This document shows positions 1-64,000 of a DNA stretch of 64,000 nt, piece by piece. Both the position numbers and the translations under genes were made by a program. Source of the DNA: Thioclava marina. Lineage in GTDB: Bacteria; Pseudomonadota; Alphaproteobacteria; Rhodobacterales; Rhodobacteraceae. The stretch covers positions 1,550,001 to 1,614,000 of the forward strand of contig NZ_MPZS01000001.1 of NCBI RefSeq assembly GCF_002020135.1. Direction: 5' to 3'. Position 1 is the first letter of the stretch; each line of letters starts with the position of its first letter. The notes under the pieces are model-generated. The model had not been told where the DNA came from and ran no database searches. It was given only the letters and a program-made list of their open reading frames with translations.

Positions 1-1230
1 ATCGTAGACCGTCTCGGGAATCGCGCGGCGCAGGTTTTCGTATTCCTTGCGATCGCGCCCTTCCGCCGGGAAGGCGTTGAAATGCAGGTTGCCGTCCCCG
101 ACATGACCGAAGCAGTTGATGCGGATATCGGCAAGCGCGCGCAGGGCCGCCTCGGCCTCTTCGATGAACTGAGCCAGCTTCGGCAGCGGCAGCGAAATGT
201 CATGGCTGGAAATCGAGCCGATCCGCTTGTTCGCCTCCGGCAGGCTCTCGCGCAGGGTCCACATCTGGGCGCGCTGGCTCTCGGAGCTTGCGATGACCCC
301 GTCACGTACAAGGCCCTCGCCCGCCACGAAGAGCCCCGCCAACGCTTCTTCCGGCGCCAGCCCCTCCGGCAGGCCGATCTCGATCAGCACCGACCAGTCC
401 GGGCGCGCGGCAAATGGCTGATGCACCTCCGGGCCGACGGCATCCAGAAACCGCAGCCCCTGCCCCGAAATCAGCTCGAAAGCCGAGACACAACCCGGCA
501 TCCGCGCTTCGGCCAGTTCCAGCAATGCCAGCGCCGCCGACGGGCTTTCGACCACCATCATCGCCGTGCCGACCGCCGCAGGTTTTGGCAACAGCCGCAA
601 CGTCGCCGCAGTGATGATCCCCAACGTGCCCTCGGACCCGATCAGCAGGTCCTTCAGGTCGTAGCCCGTGTTGTCCTTGCGCAGATGTTTCAACCCCGAG
701 ATCACCGTGCCATCGGCCAGCACCGCCTCGACCCCCAGGCAAAGCTCGCGGGCATTGCCATAGCGTAGCACGTTCACGCCGCCCGCATTGGTCGCCAGCA
801 CGCCACCGATCCGCGCCGAACCTTGGCTCGCGATGGTCAGCGGGAACAGCCGTCCCGCGCGATCCGCCGCCTGCTGCGCGTCCAGAAGTGTCGCGCCCGC
901 CTCGATCTCCAGCACATGGCCCGTGACCGCCCGCACCGACGCCATCTTCTCAAGGCTCACGATCACCGGCGCGGGGCCCTCTTCGATGATCTGCCCGCCG
1001 ACCAGCCCGGTCCCGCCGCCAAAGGGCACCACCCCTACACCCGCACTGTGGCAGGTCCGCAGAATCGCCGCGACCTGCGCCGTCGAGACGGGCTTCACCA
1101 AAACCCCGCCGCAACCCTTGTAACGCCCGCGCGGCTCCTCGAGATAAGATACCCCCGGCGCGCCGATGCTCAGCCCCGGCACCTCTGCGCGCAGCGTCTC
1201 GACAAAGCTCTCATCGGCAGGTGCGCGCAT
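1..1230 (-). CDS. FAD-binding oxidase, GlcD/D-2-hydroxyacid dehydrogenase family (partial)
   Basis: The first 410 codons of a flavin-dependent dehydrogenase are present. The gene runs off the left edge, so roughly the last 50-60 residues of a ~470-aa family member are missing. The N-terminal FAD-binding PCMH domain shows the glycine-rich PFGGGTGLVGG segment and the IGGVLATNAGG and GSEGTLGIIT segments. The C-terminal FAD-oxidase domain shows the metal/substrate motif FGHVGDGNLHFNAF. Such enzymes oxidise D-lactate, glycolate or D-2-hydroxyglutarate and pass electrons to the respiratory chain. The exact substrate cannot be told from sequence. The ATG at 1230 starts the conserved N-terminus MRAPADESFVETL. 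Confidence 0.88.
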   Translation of the reverse strand, partial: MRAPADESFVETLRAEVPGLSIGAPGVSYLEEPRGRYKGCGGVLVKPVSTAQVAAILRTCHSAGVGVVPFGGGTGLVGGQIIEEGPAPVIVSLEKMASVRAVTGHVLEIEAGATLLDAQQAADRAGRLFPLTIASQGSARIGGVLATNAGGVNVLRYGNARELCLGVEAVLADGTVISGLKHLRKDNTGYDLKDLLIGSEGTLGIITAATLRLLPKPAAVGTAMMVVESPSAALALLELAEARMPGCVSAFELISGQGLRFLDAVGPEVHQPFAARPDWSVLIEIGLPEGLAPEEALAGLFVAGEGLVRDGVIASSESQRAQMWTLRESLPEANKRIGSISSHDISLPLPKLAQFIEEAEAALRALADIRINCFGHVGDGNLHFNAFPAEGRDRKEYENLRRAIPETVYD

Positions 1231-1250
1231 CGAACACTCCTTCGAATTGG

Positions 1251-1302
1251 CCCAAATATCCCGGGGGTGAGGCTGTCAAGCCGAGGGGGCAGCGCCCCCT
1301 TC
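1251..1302 (+). repeat. Dispersed palindromic repeat, copy A
   Basis: This intergenic element has an AAATATCCCGGGGGTGAG head followed about 15 bases later by the hairpin GGGGGCAGCGCCCCC. It lies between the 3' end of map and the start of the FAD oxidase gene. The same head-plus-hairpin design recurs at 13190, 16019, 37351, 37420 and 40201, so it is a repeat family and not a one-off terminator. Confidence 0.7.
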
Positions 1303-1367
1303 CTGACCTGTCTCATTCGTCTTGCGGCAGAGGTGTCCGCACCTCCGCCCCGTATGCGTGGCCCGCC

Positions 1368-2177
1368 TTATCGCCAGGTCGGATGGAAACGGTTCGCCGG
1401 GCTCAACGTGAAGATCTCGCAGCCATCCGCGGTCACCCCAACCGAATGCTCGAATTGCGCGCTCAGCGACTTGTCACGCGTCACGGCGGTCCAGTCATCG
1501 GCGAGAACCTTGGTTTCGGGGCGGCCTAGATTGACCATCGGCTCGATCGTAAAGATCATGCCTTCCTCGAGCACCGCACCCGAACCCGCGCGCCCGTAAT
1601 GGAGCACGTTCGGCGGTGCGTGGAAGACCTTGCCGACACCATGGCCGCAGAAGTCACGCACCACCGACATCCGGTGGCCTTCGACGAATTTCTGGATCGC
1701 ATGGCCGATATCGCCGAAGGTGTTGCCCGGCTTGACCTGTTCGATCCCGATCATCAGCGCGTCATGGGTGACCTGGATCAGCCGCTCGGCCTTCCGGCTC
1801 AGGGTACCCGCGACATACATGCGCGAGCTGTCCCCGTACCAGCCATCGAGGATCACCGTCACGTCGATATTGATGATATCGCCATCCTTGAGCTTCTTGT
1901 CGCCCGGGATGCCGTGGCAGACCACATGGTTGACCGAGATGCAGCTCGCATGGCGATACCCGCGATAGCCGATCGTGGCCGAAGTCGCGCCCAGCTCGGT
2001 GACGCGCTTGTCGATGAAAGCGTCGAGCTCGCCGGTGCTTACCCCCGGCTTCACCAGATCCGCCACCTCGTCGAGGATCTGCGCGGTCACCTGCGAGGCG
2101 GCGCGCATTCCAGCGAAATCGCTCTGGTCGTAAATCCGGATACCGTCTTTGGTCACTCGGGCCTGATTGTCGTCCAA
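1368..2177 (-). CDS. map: Type I methionine aminopeptidase
   Basis: A 269-aa cytosolic metalloprotease that removes the initiator methionine from nascent proteins. The family metal ligands are visible in order: NIDVTVILDGWYGD (two Asp), the HGVGKVFH region (His), FTIEPM (Glu) and QFEHSVGV (Glu). Length matches bacterial type Ia enzymes. The ATG start gives MDDNQARVTKDGI. It is divergent from the MoaB-like gene at 2295 across 117 bases and is followed by a repeat element. Confidence 0.95.
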   Translation of the reverse strand: MDDNQARVTKDGIRIYDQSDFAGMRAASQVTAQILDEVADLVKPGVSTGELDAFIDKRVTELGATSATIGYRGYRHASCISVNHVVCHGIPGDKKLKDGDIINIDVTVILDGWYGDSSRMYVAGTLSRKAERLIQVTHDALMIGIEQVKPGNTFGDIGHAIQKFVEGHRMSVVRDFCGHGVGKVFHAPPNVLHYGRAGSGAVLEEGMIFTIEPMVNLGRPETKVLADDWTAVTRDKSLSAQFEHSVGVTADGCEIFTLSPANRFHPTWR

Positions 2178-2294
2178 GGGTCCACTCCTTGCAGGTTGCG
2201 GGCTCTAGATAGTCACAAAAGAACGCCTTGGCCAGTGCCCGCTCTTTTCCCCTGCCCCGCTGCGCCCTATACCAAGGCGAAAGGAGCCTCCCAG

Positions 2295-3023
2295 ATGCCC
2301 AATCCCACCGCAGCGATCCTGATCATCGGCGACGAGATCCTCACCGGCCGCACCCGCGAGGGCAACGCCCATTTCCTTGCCGGAAAGCTGGCCGAACATG
2401 GCATCACCTGCCGCCAGATCCGGGTCGTGCCGGACGATAACGACGTGATCGTGGCGGCGGTGCGTGAGCTTTCGACAAGCCACGATCATCTTTTCACGAG
2501 CGGCGGCATCGGCCCGACCCATGACGACATCACCGCCGATGCGGTGGCCGAGGCGATGGGGGCCTCGCTCGACATACGCGACGACGCGCGCATGATCCTC
2601 GCAGAACATTACGCCGCGCGCGGGGTCGAGTTCACCACCGCCCGGCTGCGCATGGCCCGCATTCCCGCGGGCGCCGAGCTGATCGACAACCCGGTCTCGG
2701 GCGCACCGGGCTTCTCGCTGGGCAATGTCCATGTGATGGCGGGCGTGCCCAACATCTTCCAGGCGATGGTCGAGGGGCTCTTGCCGAAGCTCACCGGGGG
2801 CGCACCGCTGATCTCGCGAAACTGGCAGGTGATGGTCGCGGAGGCCTCCGTGGCCGATGAGCTGCGCGAGATCGCGGCGCGCTTTCCCGATCTCTCGATC
2901 GGGTCCTATCCCTTCGTGCAGGAGGGGCGATACGGGACAAATCTCGTCACCCGCGGCACCGATCCCGGGCGGGTCGAGGTGGGCTGGCAAGCGCTGAAGA
3001 CCGCTTTCCCGGAGGGCAAATGA
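2295..3023 (+). CDS. MoaB/CinA-type molybdopterin-binding domain protein
   Basis: A 242-aa protein with the MoCF_biosynth fold: AAILIIGDEILTGRTREGN at the N-terminus and the TSGGIGPTHDDIT loop that binds molybdopterin or nucleotide in MogA, MoeA and CinA. It lacks the C-terminal amidohydrolase domain of full CinA, so it is the short stand-alone form; its role is unknown. The frame stays open upstream to 1599, but the ATG at 2295 is chosen because AAAGGAG lies just before it and family homology begins there. Its stop overlaps the GNAT gene by four bases, indicating translational coupling. Confidence 0.85.
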   Translation: MPNPTAAILIIGDEILTGRTREGNAHFLAGKLAEHGITCRQIRVVPDDNDVIVAAVRELSTSHDHLFTSGGIGPTHDDITADAVAEAMGASLDIRDDARMILAEHYAARGVEFTTARLRMARIPAGAELIDNPVSGAPGFSLGNVHVMAGVPNIFQAMVEGLLPKLTGGAPLISRNWQVMVAEASVADELREIAARFPDLSIGSYPFVQEGRYGTNLVTRGTDPGRVEVGWQALKTAFPEGK

Positions 3024-3733
3024 CCGACGCCTACGCGATCATCGATGCAACCTGGCCCCCCGCGCAGTTTCGCCGTGCCGGAGGGTTCCTGATCCGCGAC
3101 GGTCAGGGTGGCGGCTCGCGCGTCAGCTGCGCCACGCTCGAAGGTCCGCTGGAAGAGGCCGACATCCCGGCCGCGGAGGCTGCCCACCGCGCCCTCGGCC
3201 AGACCCCGCGCTTCATGATCCGCGATGGCGAAGACGCATTCGATGCGGTGCTCGAAGGGCGGGGCTACGAGGCCTATGATCCGGTCCGTCTGTGGTCGGC
3301 ACCGATCGAGCAGGTGCAAGGTGAGGTGCCTCCCGTCACGGCCTTCGCCCATTGGCCACCGCTCCAGATCGCCCGCGATCTCTGGTCTGAGCTTGACGTC
3401 GGCCCCGAACGTCAGGCGATCATGGAGCGCGTCACCGGCCCGAAAGCCTGTGTCCTGGGCCGCAAGCAGGATCGCGCGGCAGGCGTGGCCTTCGTCGCCC
3501 TCCACGAGGGTGCGGCGATGCTGCACGCGCTTGCTGTCGCCCCCCGGTTCCGCCGCATGGGGCTCGCGCGCCAGATGGTTCACGAGGCCGCCCGCTGGGC
3601 CGCCGAGGCAGGGGCTACGCGCTTCGAGATGATCGTGACGCTTGCCAATGATGCCTCGAACGGGCTTGCGCGTGACCTCGGGATGGAAGCGCGCGCGCAG
3701 TATCACTACCGCCGCAAGGAGGATGCCCTGTGA
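3020..3733 (+). CDS. GNAT family N-acetyltransferase
   Basis: A 237-aa protein whose C-terminal half carries the acetyl-CoA binding region of GNAT enzymes: HALAVAPRFRRMGLARQMV, with the R/Q-x-x-G-x-A type loop, followed by EAGATRFEMIVTLAND. The N-terminal 100 residues are less typical and may be a degenerate second GNAT lobe. The acyl acceptor is unknown. The ATG overlaps the stop of the MoaB-like gene and the stop overlaps the GTG of the OmpA gene, so the three genes form one tightly coupled operon. Confidence 0.8.
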   Translation: MTDAYAIIDATWPPAQFRRAGGFLIRDGQGGGSRVSCATLEGPLEEADIPAAEAAHRALGQTPRFMIRDGEDAFDAVLEGRGYEAYDPVRLWSAPIEQVQGEVPPVTAFAHWPPLQIARDLWSELDVGPERQAIMERVTGPKACVLGRKQDRAAGVAFVALHEGAAMLHALAVAPRFRRMGLARQMVHEAARWAAEAGATRFEMIVTLANDASNGLARDLGMEARAQYHYRRKEDAL

Positions 3734-4683
3734 CCCGTCTGGCTGGCTTCGCGCTCGCGACGTTGATCGCCGCGCCCGCGCTGGCCGAGCCGCTCGCGCT
3801 CAGCCTGCCCGGTGGCGCGACCCAATCGGCGCAGGCGTCGAGCCCGGCGACAAGCTACGCGCTCGCCGTCGGCCCGTGGCAGGATGGCGCGATCGAGCAT
3901 ATCGCGCTTGAGGGCGCGCGCAGCGACACCGCCTGGCGGCTCCGGGCGAACCAGAACACGACGCTCCAGATCCTCGCACCGCTGCGCGACCAGTTGACCG
4001 AGGCTGGTTACACACTGCTTTACGAGTGCGACACCGATGCCTGTGGCGGCTTCGATTTTCGCTATGCGCTCGACCTGCTGCCCGAGCCGTCGATGCATGT
4101 CGACCTGGGCGATTTTCGCTATCTCGCAGCGCGCAAGGGCGAGGAATATGTCGCGATCACGGTCTCGCGCTCGTCGGAGTCGGGATTTATCCAGATTACC
4201 GATCTCAGCGTACAGGACGTGACCCCGGCGCGGCCCGACAATCCGCTCGCGACACCTCTGCCCGCCGCCCCGTTGACGACGAATGCCACTGCGACCCCAC
4301 CTTCGGCATTCGCCCGCGCGCTCGAAACCCGGGGCTCCGTCGCGCTCGACGATCTCGACTTTCCGTCTGGCGCGGCGACCCTCGGACCCGGAGAATTCGC
4401 CTCGCTTGCGGCCCTGGCGGAGTTTCTGAAGGCCAACCCGGACATGCAGGTCATGCTGGTCGGGCATACCGATGCGGTTGGCTCGCTGGCCGCGAATATC
4501 GCGCTTTCGAAGAAACGCGCCCAGTCTGTGCGCAGCAAGTTGATCTCCGACTATGGCACCGACCCGGCCCAGGTCAGCGCCGAGGGCGCGGGCTTCCTCG
4601 CGCCGCGCGCGAGCAGCCTGACGAAAGAGGGGCGCGAGAAAAACAGACGGGTCGAAGTGGTTCTCACTTCGACCCGCAGTTAG
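3730..4683 (+). CDS. OmpA-family cell-envelope protein
   Basis: A 317-aa exported protein. It has a GTG start, an N-terminal signal peptide (ending around LAEPLA, residues 15-20), an unassigned domain of about 170 residues with a CDTDACGGFDF segment, a proline/threonine-rich linker, and a C-terminal OmpA-like peptidoglycan-binding domain. The last shows MLVGHTDAVGSLAANIALS and the closing NRRVEVVL. It probably tethers the outer membrane or periplasm to peptidoglycan. The start codon overlaps the GNAT stop. The GTG is supported by that coupling and by the intact signal peptide. Confidence 0.83.
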   Translation: MTRLAGFALATLIAAPALAEPLALSLPGGATQSAQASSPATSYALAVGPWQDGAIEHIALEGARSDTAWRLRANQNTTLQILAPLRDQLTEAGYTLLYECDTDACGGFDFRYALDLLPEPSMHVDLGDFRYLAARKGEEYVAITVSRSSESGFIQITDLSVQDVTPARPDNPLATPLPAAPLTTNATATPPSAFARALETRGSVALDDLDFPSGAATLGPGEFASLAALAEFLKANPDMQVMLVGHTDAVGSLAANIALSKKRAQSVRSKLISDYGTDPAQVSAEGAGFLAPRASSLTKEGREKNRRVEVVLTSTRS

Positions 4684-4723
4684 CGCGGTCCGGGCTGCTC
4701 GGACCCCGCAGGGGAAGATCGGC

Positions 4724-5629
4724 TCACCAGTTGTCAGGACCCTTCTCGGCGAAGGTCTGGGCGAGAAAATCGATGAAGGCGCGCACTTTCGGCTGGGTGA
4801 AACGGCCCGGCGGATAGATCGCGTAGATGCCCAGCGTCTCCATCGGCAGGTCGGGCATTGCCTCTTCCACGAGGCCCTGGCGCATCGCATCGGCATAAAG
4901 GAAGGACGGCAGGTAGGCGATGCCGAGCCCAGCGATGCAGGCATGCAGCAGCGATTGGCCGTCATTGACCGTCAGCCAGCCCGCCGAGCGCACCTGACGA
5001 CGCTCGCCCGAGGGCGCGGTCAGCTTCCAGACATTGCCCGCCGACTGGTTCGAGTAATGCAGCAGCTTGTGTTCGTTGAGGTCGTCGATCCGCTCGGGGC
5101 GGCCGTATTTCGCGAAATACTCGGGTGCGGCGATCATCCGGCGCGAGGTTTCGGTCAGCTTGCGCGCGCGCAGGCTGCTATCCTCCAGCTCGCCGACGCG
5201 GATCGCCATGTCGAACCCTTCCGAGATCAGTTCGACATAACGGTTGTTCAGCACCATGTTCACGGTGATATCGGGGAATTCCTGCAGGAAATCGCCCAGA
5301 ACGGGCGACAGAAGGTTCACGCCGAAATCCGTCGCGACCGAAATGCGCAGCAGACCCGAAGGCGCGGTCTGCATCGAGGTGACCAGCGCGTCGGCCTCGC
5401 CCGCATCGTTGAGCACCCGGCGTGCGCGATCGTAATAGGCCAGACCGATCTCGGTCGGGGAAACGCGGCGCGTGGTGCGGTTGAGCAGACGCGCGCCAAG
5501 GCGCGCCTCGAGCGCGGAGACGTGCTTCGACACGGCGGATTTGGAAATGCCCATCTTCTTCGCGGCATCTGTGAAGCCGCCCTGGTCGACGACCATTGCG
5601 AAGGCTTCCATTTCAGTCAGGCGATCCAT
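4724..5629 (-). CDS. LysR-family transcriptional regulator
   Basis: A 301-aa regulator with an N-terminal winged helix-turn-helix (LTEMEAFAMVVDQGGFTDAA, then SKSAVSKHVSALEARLG) and a C-terminal type-2 periplasmic-binding-like effector domain. It resembles the large group of LysR proteins with SNVVTDFGVN-type effector domains. It is divergent from the FadH-type reductase at 5899, so that gene is the most likely target. The inducer is unknown. The 269-base intergenic region is the expected site of its operator, but I could not single out a convincing LysR box. Confidence 0.88.
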   Translation of the reverse strand: MDRLTEMEAFAMVVDQGGFTDAAKKMGISKSAVSKHVSALEARLGARLLNRTTRRVSPTEIGLAYYDRARRVLNDAGEADALVTSMQTAPSGLLRISVATDFGVNLLSPVLGDFLQEFPDITVNMVLNNRYVELISEGFDMAIRVGELEDSSLRARKLTETSRRMIAAPEYFAKYGRPERIDDLNEHKLLHYSNQSAGNVWKLTAPSGERRQVRSAGWLTVNDGQSLLHACIAGLGIAYLPSFLYADAMRQGLVEEAMPDLPMETLGIYAIYPPGRFTQPKVRAFIDFLAQTFAEKGPDNW

Positions 5630-5844
5630 CTAGCGCACCTTTGCGGAACTCGTTTTGTTTGTCGTTGTCGTCCGTTTTCGAGGTCAAATCGGGCGCAAAT
5701 GGGGCCTCAGGGCGACAATAAGGGGGAAATGTCACGGGTTGGTTACTCTCACGAAACGGTCTCACCGCCTATGGATTTCCAAGGAAACAAGGCGATTACA
5801 CATCTTCCGCGACGGATCCGAAGGCGCAATGACGCCGCGTTTGA

Positions 5845-7914
<2,070 letters not shown>

Positions 7915-7919
7915 GGAAT

Positions 7920-7939
7920 GGGAGGGGCGCGCCCCTCCC
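7920..7939. terminator. Perfect 20-bp palindrome between convergent genes
   Basis: GGGAGGGGCGCGCCCCTCCC lies immediately between the stop of fadH and the stop of the convergent SDR gene. With no T-run it is a candidate bidirectional transcription barrier and not a textbook intrinsic terminator. Confidence 0.55.
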
Positions 7940-7941
7940 GC

Positions 7942-8682
7942 TCAGATACAGCGCCCGCCATCGACCTCCATCGCGACGCCGGTGATCATGCTCGCTTCGT
8001 CCGAGCACAGAAACAGCGCCGCGTTGGCCATATCCTCGGGGGTCGAAAACCGCCCGAGCGGGATCGTGGCGAGGAATTTCGCGCGTACCTCGGGCGTGTC
8101 TTCGCCCATGAAGCTTTTCAGAAGCGGCGTCTCTCCGGCGACCGGATTGATTGCGTTGACGCGGATACCCTCGGGAGCAAGCTCCACCGCCATCGCGCGG
8201 GTCGCGGTGATCATCCAGCCCTTCGAGGCATTGTACCAGTTGAGCCTGGGTCGCGGGCTCACGCCAGCGGTGGAGGCCACGTTGAGGATCGCACCCGAGC
8301 CCTGCGCCTTCATCAGCGGTACGATGTGGCGCGCGGTCAGGTAGACCGACTTGGCATTCACGTTGAGGACACGGTCGAACTCTTCCTCGGTGACCTCTTC
8401 CATCGGTTTGGGCAGATGGGTCGTGCCTGCATTGTTCACGAGGATGTCGATCCGACCCCAGGTGTCCTGCGCGGCCCTGGTCATCGCGGCGACATCCGCA
8501 TTGCGGCTGACATCGACAGCGCAGGCGATCCCGCCGATCTCCTTGGCGACCGCCTGCGCGGCGTCTTCGTTCAGATCGGCGACCATGACGCGCGCGCCCT
8601 CGGCGGCGAAACGGCGCGCGATGCCCGCGCCGAAGCCCGAACCCGCACCGGTGACGATGGCGGTCTTGTTCTCAAGTCTCAT
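7942..8682 (-). CDS. SDR-family oxidoreductase (3-oxoacyl-ACP reductase-like)
   Basis: A 246-aa classical short-chain dehydrogenase. It has the cofactor motif TGAGSGFGAG near residue 11, the DLN acidic position after the second strand (suggesting NAD preference), the NNAG motif, and the catalytic Tyr-x3-Lys in WYNASKGW. The C-terminus MEVDGGRCI is typical of FabG-like enzymes. The ATG at 8682 is preferred over an upstream start at 8730 because GGAGGAG precedes it. Substrate is unknown. Convergence with fadH may hint at a role in fatty-acid metabolism. Confidence 0.85.
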   Translation of the reverse strand: MRLENKTAIVTGAGSGFGAGIARRFAAEGARVMVADLNEDAAQAVAKEIGGIACAVDVSRNADVAAMTRAAQDTWGRIDILVNNAGTTHLPKPMEEVTEEEFDRVLNVNAKSVYLTARHIVPLMKAQGSGAILNVASTAGVSPRPRLNWYNASKGWMITATRAMAVELAPEGIRVNAINPVAGETPLLKSFMGEDTPEVRAKFLATIPLGRFSTPEDMANAALFLCSDEASMITGVAMEVDGGRCI

Positions 8683-8748
8683 GTGGCTCCTCCCTCCGGC
8701 GCACTGTGGCAGAAGGGAGGACGCACGCAAGGGGCTCGGTCGCCCCGC

Positions 8749-9588
8749 TCAGACGGCGATATTGTCGATCAGACGCACGTCGCCCAGCCAGAGCGCGGCA
8801 AGCATCCGCACCGGCTCCGCCAGATCTTCCGCAGGACGCAGCCCGTCGACGGTGCGAAGTTCGAGATATTCGATCTCGCGGAACCCAGCCTCAAGCAGCG
8901 CGGCTTCGGCATTGGTCAGCGCGATCTCCGCCGAGGCGCCGTCCCGGATCTCGGAGGCCGCAAGCTGCATGATCTCATGCAGACGCGGGGCGACCTCACG
9001 CTCGGCCTCGGTCAGACGCACGTTGCGCGAGGACATGGCGAGCCCGTCTTCCTCGCGGATCGTCGGGCAGCCGATGATGCGGGTCGGAATGTTGAGATCG
9101 CGCACGAGGCGCTGGACGACCTGCAATTGCTGCCAGTCCTTCTCACCGAAAAAGGCACGCCCCGCCTGCGTCATCCCGAAGAGCTTCGAGCAGACCGTGG
9201 CAACCCCGTCGAAATGGCCGGGCCGGAACGCGCCCTCGAGCGGCTCGGTGATGCCCGTGATCGAAACGGTCGTGGCAAAGCCATCGGGATAGACCTCGTC
9301 CACGCCGGGCGCGAAGAGCACATCGACGCCCTCGGCCTCAAGCAACGCCAGATCGCGGGCCTCGTCGCGCGGGTATTTGTCGAGGTCAGAGGCATTGTTG
9401 AACTGCATCGGGTTGACGAAGACTGTCACGATCACCCGGTCCGACTGCTCGCGGGCTGCACGTGCGAGGCTCAGATGGCCATCATGCAGCGCCCCCATCG
9501 TCGGTACCACGCCCACCAGCATGCCCGAGCGTTTCCAGGCGGCCACCTTGTCGCGCAGCTCGGCGGCGGTACGGATTACTTGCGTCAT
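8749..9588 (-). CDS. panC: Pantoate--beta-alanine ligase (pantothenate synthetase)
   Basis: A 279-aa enzyme that condenses pantoate with beta-alanine using ATP, the last step of pantothenate synthesis. It has [18 protein letters not shown] with the HxGH nucleotidylyltransferase motif, FVNPMQFN, and GEKDWQQL followed by the AMSSRN motif. Length is normal. Its ATG overlaps the stop of panB by four bases, so panB and panC are translationally coupled. Confidence 0.96.
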
Positions 9589-10409
9589 TTCTTGACCTCA
9601 TCGGCAAAGCTGTGCTCGGCCGCCGGGAAGGAGCGCTCGCGCACCTCCGCCGCGTAATCGGCCACGGCCGCATCGGCCGCCACCCCGAGCTGCCCGAAAC
9701 GCTTGACGAATTTCGGTTTGAAATCGGTGAACAGGCCCAGCATGTCATCGACCACGAGCACCTGACCGTCGCAACCCGCACCGGCACCGATCCCCACGGT
9801 CGGGATCGCGACCTCGGCGGTAATCTCATCGGCCAGCCCCTGCGGCACTTTCTCGAGCACGACCGAGAACGCCCCCGCTTCGGCGACGGCCTTCGCATCC
9901 GCGATCAACCGGGCACGGCCCTCGCCACGGCCCTGCACCTTGTAACCCCCCAGCGTGTTCACCGATTGCGGCGTCAGCCCGATATGCGCCATCACCGGGA
10001 TGCCGCGCGCCACGAGAAACGCGATCGTCTCGGCCATGTGCACCCCGCCTTCAAGCTTCACCGCCCCCGCGCCGGTCTCGGCCATCAGCCGGGCGGCGTT
10101 GCGAAACGCCTGCGCGGGGCTTTCCTCGTAAGAGCCGAAGGGCATGTCGATCACCATCAGCGCGTTCGACAGCCCCCGCGCGACGGCCCGACCGTGCATC
10201 ACCATCATCTCCATCGTGACGCCCAGGGTCGAGGGCAGCCCGTGCAACACCATGCCGACAGAGTCGCCCACCAGCACCAGATCGCAATGCGGATCGACCA
10301 GCTTCGCGATCGGCGTCGTATAGGCGGTGAGGCACACGATCGGCGCGCCGCCCTTCATGGCAAGAATGTCGGCGGGCATCTTCTGACGCGAGGTTCCAGT
10401 GGCGCTCAT
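9585..10409 (-). CDS. panB: 3-methyl-2-oxobutanoate hydroxymethyltransferase
   Basis: A 274-aa cytosolic enzyme that transfers a hydroxymethyl group from methylene-tetrahydrofolate to 2-oxoisovalerate, making ketopantoate. It shows [26 protein letters not shown] (metal-binding Asp), VKLEGG and [14 protein letters not shown]. The ATG at 10409 follows a GGGAGG ribosome-binding site. An in-frame start at 10463 would add a non-conserved tail. It heads the panB-panC pair; the ketopantoate reductase gene is not in the window. Confidence 0.96.
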
Positions 10410-10533
10410 GGGGCAATCCTCCCTGATCTGCTTGGTCGCGACTCCTAACGTTCCAAGCCGCACAAGGGAAGATAGGAATGCCGCAACGCCGCAACACGGG
10501 GGAGATCGGAGGGGCTTTTCCCCTCTTTCAAAA

Positions 10534-10570
10534 ACGAAAAAAGGCGCGGCCCATCAGGCGCCGCGCCGTT
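10534..10570 (-). terminator. Intrinsic terminator of the L,D-transpeptidase gene
   Basis: On the minus strand an 8-bp GC stem (GGCGCGGC/GCCGCGCC, 10543-10567) is followed by a T-rich run (the complement of AAAAACGAAAAAA). It lies just downstream of the stop at 10593. Confidence 0.75.
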
Positions 10571-10592
10571 TTCGTGGTGCATGAATTTTGGC

Positions 10593-11513
10593 TCAGTTGC
10601 TTGCCAGTGTCCCGACGGGACAAGGCGCGGTGCCAGGATAACCGCAATCGGCCGATTGTGCGGTTTCACCCGACGCGCCCACCTGCTCTGCCAGCGCCAC
10701 CGAGGCTTCGTGCTGCTCCTGCTCGACCTTGTTCTGATCGGCGATCAGCCCGGCCTCCCAGGCCTTCTGGTCTTCCGCGATCGCGACCTGATTATAGGCC
10801 GAGACGACATAGCCCGAATGGAGCTGGACCACCGGCCCTTCCATGTCGAGGCTTTCCTCGCGGTTGCGCACCTTCACCTCGGTCCCTTTCGGAATCTTGT
10901 TGAAGAGGTCGATGATGTCTTGGTTGAACAGACGGATACAGCCCGCCGAGGTCGCCCGCCCGATCGAGGAGGGGTCCATCGTGCCGTGGATGCGGTAATA
11001 GGTATCCTTGCCGTCCTTGTAGAGATAAAGCGCCCGAGCCCCGAGCGGGTTATCGAGACCACCGGGCAGACCATCCTTGAGCGGCCCGTAAAGATCGGGA
11101 TCTTCATTGATCATGTTCTGCGTGGGCGTCCAGCTGGGATATTCCTGCTTGCGCTGGATCGTGGCATCGCCCGCGAAGCCCTTGCCGTCACGGCCCACGG
11201 CAACGCCGTAACGCTCGGCCTGTCCGGGGGCGGTGATGTAATAGAGGAAGCGCGCATAGGGATCGACGACGATCGTGCCGACCGGCTCGGGGCCATGGTA
11301 GGGCACGATCTGACGACGGTTGCGCTCGACGAGATATTTTGGGTTCACCGCCGGGATTTCCTTCCCGTCATCGTTGCGGGCCTGATACTCCGCGGGGACC
11401 GTTTTGCTCGACTGGGTCGGCTGGGCATATTGGTGCGGCTCGCTCGCGCAGGCCGCCAGAATGCCGAGAAGACCCACCAGCAATGCAGGCCGGGTCACAC
11501 GATTGAGCGTCAT
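10593..11513 (-). CDS. YkuD-type L,D-transpeptidase lipoprotein
   Basis: A 306-aa envelope enzyme. Residues 1-22 are a lipoprotein signal ending in the lipobox LAAC (Cys22), so the protein is probably membrane-anchored. The YkuD domain spans about residues 77-215, with His176 in YRIHGTMD and catalytic Cys192 in SAGCIRLFN. Most family members have SHGC where this has SAGC, a known variation. Such enzymes form 3-3 crosslinks in peptidoglycan or attach lipoproteins. The tail after residue 240 is Glu/Gln-rich. A GTG at 11528, better spaced from an AGGGA sequence, is an alternative start. It is divergent from the aldehyde dehydrogenase. Confidence 0.87.
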   Translation of the reverse strand: MTLNRVTRPALLVGLLGILAACASEPHQYAQPTQSSKTVPAEYQARNDDGKEIPAVNPKYLVERNRRQIVPYHGPEPVGTIVVDPYARFLYYITAPGQAERYGVAVGRDGKGFAGDATIQRKQEYPSWTPTQNMINEDPDLYGPLKDGLPGGLDNPLGARALYLYKDGKDTYYRIHGTMDPSSIGRATSAGCIRLFNQDIIDLFNKIPKGTEVKVRNREESLDMEGPVVQLHSGYVVSAYNQVAIAEDQKAWEAGLIADQNKVEQEQHEASVALAEQVGASGETAQSADCGYPGTAPCPVGTLASN

Positions 11514-11737
11514 CGAACACGTGGTCACTTGCAATTCCCTGTCTCTCTTCGGAGGGCGCGCCCGCGCCCGGTTCCCGATCACCAATCCGCTAGATAGGTG
11601 AAAGTTCCCTCCTCTCACACTAACATGAATGTGATCGAGTCCCCTTCTCTCCCCGTCGGCGGAAAGCCGCCCCCTTGACCTCGCCCGATCAGCGACGGAC
11701 CTTGACACCATTCGCGAGACGAGAGGAGGCGCCCCGG

Positions 11738-13183
11738 ATGACCCTGCCGCTATGGTTCGACCCCGAAGAAATGCTGATCGGGGGCCGCTGGCGCCGCGGC
11801 TCCGAGACCTTGGCCGTCGAGAATCCCTCGGATGGATCAGAAATGGCGAGGGTCGCACGCGGCACCCCCTTTGACATCGACGAGGCCGTGGCCGCGGCGC
11901 AAGACGCGCTCGATGGCGACTGGGGCCGGTTTACCGCCGTCGAGCGTGGCCGTCTCCTGATGAAGATGTCGGCCCTCGTGCTCTCGCGCATCGATGATCT
12001 AGCGGTGATCGAGGCAATGGATGTCGGAAAACCTCTGAGCCAGGCACGCGCCGATGTGACCGCACTCGCCCGCTACCTGGAATTCTACGGCGGCGCCGCC
12101 GACAAGGTGATGGGCGAGACGATCCCCTACCTGAACGGTTACACCGCCTATACCCTGCGCGAACCCCATGGCGTGACGGCCCATATCGTGCCCTGGAATT
12201 ACCCGATGCAAATCATCGGCCGGTCCGTCGGCGCAGCCCTCGCGATGGGCAATGCCGCTGTCGTCAAGCCGGCCGAGGAAGCCTCGCTGACAGCCCTTGC
12301 CTTCGCCCGGATCGCCGAAGAGGCCGGAATGCCCGCAGGCGCGCTGAACATCGTCCCCGGGCTGGGCGAGGAAGCGGGGGCCGCGCTGTCTTCGCATCCG
12401 GGCATCAACCACATCTCCTTCACCGGCTCGGTCGCGGTGGGACAGCTCATTCAGGCCGCCGCTGCGGCAAATGTCGTGCCCGTCACGCTCGAACTGGGCG
12501 GCAAATCCCCCCAGCTCGTCTTCGCCGATGCCGATCTCGACCGCGCGCTGCCATTCCTGATCAATGCGGGCATCCAGAATGCGGGGCAGACCTGCTCGGC
12601 GGCCTCGCGGATCCTGGTCGAGCGCACGCGCTACGATGAAGTGCTCGAGAAGATGGCTGCATGCTATCGCGAGCTGGTCGTGGGCCCGGCGCTTGCCGAT
12701 CACAATCTCGGCCCGCTGATCTCACGCCACCAGAAACACATCGTCGAGGCCTATCTGAGTCTCGCCTCGGATCTGACCATCGCCGCGCAAGGCACGATCG
12801 CCGGGGACGCACCCGCGACCGGCCATTACGTCGCGCCCACCCTGATTGGTGGCGGCCATGGTGGGCACAGGCTTGCACAAGAGGAGATCTTCGGCCCGGC
12901 GCAGATCGTCATTCCCTTCGAGGATGAGGAAGACGCCGTCGCCATCGCCAACGGGACCGATTATGGGCTCGTGGCTTCGGTCTGGTCCGAAAACGGCCCC
13001 CGCCTGATGCGCCTCGCCAAACGGTTGCGCGCAGGACAGGTGTTTCTCAACAATTACGGCGCAGGCGGCGGGGTCGAACTTCCCTTCGGCGGGACCGGAA
13101 AATCCGGCCATGGCCGCGAGAAGGGGTTCGAAGCGCTCTACGGCTTTTCCAGCCTGAAGACCGTCGCTGCCTGGCACGGCTGA
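11738..13183 (+). CDS. NAD(P)-dependent aldehyde dehydrogenase
   Basis: A 481-aa oxidoreductase of the ALDH superfamily. Visible are the PWNYPM cofactor region, the FTGSVAVGQ loop, general-base Glu252 in ELGGKSP and nucleophile Cys286 in GQTCSAASR. It converts an aldehyde to the acid. The sequence fits the betaine-aldehyde/aminobutyraldehyde group, but the substrate cannot be assigned. The ATG at 11738 has GAGAGGAGG upstream; the frame is open to 11675 without homology. No partner gene is adjacent. Confidence 0.9.
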   Translation: MTLPLWFDPEEMLIGGRWRRGSETLAVENPSDGSEMARVARGTPFDIDEAVAAAQDALDGDWGRFTAVERGRLLMKMSALVLSRIDDLAVIEAMDVGKPLSQARADVTALARYLEFYGGAADKVMGETIPYLNGYTAYTLREPHGVTAHIVPWNYPMQIIGRSVGAALAMGNAAVVKPAEEASLTALAFARIAEEAGMPAGALNIVPGLGEEAGAALSSHPGINHISFTGSVAVGQLIQAAAAANVVPVTLELGGKSPQLVFADADLDRALPFLINAGIQNAGQTCSAASRILVERTRYDEVLEKMAACYRELVVGPALADHNLGPLISRHQKHIVEAYLSLASDLTIAAQGTIAGDAPATGHYVAPTLIGGGHGGHRLAQEEIFGPAQIVIPFEDEEDAVAIANGTDYGLVASVWSENGPRLMRLAKRLRAGQVFLNNYGAGGGVELPFGGTGKSGHGREKGFEALYGFSSLKTVAAWHG

Positions 13184-13189
13184 TCCCGC

Positions 13190-13252
13190 TTCTTCTTGAC
13201 GAAAATATCTCGGGGGAGTCCGCGCCAGCGGACGGGGGCAGAGCCCCCTTCT
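13190..13252 (+). repeat. Dispersed palindromic repeat, copy B
   Basis: The head TTCTTCTTGACGAAAATATC followed by TCGGGGGAG, a short CGCCAGCG-containing spacer and the hairpin GGGGGCAGAGCCCCC. A second, partial hairpin (GGGGCAGAGCCCC) follows at 13280-13292. It lies between the convergent ends of the aldehyde dehydrogenase and the M20 deacylase, where it could serve as terminator. Confidence 0.72.
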
Positions 13253-13315
13253 CTTCCATTATCTGTCGCCCTCCAGCGACGGGGCAGAGCCCCCCTTCGC
13301 AAGTAAAGGTCTCGC

Positions 13316-14596
13316 TCAGGGTGTCAGCAACTCCGCCAGCACCAGCGCCATCACCTTGGCACTGTCGGCCATGTCGGTGATGCCCACCCATTCGTCGGGC
13401 TGATGGGCCAGTTCCAGCAATCCCGGACCATAGGCGATGCAGTTCTTCAGCCGCCCGATCCGGTCGATATGTTTCTGGTCATAAGTGCCCGGACTGACGA
13501 CATAGGCCGCCTCGCGCCCCAGCACCGCTTCGATCGCGGCGGCGGTCGAGCGCACCACGGGCGCATCGTGCTCCGTCATCGAGGGCTGCACCTCGAAGAG
13601 ATCGCGGATCTCGTAGCGAAACGTAGGCCGGCGCACCTTTACCCGCTCCATCAGCGCGGTGATCTCTGCCTTCACCTCGGCGAGATCCTCCTCGATGAGG
13701 AAGCGCCGGTCGATCACGATGCGGCAGCGATCGGCCACGCAGGGCGCGGGCAGGCCGGTATAGTCCGCCTCCTGCTCGGCTTCGCCGCCATGGATCGAGT
13801 TGATGTTCAGCGTCGAGGCCCGCGCGCCCTCGGGGATCACCGGCATCTCGGTGCGCTTGCCCAGCAGGAGCGGATAGAGCGTCTCCTCCATCTCGGCCAG
13901 AACCGCCCCCATATGGCGGATCGCGCTGTCGCCGAGGAATGGCATCGAGCCATGCGCGATCCGACCCATCGTCTCGATTTCCGCCCACCAGACGCCGCGA
14001 TGACCGAGGCAGATCTGATCCTTGTGGAGGGGCTCGGGGATGATGACGTGCTGAACGCGTGCGGGATCGAACCGGCCTTGCGTCGCGAGATAGGCCACCC
14101 CTCCATAGCCTCCCGTTTCCTCGTCAGCCGTGGCCGAGATCTCGATCGTACCCGCGAAATCCGGGCACACCGCCAGGAACGCCTCCGCCGCGATCACCGA
14201 GGCGGCAAGCCCGCCCTTCATGTCGCAAGCCCCGCGCCCGTAGATCCGATCACCCTCGATCTCTGCGCCGAACGGATCGCGGGTCCAGCCGTGGCCGACC
14301 TCGACCACGTCGTGATGCGAGTTGAAATGCACGCACTCACCGACGCGCGCTCCCTCGATCCGCGCGATGAGGTTCCAGCGCGGATACCGTTCGCTGTCGC
14401 CGGGCGCATCCTGCGCGCGGATCAGCTCCGTCGCAAAGCCTCGCGCGCCGAGCCGGTCCGCGAGATATTCGCAGATCTCGAGATAATGCCGCCCCGGCGG
14501 GTTGAGCGTCGGGATGCGGATGAGATCCTGGGTCAGCGCGACCAGATCGTCGCGACGGCTGTAGATCTCGAGCTTGAGGCGCGCAGCAAGGTCCAT
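13316..14596 (-). CDS. M20-family metallopeptidase/deacylase (ArgE/DapE-like)
   Basis: A 426-aa di-zinc amidohydrolase. The M20 signature is complete: HFNSHHDVVEVGHG (first His-x-Asp), GRGACDMKGGLAAS (bridging Asp), ATADEETGGYGG (catalytic Glu-Glu) and a C-terminal His in LELAHQPDEWV. The dimerisation lid lies in the middle. These enzymes hydrolyse N-acyl amino acids or small peptides; substrate is unassigned. It stands alone, opposite the membrane-protein cluster, but a second M20 gene lies 3 kb downstream in a transport operon. Confidence 0.88.
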   Translation of the reverse strand: MDLAARLKLEIYSRRDDLVALTQDLIRIPTLNPPGRHYLEICEYLADRLGARGFATELIRAQDAPGDSERYPRWNLIARIEGARVGECVHFNSHHDVVEVGHGWTRDPFGAEIEGDRIYGRGACDMKGGLAASVIAAEAFLAVCPDFAGTIEISATADEETGGYGGVAYLATQGRFDPARVQHVIIPEPLHKDQICLGHRGVWWAEIETMGRIAHGSMPFLGDSAIRHMGAVLAEMEETLYPLLLGKRTEMPVIPEGARASTLNINSIHGGEAEQEADYTGLPAPCVADRCRIVIDRRFLIEEDLAEVKAEITALMERVKVRRPTFRYEIRDLFEVQPSMTEHDAPVVRSTAAAIEAVLGREAAYVVSPGTYDQKHIDRIGRLKNCIAYGPGLLELAHQPDEWVGITDMADSAKVMALVLAELLTP

Positions 14597-14709
14597 GCCG
14601 CCACGCTAGACCCGCCCCGGCCCGCGCTCCAAGCGGAAAACGCATGGCCAAGAACGACCCGGCGCGCTATTGCAGGGCAAACCCGGCGAGGGCGTCGGGC
14701 AGGAGGACG

Positions 14710-15021
14710 ATGATGAACCTGTTTCTGGGCTTTGCGCTGGTGATCTGCATCGCCGTGGGCGGCTGGCTGTCGAAATATGACTGGGCGAAACTGCTCGCGC
14801 TGGTACCGGTCGGAATGCTGCTGCCGGCCTTCTACATGACCGGCACCGCCTGCGGCGCGGGCTTCGTGTTCAATTTCTTCTCGGATGCTGGCAGCTGCAC
14901 GAACGGCTACGCCCCGCGCCAGATGTTCGCCGCGACCTATGTGATGGCGCTGATCCCCGTCGCCGTCGCTGCCATCGCGATCAAGCTGATCCGCATGGCC
15001 ATGGCCGCGCGCAAGGGCTGA
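14710..15021 (+). CDS. Small membrane protein, unknown function
   Basis: A 103-aa protein predicted to have three or four transmembrane helices: residues 1-20, 26-46, and 78-97, plus a hydrophobic stretch with several cysteines (TACGAGF, GSCTNGY) that may be exported. The start is one of two adjacent ATGs after AGGAGG. It is followed by two more small membrane-protein genes on the same strand, probably forming an envelope-related operon. No function is recognised. Confidence 0.65.
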   Translation: MMNLFLGFALVICIAVGGWLSKYDWAKLLALVPVGMLLPAFYMTGTACGAGFVFNFFSDAGSCTNGYAPRQMFAATYVMALIPVAVAAIAIKLIRMAMAARKG

Positions 15022-15103
15022 GACCGGGGTCGGAGCGAGGGCAGAGGCTGGCCTTCGCCGCCGCGCACGCTTAGGCTTCACCCGTTCTGGCAAGGAGCGC
15101 AGG

Positions 15104-15382
15104 ATGCTGGCACTTATCCGCCTGGCGATTTTCGGCCTGATCGCGCTGACGATCCTGTTCTGGCTGGTGCGGATCTATGCCCGCTCGCTGCGTCGAGAAT
15201 CGCTCGAGAAGGAATGGGACGTCACCCATGCCTATGGTGAGACGGCACAGCCCCGCGACGCTTTTGTCGAAGAAGGCATGCGGGATTACGAAAAGAGTCT
15301 GCTGCGCAAGCTGATCTGGCTTGTGTATGTGCTGCCGATCGGGCTGATCGCGGTAATTGTCTATTTCATGAATTACAGGTGA
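15104..15382 (+). CDS. Small two-TM membrane protein
   Basis: A 92-aa protein with hydrophobic helices at residues 3-25 and 69-88 flanking a charged, probably cytoplasmic, loop (SLRRESLEKEWD). It has a GGAG-type ribosome-binding site. Homologues beside DUF1523 genes are common in Rhodobacteraceae, where names such as efflux pump have been attached without good reason. Seven bases separate it from the DUF1523 gene, so the two are co-transcribed. Confidence 0.7.
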   Translation: MLALIRLAIFGLIALTILFWLVRIYARSLRRESLEKEWDVTHAYGETAQPRDAFVEEGMRDYEKSLLRKLIWLVYVLPIGLIAVIVYFMNYR

Positions 15383-15389
15383 GGGTGCG

Positions 15390-16013
15390 ATGCGTTACGT
15401 GAAATGGGGCTTCTGGGCGGTGCTGTTCGCCATCGTGGCGACGTTCCTGCATTACAACCTGCCGCGCCACGACATCGTGCGCATCGTGGGCACCGAGGTG
15501 CGCCGCGTCGATTTCGGCGAGAACTCGATCTTCTGGGCCACGCCGGATGTGGGCACCGCGAATGCCACGAGCCGCGACGTGCGCTTCATCAACACGGTAC
15601 GCCCGAACGGCAAGACGCTGGTGTTTCGCAACGAGGATACCGGCTGGGGCTGGCCGCCCTATTTCAAGCTCGACAGCTCCGATCTTCAGGCCCAGGCCGA
15701 ATCGCAGATCTCGACCCAGGCGGACCCGATCTGGGTGTCGGTGACGCGCTATGGCTGGCGTTCGCGCTGGCTGAGCATCTTCCCCAACGCGGTTGGGCTG
15801 AAAGTCGTGCCCAGCCCCGATACGCGGATCATCCCTTGGGCGAATATCATCATCCTCACCCTGCTCGTTCTGATCTTGCTCACGATCCGCGCCATGTGGC
15901 GGCAATTCCGCGAGCGCTCGATTGACCCGCTGATCGACGATGCGGGCGAGGCCTGGGACGATGCCGAAGAGGGTGCGAAAGGGTTCTTCGACCGGCTCTT
16001 CGGAAGGAAATGA
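15390..16013 (+). CDS. DUF1523-family membrane-anchored protein
   Basis: A 207-aa protein with an N-terminal helix (residues 7-23), a conserved extracytoplasmic domain beginning LPRHDIVRIVGTEVRRVDF, a second helix around residues 148-170 and an acidic cytoplasmic tail. The sequence matches the DUF1523 family, which has no known function. Stop and start spacing show it is the last gene of the small membrane operon. It is convergent with the amidase across a repeat element. Confidence 0.78.
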   Translation: MRYVKWGFWAVLFAIVATFLHYNLPRHDIVRIVGTEVRRVDFGENSIFWATPDVGTANATSRDVRFINTVRPNGKTLVFRNEDTGWGWPPYFKLDSSDLQAQAESQISTQADPIWVSVTRYGWRSRWLSIFPNAVGLKVVPSPDTRIIPWANIIILTLLVLILLTIRAMWRQFRERSIDPLIDDAGEAWDDAEEGAKGFFDRLFGRK

Positions 16014-16018
16014 GCGCG

Positions 16019-16060
16019 AGGGGCACTGCCCCCGCGCGCATCCTCCCCGGTATATTGCAA
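16019..16060 (-). repeat. Dispersed palindromic repeat, copy C
   Basis: A shorter, diverged copy on the minus strand. The hairpin GGGGGCAGTGCCCC and the CCGGGGAGG plus ATATAC-type head match the other copies in order. It lies between the convergent DUF1523 and amidase genes. Confidence 0.55.
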
Positions 16061-16079
16061 GCAGCTGGAGGGACGAGGA

Positions 16080-17375
16080 TCAGACCTCGCCGTGCGCGAA
16101 CCGCTCGCGCATGAGACGGTCGGCCACCTCGAGCACCAGTGCGTCCTCGCCCAGTCGGCCCACGACCTGCACCCCGATCGGGCGGCCCGCGCTGTCTTCG
16201 AGCACCGGGACCGTGCAGGCGGGAAAGCCCAGAAGCGACCAGATCCGGTTGAAGGCGGGATCGCCCGTGCCGCTCTCGAAAGCCGGGGCTGCGCCGGCGG
16301 CGGCCGGGGTCAGCCAGATGTCTCCGGGAGAGGTCTCTGCCATCATGCGCTGACGGAAGGCCAGCATCGCGGCCCGGTCGGTCAGACGCTGCTCGGACGT
16401 TTGCGCCGCGCCCTCCTCGATCTGCGCGCGCAGTTTTTCGGAAAGACGGTCAGCGCCGATCTCATATTCATGCGCCAGCGCCTCGGAGGCTTCGACGGCC
16501 ATGATCCGGGCATGTAGCGCGGGAATATCGCGCATCGTGGCGCTCAACGCGGCACCGAATGGCGCGCTCTGGGCGGCGGGCAGGCTGGCCTCGAAATCCG
16601 TCCAGGCGGAATGGAGGTCGGGCGTTCCCATCTCCCATGTCGGCCCCCGGAAAACTGCAAGGCGCGGTGTGACCCCTGTCTGCCCCGGTTGCAGGGCGAG
16701 CCCCGAGAGCGCCTCGATCGCGAGCGCCGCATCAGGCACCGAGCGTGCGAAAGCTCCGACCGTGTCGAAAGAGCGGGCGAAGACGGCCACGCCCCAGGTC
16801 TCGACCAGATCGAAAGAGGGTTTGTAGCCGACCACCCCGCAGAAGGAAGCGGGACGGATGATCGAGCCGGAGGTCTGCGTACCCAGCGCGAGCGGCACCA
16901 TTCCGGCGGCGACCGCAGCGGCCGAACCCGAGGAAGAGCCGCCCGGCGTCGCCCCCGGCACCGCCGGGTTGCGGGTGCGGCAGGGCTGATAGCCCGCGAA
17001 TTCCGTCGTCTCGGTCTTGCCAAGGATTACCGCCCCGGCCGCCCGTGCAAGCGCCACCGACCCCGCGTCGAATTGCGCGATCCGGTCGGCCCAGATCGGC
17101 GAACCGCAGCGCCAGGGCATATCGCGCACCGCGAAGATATCCTTGATCCCGAGCGTCACCCCGTGCAGCCGCCCGCGCATCGGTCCCGCATCAAGCGTGC
17201 GGGCACGGGCCAGTGCGCCTTCGCTGTCCAGATGCACCCACGCCCCGATCTCGTCTTCCGCAGCGGCGCACCGTTCAAGCCGCGCACGCAGAGCGCGTTC
17301 CGCGCTCAGCCGCCCCTCCGAGATGGCGCGCACCGTCGCGACCGCTCCGGGCAGATTCTCCGCAAGATCCTTCAT
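16080..17375 (-). CDS. Amidase-signature family hydrolase
   Basis: A 431-aa amidase with the whole Ser-cisSer-Lys triad: Lys78 in GIKDIFAV, the cis-Ser in TPGGSSSGS (147-148) and nucleophile Ser171 in TQTSGSIIRPAS. Enzymes of this family cleave simple amides, N-carbamoyl or aryl amides; substrate is not evident. The start at 17375 leaves four bases after the stop of the M20 gene and follows GGGAGGGA. An upstream ATG at 17492 would overlap that gene. As the last gene of the liv-M20-amidase operon, it probably acts on the imported compound. Confidence 0.9.
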   Translation of the reverse strand: MKDLAENLPGAVATVRAISEGRLSAERALRARLERCAAAEDEIGAWVHLDSEGALARARTLDAGPMRGRLHGVTLGIKDIFAVRDMPWRCGSPIWADRIAQFDAGSVALARAAGAVILGKTETTEFAGYQPCRTRNPAVPGATPGGSSSGSAAAVAAGMVPLALGTQTSGSIIRPASFCGVVGYKPSFDLVETWGVAVFARSFDTVGAFARSVPDAALAIEALSGLALQPGQTGVTPRLAVFRGPTWEMGTPDLHSAWTDFEASLPAAQSAPFGAALSATMRDIPALHARIMAVEASEALAHEYEIGADRLSEKLRAQIEEGAAQTSEQRLTDRAAMLAFRQRMMAETSPGDIWLTPAAAGAAPAFESGTGDPAFNRIWSLLGFPACTVPVLEDSAGRPIGVQVVGRLGEDALVLEVADRLMRERFAHGEV

Positions 17376-17379
17376 CGGC

Positions 17380-18477
17380 TCATCCCTCCCACTGGCCCAG
17401 CGCCGCGCGGTAGATCCTAACCGCTTCTTCGAGACGTGACAGGGCGACATATTCGTCGGTTTTATGTGCAAGCCCCGGCTCTCCAGGACCAAGAATGACG
17501 GTCGGCACCCCTTCCAGAGCGGGCGTGAAGATCGACGCGTCGGTGAAATAGCTCATCGCCATCGGATCGGAGGGCTGGCCCGCCTCGAGGGCGGTGAGTG
17601 CGGTGATCGCCGCCAACCACGGAACGTTCGGATCGGTCCAGACGGCGGGCAGGTCGATGATCCGCGACAGCTCTGCCCCGGCGGGCAGGCACGCTTCTAT
17701 TTTCGCCACGAGTTCGTCATGCACCACGCCCGGAACCGAGCGCAGATCGAGCGTAACCTCGCAGCGATCGGGAACGGAATTGGTGTTCAGCCCGCCGGAG
17801 ATCGTGCCGATATTCAGGCTCGGCGCGCCCATCACCGGATGCGCAGAGCCGAGATCGACCATCTTGATCTGCGCAAGCGCGGCCATCGCGAGTTCGATCG
17901 CATTCACCCCCGCCTCGGGGGCCGAGCCATGCGCGGTCACCCCGTGGAAAACGAGCCGCAGCCAGAGTGCGCCCTTATGCCCGGGCACTGCACGGTTCGC
18001 GGTGGGTTCGGCCACAATCAGCGCGCCGATCGGCGGCAGCGGGCCGGCCGCGACCATCGCGCGGGCGCCGTCACTGCCGGTTTCCTCGCCCGCAGTGAGC
18101 AGGATCGCGATCCCACCCGGCGGCACCGGCGCATCGAGCGCAGCGCAGAGAAAGGCCGCGACGCCGCCTTTCATGTCGGTGCTGCCCCGCCCGTAGAGCT
18201 TGCCGTCTTCGATCAGACCGTCATGCGGCGGGTAGCGCCACGCGGAACCACCCAGCGGCACCGTGTCGAGATGCCCGGTGAAGCCAAGCGCCTGACCAGC
18301 ACCGGTCCCCTTCGTAGCGATCAGGTTGCTGCGGTCCGGGCCTTGCGCAATGACCTCGACATCGAACCCGCCACCGCGCAGCAGATCGGCGCAGAAGGCC
18401 ATCGCCTCGGCCTCCTGTCCGGGCGGGTTGATGGTGTCGAAACCGATCAGGCGGCGGGTGAGGTCAGTGACATCCAT
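17380..18477 (-). CDS. M20-family deacylase (ArgE/DapE-like)
   Basis: A 365-aa metallo-amidohydrolase. GFTGHLDTVPLGG carries the first metal His and Asp, YGRGSTDMKGGVAAF the bridging Asp, LTAGEETGSDGA the Glu pair, and GLAHKTDEYV the C-terminal His. It probably removes an N-acyl group from an amino-acid derivative brought in by the adjacent importer. The ATG at 18477 lies four bases after the LivF-type stop; an open frame further upstream overlaps that gene and is rejected. It is different enough from the M20 gene at 13316 that recent duplication is unlikely. Confidence 0.88.
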   Translation of the reverse strand: MDVTDLTRRLIGFDTINPPGQEAEAMAFCADLLRGGGFDVEVIAQGPDRSNLIATKGTGAGQALGFTGHLDTVPLGGSAWRYPPHDGLIEDGKLYGRGSTDMKGGVAAFLCAALDAPVPPGGIAILLTAGEETGSDGARAMVAAGPLPPIGALIVAEPTANRAVPGHKGALWLRLVFHGVTAHGSAPEAGVNAIELAMAALAQIKMVDLGSAHPVMGAPSLNIGTISGGLNTNSVPDRCEVTLDLRSVPGVVHDELVAKIEACLPAGAELSRIIDLPAVWTDPNVPWLAAITALTALEAGQPSDPMAMSYFTDASIFTPALEGVPTVILGPGEPGLAHKTDEYVALSRLEEAVRIYRAALGQWEG

Positions 18478-18481
18478 CCCG

Positions 18482-19189
18482 TCACCCGAAATAGGCTTCG
18501 TGCACGGCCTCATCAGAGGCGAGATCGGCGGCCGCCCCCTGCGCGACCAGCTTGCCGCCCGAGAGCACATAACCGTAATCGGAAATCGCGAGCGTCTGGC
18601 GCACGTTCTGTTCGACGAGGAACACGGTGATACCCTCGTCCCGGATGCCCTGGATGATGCGGAAGTTTTCTTTCACGTAGAGCGGCGAGAGGCCGAGCGA
18701 GGGCTCGTCGATCAGCAGGATCTTCGGCCCGCCCATCAGCCCGCGCCCGATCGAGACCATCGCCTGTTCACCGCCCGACATCGTGCCCGCGAGCTGGTCG
18801 CGTCGCTCGGCAAGCCGCGGGAACAGCGTGAAGACCTTGTCGAGCCGCTGCCGGATCAGCGCCTCGTCACGGACCTGATAGGCCCCGAGACGCAGGTTCT
18901 CGGTCACGCTCATCTTGGGGAACATGCGACGGCCTTCGGGGATCGCGGCGATGCCGCGCGCGATCACCTTGTGGGTCGGCAGACCCGTGATGTCCTCGCC
19001 CTCGAGCTTGATCGTGCCCGCATTGGGCGGCGTCAGCCCGAGGATCGCGCGGATCAGGGTCGATTTCCCCGCGCCGTTCGAGCCCAGCAAGCAGGTGATC
19101 TTGCCCGGCGCGACGTCGAGCGAGACATCGTGGAGTACATCGGCCTTGTCATAGGCAGCGCGGAGGTTGCGGATTTCGATCCCTGCCAT
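18482..19189 (-). CDS. Liv-type ABC transporter ATPase, LivF-like
   Basis: A 235-aa ABC ATPase with Walker A LLGSNGAGKST, signature MSGGEQAM, Walker B ILLIDEPSLGL and the H-loop-type switch region QNVRQTL. It energises import through the LivH/LivM-like permeases. Its start overlaps the LivG-like stop by one base. It belongs to the hydrophobic amino-acid/amide (HAAT) importer of this operon. Confidence 0.9.
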   Translation of the reverse strand: MAGIEIRNLRAAYDKADVLHDVSLDVAPGKITCLLGSNGAGKSTLIRAILGLTPPNAGTIKLEGEDITGLPTHKVIARGIAAIPEGRRMFPKMSVTENLRLGAYQVRDEALIRQRLDKVFTLFPRLAERRDQLAGTMSGGEQAMVSIGRGLMGGPKILLIDEPSLGLSPLYVKENFRIIQGIRDEGITVFLVEQNVRQTLAISDYGYVLSGGKLVAQGAAADLASDEAVHEAYFG

Positions 19190-19965
19190 CAGTCGGCTCC
19201 CAGATAGGCATTTTGCACTTCGCTGTCGGCGGCCACCTCGGCATAGGTGCCCTCGGCGATCTTGCGGCCATAGCTCAGCACGATGCAGCGGTCGGTGATA
19301 CGTTCGATCACGCCCATCTCGTGCTCGACGATGATGATCGAGAGCCCTTCGCCGCGCGCGCGCACGTCGAGGATATCGTCCATCAGCTGGTGGGTTTCGT
19401 CATGGGTCATCCCCGCCGAGGGCTCGTCGAGCAGCAAAAGGCGCGGGCCCGAGATCAACGCGCGGCAGATCTCGATCCGGCGGCGCTCGATCATCGGCAA
19501 GGTGCCCACGGGCTGATCCATCCGATCGGCCAGATGCCCCGAGAAGGTCGCCACGAGATCACGCGCCTGGCGGCGGGTCATGTCGAGCTGCTCTTGCAGC
19601 CCGCGCCGTGAAATCAGGTTCGACCACAGCCCACGCACGAGCCGCGAGGTGTCGCCGATCATGATATTGTCGTAAATCGAGAGCGGCAGGCACAGGCGCG
19701 AGCGCTGGAAGGTCCGCACGATCCCCGCCTCATAGACCGCGCGCGGATCGGCACCGGTGATTTCCTGCCCCTCGAAGAAGACCTGCCCCCCGGTCGGTCC
19801 GTAGATGCCGGTGAGCACGTTGAAACTGGTGGTCTTGCCCGAACCGTTCGGGCCGATCAGGCCGAGGATCTCGCTCTGGTCGAGCGTCATCGAAAAATCG
19901 TCCAGTGCGGTGACCCCGCCGAAACGCTTCACGACATTGCGGAATTCAAGCAACGGTCCGGTCAT
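19189..19965 (-). CDS. Liv-type ABC transporter ATPase, LivG-like
   Basis: A 258-aa ABC ATPase with Walker A GLIGPNGSGKTTSF, a signature region around VGTLPMIERRRIEI, Walker B LLLLDEPSAGM and the H-loop IVEHEM. The signature is a variant, as is common in LivG proteins. It pairs with the LivF-like ATPase. It overlaps the LivM-like permease gene by four bases. Confidence 0.9.
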   Translation of the reverse strand: MTGPLLEFRNVVKRFGGVTALDDFSMTLDQSEILGLIGPNGSGKTTSFNVLTGIYGPTGGQVFFEGQEITGADPRAVYEAGIVRTFQRSRLCLPLSIYDNIMIGDTSRLVRGLWSNLISRRGLQEQLDMTRRQARDLVATFSGHLADRMDQPVGTLPMIERRRIEICRALISGPRLLLLDEPSAGMTHDETHQLMDDILDVRARGEGLSIIIVEHEMGVIERITDRCIVLSYGRKIAEGTYAEVAADSEVQNAYLGAD

Positions 19966-21140
19966 GCGTCGGTCCTCCGGTTCGGGAAGAAGTTGCGAAG
20001 ATGGCGCGGCAGGATGCCCTCGGGGCGGAACAGCAGCACCAGCATCACGAGGATCGAGAAGAGCAGGAACCGGTATTCCTGAAGGAGTTGCAGCTTCTCG
20101 GGCAAGAGCACCACGATCGCGGCTGCAATCGCGCCGCCCCAGGGACTGCCGAGGCCGCCCAGGAGCACGATCGACACCAGCAGCAGGCTGTCGGAAAAGG
20201 TGAAGGAGGCCGGCGCGATGAAGGAGATCATCATCCCGTAAAGCGCCCCGCTCACCCCGAGGATCACGTTGCCAAGCAGGAAGGCGAGGATCTTCGTGCG
20301 CTTGACCGAGATCCCGAAACAGGCAGCGGCCGTCTCATCGAGCCGCACCGCATCCATGTGCAACCCGATCCAGCTGCGCTCCAAGCGTCGGAACAGGACG
20401 AAGACCAGCGCCGCCAGCCCCGCCGCAAGCAGCGCGTAGTTGACGTAGAAGGAAATCTCGAGGTTGCCGAGGCTCGGCGCGTTGAAGAAATCCCACCCGA
20501 AGAGCTTCATCGAATTGACCATCAGCCCCTGCGGACCGCCGAGGATCTCGTTGACCTCGAGAAAGGTGCGGAACAGCACGCCGAAGGCGATGGTGACGAC
20601 AGCGGCGTAATGGCCCGTCGTGCGCACGATCGGGATCAGCAGCGGCAGGCTGATCGCCATCGCGACGATCCCGCCCGCAAGCAGGATCAAGAGCGGCGGG
20701 ATCTCCGCCACATTGCCCAGTACCGCGGCCGTATAAGCGCCTGCGCCGAAGAAAGCCGCGCCCGCGAAATTCACGAGGCCGGTGAAGCCGAACTGGATGT
20801 TCAGCCCCAGCGACGCCACGAAATAGAGCAACACCGTCGAGATCATCAGCAGCGCGAAATGCGAGCCCGACAGGACCAGGATCAACCCGATCAGCACCGC
20901 AAAGGCGAGCCGATTGAGCCGCGTCTCCGAGGCCGCCCAATCACGCTCGACGCGCCGCACGAAGCCGGTTTTGATCGCGACGCCGGTCGCCACGACTGCA
21001 AGCACGAGCAGCGAGAGAACCTGCCAGGTTTCCTCGGCCATCAGCAGTGCCCAGGAGTAGAGCCCCGCGGCCACGATTACCGCAGCGGCGGAGATCCAGG
21101 GGCGCGAGAGCTGCGATTGCGGGAGGGAAATATCGGTCAT
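19962..21140 (-). CDS. Liv-type ABC permease, LivM-like
   Basis: A 392-aa inner-membrane permease with eight to ten predicted helices. It contains the LivM-family segment LNIQFGFTGLVNFAGAAFFG and the coupling region with VRLDETAAACFGISVKRTK. A longer N-terminus with two extra helices precedes the family core. It forms the channel with the LivH-like protein. Five bases separate it from the LivH-like gene. Confidence 0.9.
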   Translation of the reverse strand: MTDISLPQSQLSRPWISAAAVIVAAGLYSWALLMAEETWQVLSLLVLAVVATGVAIKTGFVRRVERDWAASETRLNRLAFAVLIGLILVLSGSHFALLMISTVLLYFVASLGLNIQFGFTGLVNFAGAAFFGAGAYTAAVLGNVAEIPPLLILLAGGIVAMAISLPLLIPIVRTTGHYAAVVTIAFGVLFRTFLEVNEILGGPQGLMVNSMKLFGWDFFNAPSLGNLEISFYVNYALLAAGLAALVFVLFRRLERSWIGLHMDAVRLDETAAACFGISVKRTKILAFLLGNVILGVSGALYGMMISFIAPASFTFSDSLLLVSIVLLGGLGSPWGGAIAAAIVVLLPEKLQLLQEYRFLLFSILVMLVLLFRPEGILPRHLRNFFPNRRTDA

Positions 21141-21145
21141 CTGTC

Positions 21146-22066
21146 TTACACCCGGTCGCTGGAACGTTCAGGGATCAGCCCGGTCGGCTTCCATGCCATC
21201 AGGGCAATCACCACGGCGAAGGCGAACACGTCCTTGTAGGCCGAGGCAAAGGGCAGAAGGGCCGCGCCGATGACCTGAAGCCCCGCGAAGAGGAAGCCGC
21301 CCAGGATCGCGCCATAGAGATTGCCCAGCCCCCCGATGATCGCCGCCGAGAAGCCGATCAGGCCGAGGATCAGTCCCATGCCGAAATTGATCTCGTTGTA
21401 GTAGAGCCCGTTCATGATGCCCGCGAAGGCCGCCACGCCCGAGCCGATCGCGAAGGTCGCCAGCACGACGAGCGTGTAGTTGATCCCCATCGTGCGCGCC
21501 GTCTCTTCGTCCTGCGCCACGGCGCGGATCGCGAGGCCCAGACGCGTGCGGTTGATCACGAGATTCAGAAGCCCGATCAGCCCCAGCCCAGACACCACCA
21601 GGATCACACTGTCGGCGCGCAGCGCAAAGCTGCCGATCTCGACCGAGGCGTCGGGCAGCAGCGCCGGAAAGGCCTTGGGGTTCGAACCGTTCGGGTAGAA
21701 CAGCCGCACCGCCTCGCGGATCGCCGTGCCCAGCATCAGCGTGATCAGCAGCGTATTGAGCTGCGGCGCCTTCTTGAGCGGGAGGATCAGCCAGTTCGCG
21801 ATCGCCGCCCCGATCAGGGCCGTGCCTGCGAGGCTGCACAACAGCACACCCGCGAGCTGGATCCATGGATTGACGATCCCGATCGCCTCCAGGCCGAGCC
21901 AGGCGGTAAAGCCGATGAAGGTGCCCAGCATGAGCACATCGCCGTGGCTGAACTTGATGACATCGAGCACGCCGAAGAACAGCGTGAACCCCACCGCAAC
22001 GAGCGCATACATTGTTCCGAGCAGGATGCCGTTGGCGAGGTATTGAGCGATCAGACCGAGATCCAT
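21146..22066 (-). CDS. Liv-type ABC permease, LivH-like
   Basis: A 306-aa inner-membrane permease. LGTMYALVAVGFTLFFGVLD at the N-terminus and INFSHG-like IKFSHGDVLMLG are LivH hallmarks, as is the coupling helix RAVAQDEETARTMGIN. The ATG at 22066 follows an AGAGG site. The open frame continues upstream into the substrate-binding-protein gene but without homology. Confidence 0.9.
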   Translation of the reverse strand: MDLGLIAQYLANGILLGTMYALVAVGFTLFFGVLDVIKFSHGDVLMLGTFIGFTAWLGLEAIGIVNPWIQLAGVLLCSLAGTALIGAAIANWLILPLKKAPQLNTLLITLMLGTAIREAVRLFYPNGSNPKAFPALLPDASVEIGSFALRADSVILVVSGLGLIGLLNLVINRTRLGLAIRAVAQDEETARTMGINYTLVVLATFAIGSGVAAFAGIMNGLYYNEINFGMGLILGLIGFSAAIIGGLGNLYGAILGGFLFAGLQVIGAALLPFASAYKDVFAFAVVIALMAWKPTGLIPERSSDRV

Positions 22067-22139
22067 TCGTGCCTCTTCGTTTCCCGAGAAATTGGAGAGG
22101 CGGGCCGCGACCGGCCCGCCCGTGTTCAGATGTTCCGCC

Positions 22140-23324
22140 TTATTTCGGCGCGACGAGCGACAGCGTGCCCTTGGCGTAATCGCTGTCCTCCCACACGACC
22201 CACTTGCCGCCCTGCGCCACATAGGCGGTGATCAGCGCGACAGTGTTCTGGCCGTGATCGTCGAAGGTGATCGGGCCGGTGATCGAGTCGTGCTCCTTGA
22301 CCTTCGACATGTAGTCGACGACCGCCTTGCGATCCGGGCCCGAGGCCTCGACCGCGTCGATCAGCAGATCCATCGCGGCGAAGGCGAAGGGACCGTAGGC
22401 TTCGGGCGGGCTGTCGTAACCGGCGGCGTTGTATTCCTTGAGGAAATAGGCGCCACCCGGCAGTTTCTCGGCCGGCGCGCCTTCGAGGAAGGTCACGGTG
22501 CCTTCGGCGAGATCGCCGCCCAGACCCTCGAAGAAGGCATCGGACTTGATCCCCGAGACACCCTCGAAGACGGCCTCGATGCCCAGCTTCTCCATCTGCT
22601 GACGCACGCGCACACCACCCGGGGTGAGGCCCGCATAGACCACGACATCGGGGTTGAGTGCCTTCACCTGGGTCAGCTCGGCAGTGAAGTCCTGCTGATC
22701 GGAGGTCACGCCGAAGGTGCCGACCACCTCGGCCCCGTCCTGAGCGAGGAATTGCGATAGGTACTTGTTGTGACCTTTGCCGTAATCGGTCGTGTCATGG
22801 ATGATCGCGAAGGTCTTGTAGCCAAGCCCGGTCATGAACTGGGCGGCCTTTTCGTTCTGGTTGATCATCGTGCCGTTGACGCGGGTGATCTCGGGGTAGT
22901 CGTTGCCATAGGTGATATCGGGCAGCACCGCGCCCCAGACCGTCATCGGCAGGCCGAAGCGGTGATAGACATCGACCGTGCCCATCGCCACGGCCGAGCA
23001 GTAATGCGCGATCGTGCCGATGACCTTGCGATCGGTCGCCATCTTGGTTGCGACCTGCACGCCGACATTCGGTTTGCATTCGTCATCGAGCGCGACGAGC
23101 TCGTAATGATATTTCGAGTCCGGGTCGGCATTGCGCAGCTTCACCGCAAGTTCAGCCGAATTGCGCCCGCCCAGCCCCATCGAGGAGACGCCGCCCGTCA
23201 GCGGTCCGATGAAGCCCAGCTCGACCGTATCCTTGGCCTGCGCACCTGTCGCGACGAGCAGCCCTGCCGTGGCGCCGAGCGTGAAGACGATCCGGCGAAG
23301 CCCGTTTCCAGTATTGAATTTCAT
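22140..23324 (-). CDS. Liv-type periplasmic substrate-binding protein
   Basis: A 394-aa exported protein with a Sec signal peptide ending at GAQAKD (about residue 30) and a type I periplasmic-binding fold (ELGFIGPLTGGVSSMG, then a C-terminal lobe with ITFDDHGQN). It captures the ligand for the downstream permeases. The ligand may be an amide or acylated amino acid, judged only from the adjacent M20 and amidase genes. It is the first gene of the operon, divergent from the XRE-cupin regulator. Confidence 0.9.
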   Translation of the reverse strand: MKFNTGNGLRRIVFTLGATAGLLVATGAQAKDTVELGFIGPLTGGVSSMGLGGRNSAELAVKLRNADPDSKYHYELVALDDECKPNVGVQVATKMATDRKVIGTIAHYCSAVAMGTVDVYHRFGLPMTVWGAVLPDITYGNDYPEITRVNGTMINQNEKAAQFMTGLGYKTFAIIHDTTDYGKGHNKYLSQFLAQDGAEVVGTFGVTSDQQDFTAELTQVKALNPDVVVYAGLTPGGVRVRQQMEKLGIEAVFEGVSGIKSDAFFEGLGGDLAEGTVTFLEGAPAEKLPGGAYFLKEYNAAGYDSPPEAYGPFAFAAMDLLIDAVEASGPDRKAVVDYMSKVKEHDSITGPITFDDHGQNTVALITAYVAQGGKWVVWEDSDYAKGTLSLVAPK

Positions 23325-23385
23325 TCCACTTTCCTCAAGGTTGCCTGACGAAGATTGAGATGTGAGGAAAGTTTGCGTCGCGCTT

Positions 23386-23400
23386 TTGAATAGGGTTCAA
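23386..23400. promoter_or_regulatory. Candidate operator TTGAATAGGGTTCAA
   Basis: A 5-bp inverted repeat (TTGAA/TTCAA, spaced by five) sits 62 bases upstream of the substrate-binding-protein gene and 74 bases upstream of the regulator at 23474. An AT-rich tract with a direct repeat of GATATTTTT follows at 23409-23428. This is the only AT-rich stretch nearby, so the divergent promoters probably lie here. Assignment to the XRE-cupin protein is inference. Confidence 0.4.
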
Positions 23401-23473
23401 CTTTTTCTCGATATTTTTGATATTTTTGACATACATTACAAACACGACGCTTCTATGAGCCAGGTTTCGAGGG

Positions 23474-24118
23474 ATGGGCGTAAAAATTAGGCACGATGAC
23501 GATCGCGGGACGGGACGAGACGGCGACAGAGGCACGGCCGAGTCGACGCAGCGCACCATGTCGGATCTGGGGGCGCGGTTGCGTGAGACGCGCAAGGCAC
23601 GCGGCAAGACCTTGCAGGTGCTGGCAAAGGAGGTCGGCTGCTCACCCTCCATGCTCTCGAAGATCGAGACCGATCAGGCGACGCCCTCGTTACGCACCTT
23701 GCATCGCATTCTCGCGGCGCTCGACACCTCCATCGTGGCGTTGTTTGCCAGCGAAGGCTCGCAGGACGAGATCAGCGTGATGCGCGCCGAACAGCGCCCC
23801 TCGGTCAAGGTCAGCCACGGCGGCGCGAGCGGGGCGATCCTCCTCGAGCGCCTGACGCCGACCTTCCCCGACCTGATGCTCGACGCGAATATCCACGCGC
23901 TCGAACCCGGTGCCGAAAGCGGCGGCGACATCCATCACGCGGGCCAGGAAGTCGGATATATCCTGGAAGGCCGGGTGGAGCTGATCGTGGACGGGCAGAG
24001 CCACTTCCTCGGCCCGGGCGACAGCTTCTTCTTCGCGTCGAACCTCCCGCATCGCTATCGCAACATCGATCCGGGCACCTCGCGCATTCTGTGGGTGGCA
24101 ACGCCCGCAACCTTCTGA
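23474..24118 (+). CDS. XRE-type regulator with C-terminal cupin domain
   Basis: A 214-aa one-component regulator. The helix-turn-helix spans about residues 31-88 (LGARLRETRKARGKTLQVLA, then SPSMLSKIETDQATPSL). The sensory cupin spans about 140-212, with EVGYILEGRVELIVDG and the PHRYRN motif. Proteins of this architecture (PuuR/SinR-like) often control amino-acid or polyamine uptake and use the cupin to sense a small molecule. The start is uncertain: the ATG at 23474 is used, but an internal ATG at 23558 begins the conserved domain. Its divergence from the importer points to local control. Confidence 0.83.
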   Translation: MGVKIRHDDDRGTGRDGDRGTAESTQRTMSDLGARLRETRKARGKTLQVLAKEVGCSPSMLSKIETDQATPSLRTLHRILAALDTSIVALFASEGSQDEISVMRAEQRPSVKVSHGGASGAILLERLTPTFPDLMLDANIHALEPGAESGGDIHHAGQEVGYILEGRVELIVDGQSHFLGPGDSFFFASNLPHRYRNIDPGTSRILWVATPATF

Positions 24119-24770
24119 GGCGCAAGGCGCCAAGCCAGACACACGGGCTGTGGGGAGCCGGTCAGGATTGCATGCACCCCGGCGGGATTGCGCGAACGAC
24201 CGACGAGAGCGCCTGTCCCCTTTGCACCGTCCCACCGTTCTTCGGGCATTTGGCCGCTGGCGGGAATATCGCCACTGTGAGCGCCTGGGGGAGCTGCTGA
24301 AGCGCACCGTGGAACGCATTTCTCTTCCGGATTGTATTTTGCCCACGGCACAGATGGCCCCTTCGGCTTTGGTTGAGGCAAGCGGGTTTCCATCGACGCC
24401 ACTTTCAACCTCGGATGCGTGGCGCCGCAGCGAGCCCCCGGCCCTCGCCCTGACAAATCCCGATCTCGCCAAGAAACGCTACGAAACCAGGCGAACACTC
24501 ACAGTCATCGGCCGAAAACCCGACGTCCCAAGGCCGCACAAGATTCGAGACTTTTCGCGGAACGCTCCGCACCAAACCATCGATTTCGGGGAAAATCCCG
24601 GATGGATCCATACGTGAAGCGCGCAAATTTCGTGCACACATCGTCAATTTTTAACTATTTTTGTATACAAAATGACTTTGCGGACGTATTCGCAGGTTCA
24701 ACTCTTTGGCATCGCGCCGTGATCGTTTCTCTAAGAGCTGTGTCTTACCTCCCCGATGAAAGGACAGCCA
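24119..24770. other. 652-base intergenic region
   Basis: No convincing gene is seen on either strand here: open frames lack ribosome-binding sites and family features. The right-hand 170 bases are AT-richer and hold the palindrome at 24659-24672 and probably the promoter of the TRAP operon. The left part, after the regulator gene, has ordinary GC content and could be decayed coding sequence, but no relative is recognised. Confidence 0.5.
24659..24672. promoter_or_regulatory. Candidate GntR/FCD operator TTTTGTATACAAAA
   Basis: A perfect 14-bp palindrome 99 bases upstream of the TRAP binding-protein gene. TGTATACA cores are typical of FadR-subfamily GntR sites, and a GntR/FCD gene sits at the end of the same operon. 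The central TATACA could itself be a -10 element with TCGTCA 17 bases upstream as a weak -35, so binding would block transcription. Confidence 0.6.
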
Positions 24771-25850
24771 ATGGACAGACGTAAATTTCTCGCCGCAGGC
24801 GCGACCCTCGCCGCCGTTCCCCTCGCGACCCCCTCGATCGCCCGCGCGCAGACGAGCTTCAGCTGGAAGATGACCAATGCTTACGGTCCCGGCTCGCCTT
24901 TCTATGTCGAAGGCCCCGGCAGCCCGACCGATTTCTGCAAGAAGGTCGAGGCGATGTCCGACGGCCGCCTGAAGATCCAGCATTTCGCGGCCGGAGAGCT
25001 GATCCCGGCGCTCGAAGGGTTCGATGCGGTGCGTTCGGGCGCAGTCGAGATGAACGCGGCCAATGCCTATTTCTGGGCCGGCAAGCTTCCGGCGGCGCAG
25101 TATTTCACCACCGTTCCTTTCGGCCTGAACTTCCAGGGCATGAATGCCTGGCTCTATCACGGCGGCGGCATGGAACTCTGGGACGAGCTTTACGCTCCGC
25201 TCGGGCTCAAGGCGCTGCCGATGGGCAATACCGGCGTGCAGATGACCGGCTGGTTCCGCAAGCCGATCGAAACGGTTGCAGATTTCCAGGATCTGAAGAT
25301 GCGGATTCCGGGCCTGGCGGGCAAGGTCTATGCCAAGCTCGGCGTCGACGTGAAACTCCTGCCTGGCGGCGAGATCTTCCCGGCGCTCGAGCGTGGCGTG
25401 ATCGACGCGGCGGAATTCGTCGGCCCCTATCAGGATCGCCGCCTCGGCCTGCAGAACGCTGCGAAATACTACTACACGACCGGCTGGCACGAGCCCTCGA
25501 ACGTCACCGAGCTGCTGATTGGCAAGGCCGCCTGGGACAGCCTGCCCGCCGATCTTCAGGCGATCGTCTCGACCGCTGCGATGGCCTGCAACCTCGAGAG
25601 CCACACCTGGTGCGAGGCGAATAACGCCGCGGCGCTGAAGGATCTCGTCGAGAATTCGGGCGTGATCGCGAATGTCCTTCCCGATGAGGTCGTGGCCCAG
25701 CTGCGTACCGTCACCGAGGAAGTTCTTGCAGAGGGCGCCGCGGCTGATCCCGCGACCAAGAAGGTGCATGATGCGTTCATGGCGTTCCGCGCCGAGCACC
25801 GGGAATGGGCGGCGATCTCCGAGAAGCCCTACCACAACCTGCCGGCGTGA
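24771..25850 (+). CDS. TRAP transporter substrate-binding protein, DctP family
   Basis: A 359-aa periplasmic protein. The N-terminus MDRRKFLAAGATLAAVPLAT is a twin-arginine-like signal ending near ARAQT. The mature part has the DctP fold, with AAGELIPALEGFDAVRSGAVEM, and the GLKMRIPG-type ligand-binding segment LKMRIPGLAGKVYAKLG. It belongs to the branch that binds keto-acids and other organic acids; the ligand is unknown. The ATG at 24771 follows AAAGGACAG; the ATG at 24756 lacks such a site. It is the first gene of a TRAP-hydrolase operon. Confidence 0.9.
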   Translation: MDRRKFLAAGATLAAVPLATPSIARAQTSFSWKMTNAYGPGSPFYVEGPGSPTDFCKKVEAMSDGRLKIQHFAAGELIPALEGFDAVRSGAVEMNAANAYFWAGKLPAAQYFTTVPFGLNFQGMNAWLYHGGGMELWDELYAPLGLKALPMGNTGVQMTGWFRKPIETVADFQDLKMRIPGLAGKVYAKLGVDVKLLPGGEIFPALERGVIDAAEFVGPYQDRRLGLQNAAKYYYTTGWHEPSNVTELLIGKAAWDSLPADLQAIVSTAAMACNLESHTWCEANNAAALKDLVENSGVIANVLPDEVVAQLRTVTEEVLAEGAAADPATKKVHDAFMAFRAEHREWAAISEKPYHNLPA

Positions 25851-25854
25851 GACG

Positions 25855-26385
25855 ATGACCGGTCTTCTCCATAAGATCGCGGGCGGTGCCGGAGGCACCG
25901 TCCGTATCATTGGCCAGATCGCGGCCTGGAGCGGGCTCGCGCTCGTTCTGCTCGTCGCGCTCAACGTGCTGTTTCGCTATTTCTTCTCCTTCGGCTCCGT
26001 CGCCCTCCAGGAGGGCGAATGGCACCTGATGGCGGTGGGCGCGCTCTTCGGCATGTCCTACGGGCTCAATCAGGGCGGCGAGGTGCGTGTCGATATCTTC
26101 TACGCGAAGATGGCGCCCGGAATGCAGGCGCTGATCGACCTGGTTTCGAACATCACGCTCGGCGCAATCGCGGTGATCATCGGCTGGCTCTCGATCGCCT
26201 ATGTCCAGAGCAGCTACGCGATCGGTGAGGGCTCTCCCGATCCCGGCGGCCTGCCCTATCGCTACATCCTCAAGGCGGCGATCCCCGCAGCCTTCGCCCT
26301 TCTCGCCCTTCAAGCCGTCGCGATGACGGCCGAAAGCCTCGCGCGGCTGATCCCCCATATCACCCGCGACGGGCGCTCGACCTGA
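25855..26385 (+). CDS. TRAP transporter small permease, DctQ family
   Basis: A 176-aa membrane protein with four predicted helices. It carries the DctQ-type segment LQEGEWHLMAVGALFGMSYG and the following VRVDIFY. It forms the membrane complex with DctM. Four bases separate it from the DctP gene. The longer open frame upstream overlaps that gene and is not used. Confidence 0.88.
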   Translation: MTGLLHKIAGGAGGTVRIIGQIAAWSGLALVLLVALNVLFRYFFSFGSVALQEGEWHLMAVGALFGMSYGLNQGGEVRVDIFYAKMAPGMQALIDLVSNITLGAIAVIIGWLSIAYVQSSYAIGEGSPDPGGLPYRYILKAAIPAAFALLALQAVAMTAESLARLIPHITRDGRST

Positions 26386-26401
26386 TGGATACCCTCTCCC
26401 G

Positions 26402-27727
26402 ATGCCCGTGAATGAAATCCTTGCCCTGTGCATGATCGGAGCTTTCTTCGTGCTCCTGCTCGGCGGCCTGCCGGTGGCGGTATGCCTTGGCGCAACCGGC
26501 CTGATCTTCGGCTATGCCGGGTTCGGCCCGATGCTGTTCTCGCTCCTGCCCGCGCGGATCTTCGGCGTGGTCACCAACTACACCCTGCTTGCGCTGCCCC
26601 TGTTCATCTTCATGGGGATCATGCTCGAGCGATCTAAGATCGCCGAGAACCTGTTAGAAGTGATCGGTCTCGCCATGGGCGGGCTGCGCGGGGGGATGGC
26701 GCTGGCGATCATCCTCGTGGGCGTGCTGATGGGCGCGGCGTCGGGCGTCGTTGGCGCGACGGTCGTCACGGTCGGCCTGATCGCACTCGGCCCGATCATC
26801 CGGCGCGGGTACGACGCGGGCGTTGCCTGCGGCGTGATCTGCGCCTCCGGCACGCTCGGGCAGATCATCCCGCCGAGCCTTGTGCTGATTTTGCTGGCCG
26901 ATATCACCGGCGAATCCGTCGGCACGCTTTTCGCCGCGGCGCTGATCCCGGGCCTGCTGCTCTCGGGGCTCTTCATCGCCTATGTGCTGATCCTCGGCAT
27001 CATGAGCCCCCATCGCGTCCCGGCCATCCCGGCGGAGGAGCGCGCGACCTATTCCAGACGCGACATCGGGATGAAGCTGCTCAAAGTGGTGCTGCCGCCG
27101 ATCCTGCTGATCGTCGCGGTGCTAGGATCGATCATCGGCGGCGTCGCGGCGCCGACCGAGGCCGCCTCGATGGGCGCGTTCGGCTCGATCCTGCTGGCTG
27201 CCGCCTCCGGACGGCTGAACTTCACGATCCTGCGCGAGACGGTGCGCTCGGCCTTCGTCACGAGCGCGATGGTCTTCCTGATCCTGATCTTCGCGCAGCC
27301 CTTCGGCCTCGCCTTCCGCGGCCTTGGCGGCGAACGGCTCGTGCAGGACGCCTTCAGCGCGGTTCCGGGCGGGCTGACCGGACAGATCTTCTTCCTGATG
27401 GCGCTGTTATTCGTGCTGGGCTTTTTCCTCGAATGGATCGAGATCTCCTATATCGCCCTGCCGCTTTTCCTGCCGATCTTTCATGCGGCCGGCGTCGACA
27501 TGGCGTGGATTTCGATCCTCGTCGCGGTAAACCTGCAAACATCCTTCCTGACGCCGCCCTTCGGCTGGTCGCTCTTCTTCCTCAAGGGGGTCGCGCCCCC
27601 TTCGGTGAAGACGAGTGACATCTATCGCGGCGTCATCCCCTTCATCGGCTTGCAGCTCATCGGGCTGTGGCTCGTCTATCTCTTCCCGCAGCTCACGACC
27701 TGGCTGCCCAATCTGATCGGATGGTAA
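26402..27727 (+). CDS. TRAP transporter large permease, DctM family
   Basis: A 441-aa sodium-coupled transport subunit with about twelve helices. The DctM family features ASGVVGATVVTVGLIALGPI and GTLGQIIPPSLVLILLAD are present, as is LTPPFGWSLFFLKGVAP near the C-terminus. Together with DctP and DctQ it makes a complete importer. No clear Shine-Dalgarno precedes the ATG, so translation may depend on coupling with dctQ. Confidence 0.92.
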   Translation: MPVNEILALCMIGAFFVLLLGGLPVAVCLGATGLIFGYAGFGPMLFSLLPARIFGVVTNYTLLALPLFIFMGIMLERSKIAENLLEVIGLAMGGLRGGMALAIILVGVLMGAASGVVGATVVTVGLIALGPIIRRGYDAGVACGVICASGTLGQIIPPSLVLILLADITGESVGTLFAAALIPGLLLSGLFIAYVLILGIMSPHRVPAIPAEERATYSRRDIGMKLLKVVLPPILLIVAVLGSIIGGVAAPTEAASMGAFGSILLAAASGRLNFTILRETVRSAFVTSAMVFLILIFAQPFGLAFRGLGGERLVQDAFSAVPGGLTGQIFFLMALLFVLGFFLEWIEISYIALPLFLPIFHAAGVDMAWISILVAVNLQTSFLTPPFGWSLFFLKGVAPPSVKTSDIYRGVIPFIGLQLIGLWLVYLFPQLTTWLPNLIGW

Positions 27728-27730
27728 GAC

Positions 27731-29317
27731 ATGCTCTATTCGGCACTCGGCTATAACGGCGCGATGAGCGCGCCCCACCGCGCTGCTGCGCTGGCCGGAC
27801 AGGAAATCCTGGCGGCGGGCGGCACCGCCATCGAGGCGATGGTGGCCGCGGCCGCGACCGTCGCGGTGACATACCCGCATATGAACGGGATCGGAGGGGA
27901 CGGGTTCTGGCTGATCCATCGCCCGGGAGAGAAACCGATCGGGATCTTCGCGGGCGGTCATGCCGCGGCGCTGGCGACGCCCGAATGGTATGCGGCCCAA
28001 GGCCATTCGGACACGATCCCCGCGCGCGGCGGGCTGGCCGCGCTGACCGTGCCGGGTACGATCGGCGGCTGGGAGGCGGCGCTCGATCTGGTCGATCCGG
28101 CCAAGCGTCTGCCGCTCGAGCGGCTGCTCGCGAACGCGATCGGCTATGCGCGCGACGGGATCGCGGTGACCGGCAACCAGAGCCGCACGACAGCGGAAAA
28201 ACTCGCGGGGCTCGAGGCCGTACCGGGCTTTGCCGAGACCTTCCTGATCGATGGCAAGGTGCCTCAGGCCGGCGCGCGCATGAAACAGGAAGCCCTGGGG
28301 CGCACGCTGGAACGTCTCGCCACCGAGGGTCTGCGCAGCTATTACGAGGGGGATCTCGCCCGCATTCACGGCGACTTCCTCGAGGCGCAAGGCAGCCCGC
28401 TGCGCGCCAGCGATTTTGCCGCCTACCGCGCACAGCAGGTGACGCCGCTTGAAGTCACCACCTCTCAAGGCACGCTTTACAACATGACCCCGCCCACGCA
28501 GGGCATCGCCTCGCTGATGATCCTCGGGATCTTCGACCGGTTGGGCGTCAGCGAAGGCGAAGGGTTCGACCATATCCACGGGCTGATTGAATCCACCAAA
28601 CAGGCCTTCATCCTGCGCAACGCCGAGCTGGGCGACCCCGCCACGATGCGCGAACCCGCGCAGGACTGGCTGACAGAGGACCGGCTCGACGCGATGGCCG
28701 CGAAGATCGACCGTGAAACCGCGCTGGAATGGCCCTACGACCCCAAGCAGGGCGACACGATCTGGATGGGCGCCGCGGATCGCGACGGCACCGTGGTCAG
28801 CTTCATCCAGAGCGTGTTCTGGGAGTTCGGCTCGGGCCTCACCTGCCCGGAAACGGGGGTCTTCTTCCAGAACCGGGGCGCGGGCTTCTCGCTGCAGCCG
28901 GGGCCGAACCAGCTCGCACCGAGCAAGCGTCCTTTCCACACGCTCAACCCTGCGCTCGCGCATCTGCCTGACGGGCGTGTCTTCGCCTATGGGACGATGG
29001 GCGGCGAGGGCCAGCCGCAGACGCAATCGGCGGTCTTCACCCGCTACGCGCAATTCGGCATGGACCTGCAAGCCGCCGTCACCGCGCCGCGCTGGCTGCT
29101 GGGCAAGACCTGGGGGGATGCGACGACGACGCTCAAGCTCGAAAGCCGCTTCGATCCCGAGCTGATCGAGGCACTGCGCGCGGCCGGCCATCAGGTCGAG
29201 ATGATCCCCGACTATTCCGATCTCGCGGGTCACGCCGGCGGTGTCGTCCTCCACCCTGACGGGCTTATCGAATCCGCAACCGACCCGCGCGCCGATGGCG
29301 CCGCCTTGAGTTTCTGA
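27731..29317 (+). CDS. Gamma-glutamyltransferase-family Ntn hydrolase
   Basis: A 528-aa protein of the GGT superfamily. The self-processing nucleophile is probably Thr343 in GDTIWMGAADRDG, followed by SFIQSVFWEFGSG and QNRGAGFSL. No signal peptide is seen, unlike secreted GGTs, and the segment after the nucleophile resembles oxamate amidohydrolase (HpxW)-type members more than true GGT. It therefore probably hydrolyses an amide in the cytoplasm. It starts three bases after dctM and two bases before the TauE gene, implying that it acts on the TRAP-imported compound. Confidence 0.82.
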   Translation: MLYSALGYNGAMSAPHRAAALAGQEILAAGGTAIEAMVAAAATVAVTYPHMNGIGGDGFWLIHRPGEKPIGIFAGGHAAALATPEWYAAQGHSDTIPARGGLAALTVPGTIGGWEAALDLVDPAKRLPLERLLANAIGYARDGIAVTGNQSRTTAEKLAGLEAVPGFAETFLIDGKVPQAGARMKQEALGRTLERLATEGLRSYYEGDLARIHGDFLEAQGSPLRASDFAAYRAQQVTPLEVTTSQGTLYNMTPPTQGIASLMILGIFDRLGVSEGEGFDHIHGLIESTKQAFILRNAELGDPATMREPAQDWLTEDRLDAMAAKIDRETALEWPYDPKQGDTIWMGAADRDGTVVSFIQSVFWEFGSGLTCPETGVFFQNRGAGFSLQPGPNQLAPSKRPFHTLNPALAHLPDGRVFAYGTMGGEGQPQTQSAVFTRYAQFGMDLQAAVTAPRWLLGKTWGDATTTLKLESRFDPELIEALRAAGHQVEMIPDYSDLAGHAGGVVLHPDGLIESATDPRADGAALSF

Positions 29318-29319
29318 CC

Positions 29320-30147
29320 ATGACCGATCTTTCCCTTCTTCAACTCGCGATGATCCTCGGCGGCGTCGCGCTCACCGCAATCCTCGCCGGCATTCTCGCG
29401 GGCCTGCTGGGCGTAGGCGGGGGCATCGTGCTGGTCCCGGTGCTGTTCTGGATCCTCTCGATGACGAATTTCCCACCCGAGCTGTCGATGCACATGGCGG
29501 TGGCGACCTCGCTCGCGACGATCATCTTCACCTCGATCTCCTCCGCCCGCGCCCATAACAAGCGCGGGTCGGTCGATCGCAGCCTGCTGCGGCTCTGGGC
29601 GCCCGGCATCGTGCTCGGCGCGTTCAGCGGCGGCCTGGCTGCGAAATATATCGACGCGAGCGGACTCAAGGCGATCTTCGGCACGATCGCGCTTCTGGTC
29701 TCGATCAACATGGCGACGCCGAAAACGCTTGTAATCAGTGATCACCTGCCGCGCTCCAAGGCGGTGAACGGGGCCATCTCCTATCTCACGGGGCTATTCT
29801 CGGCACTGATGGGGATCGGTGGCGGCACGCTCTCGGTCCCCTTGCTGAGCGGCTTTTCGGTCGAGATCCGCCGCGCGGTCGGTACGGCTTCGGCTTTCGG
29901 CTTCATCATCGCGGTGCCGGCGGTGCTGGGCTTCATCTATTCGGGTCTTGGCGTAGAGGGACGTCCGCCCCTCTCGCTGGGCTATGTGAACCTGATCGCC
30001 GCGGGCATCATCCTGCCCTTCACGGTCGGCTTCGCCCCGGTGGGCGCAGCGCTTGCGCACAATCTCGACACGGTCTGGATCAAGCGTGCCTTTGCGCTCT
30101 TCCTCGGGATCACCGCGATCCGGATGCTGCTCTCGGTCTTCGGCTGA
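29320..30147 (+). CDS. TauE/SafE-family membrane transporter
   Basis: A 275-aa protein with eight or so predicted helices and the two-repeat organisation of the family: ILAGLLGVGGGIVLVPVLFW near the N-terminus, and LMGIGGGTLSVPLLSGFSVE in the second half. Members export sulfite, sulfoacetate or other organic anions, or import them. As the last gene of the TRAP-Ntn hydrolase operon it may release a product of catabolism. It ends three bases before the convergent GntR stop. Confidence 0.85.
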   Translation: MTDLSLLQLAMILGGVALTAILAGILAGLLGVGGGIVLVPVLFWILSMTNFPPELSMHMAVATSLATIIFTSISSARAHNKRGSVDRSLLRLWAPGIVLGAFSGGLAAKYIDASGLKAIFGTIALLVSINMATPKTLVISDHLPRSKAVNGAISYLTGLFSALMGIGGGTLSVPLLSGFSVEIRRAVGTASAFGFIIAVPAVLGFIYSGLGVEGRPPLSLGYVNLIAAGIILPFTVGFAPVGAALAHNLDTVWIKRAFALFLGITAIRMLLSVFG

Positions 30148-30150
30148 GCC

Positions 30151-30819
30151 TCAGCGCATCCGCGTCAGAACCTCGCGCGCGGCACTCACAAGGTGCCGCC
30201 GCAACGCATTCTCGGTCCGCTTGGGATCGTGGTCGAGCAGCGCCGAGACGATCGCCTCGTGTTCTTCGTTCGAGACCTCCATCCGCACATCGTTGCGCAG
30301 CTGCGACTTGCGGAACGGAGCGAGCTTGAGCCGCAGCGCGTTCGACAGCTCGATCAGATCGCGGTTATGGGTCGCGTCGTAGATGCGCTGGTGGAATTCG
30401 GTATTGGCGGCCTCATAGGCCTCGAACTCGCCGCGCTGCGCCATCTGCCCCATCGCGCGATGCAGATCCTCGATCTCCGCCCGCTCGCCGATCGTCATCC
30501 GGTCCGCAGCCAGACGCCCGCACATCGCCTCGATCTCGCCCATCGCCTCGAACATCTGCTCGATCCGCTCGCGCGTGATGTTGGCGACGACCACGCCTCG
30601 ATAGGGCATCCGCTCGGCCAGCGACATCGCGACGAGCTTGTGCAGCGCCTCGCGGATCGGCGTGCGCGAGACACCGAAACGCTGAACGAGCGACAACTCG
30701 TCGAGCTTGCTGCCCGCCGTCAGATCGCCTGAAACGATCTCGGCTTCGAGCTGTTCAGCGATCACCGTTCCCTGCAATTTGCGCGGTGCCGGCGTCTGCG
30801 TCCCTTCTGATGCCGGCAT
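30151..30819 (-). CDS. GntR-family regulator, FadR/FCD subfamily
   Basis: A 222-aa repressor-type protein. The winged helix lies at residues 12-80 (SGDLTAGSKLDELSLVQRFG then SRTPIREALHKL). The all-helical FCD ligand domain follows, with metal-binding His residues in EFHQRIYDATHNRDL and EHEAIVSALLDHD. The ATG at 30819 follows AGGGAGGG; further ATGs upstream are weaker. It is convergent with the TRAP operon and probably binds TTTTGTATACAAAA at 24659. Confidence 0.87.
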   Translation of the reverse strand: MPASEGTQTPAPRKLQGTVIAEQLEAEIVSGDLTAGSKLDELSLVQRFGVSRTPIREALHKLVAMSLAERMPYRGVVVANITRERIEQMFEAMGEIEAMCGRLAADRMTIGERAEIEDLHRAMGQMAQRGEFEAYEAANTEFHQRIYDATHNRDLIELSNALRLKLAPFRKSQLRNDVRMEVSNEEHEAIVSALLDHDPKRTENALRRHLVSAAREVLTRMR

Positions 30820-31091
30820 GCGCCCTCCCTGGTTCATCAGCTGCCCTTTATCTCCCTGTTTTTTATAGGATCGACGCACGAGTTTCCAGAGCGATGGCCC
30901 ACCTAGCCCCTATTCTCCCATCGGTTTTCGGGCGGCACGGACCGCCTTGCGAGGAAGCCACCCGCGCCGAGGGCTGCCTGCCGCCTCAGCGCGAGGCAAT
31001 CGGCAAGATGCCGACCCGGGCCCGCCCCCCTTCGCCCTTCCCAAATCGTGGAAGTTGCGGCAATCTCCTTGCCAACCAAAAGGAGCAGTTC

Positions 31092-31121
31092 ATGCCCAAT
31101 CAAAGAATGGCATCGGCCTGA
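31092..31121 (+). CDS. Possible 9-codon leader ORF
   Basis: The tiny frame MPNQRMASA has the best ribosome-binding site in the neighbourhood (AAAGGAG, seven bases upstream) and its stop overlaps the ATG of the next ORF as TGATG. This arrangement fits a leader that delivers ribosomes to the small membrane protein. It may equally mark a frameshift in a longer ancestral small gene. Confidence 0.35.
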   Translation: MPNQRMASA

Positions 31122-31279
31122 TGGGCGTGCTTTTCAGCCTTTTCGCAACGGCTGGCTCGCGGCTTGTCGGGATCGCGCTGGCGCTTGCGATCTGGCTGAT
31201 CTCTCGCCCCGGCGGGTGGGCGGTATTGGTTGTGTTGATCTTGCTGGGATTGAAGGTCTTTCCCGACGGAAATTCGTAA
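31121..31279 (+). CDS. 52-aa hydrophobic small protein
   Basis: The frame encodes a protein of 52 residues with two hydrophobic stretches (VLFSLFATAGSRLVGIALAL and a second, GWAVLVVLILLGLKVF, after a GG turn). It has no Shine-Dalgarno of its own and would rely on the upstream 9-codon frame. It lies 18 bases before the SPFH gene and may be a partner in that membrane complex. No family is recognised. Confidence 0.5.
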   Translation: MGVLFSLFATAGSRLVGIALALAIWLISRPGGWAVLVVLILLGLKVFPDGNS

Positions 31280-31297
31280 AAGGGAATAGGGGACAAA

Positions 31298-32179
31298 ATG
31301 GGTATCGAGAACATTCTGGGCGGCGGCGACATCGTGATGATCGCCGTCGCGGCGCTGCTGATCCTGTCGGTTTTCCTTGGAGTCCGGATCGTGCCGCAAT
31401 CCGAAAAACACGTGGTCGAGCGCTTTGGACGGCTGCGCGCCGTGCTCGGACCGGGGATCAACTTCATCGTCCCCTTCCTCGACCGCGTCCCCCACAAGAT
31501 CTCGATCCTCGAACGCCAGCTCCCCAATGCGCTGCAAGACGCGATCACCGCCGACAACGTGCTGGTAAAGGTCGAAACCTCGGTCTTCTACCGCATCACC
31601 GAGCCTGAAAAGACCGTCTACCGGATCCGCGACGTGGATGCGGCGATCGCGACGACGGTCGCGGGGATCGTGCGCTCCGAAATCGGCGTGATGGAACTCG
31701 ACGAGGTGCAATCGAACCGCTCGCAACTCATCGCCAAGGTGCGTGAGCAGGTCGCCGCGATGGTCGATGACTGGGGGATCGAGGTGACGCGCGCCGAGAT
31801 TCTCGACGTCAATCTCGACGAGGCGACGCGGGCCGCGATGCTCCAGCAGCTCAATGCCGAGCGGGCCCGCCGGGCGCTCGTCACCGAAGCCGAGGGCAAG
31901 AAACGCGCGGTGGAACTTGCCGCCGAGGCACAGCTTTTTCAGGCGCAGAAAGAGGCCGAAGCCCGCCGGATCGGCGCCGACGCCGAGGCCTACGCAACTG
32001 AGGTGGTGGCCGCAGCCATTGCCAAGAACGGGCTTGAAGCCGCGCAATATCAGGTGGCGCTGAAACAGGTCGATGCGCTCTCGCAGGTCGCCAAGGGTGA
32101 GGGCAAGCAGACGGTGATCCTGCCTGCCGCGGCACTCGAAGCCTTCACCAATGCGTTCAAGCTTTTGGGGGCGAAATGA
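31298..32179 (+). CDS. SPFH/Band 7 (stomatin-like) membrane protein
   Basis: A 293-aa protein with one N-terminal transmembrane helix (residues 8-28), the Band 7 domain (IVPQSEKHVVERFGRLRAVL, then VFYRITEPEKTVYRI and RSEIGVMELDEV) and a long alanine/glutamate-rich helix likely to form a coiled coil. Such proteins (QmcA/stomatin type) assemble into membrane scaffolds. The stop overlaps the ATG of the NfeD gene by four bases, the classical stomatin/NfeD operon. Confidence 0.92.
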   Translation: MGIENILGGGDIVMIAVAALLILSVFLGVRIVPQSEKHVVERFGRLRAVLGPGINFIVPFLDRVPHKISILERQLPNALQDAITADNVLVKVETSVFYRITEPEKTVYRIRDVDAAIATTVAGIVRSEIGVMELDEVQSNRSQLIAKVREQVAAMVDDWGIEVTRAEILDVNLDEATRAAMLQQLNAERARRALVTEAEGKKRAVELAAEAQLFQAQKEAEARRIGADAEAYATEVVAAAIAKNGLEAAQYQVALKQVDALSQVAKGEGKQTVILPAAALEAFTNAFKLLGAK

Positions 32180-32454
32180 TGGAATACTGGCAAATGCCCT
32201 GGGTCTGGGTGCTTGCGGGCGTGATCCTCGCCGGTGCAGAGATGCTGATCCCGGGCTTCCTCTTCCTCGGTTTCGCAATCGGCGCGGTACTGGTCGGCGC
32301 GCTGATCTGGATCGGGCTGTTGGGCAACTCCATAGCCGTAACCCTCGTGGTCTTCGCCGTGCTCTCGATCATCGCCTGGCTCGCACTGCGCAAGGGAATG
32401 GGCGTGCGCAAGGGGCAAACCAAGCTCTGGGATCGCGACATCAACGAAAACTGA
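32176..32454 (+). CDS. NfeD-family protein, short form
   Basis: A 92-aa membrane protein with two or three helices (WVWVLAGVILAGAEMLIPG, then GAVLVGALIWIGLLGNSIAV and a third). It lacks the ClpP-like protease domain of long NfeD proteins and seems too short for a full OB-fold C-terminus. It partners the upstream SPFH protein. Start and overlap are unambiguous. Confidence 0.85.
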   Translation: MMEYWQMPWVWVLAGVILAGAEMLIPGFLFLGFAIGAVLVGALIWIGLLGNSIAVTLVVFAVLSIIAWLALRKGMGVRKGQTKLWDRDINEN

Positions 32455-32822
32455 GCCCGCGTGACGGAACGGTGTGCTGGCGTCGCCGGTTCTTCGATAA
32501 GTCTTTGAACGGCAGATTTTCACCTGTAACGATTACCCAAGCGAGACCCGCGGTCGGCTTTTTCCGATCGCGCTCGTCTTCGCTCCGGGGTCGTCACTAG
32601 TATTACGGTGGCAACCTCCCTGAGCGGCAACGAGAGCGTCGAGGTGACGCTTGTCCCGGCTTCCAAGTGAGAGGCCCGGTCCGGCCATTTCCGGGTGGGC
32701 GGGCAAAAGAAAGCGGCGCCCCGATGGGCGCCGTTTTGCCTATGTCGAGAGTTTTTCGGAACTGCCCGGTTGGTCCCACGTTGATGTGCCGAAGACATGC
32801 ACAAGAGTGATGGGAGAACATC
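32455..32822. other. 368-base intergenic region with a terminator
   Basis: Between NfeD and the first small one-TM protein there is no clear gene. A 20-codon frame from a GTG at 32608 (ending VTLVPASK) has protein-like codon use but no ribosome-binding site. An intrinsic terminator lies at 32714-32737. The stretch could be the 3' UTR of the SPFH operon or hold a small RNA ending at that terminator. Confidence 0.45.
32714..32737 (+). terminator. Intrinsic terminator in the NfeD/small-protein gap
   Basis: Stem CGGCGCC/GGCGCCG (32714-32720 with 32727-32733) followed by TTTT. It is 260 bases after NfeD and 86 bases before the next gene, so it probably ends an independent or very long 3' transcript. 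Confidence 0.65.
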
Positions 32823-33086
32823 ATGGCTACTGAAATTCGTAACGAGAAATCCGGCCTCGGCGGGATCTACTTTGTCCTCGGCGCTGTCGTCGTCGCACTC
32901 GGCCTCGTCCTGTGGTTCGTCATGGCCCCGACCGCGGACGGCCCCGGCGTGCCCACCGGCGACGCCAATTCCACTTCGGTCACGATCGAGAGCCAGACCA
33001 CGGCGCCGGCCCCGGCCGACAGCGCCCCGGCCAGCGATGGCGGCACGAGCGCTCAGGGTTCGGCTTCGGGCGGCACCGCGAACTGA
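32823..33086 (+). CDS. Small single-TM protein with Ala/Thr-rich tail (paralogue 1)
   Basis: An 87-aa protein: a short charged N-terminus, one helix at residues 12-35 (GLGGIYFVLGAVVVALGLVL), and a low-complexity tail rich in Ala, Thr, Ser, Gly and Pro. The positive-inside rule predicts the tail in the periplasm. The ATG is 86 bases after an intrinsic terminator. It resembles the protein at 33238 in layout and helix sequence. Function is unknown. Confidence 0.72.
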   Translation: MATEIRNEKSGLGGIYFVLGAVVVALGLVLWFVMAPTADGPGVPTGDANSTSVTIESQTTAPAPADSAPASDGGTSAQGSASGGTAN

Positions 33087-33120
33087 TCCGAGACCACATC
33101 GAGCCTTCACGGCCTATTGA

Positions 33121-33147
33121 AGCGGCGTCCTGCGGGGCGCCGCTTTA
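33121..33147 (+). terminator. Probable terminator after the first small-TM gene
   Basis: AGCGGCG (33121-33127) pairs with CGCCGCT (33138-33144), followed by TTTA. The T-run is short, so read-through into the second small gene is possible. Confidence 0.5.
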
Positions 33148-33237
33148 TCATTGGCAACGACCTGCCGATGCCACAGGCCAAAAGGAACGTGGCCACCGGC
33201 GGCGCGTTAACCCTTTGGAACAAGATATGGAGCTGTC

Positions 33238-33474
33238 ATGGCGCGCGACCCTTCCCGGCAGACCAGCCTTGGCGGGCTTTTATTTACCCTCGTGGCCCTC
33301 GCGGTCGCCTTGGGCGTGGTTGTCTGGCTGGTGGCCGATACCCCCATCGACGGTGGATCGCAGACCGCGACGGATCCGCCGCCGTTGAACCCCGTCAGCG
33401 ATTCGGAGGCGACGATCGAGGTCTCGCCCGCGCCGCATACGAGCGGCCCGGCAACGGGCGGTGCGGGCCAGTAA
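33238..33474 (+). CDS. Small single-TM protein (paralogue 2)
   Basis: A 78-aa protein with the same plan as its neighbour: MARDPSRQTS, a helix SLGGLLFTLVALAVALGVVV ending WLV, then a Pro/Ala/Thr-rich periplasmic tail. The shared LGG-x-x-F/Y and VALG-x-V segments suggest tandem duplication and divergence. A GGAG site precedes the ATG. It ends one base before the convergent pyrF stop. Confidence 0.7.
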   Translation: MARDPSRQTSLGGLLFTLVALAVALGVVVWLVADTPIDGGSQTATDPPPLNPVSDSEATIEVSPAPHTSGPATGGAGQ

Positions 33475-33475
33475 T

Positions 33476-34186
33476 TCAGCTGCGCAGTTCTGCGACGATC
33501 GCCTCTGCCGCCGCACGCGGATCGGCGGCGCGGTGGATCGGGCGGCCGACAACGATATGATCCACGCCGGCTTCGACAGCCGCGGCGGGCGTGGCGATAC
33601 GCTTCTGATCACCCAGCTCGGCCCCGGCGGGACGCACGCCCGGCGTCACGATCAGCTTGCCGTTCGCTTCCGGAAGCGCGCGGATCATCGCGGCCTCCTG
33701 CGGCGAGGCGATCACCCCGTCGGCGCCCGCCTCGAAGGCGCGTCCGGCCCGTTCCGCCACGAGATCGCGGATCGCGCCTTCCTTGATCAGAGCCCCATCA
33801 AGATCCTCGCGATCAAGCGAGGTCAGGATCGTCACCGCGAGGATTTTCAGGTCTTTGCCCGCCGCGCCTTCCTTCGCGGCTTTCACCACGTAGGGATCGC
33901 CGTGCACGGTCAGGAAATCGAGGTCGAACTGCGCCAGCCCGCGCACGGCATTTTCCACCGTCGCGCCAATATCGAAGAGCTTCATGTCGAGGAAGATCCG
34001 CTTGCCCTGATCCTGCTTGAGCTCGGTCGCGAGCGCCAGCCCGCCCCCGGTCAGCATACCCAGCCCGATCTTGTAGAAGGAGACCGCGTCACCAAGCTGG
34101 TTGGCCAGCATCAGGCCTTCATATGCGTTGGGCACGTCGAGAGCGACGATCAGGCGGTCATCGGCAGGCAGGGTCAGGTCGGTCAT
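33476..34186 (-). CDS. pyrF: Orotidine-5'-phosphate decarboxylase
   Basis: A 236-aa TIM-barrel enzyme converting OMP to UMP in the last step of pyrimidine synthesis. The catalytic Asp-Lys-Asp array is visible in LDMKLFDIGAT, with the N-terminal IVALDVPNA and the C-terminal phosphate-binding segments VTPGVRPAG and HIVVGRPIHRAADP. Length is standard. It stands 70 bases downstream of a small unknown gene on the same strand. Confidence 0.96.
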   Translation of the reverse strand: MTDLTLPADDRLIVALDVPNAYEGLMLANQLGDAVSFYKIGLGMLTGGGLALATELKQDQGKRIFLDMKLFDIGATVENAVRGLAQFDLDFLTVHGDPYVVKAAKEGAAGKDLKILAVTILTSLDREDLDGALIKEGAIRDLVAERAGRAFEAGADGVIASPQEAAMIRALPEANGKLIVTPGVRPAGAELGDQKRIATPAAAVEAGVDHIVVGRPIHRAADPRAAAEAIVAELRS

Positions 34187-34256
34187 CGGGGGGCTCCTTT
34201 GCGGGTCGCCCCCTGATGCGGGTCAATGGCCGCGACGTCAAGCGGGCGCGGCCCGA

Positions 34257-34466
34257 TCAGAGACCGCCGATCCCGCGCCGCTGCGCCTCGCGCGTCAGCG
34301 CGCGGGTCAATTGGCGATGGCTGATGCCGGGCGCGGCGTCAACGCGAACGGGAACCCGCAGGGGTTCGACGAGGCCGGGGGTGAAGAATTCAACGACCGC
34401 CTCGAACCGGCGATGCGCGGCGTTATAGATCAGGCGGGCGATACGCGTGGCCGTGGCGTGATGCAT
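34257..34466 (-). CDS. Conserved small hypothetical protein
   Basis: A 69-aa basic protein (MHHATATRIARLIYN at the N-terminus). It seems to be a compact alpha/beta fold without membrane segments; function is not recognised. The ATG at 34466 follows GGAGG at good spacing; a second ATG at 34481 is possible. It lies between pyrF and the clpB heat-shock promoter and is transcribed away from clpB. Confidence 0.6.
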   Translation of the reverse strand: MHHATATRIARLIYNAAHRRFEAVVEFFTPGLVEPLRVPVRVDAAPGISHRQLTRALTREAQRRGIGGL

Positions 34467-34559
34467 CGGCGGAGCCTCCATTCCATCGGGACTGTCGAAA
34501 GGTAAACGCCAATTCTTGCGATTTGGTTTCCTGCTGCGGCGAAATGGCCGGTCCGGACC

Positions 34560-34588
34560 CTTGAAGCCCCCGCGCTCAGCGCCCATTT
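34560..34588 (+). promoter_or_regulatory. Sigma-32 (RpoH) type promoter of clpB
   Basis: CTTGAA (34560-34565) and GCCCATTT (34581-34588) are separated by 15 bases, against the RpoH consensus CTTGAAA and CCCCATNT with a spacer of 11-16. The predicted start is about 70 bases upstream of the clpB ATG. Heat-shock control of clpB is well known in proteobacteria. Confidence 0.82.
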
Positions 34589-34665
34589 TCCTATCGAGAC
34601 CCGGTCAGGACGGCGCCTATTCAGGGCCAGACACATCCCGGGGGCTTTAGAAAAGGAGAATACCG

Positions 34666-37290
<2,625 letters not shown>

Positions 37291-37313
37291 GGCCGGGTTC
37301 AAACCGATTGCGA

Positions 37314-37337
37314 GGGGCGGAGCGATCCGCCCCTTTT
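37314..37337 (+). terminator. Intrinsic terminator of clpB
   Basis: A perfect 8-bp stem GGGGCGGA/TCCGCCCC with a GCGA tetraloop followed by TTTT, 24 bases after the clpB stop. Confidence 0.88.
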
Positions 37338-37350
37338 CCATGTCCGGGTC

Positions 37351-37410
37351 AGGGGGCGCTGCCCCCTCGGGCTTCGCCCTCACCCCCGAGATATTTGGAT
37401 CAAGAAGAAG
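37351..37410 (-). repeat. Dispersed palindromic repeat, copy D1
   Basis: A minus-strand copy with hairpin AGGGGGCGCTGCCCCCT, then CACCCCCGAGATATTTGGAT and CAAGAAGAAG. It faces copy D2, so the pair forms a large inverted repeat. Confidence 0.75.
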
Positions 37411-37419
37411 CGCGCGATT

Positions 37420-37482
37420 CCTTCTTCTTGACGAAAATATCTCGGGGGAGGCCGCTGGCGGCCGGGGGCAGCGCCCCCTTTT
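37420..37482 (+). repeat. Dispersed palindromic repeat, copy D2
   Basis: A plus-strand copy beginning CCTTCTTCTTGACGAAAATA, then TCTCGGGGGAG, GCCGCTGGCGGC and the GGGGGCAGCGCCCCC hairpin. With D1 it makes a head-to-head pair about 130 bases long that could fold into a cruciform. It lies between the terminators of clpB and rpmJ. Confidence 0.75.
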
Positions 37483-37512
37483 GCTCGCGTCACATTTGGA
37501 CGGATGGAAACA

Positions 37513-37549
37513 AAAAGGCCGTGCCGGGATAACCCTGGCACGGCCTTTT
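37513..37549 (-). terminator. Intrinsic terminator of rpmJ
   Basis: A 13-bp stem (AAAAGGCCGTGCC with its complement GGCACGGCCTTTT) around an 11-base loop, with T-rich ends on both strands. It follows the rpmJ stop on the minus strand and can also act on the plus strand. Confidence 0.85.
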
Positions 37550-37571
37550 CATTCGTTTCGGCTCTGTCGCC

Positions 37572-37697
37572 TCAGCCCTGGCGGGCTTTGAAGCGCTTCT
37601 GCGTCTTGTTGATCACGTAGACGCGGCCTTTGCGGCGCACGACCTGGCAATCGCGATGACGCTGCTTGAGCGAGCGGAGCGAGTTGCGGACCTTCAT
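37572..37697 (-). CDS. rpmJ: Ribosomal protein L36, zinc-free form
   Basis: A 41-aa 50S subunit protein beginning [20 protein letters not shown] and ending [11 protein letters not shown]. The classical zinc ribbon (C-x2-C...C-x4-H) is reduced to a single Cys, so this is the so-called C-minus type, normal for many alphaproteobacteria. It has its own terminator. tRNA-Val lies 80 bases upstream on the same strand. Confidence 0.95.
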
Positions 37698-37777
37698 CGG
37701 CCTTCTCCTGTATCGCGGCGCAAGGTGCGCCTTGAAAAACGAATGCCCCGGGCCTCTCAGCCGGGGCGGCGAATAGA

Positions 37778-37852
37778 TGGTGGGCGGTACTGGGATCGAA
37801 CCAGTGGCCACTACGATGTCAACGTAGTGCTCTACCGCTGAGCTAACCGCCC
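37778..37852 (-). tRNA. tRNA-Val (anticodon GAC)
   Basis: The 75-base cloverleaf reads GGGCGGU at the 5' end and ACCGCCC-A-CCA at the 3' end. The acceptor stem is seven perfect base pairs, the D-arm contains GCUC/GAGC, and the anticodon stem CUACG/CGUAG encloses the loop UUGACAU with anticodon GAC. The T-arm has CUGG/CCAG around UUCGAUC. CCA is encoded in the genome. Confidence 0.95.
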
Positions 37853-38034
37853 ACGCCCGTTCGACCCCGTTTTATTGCCTTTGATTCGCGCTTGCGGGCT
37901 GGGCCGCTAAGGGAACCGAAAGGCGCGGTGTCGCGTCGGTCTGGGGGTCTATATAAAGAGTCGAAACGGCTTTCAAGAGGGTTTTGGTGCGAAAGCGTTC
38001 CGGTGTAGGATATTAGCCGATCACAAGAGGTTCC

Positions 38035-38901
38035 ATGAGCGACAGCCCAGCCCTTCCGCCGCCGTTCCGGCTGATCCGCCCCGCGGCGGTACACACGGCT
38101 GCGATCTTCGCCTCGCCGCATTCGGGTGCGCATTATCCGCAAAGTCTCCGCGATCGCACGGTGCTCGACATGGCGCGGCTGCGTTCTTCCGAGGATGCTT
38201 TCGTGGATCGCTTGCTTGCGCCGGTGCCGCGGCTTGGGGCGCCTTTGCTTGCAGCGGAGTATCCGCGCGCCTGGGTGGATCTCAACCGCGGGCCCGAGGA
38301 GCTCGATTCGGCCCTGATCGCAGGGTTGGAACGTTCGACCCCGAGCCCGCGCGTCGCCGCCGGTCTCGGCGTCATTCCGCGGGTCGTTTCGGGCGCGCGC
38401 GCGATCTATCGCGGCAAGATCCCCAGGATGGAGGCCGAGGCGCGGCTCAACCATGTCTGGCATCCCTATCACGACCAGCTGGCGGCGCTGATGATCGAGG
38501 CGCATCGCGCGTTCGGTCAGGCGATCCTGCTCGACGTGCATTCCATGCCCTCCGAGGCGCTCGATTCGCTTGGCCATCGGCGCCCTCAGATCGTGCTCGG
38601 GGATCGCTACGGAGCGAGTGCGGATCGCGCGCTGATGCGCGAGGTCGAGCTCGCCTTCAGCGATGAGGGGCTTTCGGTGTCGCGCAACAGTCCGTTTGCC
38701 GGGGCGTATATCGCGCAACGCTACGGGCGGCCGCGCGAGGGATATCACGTCATCCAGATCGAGATCGACCGGGCGCTCTACATGGATCAGGAAGCGATCG
38801 CGCCGAGCGCCGAGTTCAAGGCCTTTGCCGCGGTGATGGAGCGGGTGGCCGCGAAGATCGTGAGGCTCGGGGCGCAGCCGTTGCGTCACGCCGCAGAGTA
38901 G
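38035..38901 (+). CDS. N-formylglutamate amidohydrolase family protein
   Basis: A 288-aa metallohydrolase. It has the metal-binding ASPHSGAHYP near residue 26, DLNRGPEELD at ~80, LDVHSMPS at ~165, and the C-terminal EIDRALYMDQ. The family includes HutG, which frees glutamate from N-formylglutamate in histidine degradation, though hut genes are not nearby, so another N-acyl amino acid may be the substrate. It is convergent with dinB, with a single base between the stops. Confidence 0.86.
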   Translation: MSDSPALPPPFRLIRPAAVHTAAIFASPHSGAHYPQSLRDRTVLDMARLRSSEDAFVDRLLAPVPRLGAPLLAAEYPRAWVDLNRGPEELDSALIAGLERSTPSPRVAAGLGVIPRVVSGARAIYRGKIPRMEAEARLNHVWHPYHDQLAALMIEAHRAFGQAILLDVHSMPSEALDSLGHRRPQIVLGDRYGASADRALMREVELAFSDEGLSVSRNSPFAGAYIAQRYGRPREGYHVIQIEIDRALYMDQEAIAPSAEFKAFAAVMERVAAKIVRLGAQPLRHAAE

Positions 38902-38902
38902 A

Positions 38903-40165
38903 TCACGACCCGTCCCAACCGCGCCCGAGCCGGATTGCATCCGCGCCGAACTTCGCCCGGATCGCATCCTTCGCCCGTTCCGCGCCCGCGCGTCTGCCTG
39001 CCTGCGGATCGAGAAGATCGCCCGCCGGATCGCGCCCGTCCGCTGCCGTGAGGTCCGAAAACCCGATCCCGATCAGCCGGTAGGGCGTGTTTGGGGGGAG
39101 CTTGTCGAACAAGGTCTCGCCCGCCCGGAAGAGCGTATCGGCGAGCTGGCTCGGCTCCTCCAGCCGGGTCTGCCGGGTCACGGTGGTGAAATCGGCGCGT
39201 TTGAGCTTCAGCGTCACCGTGCGCCCGGCCAGATCGCGCGCCTTCATCCGCGCCGAGACCTTCTCGGCCATGTGCCAGAGCTTGCCCATCAGGGTCTCGC
39301 GATCCGAAATATCCTCGTTGAAGGTCGTCTCGTTCGACACCGATTTGATCGGGGTATCGGGTGAGACGCGGCGCGCATCCTGACCGTTCGCCAGTTCGAA
39401 AAGCCGCCGCCCCGAGGCTCCGAACCGATCCTCCATCCGGGCGAGCCCTGCGCGGCGGATATCGGCCAGCGTTCGAATTCCGGCCCGCCCCAGCGCAGCC
39501 CGCGTCGCCGCCCCCACGCCCCAAAGGATCGACACCGGCTTGTCGCGCAGGAAGTCTTCGGTGTCGGCGCGCCCGATCACCGAAAACCCGCGCGGCTTGT
39601 CGAGATCGGAGGCGATCTTGGCGAGGAACTTGTTATGCGACAGCCCGACCGAAGCCGTCACCCCGATTTGCGTCTCGATCTCGCGGGCGAGCCGCGCCAT
39701 CTGCACCGCGGGCGGGGCGTGATGCAGCCGCGCGGTGCCGGTCAGATCGAGGAACGCTTCGTCCAGCGAAAGCGGTTCGATCAGCGGTGTCAGCGCCGCC
39801 ATCTTCTCCCGGATCTCGCGCGAGACGGCGGCGTAATGATCCATGCGCGGCCTGATGATCACCGCCTCGGGGCAGAGCTTGCGCGCCTGAAACATCGGCA
39901 TCGCCGAGCGCACGCCGGAAATCCGCGCGATATAGCAGCAGGTGGTGACCACCCCGCGCGTGCCGCCGCCGACGATCACCGCTTGCGAGGACAGCGCGGG
40001 ATTGTCGCGCTTCTCGACAGACGCATAGAAGCTGTCGCAGTCGATATGCGCAATGGGCAGATCGAAAAGTTCGGGCTGCGCGATCACACGCGCCTTGCCG
40101 CAATTGGGGCAGCGTTTGGGGGCATCATCAAAGGTGCTCAGACAGTCGCGGCAAAGGGCAGGCAT
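38903..40165 (-). CDS. dinB: DNA polymerase IV (DinB) with N-terminal zinc ribbon
   Basis: A 420-aa Y-family translesion polymerase. The catalytic core is intact, with HIDCDSFYASVEKRDNPAL (first Asp), SLDEAFLDLTG (Asp-Glu) and the helix-hairpin-helix and little-finger regions. The N-terminus has an added 35 residues with four cysteines (5, 8, 19, 22) in a CRDC...CPNC arrangement expected to bind zinc. The ATG at 40165 begins just before it; the frame is open further upstream but with no homology. SOS control is plausible, but no LexA box was recognised. Confidence 0.9.
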   Translation of the reverse strand: MPALCRDCLSTFDDAPKRCPNCGKARVIAQPELFDLPIAHIDCDSFYASVEKRDNPALSSQAVIVGGGTRGVVTTCCYIARISGVRSAMPMFQARKLCPEAVIIRPRMDHYAAVSREIREKMAALTPLIEPLSLDEAFLDLTGTARLHHAPPAVQMARLAREIETQIGVTASVGLSHNKFLAKIASDLDKPRGFSVIGRADTEDFLRDKPVSILWGVGAATRAALGRAGIRTLADIRRAGLARMEDRFGASGRRLFELANGQDARRVSPDTPIKSVSNETTFNEDISDRETLMGKLWHMAEKVSARMKARDLAGRTVTLKLKRADFTTVTRQTRLEEPSQLADTLFRAGETLFDKLPPNTPYRLIGIGFSDLTAADGRDPAGDLLDPQAGRRAGAERAKDAIRAKFGADAIRLGRGWDGS

Positions 40166-40200
40166 GGGCTCACATCCGGGAATAGACCCTAGATATCCCT

Positions 40201-40338
40201 TCTTCCTCTTGGCGCAAATATCCCGTGGGGGTGAGGCGGAAGCAGCGGCCTTCCCGTGGAAGGACGCCCGCCGACCGCCCGGAGTGGGAGCGGAGGGCCG
40301 GAATGGCGGCGCCAAGAGGGGGCAGCGCCCCCTCCCCC
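40201..40338 (+). repeat. Dispersed palindromic repeat, copy E (long middle)
   Basis: The head TCTTGGCGCAAATATCCCGT plus GGGGGTGAGG and the closing GGGGGCAGCGCCCCC hairpin match the other copies, but about 90 bases of unrelated sequence separate head and hairpin. It lies between the 3' end of the caspase-like gene and the start of dinB on the same strand. Confidence 0.62.
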
Positions 40339-40341
40339 CGC

Positions 40342-41991
40342 TCACCGAAAGCCGATCGATCCGGCCAGCAGCTGCGCCACCGTCGGCTGGTCGAGATAAC
40401 CGGTCACCGTCAGCCCACCAGCTTTCTGGAAGCGGCGAATCGCGCGGCGGGTGTTGTCGTCGAACACGCCATCGACCTTGCCTGGCTTGAGGCCCATCTG
40501 GGCGAGCCGCTGCTCGACGAGGGACTTCACCACGCTGGGCAGGCCAAGCGCATCCTCGCGGGCCTTCGCAGCCTTGATCGCATCGCTCTCCTGACTTTGT
40601 TGCTGCAACTCGGCGATGCGCGCCTCGGCCTCGGCCTTGAAGGCAGGGTTGGAGCGGCTCGCGAGATAGTCGCGATAGGAGGCGATCGTGTCCGCCTGAC
40701 GCGCGACATCCCAATCGGCACGATCGGCGGCCTGCGCCTCGGCGCGGCGGTCCGCCTCGATCGTGTCGAGCCTTTCCTGCGCAAGCTCGGCAAAGAGCCC
40801 GTCGGGATATTTCTTCAGATAGGCGCGCAGCCCCGCCTCATCGCCAGCCTTGCCGGTCTGCTCCCAATAGGCGCGGTCCTGACGGTCGATTTCGGCCTGA
40901 CGCGCCTCGGCCTCGGCTTTCAGCTCGGCTGCGCGCTTCTCGCCTTGCGCCGAAAGTGCGGTAAGCTGGGCACGGGTGAGATAGCCGGTCGGTTCGAACC
41001 CGCTCGCACGTTGCCAGCGCGTGATCGCCCCGCGCGATCCGGGGCCAAAGATGCCGTCCACGCCCTTCGGATCGAAATCGAGGATCGTCAGGTTCTGTTG
41101 GACTTCGCGGCGCTGATCGCGGGAAAGGTTGAGCGCCGCCTCATCGGCCTTTGCCTGTCGCTCGGGTTCGGCCTTGAGCGTGGCGATCCGGGCACGGGCC
41201 TCGTCAGCATTCGGCCCCCTGGGATAGCGATCGAGATAGAGCTGATAGGCGGTGATGGAATCCTCGGCGCGCGCCATGTCCCAATAGGGAGCAGAAGGAT
41301 CGGCCTGCGGCGTCGCAATCGGTGCAGGCGCATCCTGCGTCCCGGCGGCAAGGAAACTGTAGCTGCCGGGCAGGAAGCCGCTCGCGATCAGACCTTCGGA
41401 TTGCGCCGCGCGCATCAGCGGCGCGCCGGGCTTGACCAGATCCCCCGACATCAGCGAGGCGACCTCCCGGGGGCTGCCGCGCAAGACGGTGACGCCCTGC
41501 GGAATCGCGAGATCACCGATACCGGGTTGCGTCAGACCCCGACCCGTTCCCTCGTCATCCGCGCCCCCCAGCAGCAGCACCGCCTGCCCGGGATGGGAGG
41601 CGAGCACCGACATCACCGCCGAGAGCGGCAGTGCCTCGCTCACAGCCTCGGGCAGAGAGATGTCGCGCATGTCGGTAGGCAGGAACCAGGTCTCTGCGTC
41701 GGTATGGATGAAACGCCCCGAGAGGGCGACGACGATCCGGTCGGCATCCGCCGCACGCGTCACGAAGTCGCGAAAGCGCGCGCGAATCTCGGAAGCATCT
41801 GCGTCATCCTCAGTCAGCACCGAGAAGCCGGCCTGTTGCAAACCGGCCTCGGCCTTGGTCGGCGCATCGGCGCCACGCAGGTCGTCGATCCGGTCGTAAT
41901 TCGCGTTGCCCAGCACCAGCGCAAGATCGGCGGCATTGGCGGGCAATCCCAGCGCCGCAAGTGCGACACCTGTCAGAAGTAGTTTTCGCAT
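40342..41991 (-). CDS. Secreted caspase-fold pseudoenzyme with peptidoglycan-binding domains
   Basis: A 549-aa exported protein. It has a signal peptide (residues 1-21) and a caspase-like domain (22-~190) of the kind that begins ALVLGNANYDRIDDLRGA. The His of the usual SGHG motif is Arg93 (ALSGRFIH), and the DACR catalytic Cys segment is replaced by GGAD at 142-145, so it should be proteolytically dead. Then follow three ~40-aa repeats (YWDMARAEDSITAYQLYLDR type), and two PG_binding_1 domains (DGIFGPGSRGAITRWQ and DGVFDDNTRRAIRRFQ). It probably anchors to peptidoglycan as a scaffold. The ATG at 41991 follows GGAGG. Confidence 0.8.
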   Translation of the reverse strand: MRKLLLTGVALAALGLPANAADLALVLGNANYDRIDDLRGADAPTKAEAGLQQAGFSVLTEDDADASEIRARFRDFVTRAADADRIVVALSGRFIHTDAETWFLPTDMRDISLPEAVSEALPLSAVMSVLASHPGQAVLLLGGADDEGTGRGLTQPGIGDLAIPQGVTVLRGSPREVASLMSGDLVKPGAPLMRAAQSEGLIASGFLPGSYSFLAAGTQDAPAPIATPQADPSAPYWDMARAEDSITAYQLYLDRYPRGPNADEARARIATLKAEPERQAKADEAALNLSRDQRREVQQNLTILDFDPKGVDGIFGPGSRGAITRWQRASGFEPTGYLTRAQLTALSAQGEKRAAELKAEAEARQAEIDRQDRAYWEQTGKAGDEAGLRAYLKKYPDGLFAELAQERLDTIEADRRAEAQAADRADWDVARQADTIASYRDYLASRSNPAFKAEAEARIAELQQQSQESDAIKAAKAREDALGLPSVVKSLVEQRLAQMGLKPGKVDGVFDDNTRRAIRRFQKAGGLTVTGYLDQPTVAQLLAGSIGFR

Positions 41992-42044
41992 GGGGTCCTC
42001 CATCTCTCTCGACGAAGGAACCCGCGATCTACCCTCCCGGTTCC

Positions 42045-43265
42045 TCAGTCGTATTTGCGCTGGTCGTCGATCACCTTGCCATCATTGGGCAGCGAGCCCG
42101 GCGCGACAAGCTCGATCACGCCCTTCATCTTCAAGGCTTCGCGAATGCCGCTGTCGAAGCGTGCGGGATCGGAGGCCTCGGTCTCGATCTGCACGGTCAT
42201 CACGTCCATCTCGCCCTCGCGGGTCGCGACGACCCGGGCCCTGGAAATTTCGGCATGGGCCGCGACGAAGGCGGCGACCTGCTCGGGGCGCACGAACATG
42301 CCCTTGATCTTGGTGGTCTGATCGGCGCGGCCCATCCAGCCCTTGATGCGCATATTGGTGCGACCGCAGGGGCTGATCCCGTCCATCACGGCGGAAAGAT
42401 CGCCTGTCGCGAACCGGATCAGCGGGTAATCCGGGTTGAGCGTGGTTACGACCACTTCGCCAACCTCACCGGGAGCGACCGGGTCACCCGTGCCGGGGCG
42501 GACGATTTCGACGATCACACCTTCGTCCACAATCATCCCCTCCATCGCTGCGCTCTCGTAGGCGATATTGCCCAGATCGGCGGTGGCGTAGCATTGCAGG
42601 CAGGAAATGCCGCGATCCGCATAGCTCTGGCGTAGACTGGGGAAAAGCGCGCCGCCCGAAACGGTCGCCTTGGTGATCTTGAGCCTCTCGCCCATCTCTT
42701 CGGCTTTTTCGAGAATGATACGCAGATAGTCCGGCGTGCCCGCATAGCAGGTGGTGCCGATATCCGCGGCGGCGCGGACTTGCAGCTCTGTCTGGCCGGT
42801 CCCGGCGGGCAGGACGGCGGCGCCCACGGCGCGTGCGGCGTTCTCGAACATCATACCGGCAGGCGTCAGGTGGTAGCCGAAGCAGTTCTGCACGATATCG
42901 CCGGGTCCGACACCTGCGGCATGGGCGAACCGTCCCAGCCGCCACCAATCGCGGCTCACGTCACCGGGCTCGTAGATCGGGCCGGGCGACTGGAAGATAT
43001 GGGCGAACGCATGGGCGGGCTTCGTGGTCAGGCCACCGAAGGGCGGCGCGCCCTTCTGTGCGGCCCCGAGATCGGATTTCCGCAGGACCGGGAGCTTCGC
43101 GAGCGCCGCGCGCGAGGTGACGGAAGACGGATCGACGCCTTCCAGATGTGCCGCGATCCCCGGCGCTCTCATCGCCGCCCCGATCAGCGCGGGAAGGCAT
43201 TCGGCCAGAGAGGCCTCGCGCGCGTCGGCGCTGCGGGTTTCCAACTCGTCGAAATGCTCAACCAT
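42045..43265 (-). CDS. PaaK-like adenylate-forming protein with degenerate P-loop
   Basis: A 406-aa member of the phenylacetate-CoA ligase family, as judged from LPVLRKSDL at ~58, GGALFPSLRQSY, CLQCYATADLG, RFATGDLSAV and GRADQTTKIKGMFVRPEQV. The usual ATP phosphate-binding loop SSGTTGKP is missing: residues 92-101 read QSPGPIYEPG. It may be catalytically altered or act only on an activated partner. It is the last gene of the importer operon that begins with a conventional acyl-CoA synthetase at 50855. Confidence 0.78.
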   Translation of the reverse strand: MVEHFDELETRSADAREASLAECLPALIGAAMRAPGIAAHLEGVDPSSVTSRAALAKLPVLRKSDLGAAQKGAPPFGGLTTKPAHAFAHIFQSPGPIYEPGDVSRDWWRLGRFAHAAGVGPGDIVQNCFGYHLTPAGMMFENAARAVGAAVLPAGTGQTELQVRAAADIGTTCYAGTPDYLRIILEKAEEMGERLKITKATVSGGALFPSLRQSYADRGISCLQCYATADLGNIAYESAAMEGMIVDEGVIVEIVRPGTGDPVAPGEVGEVVVTTLNPDYPLIRFATGDLSAVMDGISPCGRTNMRIKGWMGRADQTTKIKGMFVRPEQVAAFVAAHAEISRARVVATREGEMDVMTVQIETEASDPARFDSGIREALKMKGVIELVAPGSLPNDGKVIDDQRKYD

Positions 43266-43354
43266 CCCTCGACCCTTTCCATTCGGCGGACAGACCGCCC
43301 CCGAGCCGCGCCCAAAATGCTGCGCAGCAATCGTTTAATTTCAATACGTTACGA

Positions 43355-44179
43355 TCACGCCAGCCAACGCTTGCGGCGGCGATAGCTGCGAACGTCCCGG
43401 AAGCTCTTGCGGCCCTCGTCCGACATGCCGAGATAGAATTCCTTCACGTCCGGATTCTCGCGCAGATCAGCCGCGGGGCCGTCCATCACGATGCGGCCCG
43501 ATTCCAGGATATAGCCGTAATGGGCATAGCGCAGCGCGACGTTGGTGTTCTGTTCGGCGAGAAGGAAGGTCACGCCCTCGTTCTCGTTGACCGATTTCAC
43601 GATCTCGAAGATCTGCTCCACCAGCTGCGGCGCGAGACCCATCGAGGGTTCGTCCAGCAGGATCGTCTCGGGGCGGCTCATCAGCGCGCGACCCATCGCG
43701 ACCATCTGCTGCTCCCCGCCCGAGGTATAACCCGCCTGCGATTTGCGGCGCTCCTTCAGGCGCGGGAAGTAATTGTAGACCATCTCGAGATCGGCCTGGA
43801 TCGCGCCACGCCCGTCCTTGCGGGTATAGGCACCGGTCAGCAGATTTTCCTCGACGGTGAGGTGTTCGAAACAGTGACGGCCTTCCATCACCTGGATCAC
43901 GCCCTTGCGCACGAGATCGGCAGGGCTCATTTCCTGCACGCGCTCGCCGCGATAGGTGATCGAGCCTTTGGTGACCTCGCCGCGCTCGGATTTGAGCAGG
44001 TTCGAGACCGCCTTGAGCGTCGTCGTCTTGCCCGCGCCATTGCCGCCCAGCAGCGCGGTGATCCCGCCCTTGGGAACGTTCAGGCTGACCCCCTTCAGCA
44101 CGAGGATGACGTGATTGTAGATCACCTCGATATTGTTGACCTCGAGAAGGGTCGTGTCGGTTTTCGCAGCGTCCAGCAT
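43355..44179 (-). CDS. Liv-type ABC ATPase, LivF-like (second importer)
   Basis: A 274-aa ABC ATPase with Walker A LLGGNGAGKTTT, signature TSGGEQQMVAMGRAL and Walker B ILLDEPSMGLAP. About 25 basic residues extend beyond the usual C-terminus (RDVRSYRRRKRWLA), which is unusual for LivF. It powers the second Liv-type importer. A hairpin precedes it in the gap after the substrate-binding-protein gene. Confidence 0.9.
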   Translation of the reverse strand: MLDAAKTDTTLLEVNNIEVIYNHVILVLKGVSLNVPKGGITALLGGNGAGKTTTLKAVSNLLKSERGEVTKGSITYRGERVQEMSPADLVRKGVIQVMEGRHCFEHLTVEENLLTGAYTRKDGRGAIQADLEMVYNYFPRLKERRKSQAGYTSGGEQQMVAMGRALMSRPETILLDEPSMGLAPQLVEQIFEIVKSVNENEGVTFLLAEQNTNVALRYAHYGYILESGRIVMDGPAADLRENPDVKEFYLGMSDEGRKSFRDVRSYRRRKRWLA

Positions 44180-44202
44180 GGCTTTCTCCGGGGCGTTGGG
44201 GT

Positions 44203-44229
44203 GGCCCCCGGCGCAAGACGCCGGAGGCC
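44203..44229 (-). promoter_or_regulatory. Hairpin between substrate-binding protein and LivF genes
   Basis: An 11-bp stem with one mismatch (GGCCCCCGGCG with CGCCGGAGGCC) and a 5-base loop, without a T-run. Such stem-loops after binding-protein genes stabilise the upstream mRNA and reduce read-through. Confidence 0.6.
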
Positions 44230-44237
44230 GGTTTGGC

Positions 44238-45524
44238 TTAGTTGCACCGCTCTGCGATGTTGTTTTCCTTGGCGAAGGCCGCGGAATCTTCGGCGATCAG
44301 CGGGTCGATCACGCTCGAATCCGCTGAGATCCAGTCCGAAGCGGCGTCCCATTTGCCGTCAGCCGCGTTCCATTTGTACATGAGGCCCGAGCCCGGACCG
44401 CCGTGATCCGCACAGGTCGCCTGGATCGGCTGGGCGAAGTTCGGCAGGCCGAGTTCATTCAGACGCGCCTCGGTCAGGTCGAGCTGTTCGAAACCGTCAC
44501 GCACCTCTGCCGGCGTGACCGCCGAATGACCGTGGATCTCCTGCGCCTTGCGGATCGCTTCGGAGATGATCATCGCCGCATACATGCCGCGCGAATAGAG
44601 CATCGTGCCCACTTCGTCGCCCGCGCCCGCAGCCTTGCCGGCGTCGATCACGTATTTCTGGATGTCACCATAGACCGGGAAGTCCATGCCCGTGCCGTGG
44701 AAGGAAACGGTGGTGTAGCCATCGGCCTTGTCACCAGCCGAGCGCACGTCGTTTTCCGAACCCGACCACCAGATGCCGACGAAGTTCTCCATCGGGAAGC
44801 GGATGTTCACGGCTTCCTGGATCGCGACCTGGTTCATAACGCCCCAGCCATACATGATGACGAAATCGGGTTTCGAGCGACGGACCTGCAGCCATTGCGA
44901 CTTCTGTTCCTGACCCGGATGGTCGACCGGCAGCAATTCGAGTTCGAAACCGTCGCGCTTGGCGAGTTCCTGAAGGGTGCGGATCGGCTCCTTGCCGTAG
45001 GCCGAGTTGTGATAGACCAGAGCGATCTTCTTGCCTTCGAGCGATCCGCCGGCCTTGCCCATCAGGTATTGCTCGATGATCGAGGCGCCGTCCCAGTAGT
45101 TGGCCGGGTAGTTGAAGACCCATTCAAACACCTTGCCGTTCGCCGCCGAGGTGCGGCCATAGCCGGGCGTGTACAGAACATGCCCGTCGGCGGTCACTTT
45201 CGGAATCAGCTGGTAGGTGATGCCGGTCGAGAGCGGGTTATAGGCCAGTGCGCCGTCGCCCTTGGTCGACTCGTAGCATTCCACACCTTTCTCGGTGTTG
45301 TACGCGGTCTCGCATTCCGGCACGCGCACCATCTCGCCGCCGATCCCGCCGTCACGTTCGTTGAGCAGCGTGAAATAGTCGTTGAAGCCATCGGCATAGG
45401 GAATGCCGTTCGCGGCGTAGGGGCCGGTGCGATAGCTGAGGTTCGGCACCACCAGCTCGGCGAAGGCCGGAGCCGTGGTCAGCGTCATCGCCGCCGCGAC
45501 CAGAGCGGTAAAGGTCTTCTTCAT
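44238..45524 (-). CDS. Liv-type periplasmic substrate-binding protein (second importer)
   Basis: A 428-aa exported protein with a Sec signal peptide ending at APAFAE (residue ~22) and the type I periplasmic-binding fold. SYRTGPYAANGIPYADGF and KKIALVYHNSAYGKEP are features of the branch found beside CoA ligases. Four cysteines in the mature part could form disulfides. The ligand is presumably an aromatic or other carboxylic acid, inferred from the two ligase-type genes of the operon. Confidence 0.9.
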   Translation of the reverse strand: MKKTFTALVAAAMTLTTAPAFAELVVPNLSYRTGPYAANGIPYADGFNDYFTLLNERDGGIGGEMVRVPECETAYNTEKGVECYESTKGDGALAYNPLSTGITYQLIPKVTADGHVLYTPGYGRTSAANGKVFEWVFNYPANYWDGASIIEQYLMGKAGGSLEGKKIALVYHNSAYGKEPIRTLQELAKRDGFELELLPVDHPGQEQKSQWLQVRRSKPDFVIMYGWGVMNQVAIQEAVNIRFPMENFVGIWWSGSENDVRSAGDKADGYTTVSFHGTGMDFPVYGDIQKYVIDAGKAAGAGDEVGTMLYSRGMYAAMIISEAIRKAQEIHGHSAVTPAEVRDGFEQLDLTEARLNELGLPNFAQPIQATCADHGGPGSGLMYKWNAADGKWDAASDWISADSSVIDPLIAEDSAAFAKENNIAERCN

Positions 45525-45599
45525 AGAGTTCTCCTCCCAGAGATATCTTCGTTCACGCCGGGCTCGTCCCGGTTCTTGGGGTTGTTGGGCGGCCCCGCC

Positions 45600-46676
45600 T
45601 TAGTGCGGGAAGGGCCAAAGCCGGAGTTTCTCTTTCGCCACGCGCCAGAGCTGCGCGAGGCCATGCGGTTCCGCGATCAGGAAGGTCACGATCAGACCGC
45701 CGACGATCATCAGCTCGATATGAGCGGCCAGATCGGTCGGCCATCCAAGCGTGCCGACGAGCACGTTCTTGAGGAAGACCGGCAGAAGCACGAGGAAGGC
45801 CGCGCCCGCAAACGAACCGAAGATCGAGCCCAGACCGCCGATGATCACCATGAAGAGGATCAGGAAGGATTTCTGGATCCCGAAAGCTTCGCCCACTTCG
45901 GCCGCGCCCAGGTAGACCGCGAAGAACAGCGCGCCTGCGATACCGATGAAGAAGGAGCTGACTGCAAAGGCCGAAAGCTTCGTCGTCAGCGGGTTCACCC
46001 CGATGATCTCGGCCGCGATATCCATGTCGCGGATCGCCATCCATTTGCGCCCCACCGTGCCGCGCGTCAGGTTGCGAGCCACCAGCGCCACGATCGTCAG
46101 CATCACCAGGCAGAACATGTATTTCGCCATCGCCGAGGTCTGCGCACCTGTGACGAACACGCCGAAAACCGTGCGCTCGGGCGCGTTGATCTGACCCGAG
46201 GCCGAGTAGTTGTAGAACCACGGCACCTTGTTGAAGAGCCAGACCAGGAAGAACTGCGCCGCCAGCGTGGCCACCGCGAGGTAGAACCCCTTGATGCGCA
46301 GGCTCGGCAGGCCGAACAGAACCCCGACCGCAGCCGTGATACCGCCCGCGAGAAGGACGTGGATGAAGATCGACACTTCGGGGAAGGCGGTCATCAGCTT
46401 GTAGACGGCATATGCGCCCACAGCCATGAAGCCCCCGGTCCCGAGCGACACCTGCCCCGCATAGCCCACGAGGATGTTCAGACCGATCGCCGCGATGGCG
46501 TAGATCAGGAACGGCACCGCGACCGCGTTCGCCCAGTAATCGTTGATCAGCAGCGGCACGACTCCGAAGGCAATCGCCAGCACCACATAGTAACGCAGCC
46601 GGTCGAACTTGATCGGGAAAGTCTGGCTGTCCTCCCGGTAGGACGTTTTGAAATCACCTGCTTCGCGGTAAAACAT
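45600..46676 (-). CDS. Liv-type ABC permease, LivM-like (second importer)
   Basis: A 358-aa permease with the LivM features IGLNILVGYAGQVSLGTGGF and VGRKWMAIRDMDIAAEIIG, with about ten helices. The N-terminus (MFYREAGDFKTSYREDSQTF) is soluble and typical of this branch. The ATG at 46676 follows GGGAGAGG. It is preceded by a 59-codon ORF on the same strand. Confidence 0.9.
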   Translation of the reverse strand: MFYREAGDFKTSYREDSQTFPIKFDRLRYYVVLAIAFGVVPLLINDYWANAVAVPFLIYAIAAIGLNILVGYAGQVSLGTGGFMAVGAYAVYKLMTAFPEVSIFIHVLLAGGITAAVGVLFGLPSLRIKGFYLAVATLAAQFFLVWLFNKVPWFYNYSASGQINAPERTVFGVFVTGAQTSAMAKYMFCLVMLTIVALVARNLTRGTVGRKWMAIRDMDIAAEIIGVNPLTTKLSAFAVSSFFIGIAGALFFAVYLGAAEVGEAFGIQKSFLILFMVIIGGLGSIFGSFAGAAFLVLLPVFLKNVLVGTLGWPTDLAAHIELMIVGGLIVTFLIAEPHGLAQLWRVAKEKLRLWPFPH

Positions 46677-46716
46677 CAGCCTCTCCCTTTCCCGAGGGAG
46701 AGACGATGTCCTCCCG

Positions 46717-46896
46717 TCAGCAGCCGCGCCGGATCCTGACCCAGGCCCAGAGCCCGGCCCCGGCGCCAAGCGCCGCCAGTGCGATATTCAGTGTTTGCAG
46801 TTGCGTCGGTTCTTCCGGCGGCGCGGCCAGCGCGATCCAGCCGAAGGCCAGCGCGGCCCCCCAGCCGATCGTGAAAACGGTTGCGCAGGTCTTCAT
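46717..46896 (-). CDS. 59-aa two-TM small protein inside the importer operon
   Basis: MKTCATVFTIGWGAALAFGW is followed by a short Pro/Glu loop and a second helix (NIALAALGAGAGLWAWV). GGAGG lies before the ATG at 46896. Its place between the LivH-like and LivM-like genes suggests an auxiliary subunit or an operon-linked small membrane protein. No family is recognised. Confidence 0.6.
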   Translation of the reverse strand: MKTCATVFTIGWGAALAFGWIALAAPPEEPTQLQTLNIALAALGAGAGLWAWVRIRRGC

Positions 46897-46918
46897 CGGT
46901 AACGGTCCTCCCAAAGCT

Positions 46919-46936
46919 CGTCACGGTGTCGTGACG
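46919..46936. promoter_or_regulatory. Inverted repeat CGTCACG-GTGT-CGTGACG
   Basis: A perfect 7-bp inverted repeat with a 4-base spacer, 23 bases upstream of the 59-aa gene. It lies in a 136-base gap inside the operon, which may hold a secondary promoter or an mRNA hairpin. Confidence 0.45.
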
Positions 46937-47032
46937 GCGGGCTCCCTTCCCGTTGACGCCACGACATGTGACAGCTTGTCGCACCCCTGCGCACCGATCA
47001 AGAAATTTCTCTCGCTGCAGTTGCATCATGGC

Positions 47033-48022
47033 TCAGACCCTCTCGATGATCTTCTCGCCGAACAGGCCCTGCGGCCGGAACACGAGGAAGACGAGCGCGA
47101 GGACATAGGCGAACCAGTTCTCGGTCGCGCCGCCCAGGAAGGGGGCGCCGATCAGAAGTTCGAACAGTTTTTCGCCCACACCGATGATCAGGCCGCCCAC
47201 GATGGCGCCCGGGATCGAGGTGAAGCCGCCCAGCATCAGCACCGGAAGCGCCTTGAGCGCGATCAGCGAGAGCGAGAACTGCACGCCCGATTTCGAGCCC
47301 CACATGATCCCCGCGACCAGCGCCACGAAGCCCGCGATCGACCAGACGAGGATCCAGATGAAGCGCAGCGAGATCCCGACCGACAGCGCGGCTTGGTGAT
47401 CGTCGGCCACGGCGCGCAACGCCCGGCCCTGCTTGGAGTATTGCGAGAACACCGTCAGCGCCGCTACCAGCAGCACCGCCACGACCGCGGCGACGATATC
47501 GAGATTGTCGATGAAGAAGCCGTAGCCGAACATGTTGTAGGTGACGGAATCGATGGTCTCGTTGATGCCCTGCGGCAGGCCCACATCGAGCGTCTTGATG
47601 TCCGACCCCCACATCACGTCCCCGAAGCCTTCGAGGAAATAGGCCATCCCAATCGTCGCCATGAAGAGGATGATCGGAGCCTGGTTCACCAGATGCTTGA
47701 GCACCAGCTTCTCGATGATGATGGCGAGCACCACCATCACGCCAGCGGCCAGCAGGATTGCGACGAGTGCCGGCACTTCCCACGGGAAATTCGTGTAATG
47801 CTTGCCCGTCATCGCGTTGAGGAGATGGGCGAAGGGCACCTGACCCTTCTGAATGCCGACCAGCGTCAGCGCCGCGAACAGCGCCAGCACGCCCTGCGCA
47901 TAGTTGAAGATGCCCGAGGCCTTGAAGATCAGCACGAAGCCGAGCGCCACGAGCGCATAAAGCACCCCTGCCATCAGGCCGTTCAGCGTCACCTCGGCGG
48001 CGTAGAGAACGATATCAGGCAT
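47033..48022 (-). CDS. Liv-type ABC permease, LivH-like (second importer)
   Basis: A 329-aa permease with the LivH features GVLYALVALGFVLIFKASG, IFNYAQGVLALF and VADDHQAALSVGISLR. A 20-residue insertion around QKGQVPFAHLLNAMTGKHYT is characteristic of the long LivH branch linked to CoA ligases. It is separated from the LivG-like gene by 38 bases. Confidence 0.9.
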   Translation of the reverse strand: MPDIVLYAAEVTLNGLMAGVLYALVALGFVLIFKASGIFNYAQGVLALFAALTLVGIQKGQVPFAHLLNAMTGKHYTNFPWEVPALVAILLAAGVMVVLAIIIEKLVLKHLVNQAPIILFMATIGMAYFLEGFGDVMWGSDIKTLDVGLPQGINETIDSVTYNMFGYGFFIDNLDIVAAVVAVLLVAALTVFSQYSKQGRALRAVADDHQAALSVGISLRFIWILVWSIAGFVALVAGIMWGSKSGVQFSLSLIALKALPVLMLGGFTSIPGAIVGGLIIGVGEKLFELLIGAPFLGGATENWFAYVLALVFLVFRPQGLFGEKIIERV

Positions 48023-48060
48023 GACGCGCCTCCGATTTCTGAATTGCGATGCGGATGGTG

Positions 48061-48882
48061 TCAGTCATGGGCCACCCCCAGATAGGCGTCGATGACGTCC
48101 TGATTGTTGCGCACCTCGTCGGGGGTGCCGTCGCCGATCTTCTTGCCGTAATCCATCACCACGACGCGGTCGGAGAGGTCCATGACCACGCCCATGTCGT
48201 GTTCGATCAGCACGATCGTGGTGCCGAATTCGTCGTTCACGTCGAGAATGAAGCGGCTCATGTCCTCTTTTTCCTCGACGTTCATCCCCGCCATCGGTTC
48301 GTCGAGCAGCAACAGCTTCGGCTCTGCGGCCAGCGCGCGCGCCAGCTCGACCCGCTTCTTGAGACCATAGGGCAGACGACCGACCGGCGTTTTCCGTATA
48401 TTCTGGATCTCGAGAAAGTCGATGATCTTCTCGACCTTTTCGCGATGCTCGTCCTCTTCCTTGGCAGCCCCCGTCCACCACCAGCCGGCCTGCGCCAGAA
48501 GACCGCTTTTCATATGAGTCAGGCGTCCGGTCATGATGTTGTCGAGCACCGACATGCCATCAAACAACGCGATGTTCTGGAAGGTCCGGGCGATGCCGAG
48601 GCGGGCGACCTGGTAGGGCTTCATCGGCCCGCGCTTGACGCCCTTGAACATCACCTCGCCCTCGGTCGGGATGTAGAAGCCCGAGATCACGTTCAGCATC
48701 GAGGATTTGCCCGCGCCGTTCGGACCGATGATCGCGCGGATCTCGCCGTCGCGAATGTCGAAGGAGATGTCCTTGATCGCCACGACCCCGCCGAAGCGCA
48801 GCGTGATGTTCTTCATCTCCATGATCACGCCGCCGATCTGGCGGCCGTCGGCGGTGACGTAGCCGTCGCTCATATCATTCAT
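48061..48882 (-). CDS. Liv-type ABC ATPase, LivG-like (second importer)
   Basis: A 273-aa ABC ATPase. Walker A is IIGPNGAGKSSML, Walker B LLLLDEPMAGMN and the H-loop LIEHDMG; the signature LPYGLKKRVELAR is a variant of LSGGQ. A C-terminal YLGVAHD closes it. The stop of the upstream acyl-CoA synthetase overlaps its ATG by four bases, coupling importer and ligase. Confidence 0.9.
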   Translation of the reverse strand: MNDMSDGYVTADGRQIGGVIMEMKNITLRFGGVVAIKDISFDIRDGEIRAIIGPNGAGKSSMLNVISGFYIPTEGEVMFKGVKRGPMKPYQVARLGIARTFQNIALFDGMSVLDNIMTGRLTHMKSGLLAQAGWWWTGAAKEEDEHREKVEKIIDFLEIQNIRKTPVGRLPYGLKKRVELARALAAEPKLLLLDEPMAGMNVEEKEDMSRFILDVNDEFGTTIVLIEHDMGVVMDLSDRVVVMDYGKKIGDGTPDEVRNNQDVIDAYLGVAHD

Positions 48883-50855
48883 TCCGCTGCCTCCGCCATC
48901 GTCTTCGCCGACACGACCTTCGCATCCGCGATCTTCAGCGTCGCCTTGATCGAGCCCTTGCGGCCGTCCTCGTAGGTCACTTCGGTCTCGGTGTAGATCT
49001 CGTCGCGGCCGTCATAGAGCGCCCCGATCAGATCGGCGAATTTCTCGCCGATCACGTTGCGGCGCACCTTGCGGGTGCGGGTCATCTCGCCGTCATCAGC
49101 ATCGAGTTCCTTGTGCAGGATCAGGAAGCGATGGACCTGACAGCCAGAGAGCATCGGGTCTTCGGCGATATTCGCATTCACCTCTTCGACATGCTCGCGG
49201 ATCATCTCGTAGACGCGCGGATGACCCGCAAGCTCCTGATAGGAGGCGTAGGAGATGTTGTTGCGCTCGGCCCAGTTGCCGACCGCCGTGAGGTCGATAT
49301 TGATGAAGGCCGTGCAGCGGTCACGCCCTGCGCCGAACACCACCGCCTCGAGGATCGAGGGATAGAATTTCAGCTTGTTTTCCACGTATTTGGGCGCGAA
49401 CAGGCGGCCGTCGGCCATCTTGCCCACATCCTTCGCGCGGTCGATGATCCGCAGGTGGCCGGTGTCTTCCTCGAAGAAACCCGCATCGCCCGTCGCGACC
49501 CAACCTTCCGGGTCCTTGGTCGAGGCCGTGCTCTCGGCGTTCTTGTAGTATTCCACGAAGGTGCCGGGGCTGCGGTAATAGACCTCGCCATTCTCGCCGA
49601 TCTTTACCTCGACGCCCGGGCTGGGCACGCCCACGGTATCGGCGCGCACTTCGCCATCGGGCTGCTGCGTGATGAAGACCGAGGCCTCGGTCTGACCGTA
49701 AAGCTGCTTCAGGTTGATCCCGAGCGAACGATAGAAGGAGAAGATCTCCGGCCCGATCGCCTCGCCCGCGGTGTAGCCCACGCGGATGCGCGAGAAACCA
49801 AGCGTGTTCTTCAACGGCCCGTAGATGAACAGATTGCCCAGTGCATAGGAAAGACGCTGGCCGAAGCTGACAGGTTTGCCGTCGAGAATATCGGGGCCAA
49901 CCTCGCGCGCGACTTTCATGTAGCGGTCGAACAGCTTCTTCTTCAGCTTGCCCGCATCTTCCATGCGGATCATCACCGAGGTGAGCTGATTTTCGAACAC
50001 CCGCGGCGGCGCGAAGAAATAGGTCGGGCCGATCTCACGCAGGTCGGTCATCATCGTCTCGGGGCTTTCGGGGCAGTTCACGGTGAAACCCGCCCACATC
50101 GCCTGACCGATCGAGAAGATGAAGTCCCCCACCCAGGCCATCGGCAGATAGGCGAGCACTTCGTCATTGTGGTTGAGATGGTCGAACTCACTCGAGGCTT
50201 TCGCGGTCTCGATGATGTTGCGGTTCGACAGAACCACGCCTTTCGGCTTCCCGGTCGTGCCCGAGGTGTAGAGCATCACGCAGGTGCTGTCATAGGTCAG
50301 CTCGGCGATGCGCTTGTCGAGCTCCGCCTCATAGCGTTGATGGCCAGCACGGCCCTCATCCTGCACGTCCTCCAGCGCATTCATGCGCGAGTGGTCGTAT
50401 TTCCGCATGCCGCGCTTGTCGGTATACATCACGTGCTTGATGGCGTGGATGCGGTCTTCGATCTCGACGATCTTGTCGACCTGCTCCTGATCGCCGCACA
50501 CGACGAAGCGCGCGCCGCAGTGCTCCATCACATAGGCCATCTCTTCGGCCGCTGCGTCCTGATAGAGCGGCACAGGGACCGCGCCACACATCTGCGCGGC
50601 CACCATCGACCAGTAATGCATCGGACGGTTACGCCCGATGATGGCGATATGATCGCCCCGTTCCACGCCAAGGCTCAGGAAGCCAAGCGCCATGGAGCGG
50701 ATTTCCTCCGCCGCCTGCGCCCAGGTCCAGCTCTGCCAGATGCCGAATTCCTTTTCGCGATAGGCGGGGTAGCCGCCATATCGGGCCACGTTCCGCGCCA
50801 AAAGCGCAGGAATCGATTGGGCAGATGTCTGCCCCTTCGCGACTGCGTCAGCCAA
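48879..50855 (-). CDS. Long-chain acyl-CoA synthetase-type AMP-dependent ligase
   Basis: A 658-aa adenylate-forming enzyme that activates a carboxylic acid to its CoA ester. It has the intact P-loop LYTSGTTGKPKGVVLSN, the GYTAGEAIGPEIF and YGQTEAS motifs, and the hinge IDRAKDVGKMADG. The start is a TTG at 50855: GGGAGGAAAAT precedes it and the family N-terminus begins there (LADAVAKGQTSAQ); an ATG further upstream, at 50948, adds an unconserved tail. It is the first gene of the importer operon, so it presumably activates the imported acid. Confidence 0.88.
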   Translation of the reverse strand: MADAVAKGQTSAQSIPALLARNVARYGGYPAYREKEFGIWQSWTWAQAAEEIRSMALGFLSLGVERGDHIAIIGRNRPMHYWSMVAAQMCGAVPVPLYQDAAAEEMAYVMEHCGARFVVCGDQEQVDKIVEIEDRIHAIKHVMYTDKRGMRKYDHSRMNALEDVQDEGRAGHQRYEAELDKRIAELTYDSTCVMLYTSGTTGKPKGVVLSNRNIIETAKASSEFDHLNHNDEVLAYLPMAWVGDFIFSIGQAMWAGFTVNCPESPETMMTDLREIGPTYFFAPPRVFENQLTSVMIRMEDAGKLKKKLFDRYMKVAREVGPDILDGKPVSFGQRLSYALGNLFIYGPLKNTLGFSRIRVGYTAGEAIGPEIFSFYRSLGINLKQLYGQTEASVFITQQPDGEVRADTVGVPSPGVEVKIGENGEVYYRSPGTFVEYYKNAESTASTKDPEGWVATGDAGFFEEDTGHLRIIDRAKDVGKMADGRLFAPKYVENKLKFYPSILEAVVFGAGRDRCTAFINIDLTAVGNWAERNNISYASYQELAGHPRVYEMIREHVEEVNANIAEDPMLSGCQVHRFLILHKELDADDGEMTRTRKVRRNVIGEKFADLIGALYDGRDEIYTETEVTYEDGRKGSIKATLKIADAKVVSAKTMAEAAE

Positions 50856-50990
50856 ATTTTCCTCCCTCGCGCCGGTTGCCCGGCGTCCCTTTCCGCACAG
50901 GGCGAATCCTCCGCGCCCAGTTCGGCATGAGCGAAGACTGGCTGTCAAAGTTTTCGTGATCTTTTCGCGATTCTAACGAATTCTTACAGC

Positions 50991-51006
50991 TTCGCTGCGC
51001 AGCGAA
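50991..51006. promoter_or_regulatory. Perfect 16-bp palindrome TTCGCTGCGCAGCGAA
   Basis: It lies midway in the 211-base divergent region between the acyl-CoA synthetase and the histidine-kinase gene, where a response-regulator or operon operator would be expected. Confidence 0.55.
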
Positions 51007-51066
51007 ACGCTCTTTGCCACGACCTTTGCGAATGCTACGCACACGGTTGGAGCGGGAGGTAAAGAC

Positions 51067-52971
51067 GTGAGCGAAACGAGCCGCGAGAGGCTGACTCAGG
51101 CCGGGTTGAACCTGATCGGTCAGGCGCTGTCGATCTTCGACAGCGATCTGCGGCTGGCGGTCTCGAACCGCCAGTACCAGCTGATGTTCAATCTTCCCGA
51201 AGACCTCACGCGCCCCGGAACCTCCTTCGAAGACACGATCCGCTTTCTCGTGGCGCGCGGCGAATATGGCGAGGTCGATGATTTCGAGGTCGCCGTGCGC
51301 GAGCGCGTCGAGACCGCGCGAGCCTTCGAGGCCCATTACATGGAGCGGATGCGCGCCAATGGCCGGACGATTTCGGTGGAGGGCGCGCCGCTGCCGCAAG
51401 GCGGCTGGATCACCGTCTATACCGACATCACCGAAATCAAACGGCAGGAATCGCTTCTGCGTGCCCGCTCCGAGGAACTGTCCGGCCAGCTTCTCGATCA
51501 CACGGAGGCGCTAGCGGCCGCGAACCGTGAACTTGCGGCGACCAACGCGGCGCTGGAGGAAACCTCGCGCCAACTCGCCATAACGGAGGCGCGCACCCGC
51601 CAGGTCACCGAGATGACCCCCGCCCATATCGCGCGGGTCGATCGCGATCTCACCTATACCTTTTCGAACCGCCGCCTCTCATCGGTCATGCCCGGGTCGC
51701 TCGCCGATGCCGTCGGCCGTCATGCAAACGAGGCTCTCGGCGCCGGAACCTTCGCCAAGATCGAACCGGGCTTCACCAAGGCCTTCGCCGGAGAGGCCAA
51801 TGTGATCGAGATCACCCACGACCCGTCGGGCCGCCGGATTCGCATCGCCCTCACCCCCGACAGGGACGCCGAGGGCGCGGTGATCGGCGTCTTCATCCTC
51901 TCGACCGACGTCACCCACGAGGCACAGGCGCGAGCAGCACTCGCACAGGCCAGCAAACGCGAACTGGCGGCGAAACTCTCCTCGGGGCTCGCGCATGATT
52001 TCGCCAACCTGCTGACGATCATCCTGGGGCTGCAAGGGCGGCTCGAACGGATGGAGGATCTTGCTCCCGAGGCACATGAGGCGATCCGCGCGACGCTGGC
52101 CGCCGCGCGACGTGGCGGCACGCTCCTTGACCGGATCGCTGCCATCTCGGGCCCCCGCGAGCTGCGCCCCGAAGCGGTCATCCTGTCCGATCTGCTCGAC
52201 GATCTTGCGGCGATGGCCGGACCCACGCTTCACGGGCCGATCACGCTCGAGATCAAAATCGAAGGTCTCGACGCGCCGATCCTGCTCGATCCCGGCCCGC
52301 TCCAGGACAGTCTCCTGAACCTGATTCTCAATGCCAATGACGCGATGCGCGAAACCGGCGGCACGATCGCGATCACGGCTCATCCGGTGCGCGACACCTG
52401 GGTCGAGATCTCCGTCAGCGATCAGGGGCCGGGATTTTCGCGCGAGGCGCTCGAACACGCGCTCGACCCGTTCTTCACCACGAAGGGCAGCGAAGGCTCG
52501 GGGCTTGGCCTGTCGATGGTCTACGACCAGACCAAGCTTGCGGGCGGAACGGTGAGGCTGCGCAATACCGGGAAAGGCGCGCAGGTCACTTTGCGCCTGC
52601 CGCTGCGCGAAGTCGCAGCTCAGCCAGCGCCGATGCTCGTCCTGCTTGTGGAGGATGACGAGGATATCCGTGCGACGACCCGCGACATGCTGCGCTCGAT
52701 GGACCACACCGTGATCGAGGCTGGCACCGTCGCCGAGGCCGAGGCGCTGCTGTCCCTGCCCGATATCGGGGTCGTGCTTTCTGATATCCAACTTCCCGAC
52801 GGGCGGACAGGGGTGGACCTTGCCCGCGCCATCGGCGATCAGGTGCCCGTGATCCTGATGACCTCGCTGCCCCCGGGCGACGCATTGCGCGCTGCGGCCC
52901 CCTGCCCGGTCATCCAGAAACCTTTCACGGCCGCCCAACTCGCGGCCATGCTTGTCGGAGCCCGCGGATGA
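51067..52971 (+). CDS. Hybrid PAS-histidine kinase with receiver domain
   Basis: A 634-aa signalling protein with no clear transmembrane segment. Order: PAS_7-type domain (residues ~12-120), coiled coil (~125-170), second PAS (~175-285), phosphoacceptor helix with His310 in GLAHDFANLLT, HATPase with DQGPGFSREALEH and GSGLGLSMVYDQ, and a C-terminal receiver with phosphoacceptor Asp573 and LVEDDED. It starts with GTG after GGGAGG. The stop overlaps the response regulator by four bases. Its signal may be intracellular, possibly a CoA ester or redox cue from the divergent operon. Confidence 0.88.
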   Translation: MSETSRERLTQAGLNLIGQALSIFDSDLRLAVSNRQYQLMFNLPEDLTRPGTSFEDTIRFLVARGEYGEVDDFEVAVRERVETARAFEAHYMERMRANGRTISVEGAPLPQGGWITVYTDITEIKRQESLLRARSEELSGQLLDHTEALAAANRELAATNAALEETSRQLAITEARTRQVTEMTPAHIARVDRDLTYTFSNRRLSSVMPGSLADAVGRHANEALGAGTFAKIEPGFTKAFAGEANVIEITHDPSGRRIRIALTPDRDAEGAVIGVFILSTDVTHEAQARAALAQASKRELAAKLSSGLAHDFANLLTIILGLQGRLERMEDLAPEAHEAIRATLAAARRGGTLLDRIAAISGPRELRPEAVILSDLLDDLAAMAGPTLHGPITLEIKIEGLDAPILLDPGPLQDSLLNLILNANDAMRETGGTIAITAHPVRDTWVEISVSDQGPGFSREALEHALDPFFTTKGSEGSGLGLSMVYDQTKLAGGTVRLRNTGKGAQVTLRLPLREVAAQPAPMLVLLVEDDEDIRATTRDMLRSMDHTVIEAGTVAEAEALLSLPDIGVVLSDIQLPDGRTGVDLARAIGDQVPVILMTSLPPGDALRAAAPCPVIQKPFTAAQLAAMLVGARG

Positions 52972-53678
52972 ATGCCGATTTGCCCCTTGTCGCCATTCTC
53001 GACGATGAACCCGAGATCCGACGGATGCTGTCGGATGCGCTGGAAGAAGCAGGCTTCCGCACCCAATCCTATGCCCGTGCGACCGAGTTCGAGGCGGGAC
53101 TGAAGCGCTCTTCGCCCGATGTCTGCCTCGTCGATCTGGGCCTGCCCGATCGCGACGGGCTGGCGCTGGTGCATCGGCTGGCGCTGGAATCGGGCGCTGC
53201 GATCATCATCATCTCCGGGCGCGCGCAGGTGCAGGACCGGGTGACGGGGCTGGAGCTGGGCGCGGATGACTACATCATCAAGCCCTTCGACCCGACCGAG
53301 GTGGTGGCCCGCATCCGCGCGCGCCTGCGCAAGGGCCGCACCGAGAGCCCGAGCGTGTCGCAGACCGCGCATTTCGCAGGCTGGAGCGCGCATTTCGACC
53401 GTTACCTGCTGATCGACGAGGCCGGACGCGAAACCTCTTTCTCCCATGCCGAGGGTGAGGTTCTGCGACTATTCCTCGAAAGCCCGAACCGACTGATCAC
53501 CCGCGCACAAATGCAGGAATCCTTGGGCGGCGCTGCGGGCGAAAGCTTCGACCGGGCGATGGATGTGCGGATCTCGCGGCTGCGCACAAAGCTTGGCGAA
53601 GACCCGAAGAACCCACGCCTGATCAAGACCATCTACGGCGCGGGCTACATCTTCCTCGGCGAGGTACGTTGGGGCTGA
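52968..53678 (+). CDS. OmpR-family response regulator
   Basis: A 236-aa regulator with an N-terminal receiver (LVAILDDEPEIRRML, phosphoacceptor Asp56, switch Ser/Lys in IISGRA and IIKPFDP) and a C-terminal OmpR-type winged helix ending RLRTKLGEDPKNPRLIKTIY. It is the partner of the upstream hybrid kinase. The divergent importer-ligase operon is the natural candidate for regulation. Confidence 0.92.
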   Translation: MNADLPLVAILDDEPEIRRMLSDALEEAGFRTQSYARATEFEAGLKRSSPDVCLVDLGLPDRDGLALVHRLALESGAAIIIISGRAQVQDRVTGLELGADDYIIKPFDPTEVVARIRARLRKGRTESPSVSQTAHFAGWSAHFDRYLLIDEAGRETSFSHAEGEVLRLFLESPNRLITRAQMQESLGGAAGESFDRAMDVRISRLRTKLGEDPKNPRLIKTIYGAGYIFLGEVRWG

Positions 53679-53761
53679 ACCTTCGCGTTAACCCTTTTGT
53701 TCTGGCCAAGGCGGCCGGGTTCTGATTCACTTCACGAAATCGGGATGTTCGGAGCACTGCC

Positions 53762-54007
53762 ATGCTCAACCTCATTCTTCATACGCCGGAAGCCCGGCGG
53801 TTCTACCGCGTCGAGATCTCCGACAATCTCTTCGGGGAGTATACCGTGCTGCGCGAATGGGGGATGCAAGGCCACGCCGGAAGCCAATGCCTTCGCTGGT
53901 TTTCAAACCTGCGCGACGCCGTGACTGCGGCCGAAACCTTCCGCAGACGTGCCCAGCGGCGCGGCTACCGGCTGAGCGAGGCCGCTGCCGGCAAGGCCAG
54001 CGCCTGA
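53762..54007 (+). CDS. Stand-alone WGR-domain protein
   Basis: An 81-aa protein consisting of a single WGR-like domain: strands with FYRVEIS and EYTVLREWGMQGHAGSQ, then helix DAVTAAETFRRRAQRRGYRL. The third residue of the eponymous Trp-Gly-Arg is Met35. WGR domains bind nucleic acids in PARP-type proteins; isolated small forms occur in alphaproteobacteria and are uncharacterised. It is 84 bases after the response regulator, but co-transcription is unproven. Confidence 0.75.
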   Translation: MLNLILHTPEARRFYRVEISDNLFGEYTVLREWGMQGHAGSQCLRWFSNLRDAVTAAETFRRRAQRRGYRLSEAAAGKASA

Positions 54008-54016
54008 GCGCAATCG

Positions 54017-54682
54017 TCAACCCTCGGGGGTCGACTTGTCGCCCTTTTCATCGCGCTTGATCTTTGCCCGGATCTTCTCGAGCCGCGCTTTCAGACGCAT
54101 CCGCCGACGGTTCTGATATGCGGTGATGATCGGCAGCGAGATATAGTAGCAGATCGTCGCCGCGACCACGCCCGGGCCCAACCCGCCCACCAGATAGGGC
54201 AGCCAGACATCGGTGAAGAAACGTTCGAGCCCGCCCCATTCGGCATGGGCCGGGGTGAACATGGCCCAGAAATTATGAAGCAGATCGTGGCTCGCCGCCT
54301 GGAAGGTCGTGAGCAGCCCCTCGGGCGCCGCCCCGCGGTCCAGCCGGTCCCCAAGGATCTTGTGGCCGAGCTTTGTCGAGAAGACCGCGATGATCGGGAA
54401 GGTGACCGGGTTTCCAAAGAAGGTCGCAAGGATCGCAGCGAGGATATTGCCGCGCATGATCCAGGCCACCGTCGCGGCGCTCAGGAAGTGAAACCCGAAG
54501 AGCGGCGTGAAGGACACGAAGACCCCCGCCCAGACCCCGCGTGCGATCCGATGCGGTCTGTCGGGCAGGCGGTTCACCCGGTGCTTGACGTATTGGAACG
54601 CCCGCGACCAGCCGGATTTCGGCCAGATCGCCTCGCGCAGGTTTTCCCACACGCCCCGTTTCTCGCGTCGTCTGAAGACCAC
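54017..54682 (-). CDS. DUF2062-family membrane protein
   Basis: A 221-aa protein with a basic N-terminus and membrane segments around residues 50-85 (GVFVSFTPLFGFHFLSAATV), 95-110 and 175-200. IARGVWAGVFVSFTP and GNPVTFP are DUF2062 features. Function is unknown, although homologues often follow rsh genes, as here (36 bases downstream of rsh). The C-terminus is very basic. Confidence 0.84.
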   Translation of the reverse strand: MVFRRREKRGVWENLREAIWPKSGWSRAFQYVKHRVNRLPDRPHRIARGVWAGVFVSFTPLFGFHFLSAATVAWIMRGNILAAILATFFGNPVTFPIIAVFSTKLGHKILGDRLDRGAAPEGLLTTFQAASHDLLHNFWAMFTPAHAEWGGLERFFTDVWLPYLVGGLGPGVVAATICYYISLPIITAYQNRRRMRLKARLEKIRAKIKRDEKGDKSTPEG

Positions 54683-54718
54683 GCTGCCGTCCTTTCCCCC
54701 CGCCCGACGCCATGCGCG

Positions 54719-56845
54719 TCAGGGTTTGCGCGACAGGTCTCGTATCCGCTCTACATGCGCCACGTCGCTTTCCGCCTCAAGCGCGGTCAGCAGCCGGTGC
54801 ATGTGCTCGGCATCGCACAGCTCGACCTCGACCAGAAGCGAATAGAAATCCGGTTTCCGGTCGATGAAATTGAGATCCGAAATATTGGCCTTCTGCTGCC
54901 CAATCAAGGTGCAGATATGTCCCAGAACCCCCGCATCGTTCGAGATCGTGACCTTGAGCGTCGCGGTATAGACCGGCGGGTGATGGCCCGTCTTCCAGTG
55001 AAGATCGACCCAGCGCTCGGGCTGATCCTCGAATTCCTCCAGCGCGGGGCAGTCGATCGCATGGATCACCACACCCTTGCCGCGATAGGTGATGCCGATG
55101 ATCCGTTCGCCCGGCAAGGGTTGGCAGCAATCGGCGCGGCGGAAACTCTGATCAGCGCCAAGCCCCAGAACCGCGCGGGTCGGCTCGATCTCGGCCTCGT
55201 TCTGACGCGCGGCAAGCTCGGGATAAAGCGCCTCCAGGACAACCGAGGTCGCAAGCTCGGCCGAACCCAGACGCGCCAGAACCTCATCCTCATCGGCAAG
55301 CCCCAGCGTCTTCGCCGCCGTCCGCAACGCCTTGTCGGAAACCTTGCGGCCCACATGTTCGAACGCCACCCGGGCCAATTCGTGACCGAGCTTGATGAAG
55401 CGATCGCGATCTTCCTCGCGCAGGCTCTTGCGGATCGCGGCTTTGGCCCGTCCCGTCGCCACGATGTCGAGCCAGGTAAGCTGCGGACGCTGGCCCGACG
55501 CGGTGATCACCTCGACCGATTGCCCGTTCTTCAGCCGCGTCCAGAGCGGCACCCGGATACCATCGACCTTCGCGCCGACACAGCTGTTGCCGATCCGCGT
55601 GTGGATTGCATAGGCGAAATCGATCGGGGTCGCCCCTTTGGGCAGCTTCACCACATCGCCCTTGGGCGTGAAGCAGAAGACCTGATCGGAATACATCTCG
55701 AGTTTGACGTTCTCGAGAAACTCGTCGTGATCGCCCTCGCCTTCCGAGAATCGCTCCGTCAGCGAGGTGAGCCATTTCGCCGGATCGACCGCGAAGGGGT
55801 TCGCTGCGCGTTCACCATCGCGATAGGACCAGTGCGCGGCAACGCCGGCCTCGGCGACCTCGTGCATCTGGCGCGTGCGGATCTGCACCTCGACGCGCTT
55901 GCCGTCGCGGCCCGACACCGTGGTGTGGATCGAGCGATAGCCGTTCGTCTTGGGCTGGCTGATGTAATCCTTGAAGCGCGTCGGCACCGCGCGCCAGCGA
56001 TGATGGATAAGCCCGAGCACGCGATAGCAATCCATCTCGTTGCGGGTGATGACGCGGAAACCGTAGATATCGGAGAGGCGCGAGAAGGTAAGCTGCTTTT
56101 CCTCCATCTTGCGCCAGATCGAATAGGGGCGCTTGGCGCGGCCGAAAACGTCCGCCTCGATGCCCTCGTCCTCCAGCAGCGCCCGGATATCGGCGGTGAT
56201 CTGCGGGATCACATCGCCGGTTTCCTTCTGTAGCGAAACGAAACGACGGATGATCGAGGTGCGCGCCTCTGGGTTGAGCACCTTGAAGGCAAGGTCTTCA
56301 AGCTCCTCGCGCATCCACTGCATCCCCATCCGGCCCGCGAGCGGCGCATAGATCTCCATCGTCTCGCGCGCCTTTTGGGCCTGCTTCTCGACGCGCATCG
56401 CGCGGATCGTGCGCATGTTGTGCAGCCGGTCGGCAAGCTTCACGAGGATCACCCGCAGATCCTTCGACATCGCCATGAACAGCTTGCGGAAGTTCTCCGC
56501 CTGCTTCGAGGCCGCGTTCGACAGTTGCAGGTTGGTCAGCTTGGTGACGCCATCGACCAGTTCGGCGATCTCTTCACCAAAGAGCCGCGCGACCTCGGTA
56601 TAGGTCGAGCGCGTGTCCTCGATCGTGTCGTGCAGAAGGGCCGTGATGATCGTCGCATCATCCAGCCGCTGTTCGGTCAGGATCGCGGCGACGGCGACGG
56701 GATGGGTGAAATAAGGCTCGCCCGAGTGGCGAAACTGCCCCTCATGCATTTCCTTTCCGTAGGCATAAGCCTTGCGGATCAGATCGGCATCGGTCTGGGG
56801 ATTGTAGTTGCGGACGAGCGCGATCAGGTCTTCGACGTCGATCAT
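54719..56845 (-). CDS. rsh: Bifunctional (p)ppGpp synthetase/hydrolase, RelA/SpoT family
   Basis: A 708-aa stringent-response enzyme. The N-terminal HD hydrolase is intact (TALLHDTIEDT), as is the synthetase (DIYGFRVITRNEMDCYRVLG; EVQIRTRQMHEVAEAGVAAH). The TGS domain (CFTPKGDVVKLPKGATPIDF), a zinc-finger/helical region and a C-terminal ACT domain follow. Both active sites appear functional, as expected for the single Rsh of alphaproteobacteria, which makes and removes the alarmone. It follows rpoZ with a 27-base gap. Confidence 0.95.
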   Translation of the reverse strand: MIDVEDLIALVRNYNPQTDADLIRKAYAYGKEMHEGQFRHSGEPYFTHPVAVAAILTEQRLDDATIITALLHDTIEDTRSTYTEVARLFGEEIAELVDGVTKLTNLQLSNAASKQAENFRKLFMAMSKDLRVILVKLADRLHNMRTIRAMRVEKQAQKARETMEIYAPLAGRMGMQWMREELEDLAFKVLNPEARTSIIRRFVSLQKETGDVIPQITADIRALLEDEGIEADVFGRAKRPYSIWRKMEEKQLTFSRLSDIYGFRVITRNEMDCYRVLGLIHHRWRAVPTRFKDYISQPKTNGYRSIHTTVSGRDGKRVEVQIRTRQMHEVAEAGVAAHWSYRDGERAANPFAVDPAKWLTSLTERFSEGEGDHDEFLENVKLEMYSDQVFCFTPKGDVVKLPKGATPIDFAYAIHTRIGNSCVGAKVDGIRVPLWTRLKNGQSVEVITASGQRPQLTWLDIVATGRAKAAIRKSLREEDRDRFIKLGHELARVAFEHVGRKVSDKALRTAAKTLGLADEDEVLARLGSAELATSVVLEALYPELAARQNEAEIEPTRAVLGLGADQSFRRADCCQPLPGERIIGITYRGKGVVIHAIDCPALEEFEDQPERWVDLHWKTGHHPPVYTATLKVTISNDAGVLGHICTLIGQQKANISDLNFIDRKPDFYSLLVEVELCDAEHMHRLLTALEAESDVAHVERIRDLSRKP

Positions 56846-56872
56846 TCGCGCTCGTTCCGACCTTTCTGGCGA

Positions 56873-57229
56873 TTACTCGCGGCCCTGCGCATCCATAAGC
56901 GCGCGCAGCATACGCTCTTCGCTCATGTCGTCCTCGACAGCGCGATCGGGGCTCTCGCCGCCCATCAGCATAGCCATCGAGTCCTCTTCGGGCTCGTCGA
57001 CCTCGATCTGGGTCTGGTTGCTCTCGATCAGACGCTCGCGCAGATCCTCGGCCGACTGGGTTTCCTCGGCGATTTCGCGCAGGGCGACGACGGGGTTCTT
57101 GTCGTTGTCGCGGTCGATCGTGATCGGGGCGCCAGCCGCAATTTCGCGGGCACGATGCGAAGCAAGCATCACCAGCTCGAAGCGGTTCGGAACCTTATCA
57201 ACGCAATCTTCAACCGTCACGCGGGCCAT
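56873..57229 (-). CDS. rpoZ: RNA polymerase omega subunit
   Basis: A 118-aa protein that helps to assemble RNA polymerase and binds (p)ppGpp at its interface. The N-terminal [20 protein letters not shown] and HRAREIAAG are the family signature; the acidic tail is longer than in E. coli. The adjacency to rsh is conserved widely. An AGAGA-type site precedes the ATG. Confidence 0.96.
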
Positions 57230-57316
57230 GGGTCTCTCCAGAAGAACTCGGATTGAGAGGTCTACTTAGGCGCTGCAACTGCGAAAGACAAGCGTTCATT
57301 GGCCCGAACGGGCCGC

Positions 57317-57877
57317 TCAAAGGGGCTCGATCGCGGCTTTTTCGGCCTCTGGGAGCGTCGCAAGCATTTCCATGACGGTCAGCCCGCTGACCGGATGGCG
57401 CCATAGCGGCGCGATATCGGAGAAGGGAATCAGCACGAAACCGCGTTCGTGCAGCCGCGGATGCGGCAGGATCAGCTCTTCGGGCGCGTCACGCATCTGA
57501 CGTTCGAGCGGCAAATCGCGCCAGTGCGTCCAGGTTTCGAGGTCGGGACAGACCTGGTCCCCGACCGCCAAAAGGTCCAGATCAAGGCCCCGAGACGCCC
57601 AGCGTCCGTCACGCTGGCGGCCAAACTCGTTTTCTACCTTATGGAGAGTCGCGAGGATCGCATCTTTTTGCAAATCGCTTCGCACCTTGCAAACGGCGTT
57701 CACATAGTCCGGGCCGCTCCCGCTTGGAAACGCCGGAGTTCGCCAAAAGCGACTTATCGCTACAAACGAAAAACCAAGTTCTCCCAAACGACAAAGCGCT
57801 GCCCCAAGGGAAACTTCCGGCCTTCCCACTGCACTCGGGAGATTTCCCCCAAGTGCGATATATGAGAGGGTGTCCAT
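57317..57877 (-). CDS. folK: 2-amino-4-hydroxy-6-hydroxymethyldihydropteridine pyrophosphokinase
   Basis: A 186-aa enzyme of folate synthesis. Conserved features are ALGGNLPSA at the N-terminus, DYVNAVCKV, and the HPPK signature RGLDLDLLAVGD followed by LILPHPRLHERGFVLIPFSD. The ATG at 57877 starts at the family boundary; two upstream in-frame starts (57898 and 57925) lack a site. It is upstream of rpoZ on the same strand and diverges from the NYN-domain gene. The 5' third is less GC-rich than its surroundings. Confidence 0.93.
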   Translation of the reverse strand: MDTLSYIALGGNLPSAVGRPEVSLGAALCRLGELGFSFVAISRFWRTPAFPSGSGPDYVNAVCKVRSDLQKDAILATLHKVENEFGRQRDGRWASRGLDLDLLAVGDQVCPDLETWTHWRDLPLERQMRDAPEELILPHPRLHERGFVLIPFSDIAPLWRHPVSGLTVMEMLATLPEAEKAAIEPL

Positions 57878-58028
57878 ATAGACAGATTCCGTTTTCATCG
57901 CGAATTGCGATATGTCGAACAACACATCTGGTTCGCCCTACTGATATGCGCAAGCGCTTTTACCCAATTCGCTTTGACTCACGCAAACAGGTTTCGGGCT
58001 TCAGGACTTACCTGCGCGAGAGGAATGC

Positions 58029-58592
58029 ATGTTCTATAAGGACGAACGGCTAGCCCTATTCATCGACGGCTCAAATCTTTATGCCGCCGCAAAGGCTCTT
58101 GGCTTCGATATTGATTACAAGCTTCTGCGTCAGGAATTCGAGCGCCGCGGAAAACTGGTCCGCGCCTTCTATTACACGGCGCTTCTCGAAAACGAGGAAT
58201 ATTCCCCGATCCGCCCGCTGGTGGATTGGCTGAACTACAACGGCTTCGCGATGGTGACGAAACCTGCCAAGGAATACACCGATTCCATGGGGCGCCGCAA
58301 AGTGAAGGGCAACATGGATATCGAGCTCGCCGTGGATGCGATGGAGCTCGCGCCGCGCCTCGATCATATCGTGTTGTTCTCGGGTGACGGCGATTTCCGT
58401 CCGCTGGTCGAAAGCCTGCAGCGTCAGGGTTGCCGCGTTTCGGTCGTCTCGACCATCCGCAGCCAGCCGCCGATGATTGCCGACGAACTGCGCCGTCAGG
58501 CCGATAATTTCATCGAGCTCGACGCACTTCGCGACGTGATCGGTCGCCCTCCGCGCGAGCCGCGCGACGACGACACCAGCACGGAAAACTGA
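58029..58592 (+). CDS. NYN-domain (LabA/DUF88) protein, probable RNase
   Basis: A 187-aa protein with the NYN/PIN-like nuclease fold. The acidic residues expected at the metal site are visible in LFIDGSNLYAA, KGNMDIELAVDAM and VLFSGDGDFRPLV. LabA homologues act in RNA processing or in unknown roles. It is divergent from folK and ends at an intrinsic terminator 36 bases on, so it is probably monocistronic. Confidence 0.87.
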   Translation: MFYKDERLALFIDGSNLYAAAKALGFDIDYKLLRQEFERRGKLVRAFYYTALLENEEYSPIRPLVDWLNYNGFAMVTKPAKEYTDSMGRRKVKGNMDIELAVDAMELAPRLDHIVLFSGDGDFRPLVESLQRQGCRVSVVSTIRSQPPMIADELRRQADNFIELDALRDVIGRPPREPRDDDTSTEN

Positions 58593-58628
58593 TCCGGGCC
58601 TGACGCTGGACGCAAAACATGATTGAAA

Positions 58629-58664
58629 GGGCGCGCGGAGTTCCCGCGCGCCCTTCGTCTTTTT
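58629..58664 (+). terminator. Intrinsic terminator after the NYN gene
   Basis: Stem GGGCGCGCGG/CCGCGCGCCC (58629-58638 with 58644-58653) with a 5-base loop, followed by TTCGTCTTTTT. Confidence 0.85.
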
Positions 58665-58679
58665 CGGTCCACCTCGCTC

Positions 58680-59126
58680 ATGTTCGAAAACGTTTCCCTC
58701 TTCGGCCTCTTCATTTCGGCGCTGCTTGCGGCAACGCCGATCCCCTTCCAGTCCGAGGTGGTCTTCGTTGCGCTCCAAACCGCGGGGCGCACGAATATCT
58801 GGGCGATGATCCTGATTGCGGCGATCGGAAACACGATCGGAGCGCTGATCACCTACGTGATGGGCTTCGGCGTCACCCACTGGAAGGACCGCAAATGGTT
58901 CCCCGCCACCGAGGCCCAGCTCGCGCGCGGGCATCGCTGGTTCGAACGTTGGGGGATCGGGCTGCTGCTGCTGAGCTGGGCGCCTGGAGGCGATCTGATC
59001 TGCCTCGTCGCGGGCGTTTTGCGCATGTCGCTATGGCTCTTCATCCCGCTCGTCTTCCTTGCAAAGGCGGGGCGCTATGCGGTTCTGGCCTGGCTGACGG
59101 CGCAGGCGCTGGGGATGATCGGCTGA
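58680..59126 (+). CDS. YqaA-type (DedA-like) membrane protein
   Basis: A 148-aa polytopic membrane protein. Hydrophobic segments near residues 5-20, 45-65, 95-115 and 120-145, and the motifs [24 protein letters not shown] and [15 protein letters not shown] match the YqaA/VTT-domain group. Such proteins influence lipid or envelope homeostasis. The ATG at 58680 lies just after a terminator; no obvious Shine-Dalgarno is seen. It may share a transcript with ispH, 62 bases downstream. Confidence 0.82.
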
Positions 59127-59188
59127 TCGCTCCCTTTACGAGCAAGCGCCAGAGCTTTACCTGTGAGACCGAAACGAAGGAGAGCGCG

Positions 59189-60136
59189 ATGAAACCGTCC
59201 CTGACCCTCTATCTCGCCGCCCCGCGCGGGTTCTGCGCCGGAGTCGACCGCGCGATCAAGATCGTCGAGATGGCGCTCGAGAAATGGGGCGCGCCTGTCT
59301 ATGTGCGCCACGAGATCGTGCACAACAAATATGTCGTCGACAGCCTGCGCGACAAAGGTGCGGTCTTCGTCGAGGAGCTCGACGAATGCCCCGACGACCG
59401 CCCGGTGATCTTCTCGGCGCATGGCGTGCCGAAATCGGTTCCCGCCGAGGCCGCGCGCCGCGAGATGATCTATGTCGATGCGACCTGCCCGCTGGTGAGC
59501 AAGGTTCACAAGGAGGCCGAGCGCCATTCCGAGAACGGGCTCCAGATGGTGATGATCGGCCATGCCGGCCACCCGGAGGTTCTCGGGACGATGGGTCAGC
59601 TCCCCGAGGGTGAGGTTCTGCTGGTCGAGACGGTCGAGGATGTCGCGACGATCACGCCGCGCGATCCCGAACAGCTCGCTTTCATCACCCAGACGACGCT
59701 CTCGGTCGATGACACGGCGGCGATCGTGGCGGCTCTGCAAGCGCGCTTCCCGAAGATCGTCGGCCCCGCGAAGGAAGATATCTGCTATGCGACCACGAAC
59801 CGTCAGGCGGCGGTGAAGGCGATGGCGCATGAGATCGACGCGCTTCTCGTGATCGGGGCGCCGAATTCGTCGAATTCGCGCCGTCTGGTCGAGGTGGGAC
59901 GCGCCGCAGGATGCCGCTATGCCCAGCTCGTGCAGCGCGCCGCCGATATCGATTGGCGGGCACTCGAAGGCGCGCGTTCGGTCGGTGTGACGGCCGGGGC
60001 CTCCGCGCCCGAGGTGCTGATCGACGAAGTGATCGACGCCTTCCGCCAGCGCTATGACCTGACCGTGGACCAGATCGAGACCGCCCGCGAGGATATCGAA
60101 TTCAAGGTGCCGCGCGTGCTGCGGGAGGCCTCGTGA
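59189..60136 (+). CDS. ispH: 4-hydroxy-3-methylbut-2-enyl diphosphate reductase
   Basis: A 315-aa iron-sulfur enzyme of the MEP isoprenoid pathway, forming IPP and DMAPP. The three cluster cysteines are in [13 protein letters not shown] (Cys16), [10 protein letters not shown] and [20 protein letters not shown] and the SSNSRRL loop are also conserved. The ATG at 59189 follows AAGGAGAG; the longer open frame upstream covers the preceding gene. TGATG couples it to the DUF3429 gene. Confidence 0.96.
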
Positions 60137-60576
60137 TGCGCGGCGTGGGGCCGAAGATACCGGGGCTGGCGCTGCTTCTCGGGCTGGCTGGTCTGATCCC
60201 GTTTGTCTGGGGTGTGCTGGTCGTGCAGACCGGAGCGATGATGCTGCCCGGCATGGCCGATCCGCGCGTCGCTGTGCTGGCCTATGCGCTGATGATCTTC
60301 TGCTTCATGGCGGGCTGCCTCTGGGGCTTTGCGGCGAAGGGTGAGTGGACGCCGGGCTACGCGATCTCGATCGCGCCGGTGCTCTATTTCATCCTCTTCG
60401 CGGGCTTCGGCATGCCGATCAATTTCGTGTTGCTGATCGGGTTCGTTCTCCTGTTGCCGCTCGATTGGGTTTTCGCGAGCCGTGGTCTCGCCCCCGGCTG
60501 GTGGATGAAGCTGCGCCTCGTCTTGACGGCAGTCGTCGTCGCCTGTCTGATCGCGATTGTGCGCACCGGCAGCTGA
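60136..60576 (+). CDS. DUF3429-family membrane protein
   Basis: A 146-aa protein with four to five predicted helices (IPGLALLLGLAGLIPFVWGV, VLAYALMIFCFMAGCLWGFA, VLYFILFAGFGM, VLLIGFVLLLPLDWVF and a final helix near VLTAVVVACL). It resembles the DUF3429 family of unknown function. A GTG three bases upstream is an alternative start. It is sandwiched between ispH and a glutathione S-transferase gene in one operon. Confidence 0.75.
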   Translation: MRGVGPKIPGLALLLGLAGLIPFVWGVLVVQTGAMMLPGMADPRVAVLAYALMIFCFMAGCLWGFAAKGEWTPGYAISIAPVLYFILFAGFGMPINFVLLIGFVLLLPLDWVFASRGLAPGWWMKLRLVLTAVVVACLIAIVRTGS

Positions 60577-60591
60577 GCGGAGATCCCTTTG

Positions 60592-61197
60592 ATGAAACTC
60601 TATTCGATGCCCTCCTCGGGCAACAGCTACAAGGTGCGCCTGCTGCTCTCGCTTCTGGGGCAGAGTGCCGAGCTGATCAACGTGGAATATGACAGCACGG
60701 CATTGAACGAGGCCCACGCCTCGGGTGCGCTGCCCTTTGGCAAGGCGCCGGTTCTCCTGCTCGATGATGGCCGCGCCCTGCCCGAGAGCAACGCGATCCT
60801 CAACTGGCTGGGTGAGGGCACGCGCTTCATTCCCGAAGATGCGTTTGAGAAGGCCCAGATGCTGAGCTGGATGTTCTGGGAGCAGAACCAGCACGAGGGC
60901 GTCATTGCCGTGCGCGCAGCGATCCTGACCTACGCCCACCGCACCGCCGAGCGCACGCCCGAACGTCTCGAAGCGCTCCTGACCCGCGGCAACGCCTTGT
61001 TGCAGGTGATGGAAGATCGCCTGTCGCGCGCAGACTGGCTTGTGGGCGATGCGGTCAGCCTCGCCGATATCTGCCTTTATGCCTACACCCATACTGCCGA
61101 GACCCGCGGCGGCTATGACCTCGCCGCTTTCCCGGCGCTGCGGGGCTGGCTCGACCGGATCGCCGCACAGAGCGGATATGTGGGGTTGGATGGCTGA
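60592..61197 (+). CDS. Glutathione S-transferase family protein
   Basis: A 201-aa protein with the thioredoxin-like N-terminal domain ([20 protein letters not shown]; Ser10-11 may activate glutathione) and the helical C-terminal domain ([28 protein letters not shown]). [20 protein letters not shown] carries the cis-proline and glutathione-contact motifs. Specificity is unknown. A TTG three bases upstream is an alternative start. It overlaps rnhA by eight bases. Confidence 0.88.
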
Positions 61198-61654
61198 TCT
61201 CTACGCATGGACCGACGGCGCGTGCAGCGGCAACCCCGGCCCCGGCGGCTGGGGTGTCTTGATGCGCGCGATGGAGGGAGACACGATCGTCAAGGAACGC
61301 GAGCTCAAGGGCGGCGAGGCCGAAACCACGAATAACCGGATGGAGCTTCTGGCCGCTATCAACGCGCTCGAGGCGCTGACCCGCGGCACCGCGATCACCA
61401 TCACCACCGATTCCGCCTACGTGAAGAACGGCGTGACCGGCTGGATCCACGGCTGGAAGCGCAACGGCTGGAAGACCTCGAACAAGAAGCCGGTGAAGAA
61501 TGTCGATCTCTGGCAGCGGCTTGATGAGGCGCAGCGCCGCCACAAGGTCACCTGGGAATGGATCAAGGGCCATGCCGGCCATCCCGAGAACGAGCGCGCC
61601 GACGAACTGGCCCGCGCCGGGATGGAGCCCTTCAAACCGGCCAAGGCAAAATGA
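61190..61654 (+). CDS. rnhA: Ribonuclease HI
   Basis: A 154-aa endonuclease that degrades RNA in RNA:DNA hybrids. All catalytic positions are visible: [19 protein letters not shown] (Asp9), NNRMELLA (Glu), [11 protein letters not shown] (Asp) and [14 protein letters not shown] (His and Asp). Length is normal. It overlaps the GST stop by eight bases, and its stop overlaps the next ATG by four, so the three genes are coupled. Confidence 0.96.
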
Positions 61655-62307
61655 CCGCCCTGCCCGACTGGATGGCGCAGGTGCCGCTCGGGGCGGCCCT
61701 CGATTACGCGGCGGTCGTCGTCTTCGCGCTGACGGGGGCACTGGTGGCCTCGCGCCAGCAACTCGACCTCGTGGGGTTCATCTTCATCGCCGCGCTGACC
61801 GCCGTTGGCGGGGGCACGCTGCGCGACCTTCTGATCGGGCGCGACACGGTCTTCTGGGTCGGAAATCCGACCTATGTGCTGATCGCCGCCAGCGCGGCGG
61901 TGGTGGTGTTCTTCACCGCCCATCTCCTCGAAAGCCGCTACAGGGCGCTTTTGTGGCTCGATGCCTGGGCGCTCGCGGTGGCTGTTCCGGCCGGTGTCGC
62001 GGTGACGATGCGACTGGATCATGGGCCGATTATCGTGCTGATCATGGGCGTCGTCACCGGCACTTTCGGCGGGCTGATGCGCGACGTGGTGTGCAACGAG
62101 GTGCCGCTCGTGCTGAAACAGGGTGAGCTGTATCTCACCTGCGCCTTCGCGGGCGCTGCGAGCGCACTCATCGCCAATGCCGCGGGGCTCGACCGTCTCA
62201 CCGCGCTCCTGATCTGCGGCGCGGTCACCTTCATCCTGCGCGCGGGCTCGCTGCGTTTCGGATGGAAACTGCCGGTCTACAAGGCGCGCCCGCCGCGGCA
62301 GTATTAA
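61651..62307 (+). CDS. TRIC-family (UPF0126) trimeric cation-channel protein
   Basis: A 218-aa membrane protein with about seven helices arranged as two repeats. The family motifs are [15 protein letters not shown] with [14 protein letters not shown] in the first repeat, and [19 protein letters not shown] in the second. Bacterial TRIC proteins conduct potassium or other cations. It overlaps rnhA by four bases and is convergent with lrgB, also overlapping by four. Confidence 0.86.
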
Positions 62308-63020
62308 CCGAAGAGACTTAGCAGCACCGGAGCGAGGAAGGCGGTGAGCACCGCGTTCAGCCCCATCCCGATCGAGGCGAAGGCCCCGGCGGTCTCATGC
62401 ACTTGAAACGCGCGCGCCGTACCGATCCCGTGCGCAGCCACCCCCACGGCGAAGCCCCGCGCGCGCCAGTCGCGAAAACCCAACACATTGAGCATCGGCG
62501 TTACCGTGATCGCCCCGATCATCCCCGTCAGGATCACCAGCGCCGCCGTCAGCGAGGGCTCGCCGCCCAAGGATTGCGAGATCCCGATCGCCACCGGCGC
62601 GGTCACCGATTTCGGCGCGAGCGAGGCAAGCAGCTCCGGCCCCGCCCCCATCGCCTTCGCGATCGCAAGAACCGAGACGATTGCCGTCGCGGACCCAGCG
62701 AGCAGCCCCGCAAGGATCGGCAACAGTGCCTTGCGGACCTTGGGCAGGTTCGCCTGCAACGGAACGGCAAGGCACACCGTCGCGGGGCCGAGCATGAAAT
62801 GGACGAATTGCGCCCCGTCGAAATAGCGCTGATAGGGCGTGCCCGTCATCAGCAGCACGCCTCCCAACAGCACCACCGCCACCATCACCGGATTGGCGAA
62901 AGGGCTGCGCCCGCTCAGTTTGAACAGCGTGTCTCCGATCCAGTAGGCGATCAGCGTCGCCCAGAGCCAAAGGAGCGGCCCCGAGGCCAGATAGGACCAG
63001 AGCTTGAACGGATCAGTCAT
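62304..63020 (-). CDS. lrgB: LrgB/CidB-family membrane protein
   Basis: A 238-aa protein with about seven helices. LAPKSVTAPVAIGISQSLGG and HGIGTARAFQVHETAGAFAS are the LrgB hallmarks. Together with LrgA it forms a system proposed to control murein hydrolase export, pyruvate or glycolate transport (the plant homologue PLGG1 is a glycolate transporter). It overlaps lrgA by eight bases and is convergent with the TRIC gene. Confidence 0.92.
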   Translation of the reverse strand: MTDPFKLWSYLASGPLLWLWATLIAYWIGDTLFKLSGRSPFANPVMVAVVLLGGVLLMTGTPYQRYFDGAQFVHFMLGPATVCLAVPLQANLPKVRKALLPILAGLLAGSATAIVSVLAIAKAMGAGPELLASLAPKSVTAPVAIGISQSLGGEPSLTAALVILTGMIGAITVTPMLNVLGFRDWRARGFAVGVAAHGIGTARAFQVHETAGAFASIGMGLNAVLTAFLAPVLLSLFG

Positions 63021-63369
63021 CGCTCGCGCTCCCCGTCAGTTTTGCGACCGCTGCGAAGACCGCCGCGCCGACCACGATCGCCAGCATCGTTGACCCGATC
63101 AGCGCCACCGCCAGCCCGAGACCATGTTCACGCAGCGCATCGAGATGCGCGACGACACCCACGCCCGCTGGCACGAAGAGAAGGGACAGATGCTGGAGGA
63201 TGAACAGTGCGACCGGCCGGATCACCTCCCGGATCTTCTCCGAGACGCTCATCAGGACGAGCAGGAAGATCATTCCCAGCACCGGGCCGGGCAAGGGCAG
63301 CATCAACGCGCGCGAGAGGATCTCTCCGCTAAGCTGGCAGGCAAGGATCAGGGACAGGGCTGGGATCAT
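63013..63369 (-). CDS. lrgA: LrgA/CidA-family membrane protein
   Basis: A 118-aa protein with four predicted helices. GEILSRALMLPLPGPVLGMI and HLSLLFVPAGVGVV are the family features. The ATG at 63369 follows GAGGAGG; the open frame further upstream has no homology. It is the first gene of the lrgA-lrgB pair. Roles proposed for the family include holin-like control of autolysis and organic-acid transport. Confidence 0.9.
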   Translation of the reverse strand: MIPALSLILACQLSGEILSRALMLPLPGPVLGMIFLLVLMSVSEKIREVIRPVALFILQHLSLLFVPAGVGVVAHLDALREHGLGLAVALIGSTMLAIVVGAAVFAAVAKLTGSASDD

Positions 63370-63423
63370 CGGAAAACCTCCTCGGGTCAGCTCCGATGCT
63401 AAGCGACCGCGCGCAAAAGAAAA

Positions 63424-63453
63424 GGGCGGAGCGGGTATACCCCCGCGCCGCCC
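63424..63453 (-). terminator. Terminator of the rightmost membrane-protein gene
   Basis: GGGCGG/CCGCCC with an inner GCGGG/CCCGC pairing and, on the minus strand, a CTTTTCTTTT tail. It lies 24 bases after the stop at 63477 and 54 bases upstream of lrgA. Confidence 0.72.
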
Positions 63454-63476
63454 CGGATGCTTCATGTGGCTCGCCC

Positions 63477-64000
63477 TTACTCGGCGGGAACCGGGGTCGC
63501 TTCGGCCTTGCCGAAATGACGGCGGTTGAGATGCAGCACCAGCCAGATCGCCAGAGCCTGCGCCGCGAGGGCCACCAGCGTCACGATCCAGTAAGCGATC
63601 GAGAACTTCGTCAGAAGCCCCGACTGCACCAGCCCCGCGTTGATCCAGAACTGGGTCATCACGCCGAAGGCCACCGCCGGACAGACCAGTGCATAGGCGC
63701 CGACCGAGTTCTCCGCGCCGAACAGGAAGCGCTTGGCGTAACCCACCCGGCGCAACATCTCGATCCCGAACAGCGCGAAGAGGATCTGCACCGAATAGGT
63801 CTTGGTCAGGAACATCAGCACCTGCGCCGCCGTGCCGTGATCCTCGAAATTCACATGCAGCCCGTGATTGACCCGCATCCCGAGGATACCGAGCACCGTC
63901 AGGATCGGGATCACGATGAGGATCGTGGGAACCGCTTCGACCGCGGTCCCGTGGCTCAACATCGAGTGGATGCCCAGCACCAGCGCCACGACCCCGACCA
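63477..64000 (-). CDS. Polytopic membrane protein (partial, N-terminus missing)
   Basis: The C-terminal 173 codons of a membrane protein that enters from beyond the right edge; a GTG at 63989 is most likely internal. At least four hydrophobic segments are present (PTILIVIPILTVLGILGM, MFLTKTYSVQILFALFGIEM, YALVCPAVAFGVMTQFWI, YWIVTLVALAAQALAIWLVL). The layout is reminiscent of TDT/SLAC1-like anion transporters or the TsoY-type membrane proteins, but neither is certain. A terminator follows the stop. Confidence 0.6.
   Translation of the reverse strand, partial: VGVVALVLGIHSMLSHGTAVEAVPTILIVIPILTVLGILGMRVNHGLHVNFEDHGTAAQVLMFLTKTYSVQILFALFGIEMLRRVGYAKRFLFGAENSVGAYALVCPAVAFGVMTQFWINAGLVQSGLLTKFSIAYWIVTLVALAAQALAIWLVLHLNRRHFGKAEATPVPAE

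Follow-up and report, generated by a model that had tools for sequence, protein, structure and literature searches.

Caspases are a protease type known from cell death. A gene within a 64,000-nucleotide stretch of Thioclava marina DNA (the window, hereafter) raises the question of what a caspase-like domain does in a protein that has lost the catalytic residues and is joined to peptidoglycan-binding domains. An earlier sequence-only reading had described the ORF at 40342-41991 as carrying a caspase-like domain, three repeats and two peptidoglycan-binding domains, an observation that is confirmed as a whole. Its interpretation is partly supported: the caspase fold, the missing nucleophile and a wall-anchoring architecture stand, whereas the scaffold or ligand-binding role is one that we infer. 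We consider it moderately probable that the protein is a wall-anchored, non-catalytic periplasmic binding protein (a pseudoenzyme) and a variant of the pseudo-orthocaspases.

Domain layout and fold

The ORF lies on the minus strand and encodes 549 residues plus a stop codon; GGAGG can be read just 5' of its start at 41991. The closest named relative, from Thioclava pacifica, shares 93% identity. The parts of the gene are as follows, with conservation counted over the 136 cysteine-less relatives defined in the next section:

40342..41991, minus strand: coding sequence of the probably wall-anchored pseudocaspase, 549 aa plus stop (ORF call; full-length relatives exist)
41932..41991, minus strand: predicted Sec signal peptide, residues 1-20, ending in PANA before ADL (read by eye; Ala20 in 92% of 136 relatives)
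41344..41931, minus strand: caspase-fold domain, residues 21-216 (Pfam C14 match, AlphaFold2 model and MALT1 match)
41713..41715, minus strand: Arg93, replacing the catalytic His (alignment columns)
41710..41712, minus strand: Phe94, replacing the residue after the catalytic His
41557..41568, minus strand: GGAD, residues 142-145, replacing DACR (Ala144, at 41560-41562, is the Cys site)
41491..41502, minus strand: PQGV motif, residues 164-167, where conservation within the dead domain is highest (86-99% at each position over 136 rows)
41173..41283, minus strand: helical repeat 1, W237 to about 273 (model and sequence repeats)
40954..41130, minus strand: peptidoglycan-binding domain 1 (PGB1), residues 288-346 (Pfam PG_binding_1; SltB3 match)
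40756..40866, minus strand: helical repeat 2, W376 to about 412 (model and sequence repeats)
40603..40713, minus strand: helical repeat 3, W427 to about 463 (model and sequence repeats)
40354..40539, minus strand: peptidoglycan-binding domain 2 (PGB2), residues 485-546 (Pfam PG_binding_1, best stretch 492-541)

The order is thus signal peptide, caspase domain, repeat 1, PGB1, a long helix, repeats 2 and 3, another long helix and PGB2, with the three repeats of about 40 residues each, starting at W237, W376 and W427, interleaved with the wall-binding domains. PG_binding_1 (PF01471) scores 98.9 bits over two stretches, above the Pfam cut-off, and PGB1 resembles the lytic transglycosylase SltB3 (chain 5anz, E 0.00022). 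The caspase part has a computed pI of 4.4, and the two wall-binding parts have values of 9.95 and 10.5.

The Peptidase_C14 match (29.5 bits against a curated Pfam cut-off of 21.4) is found at residues 23-93 only and spans just the first third of the profile, whereas the structural match covers the entire domain. An AlphaFold2 model of residues 21-222, built from 11 input sequences, is of middling confidence (pLDDT 77.2, pTM 0.79), with pLDDT below 50 in segments 11-21, 127-131 and 198-202 of the model numbering. Its top Foldseek match is the MALT1 paracaspase (3v4o, E 9.5e-8, query TM 0.65); VIA-align places it on MALT1 4i1r with Z 16.2 and 3.1 A over 171 residues, and it aligns as one unit with MALT1 residues 342-565. 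Animal caspases follow at Z 13-15 among the 50 VIA-align entries listed. In a search of viral folds, all seven matches at E <= 0.001 come from large DNA viruses and are proteins that have a caspase domain or resemble caspases. The model therefore supports a caspase fold in three dimensions for the N-terminal domain, and superposition on PDB chains, with MALT1 and animal caspases as the best matches, bears out the earlier assignment. A full-length model (pLDDT 80) shows long helices at 340-378, 401-433 and 452-482; its pTM of 0.39 makes the relative placement of the domains unreliable.

The catalytic site in the protein and its relatives

Alignment puts Arg93 at the His of SGHG and Ala144, within GGAD at 142-145, at the Cys column, in line with the earlier reading of Arg93 and GGAD; the catalytic His-Cys dyad of active C14 peptidases is absent. 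The protein contains two His, at 96 and 133, and no Cys anywhere, and therefore cannot be a cysteine protease. A p20-type domain with His and/or Cys substituted defines a pseudo-orthocaspase, and the window protein has such a domain.

To place these substitutions among relatives, 171 ORFs matching the family profile were reduced by identity to 156; the first alignment omits the window protein itself (L002), a locus with the C-terminal part only (L019) and L034. The 156 distinct ORFs comprise 136 without Cys at the column and 20 with it. Since the 136 rows were selected for lacking Cys at this column, a count of zero among them adds nothing to the definition; the informative points are that no row scoring above 75 bits with the family profile has Cys there, and that the division falls on a single branch of the tree described below. 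The 20 active-type rows, also chosen through the family profile, keep GH and D-A/S-C without exception, and their residue after the His is G in 16, A in 3 and S in 1.

The Cys-less rows have moved away from this pattern to unequal degrees. Their His column reads R in 65, H in 37, A in 10, Q in 8 and other residues in 16, 109 have Phe as the next residue, and Gly (92 rows) or Ala (32 rows) replaces the Asp of DAC in 124 of 136. At the Cys column we find D in 39, E in 29, A in 16, S in 14 and other kinds in 38. None of these rows has a Cys within 8 residues of the old site, and only two have one anywhere in the domain. The picture is similar in the one-per-genus subset of 102 rows: R in 37, H in 33 and other residues in 32 at the His column, and Cys in none. 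The statement that both catalytic residues were lost therefore holds for the window protein and fails as a trait of the lineage, where 37 of 136 distinct relatives retain the His. Judged by these alignments, the fixed trait is loss of the Cys, not of both residues.

Two Cys-less rows, L139 and L156, have profile scores as low as those of the active-type rows. They form a divergent pair grouped in the tree (SH-aLRT 91); L156 reads SGRA and L139 has no SG motif. They are possibly a further branch of pseudocaspases.

The residues at the Cys column bear on whether the protein might still be an enzyme, either using a different nucleophile in the former active site or as a wall enzyme of the autolysin type. 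Asp or Glu occupies the column in 68 of the 136 relatives, and Rhodobacter sphaeroides RSP_1880, a candidate relative, has been suggested to be possibly autolytic in the sections of PMC9275681 considered here. However, the remaining 68 rows hold 13 different residues, the window protein has Ala, and no catalytic wall-enzyme family matches the protein at the curated cut-offs of Pfam and NCBIfam. We regard an enzymatic reading as very unlikely.

Descent of the cysteine-less lineage

In a quick tree from which the two site columns were left out (29 of its 153 inner branches starred), the 136 Cys-less and 20 active-type rows lie on opposite sides of one branch, with SH-aLRT 99. On the same tree the His label (H, R or other) needs at least 34 changes. 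The question whether the losses are fixed in orthologues thus receives a divided answer: yes for the Cys, no for the His. A class-wide search added 28 loci, of which 24 have GH and Cys at the site and four have no Cys: L173, L179 and L181 keep the His and have Gly at the Cys site, and L178 has Tyr and Ala. A second tree, also quick (39 of 180 inner branches starred), combined the rows of the first with 27 of the 28 loci, L172 being omitted as it occupies the same place as L154. Here too the Cys-less lineage forms one side of a branch (support 99), and the four loci, from other families of the class, group among the active-type rows, so that Cys loss needs at least three changes overall. Within these quick trees and the rows at hand, the loss in the family lineage looks separate from those in L173, L178, L179 and L181.

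Eight of the 20 active-type paralogues carry PG_binding_1 above the cut-off, and four more score just below it at 20-21 bits. The presence of intact-dyad caspases with a peptidoglycan-binding domain in the same family suggests a simple history, in which one such protein lost its Cys and persisted as a binding protein. Two individual loci are worth recording. In L159 (3824-6001) one protein combines an active-type caspase with a peptidoglycan-binding domain and with a C-type lectin match that narrowly exceeds the cut-off. In L129 about 1.5 kb separates the pseudocaspase from an active-type caspase (7025-8650, minus strand) that has a peptidoglycan-binding domain.

Selection on the caspase-fold domain

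A domain without its nucleophile might be in decay. Across seven pairs of close orthologues (the window and L032-L037) the dN/dS of the caspase domain ranges from 0.047 to 0.252, although single ratios are rough, dS approaching or exceeding 1 in some cases. These values of 0.05-0.25 in all seven pairs rule out a decaying dead gene: the caspase domain is under purifying selection. Its mean ratio of 0.169 is the highest of the five regions compared, the others being 0.095 for repeat 1, 0.100 for PGB1 (six pairs), 0.073 for the helix with repeats 2 and 3, and 0.122 for PGB2. Conservation over the 136 rows ranks the parts similarly: the mean frequency of the top residue is 0.44 in the caspase domain, the least conserved globular part, and 0.50, 0.67, 0.64, 0.50 and 0.63 in repeat 1, PGB1, repeat 2, repeat 3 and PGB2, respectively. 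The domain is thus kept, yet is the loosest of the folded parts. Trimmed to start 15 residues ahead of the domain match, the 136 proteins are 490 to 692 residues long.

Being both the least conserved part and the one with the highest mean dN/dS, the caspase domain is possibly less important than the wall-binding and helical parts. Taken to its end, this argues that the domain is ballast, and that the wall-binding domains and helical repeats work by themselves as a spacer or clamp in the wall. We consider this unlikely: ratios well below 1 in every pair speak against it, as do positions that hardly vary. The best conserved positions of the domain include Gly92, Pro164-Val167 and Gly205, and Gly92, Gly166, Val167 and Gly205 stay at 97-99%. 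The domain is also kept in 136 of 136 rows, though these rows were found through it. Purifying selection on a dead domain would fit the binding protein that we favour, with a scaffold or ligand-binding role for the domain.

Distribution among genomes

We surveyed 295 genomes, one per genus (294 genera), of the group that we take to be Rhodobacteraceae of GTDB; the NCBI name of the family of Thioclava is Paracoccaceae. Full-protein matches at E <= 1e-20 are present in 127 of the 295, at a cut-off chosen by us that the C-terminal half alone can reach; residues were read in 110 of these 127 carriers, and the other 17 are counted by E value alone. At E <= 0.001 the number rises to 287, mostly through weak matches. 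As 168 genomes have no such protein at the cut-off used, the function is not a core one. Among 385 genomes across the class, the best match to the domain profile outside the family (7.8e-18) falls within the active-type range.

This distribution bears on two roles proposed for pseudocaspases elsewhere. One is regulation of active caspases, with the protein acting as a decoy in the manner of c-FLIP for caspase-8, a kind of role known for some pseudocaspases according to the portions of PMC6426788 used here; the L129 locus, with its active-type paralogue about 1.5 kb away, would suit it. Against it, a C14 match at E <= 1e-10, the line set by us for an active-range caspase from the E value alone, is found in 46 of 127 carriers and 63 of 168 non-carriers (p 0.90), so that occurrence is independent; 81 carriers have no match at this line, and in the window genome the pseudocaspase is the only C14 match. 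A decoy function is rejected as a general role and appears highly improbable.

The other role is photosynthesis, which the same sections of PMC6426788 propose for pseudo-orthocaspases on the claim that among Alphaproteobacteria only phototrophs carry pseudo-variants. In our survey the family occurs independently of the reaction-centre genes (PF00124): carriers make up 50 of 121 genomes with these genes and 77 of 174 without (p 0.63), or 47 of 121 and 67 of 174 at a strict cut-off (p 1.0), and PF00124 finds nothing in the window genome. Photosynthesis as a general role of the lineage is contradicted by this test, and we give it almost no credence.

In 44 of the 81 carriers without an active-range caspase, Pfam C14 gives nothing at E <= 0.001, and the lineage has thus probably been undercounted. 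A published census lists 14 Rhodobacterales among 582 alphaproteobacterial sequences (PMC6426788, from the part consulted); such misses may be one reason for so small a number, and the genomes compared also differ.

Gene neighbourhood

In the window the pseudocaspase gene ends a liv-type ABC gene set, behind a PaaK-like ligase gene:

42045..43265, minus strand: PaaK-like AMP ligase, 53 bp upstream, conserved neighbour (below the curated cut-offs of Pfam and NCBIfam)
43355..50948, minus strand: LivF, Peripla_BP_6 binding protein, LivM, LivH, LivG and FadD-like acyl-CoA ligase, a proposed operon (family matches; same strand)

The liv-type set is flanked by two acyl-CoA-ligase-like genes, the FadD-like one at one end and the PaaK-like one at the other. 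No terminator-like site is listed in the 53-bp gap, and such sites are not enriched overall (7 against 7.3 in shuffles). Between LivH and LivM (46679-46704, minus strand) a ten-pair stem is followed by a T-rich stretch, which may be chance. On the other side of the gene, at 38035-40162, lie an N-formylglutamate amidohydrolase (plus strand) and DNA polymerase IV (minus strand). Look-alikes of the amidohydrolase and/or the polymerase follow the ligase in L201 and L210, which have no pseudocaspase.

Of 135 testable relatives, 88 have the ligase as the next gene upstream on the same strand, as do 66 of the 102 one-per-genus rows. The distance to the pseudocaspase in the 88 loci has a median of 41.5 bp and is at most 100 bp in 76, with one locus at 796 bp. 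With ligase presence set at E <= 1e-60, both genes occur in 96 genomes, the pseudocaspase alone in 31, the ligase alone in 118 and neither in 50. Their occurrence is independent (p 0.36), and a functional dependence on the ligase gene is not supported. In 20 stretches of 6.2-6.4 kb from 20 of the 118 ligase-only genomes in the upper part of the ligase list, no pseudocaspase relative was found among ORFs of at least 80 aa. The arrangement is widely kept where both genes exist, and neither needs the other.

Proposed role

By sequence and model, the protein has the caspase fold and no nucleophile, its lineage has lost the Cys throughout, the domain is under purifying selection, the architecture is conserved, and so is the place of the gene behind the ligase. 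In the working model of a wall-anchored binding protein, the signal peptide would export the protein, presumably after co-transcription with the ligase and liv genes, and the two PG_binding_1 domains would hold it on peptidoglycan. The caspase-fold domain, which would no longer cut, could then form with the helical repeats a surface that keeps a partner at the wall, be it a protein or a peptide derived from the wall. The protein probably descends from orthocaspases that are apparently exported, some of which still have the His-Cys dyad together with a peptidoglycan-binding domain. Selection would then have preserved a caspase fold for a purpose other than cutting.

RSP_1880 offers a possible lead as a candidate member of the family. 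In the tabulated data of PMC10470522 (Table 1), it is a peptidoglycan-binding protein co-precipitating with the divisome-associated lipoprotein DalA, and the sections of PMC9275681 at hand give it as downregulated by CenKR. Should it turn out to belong to the family, this would place the partner on the division side of the envelope. RSP_1882, a locus tag close by, is PotA; no ORF with the two ABC-ATPase motifs looked for was seen flanking the 48 ligase-less loci, many of whose flanks are about 1.5 kb, and the published CenR site of RSP_1880 was found in none of 219 loci. A more specific version of our reading, in which an exported caspase bound to the wall became, in this family, a non-catalytic adaptor of the cell wall or division machinery, expressed behind a nutrient-uptake operon, is a long shot.

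Comparison with known systems

Read from sequence, the lineage belongs with the pseudo-orthocaspases, in a form that is probably wall-anchored and presumably periplasmic, and it appears to be a widespread, little-noticed family. Among the matches listed, a search of the open literature gave nothing on point for a wall-anchored bacterial pseudocaspase. The combination of a metacaspase with a peptidoglycan-binding domain is as such already known: an earlier survey, in the portion consulted, counts this domain in 11 of 671 prokaryotic metacaspases (PMC3501461).

The best solved structural match, the MALT1 paracaspase (4i1r, 3v4o and others), is a human signalling protease, unlike the window protein, and its best rows show 14-16% identity to the domain. 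Closer at hand are the active-type orthocaspases of the family itself (20 ORFs: L129, L152, L154, L155 and L157-L171). These likewise have the caspase domain on the N-terminal side; unlike the window lineage they keep the GH and D-A/S-C motifs, and several carry Sel1 repeats above the cut-off.

Another relative in kind is SyOC of Synechocystis, also a pseudo-orthocaspase. SyOC is cyanobacterial, and the passages of PMC7889975 that describe it mention no peptidoglycan-binding domain. According to the same passages, the sole orthocaspase of most unicellular cyanobacteria is a pseudo-variant, and deletion of SyOC raised tolerance to H2O2.

The nearest comparison is with the pseudo-orthocaspases treated in the available part of PMC6426788 (Klemencic et al. 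2019), which likewise have a caspase p20 fold in which one or both residues of the His-Cys dyad are replaced. There, TPR repeats follow the domain in one group, that with FS dyads, and the common dyads of Rhizobiales are YS, YA, FS, QC and HA. In the window lineage, by contrast, the His site holds mostly R or H and the Cys site mostly D, E, A or S; the lineage also differs in having two peptidoglycan-binding domains and no link to reaction-centre genes. Pseudo-orthocaspases have so far been linked to photosynthesis and cell death. The layout of the window lineage suggests otherwise: it points to the cell wall, in genomes that mostly have no active-range caspase and with no tie to the reaction centre.
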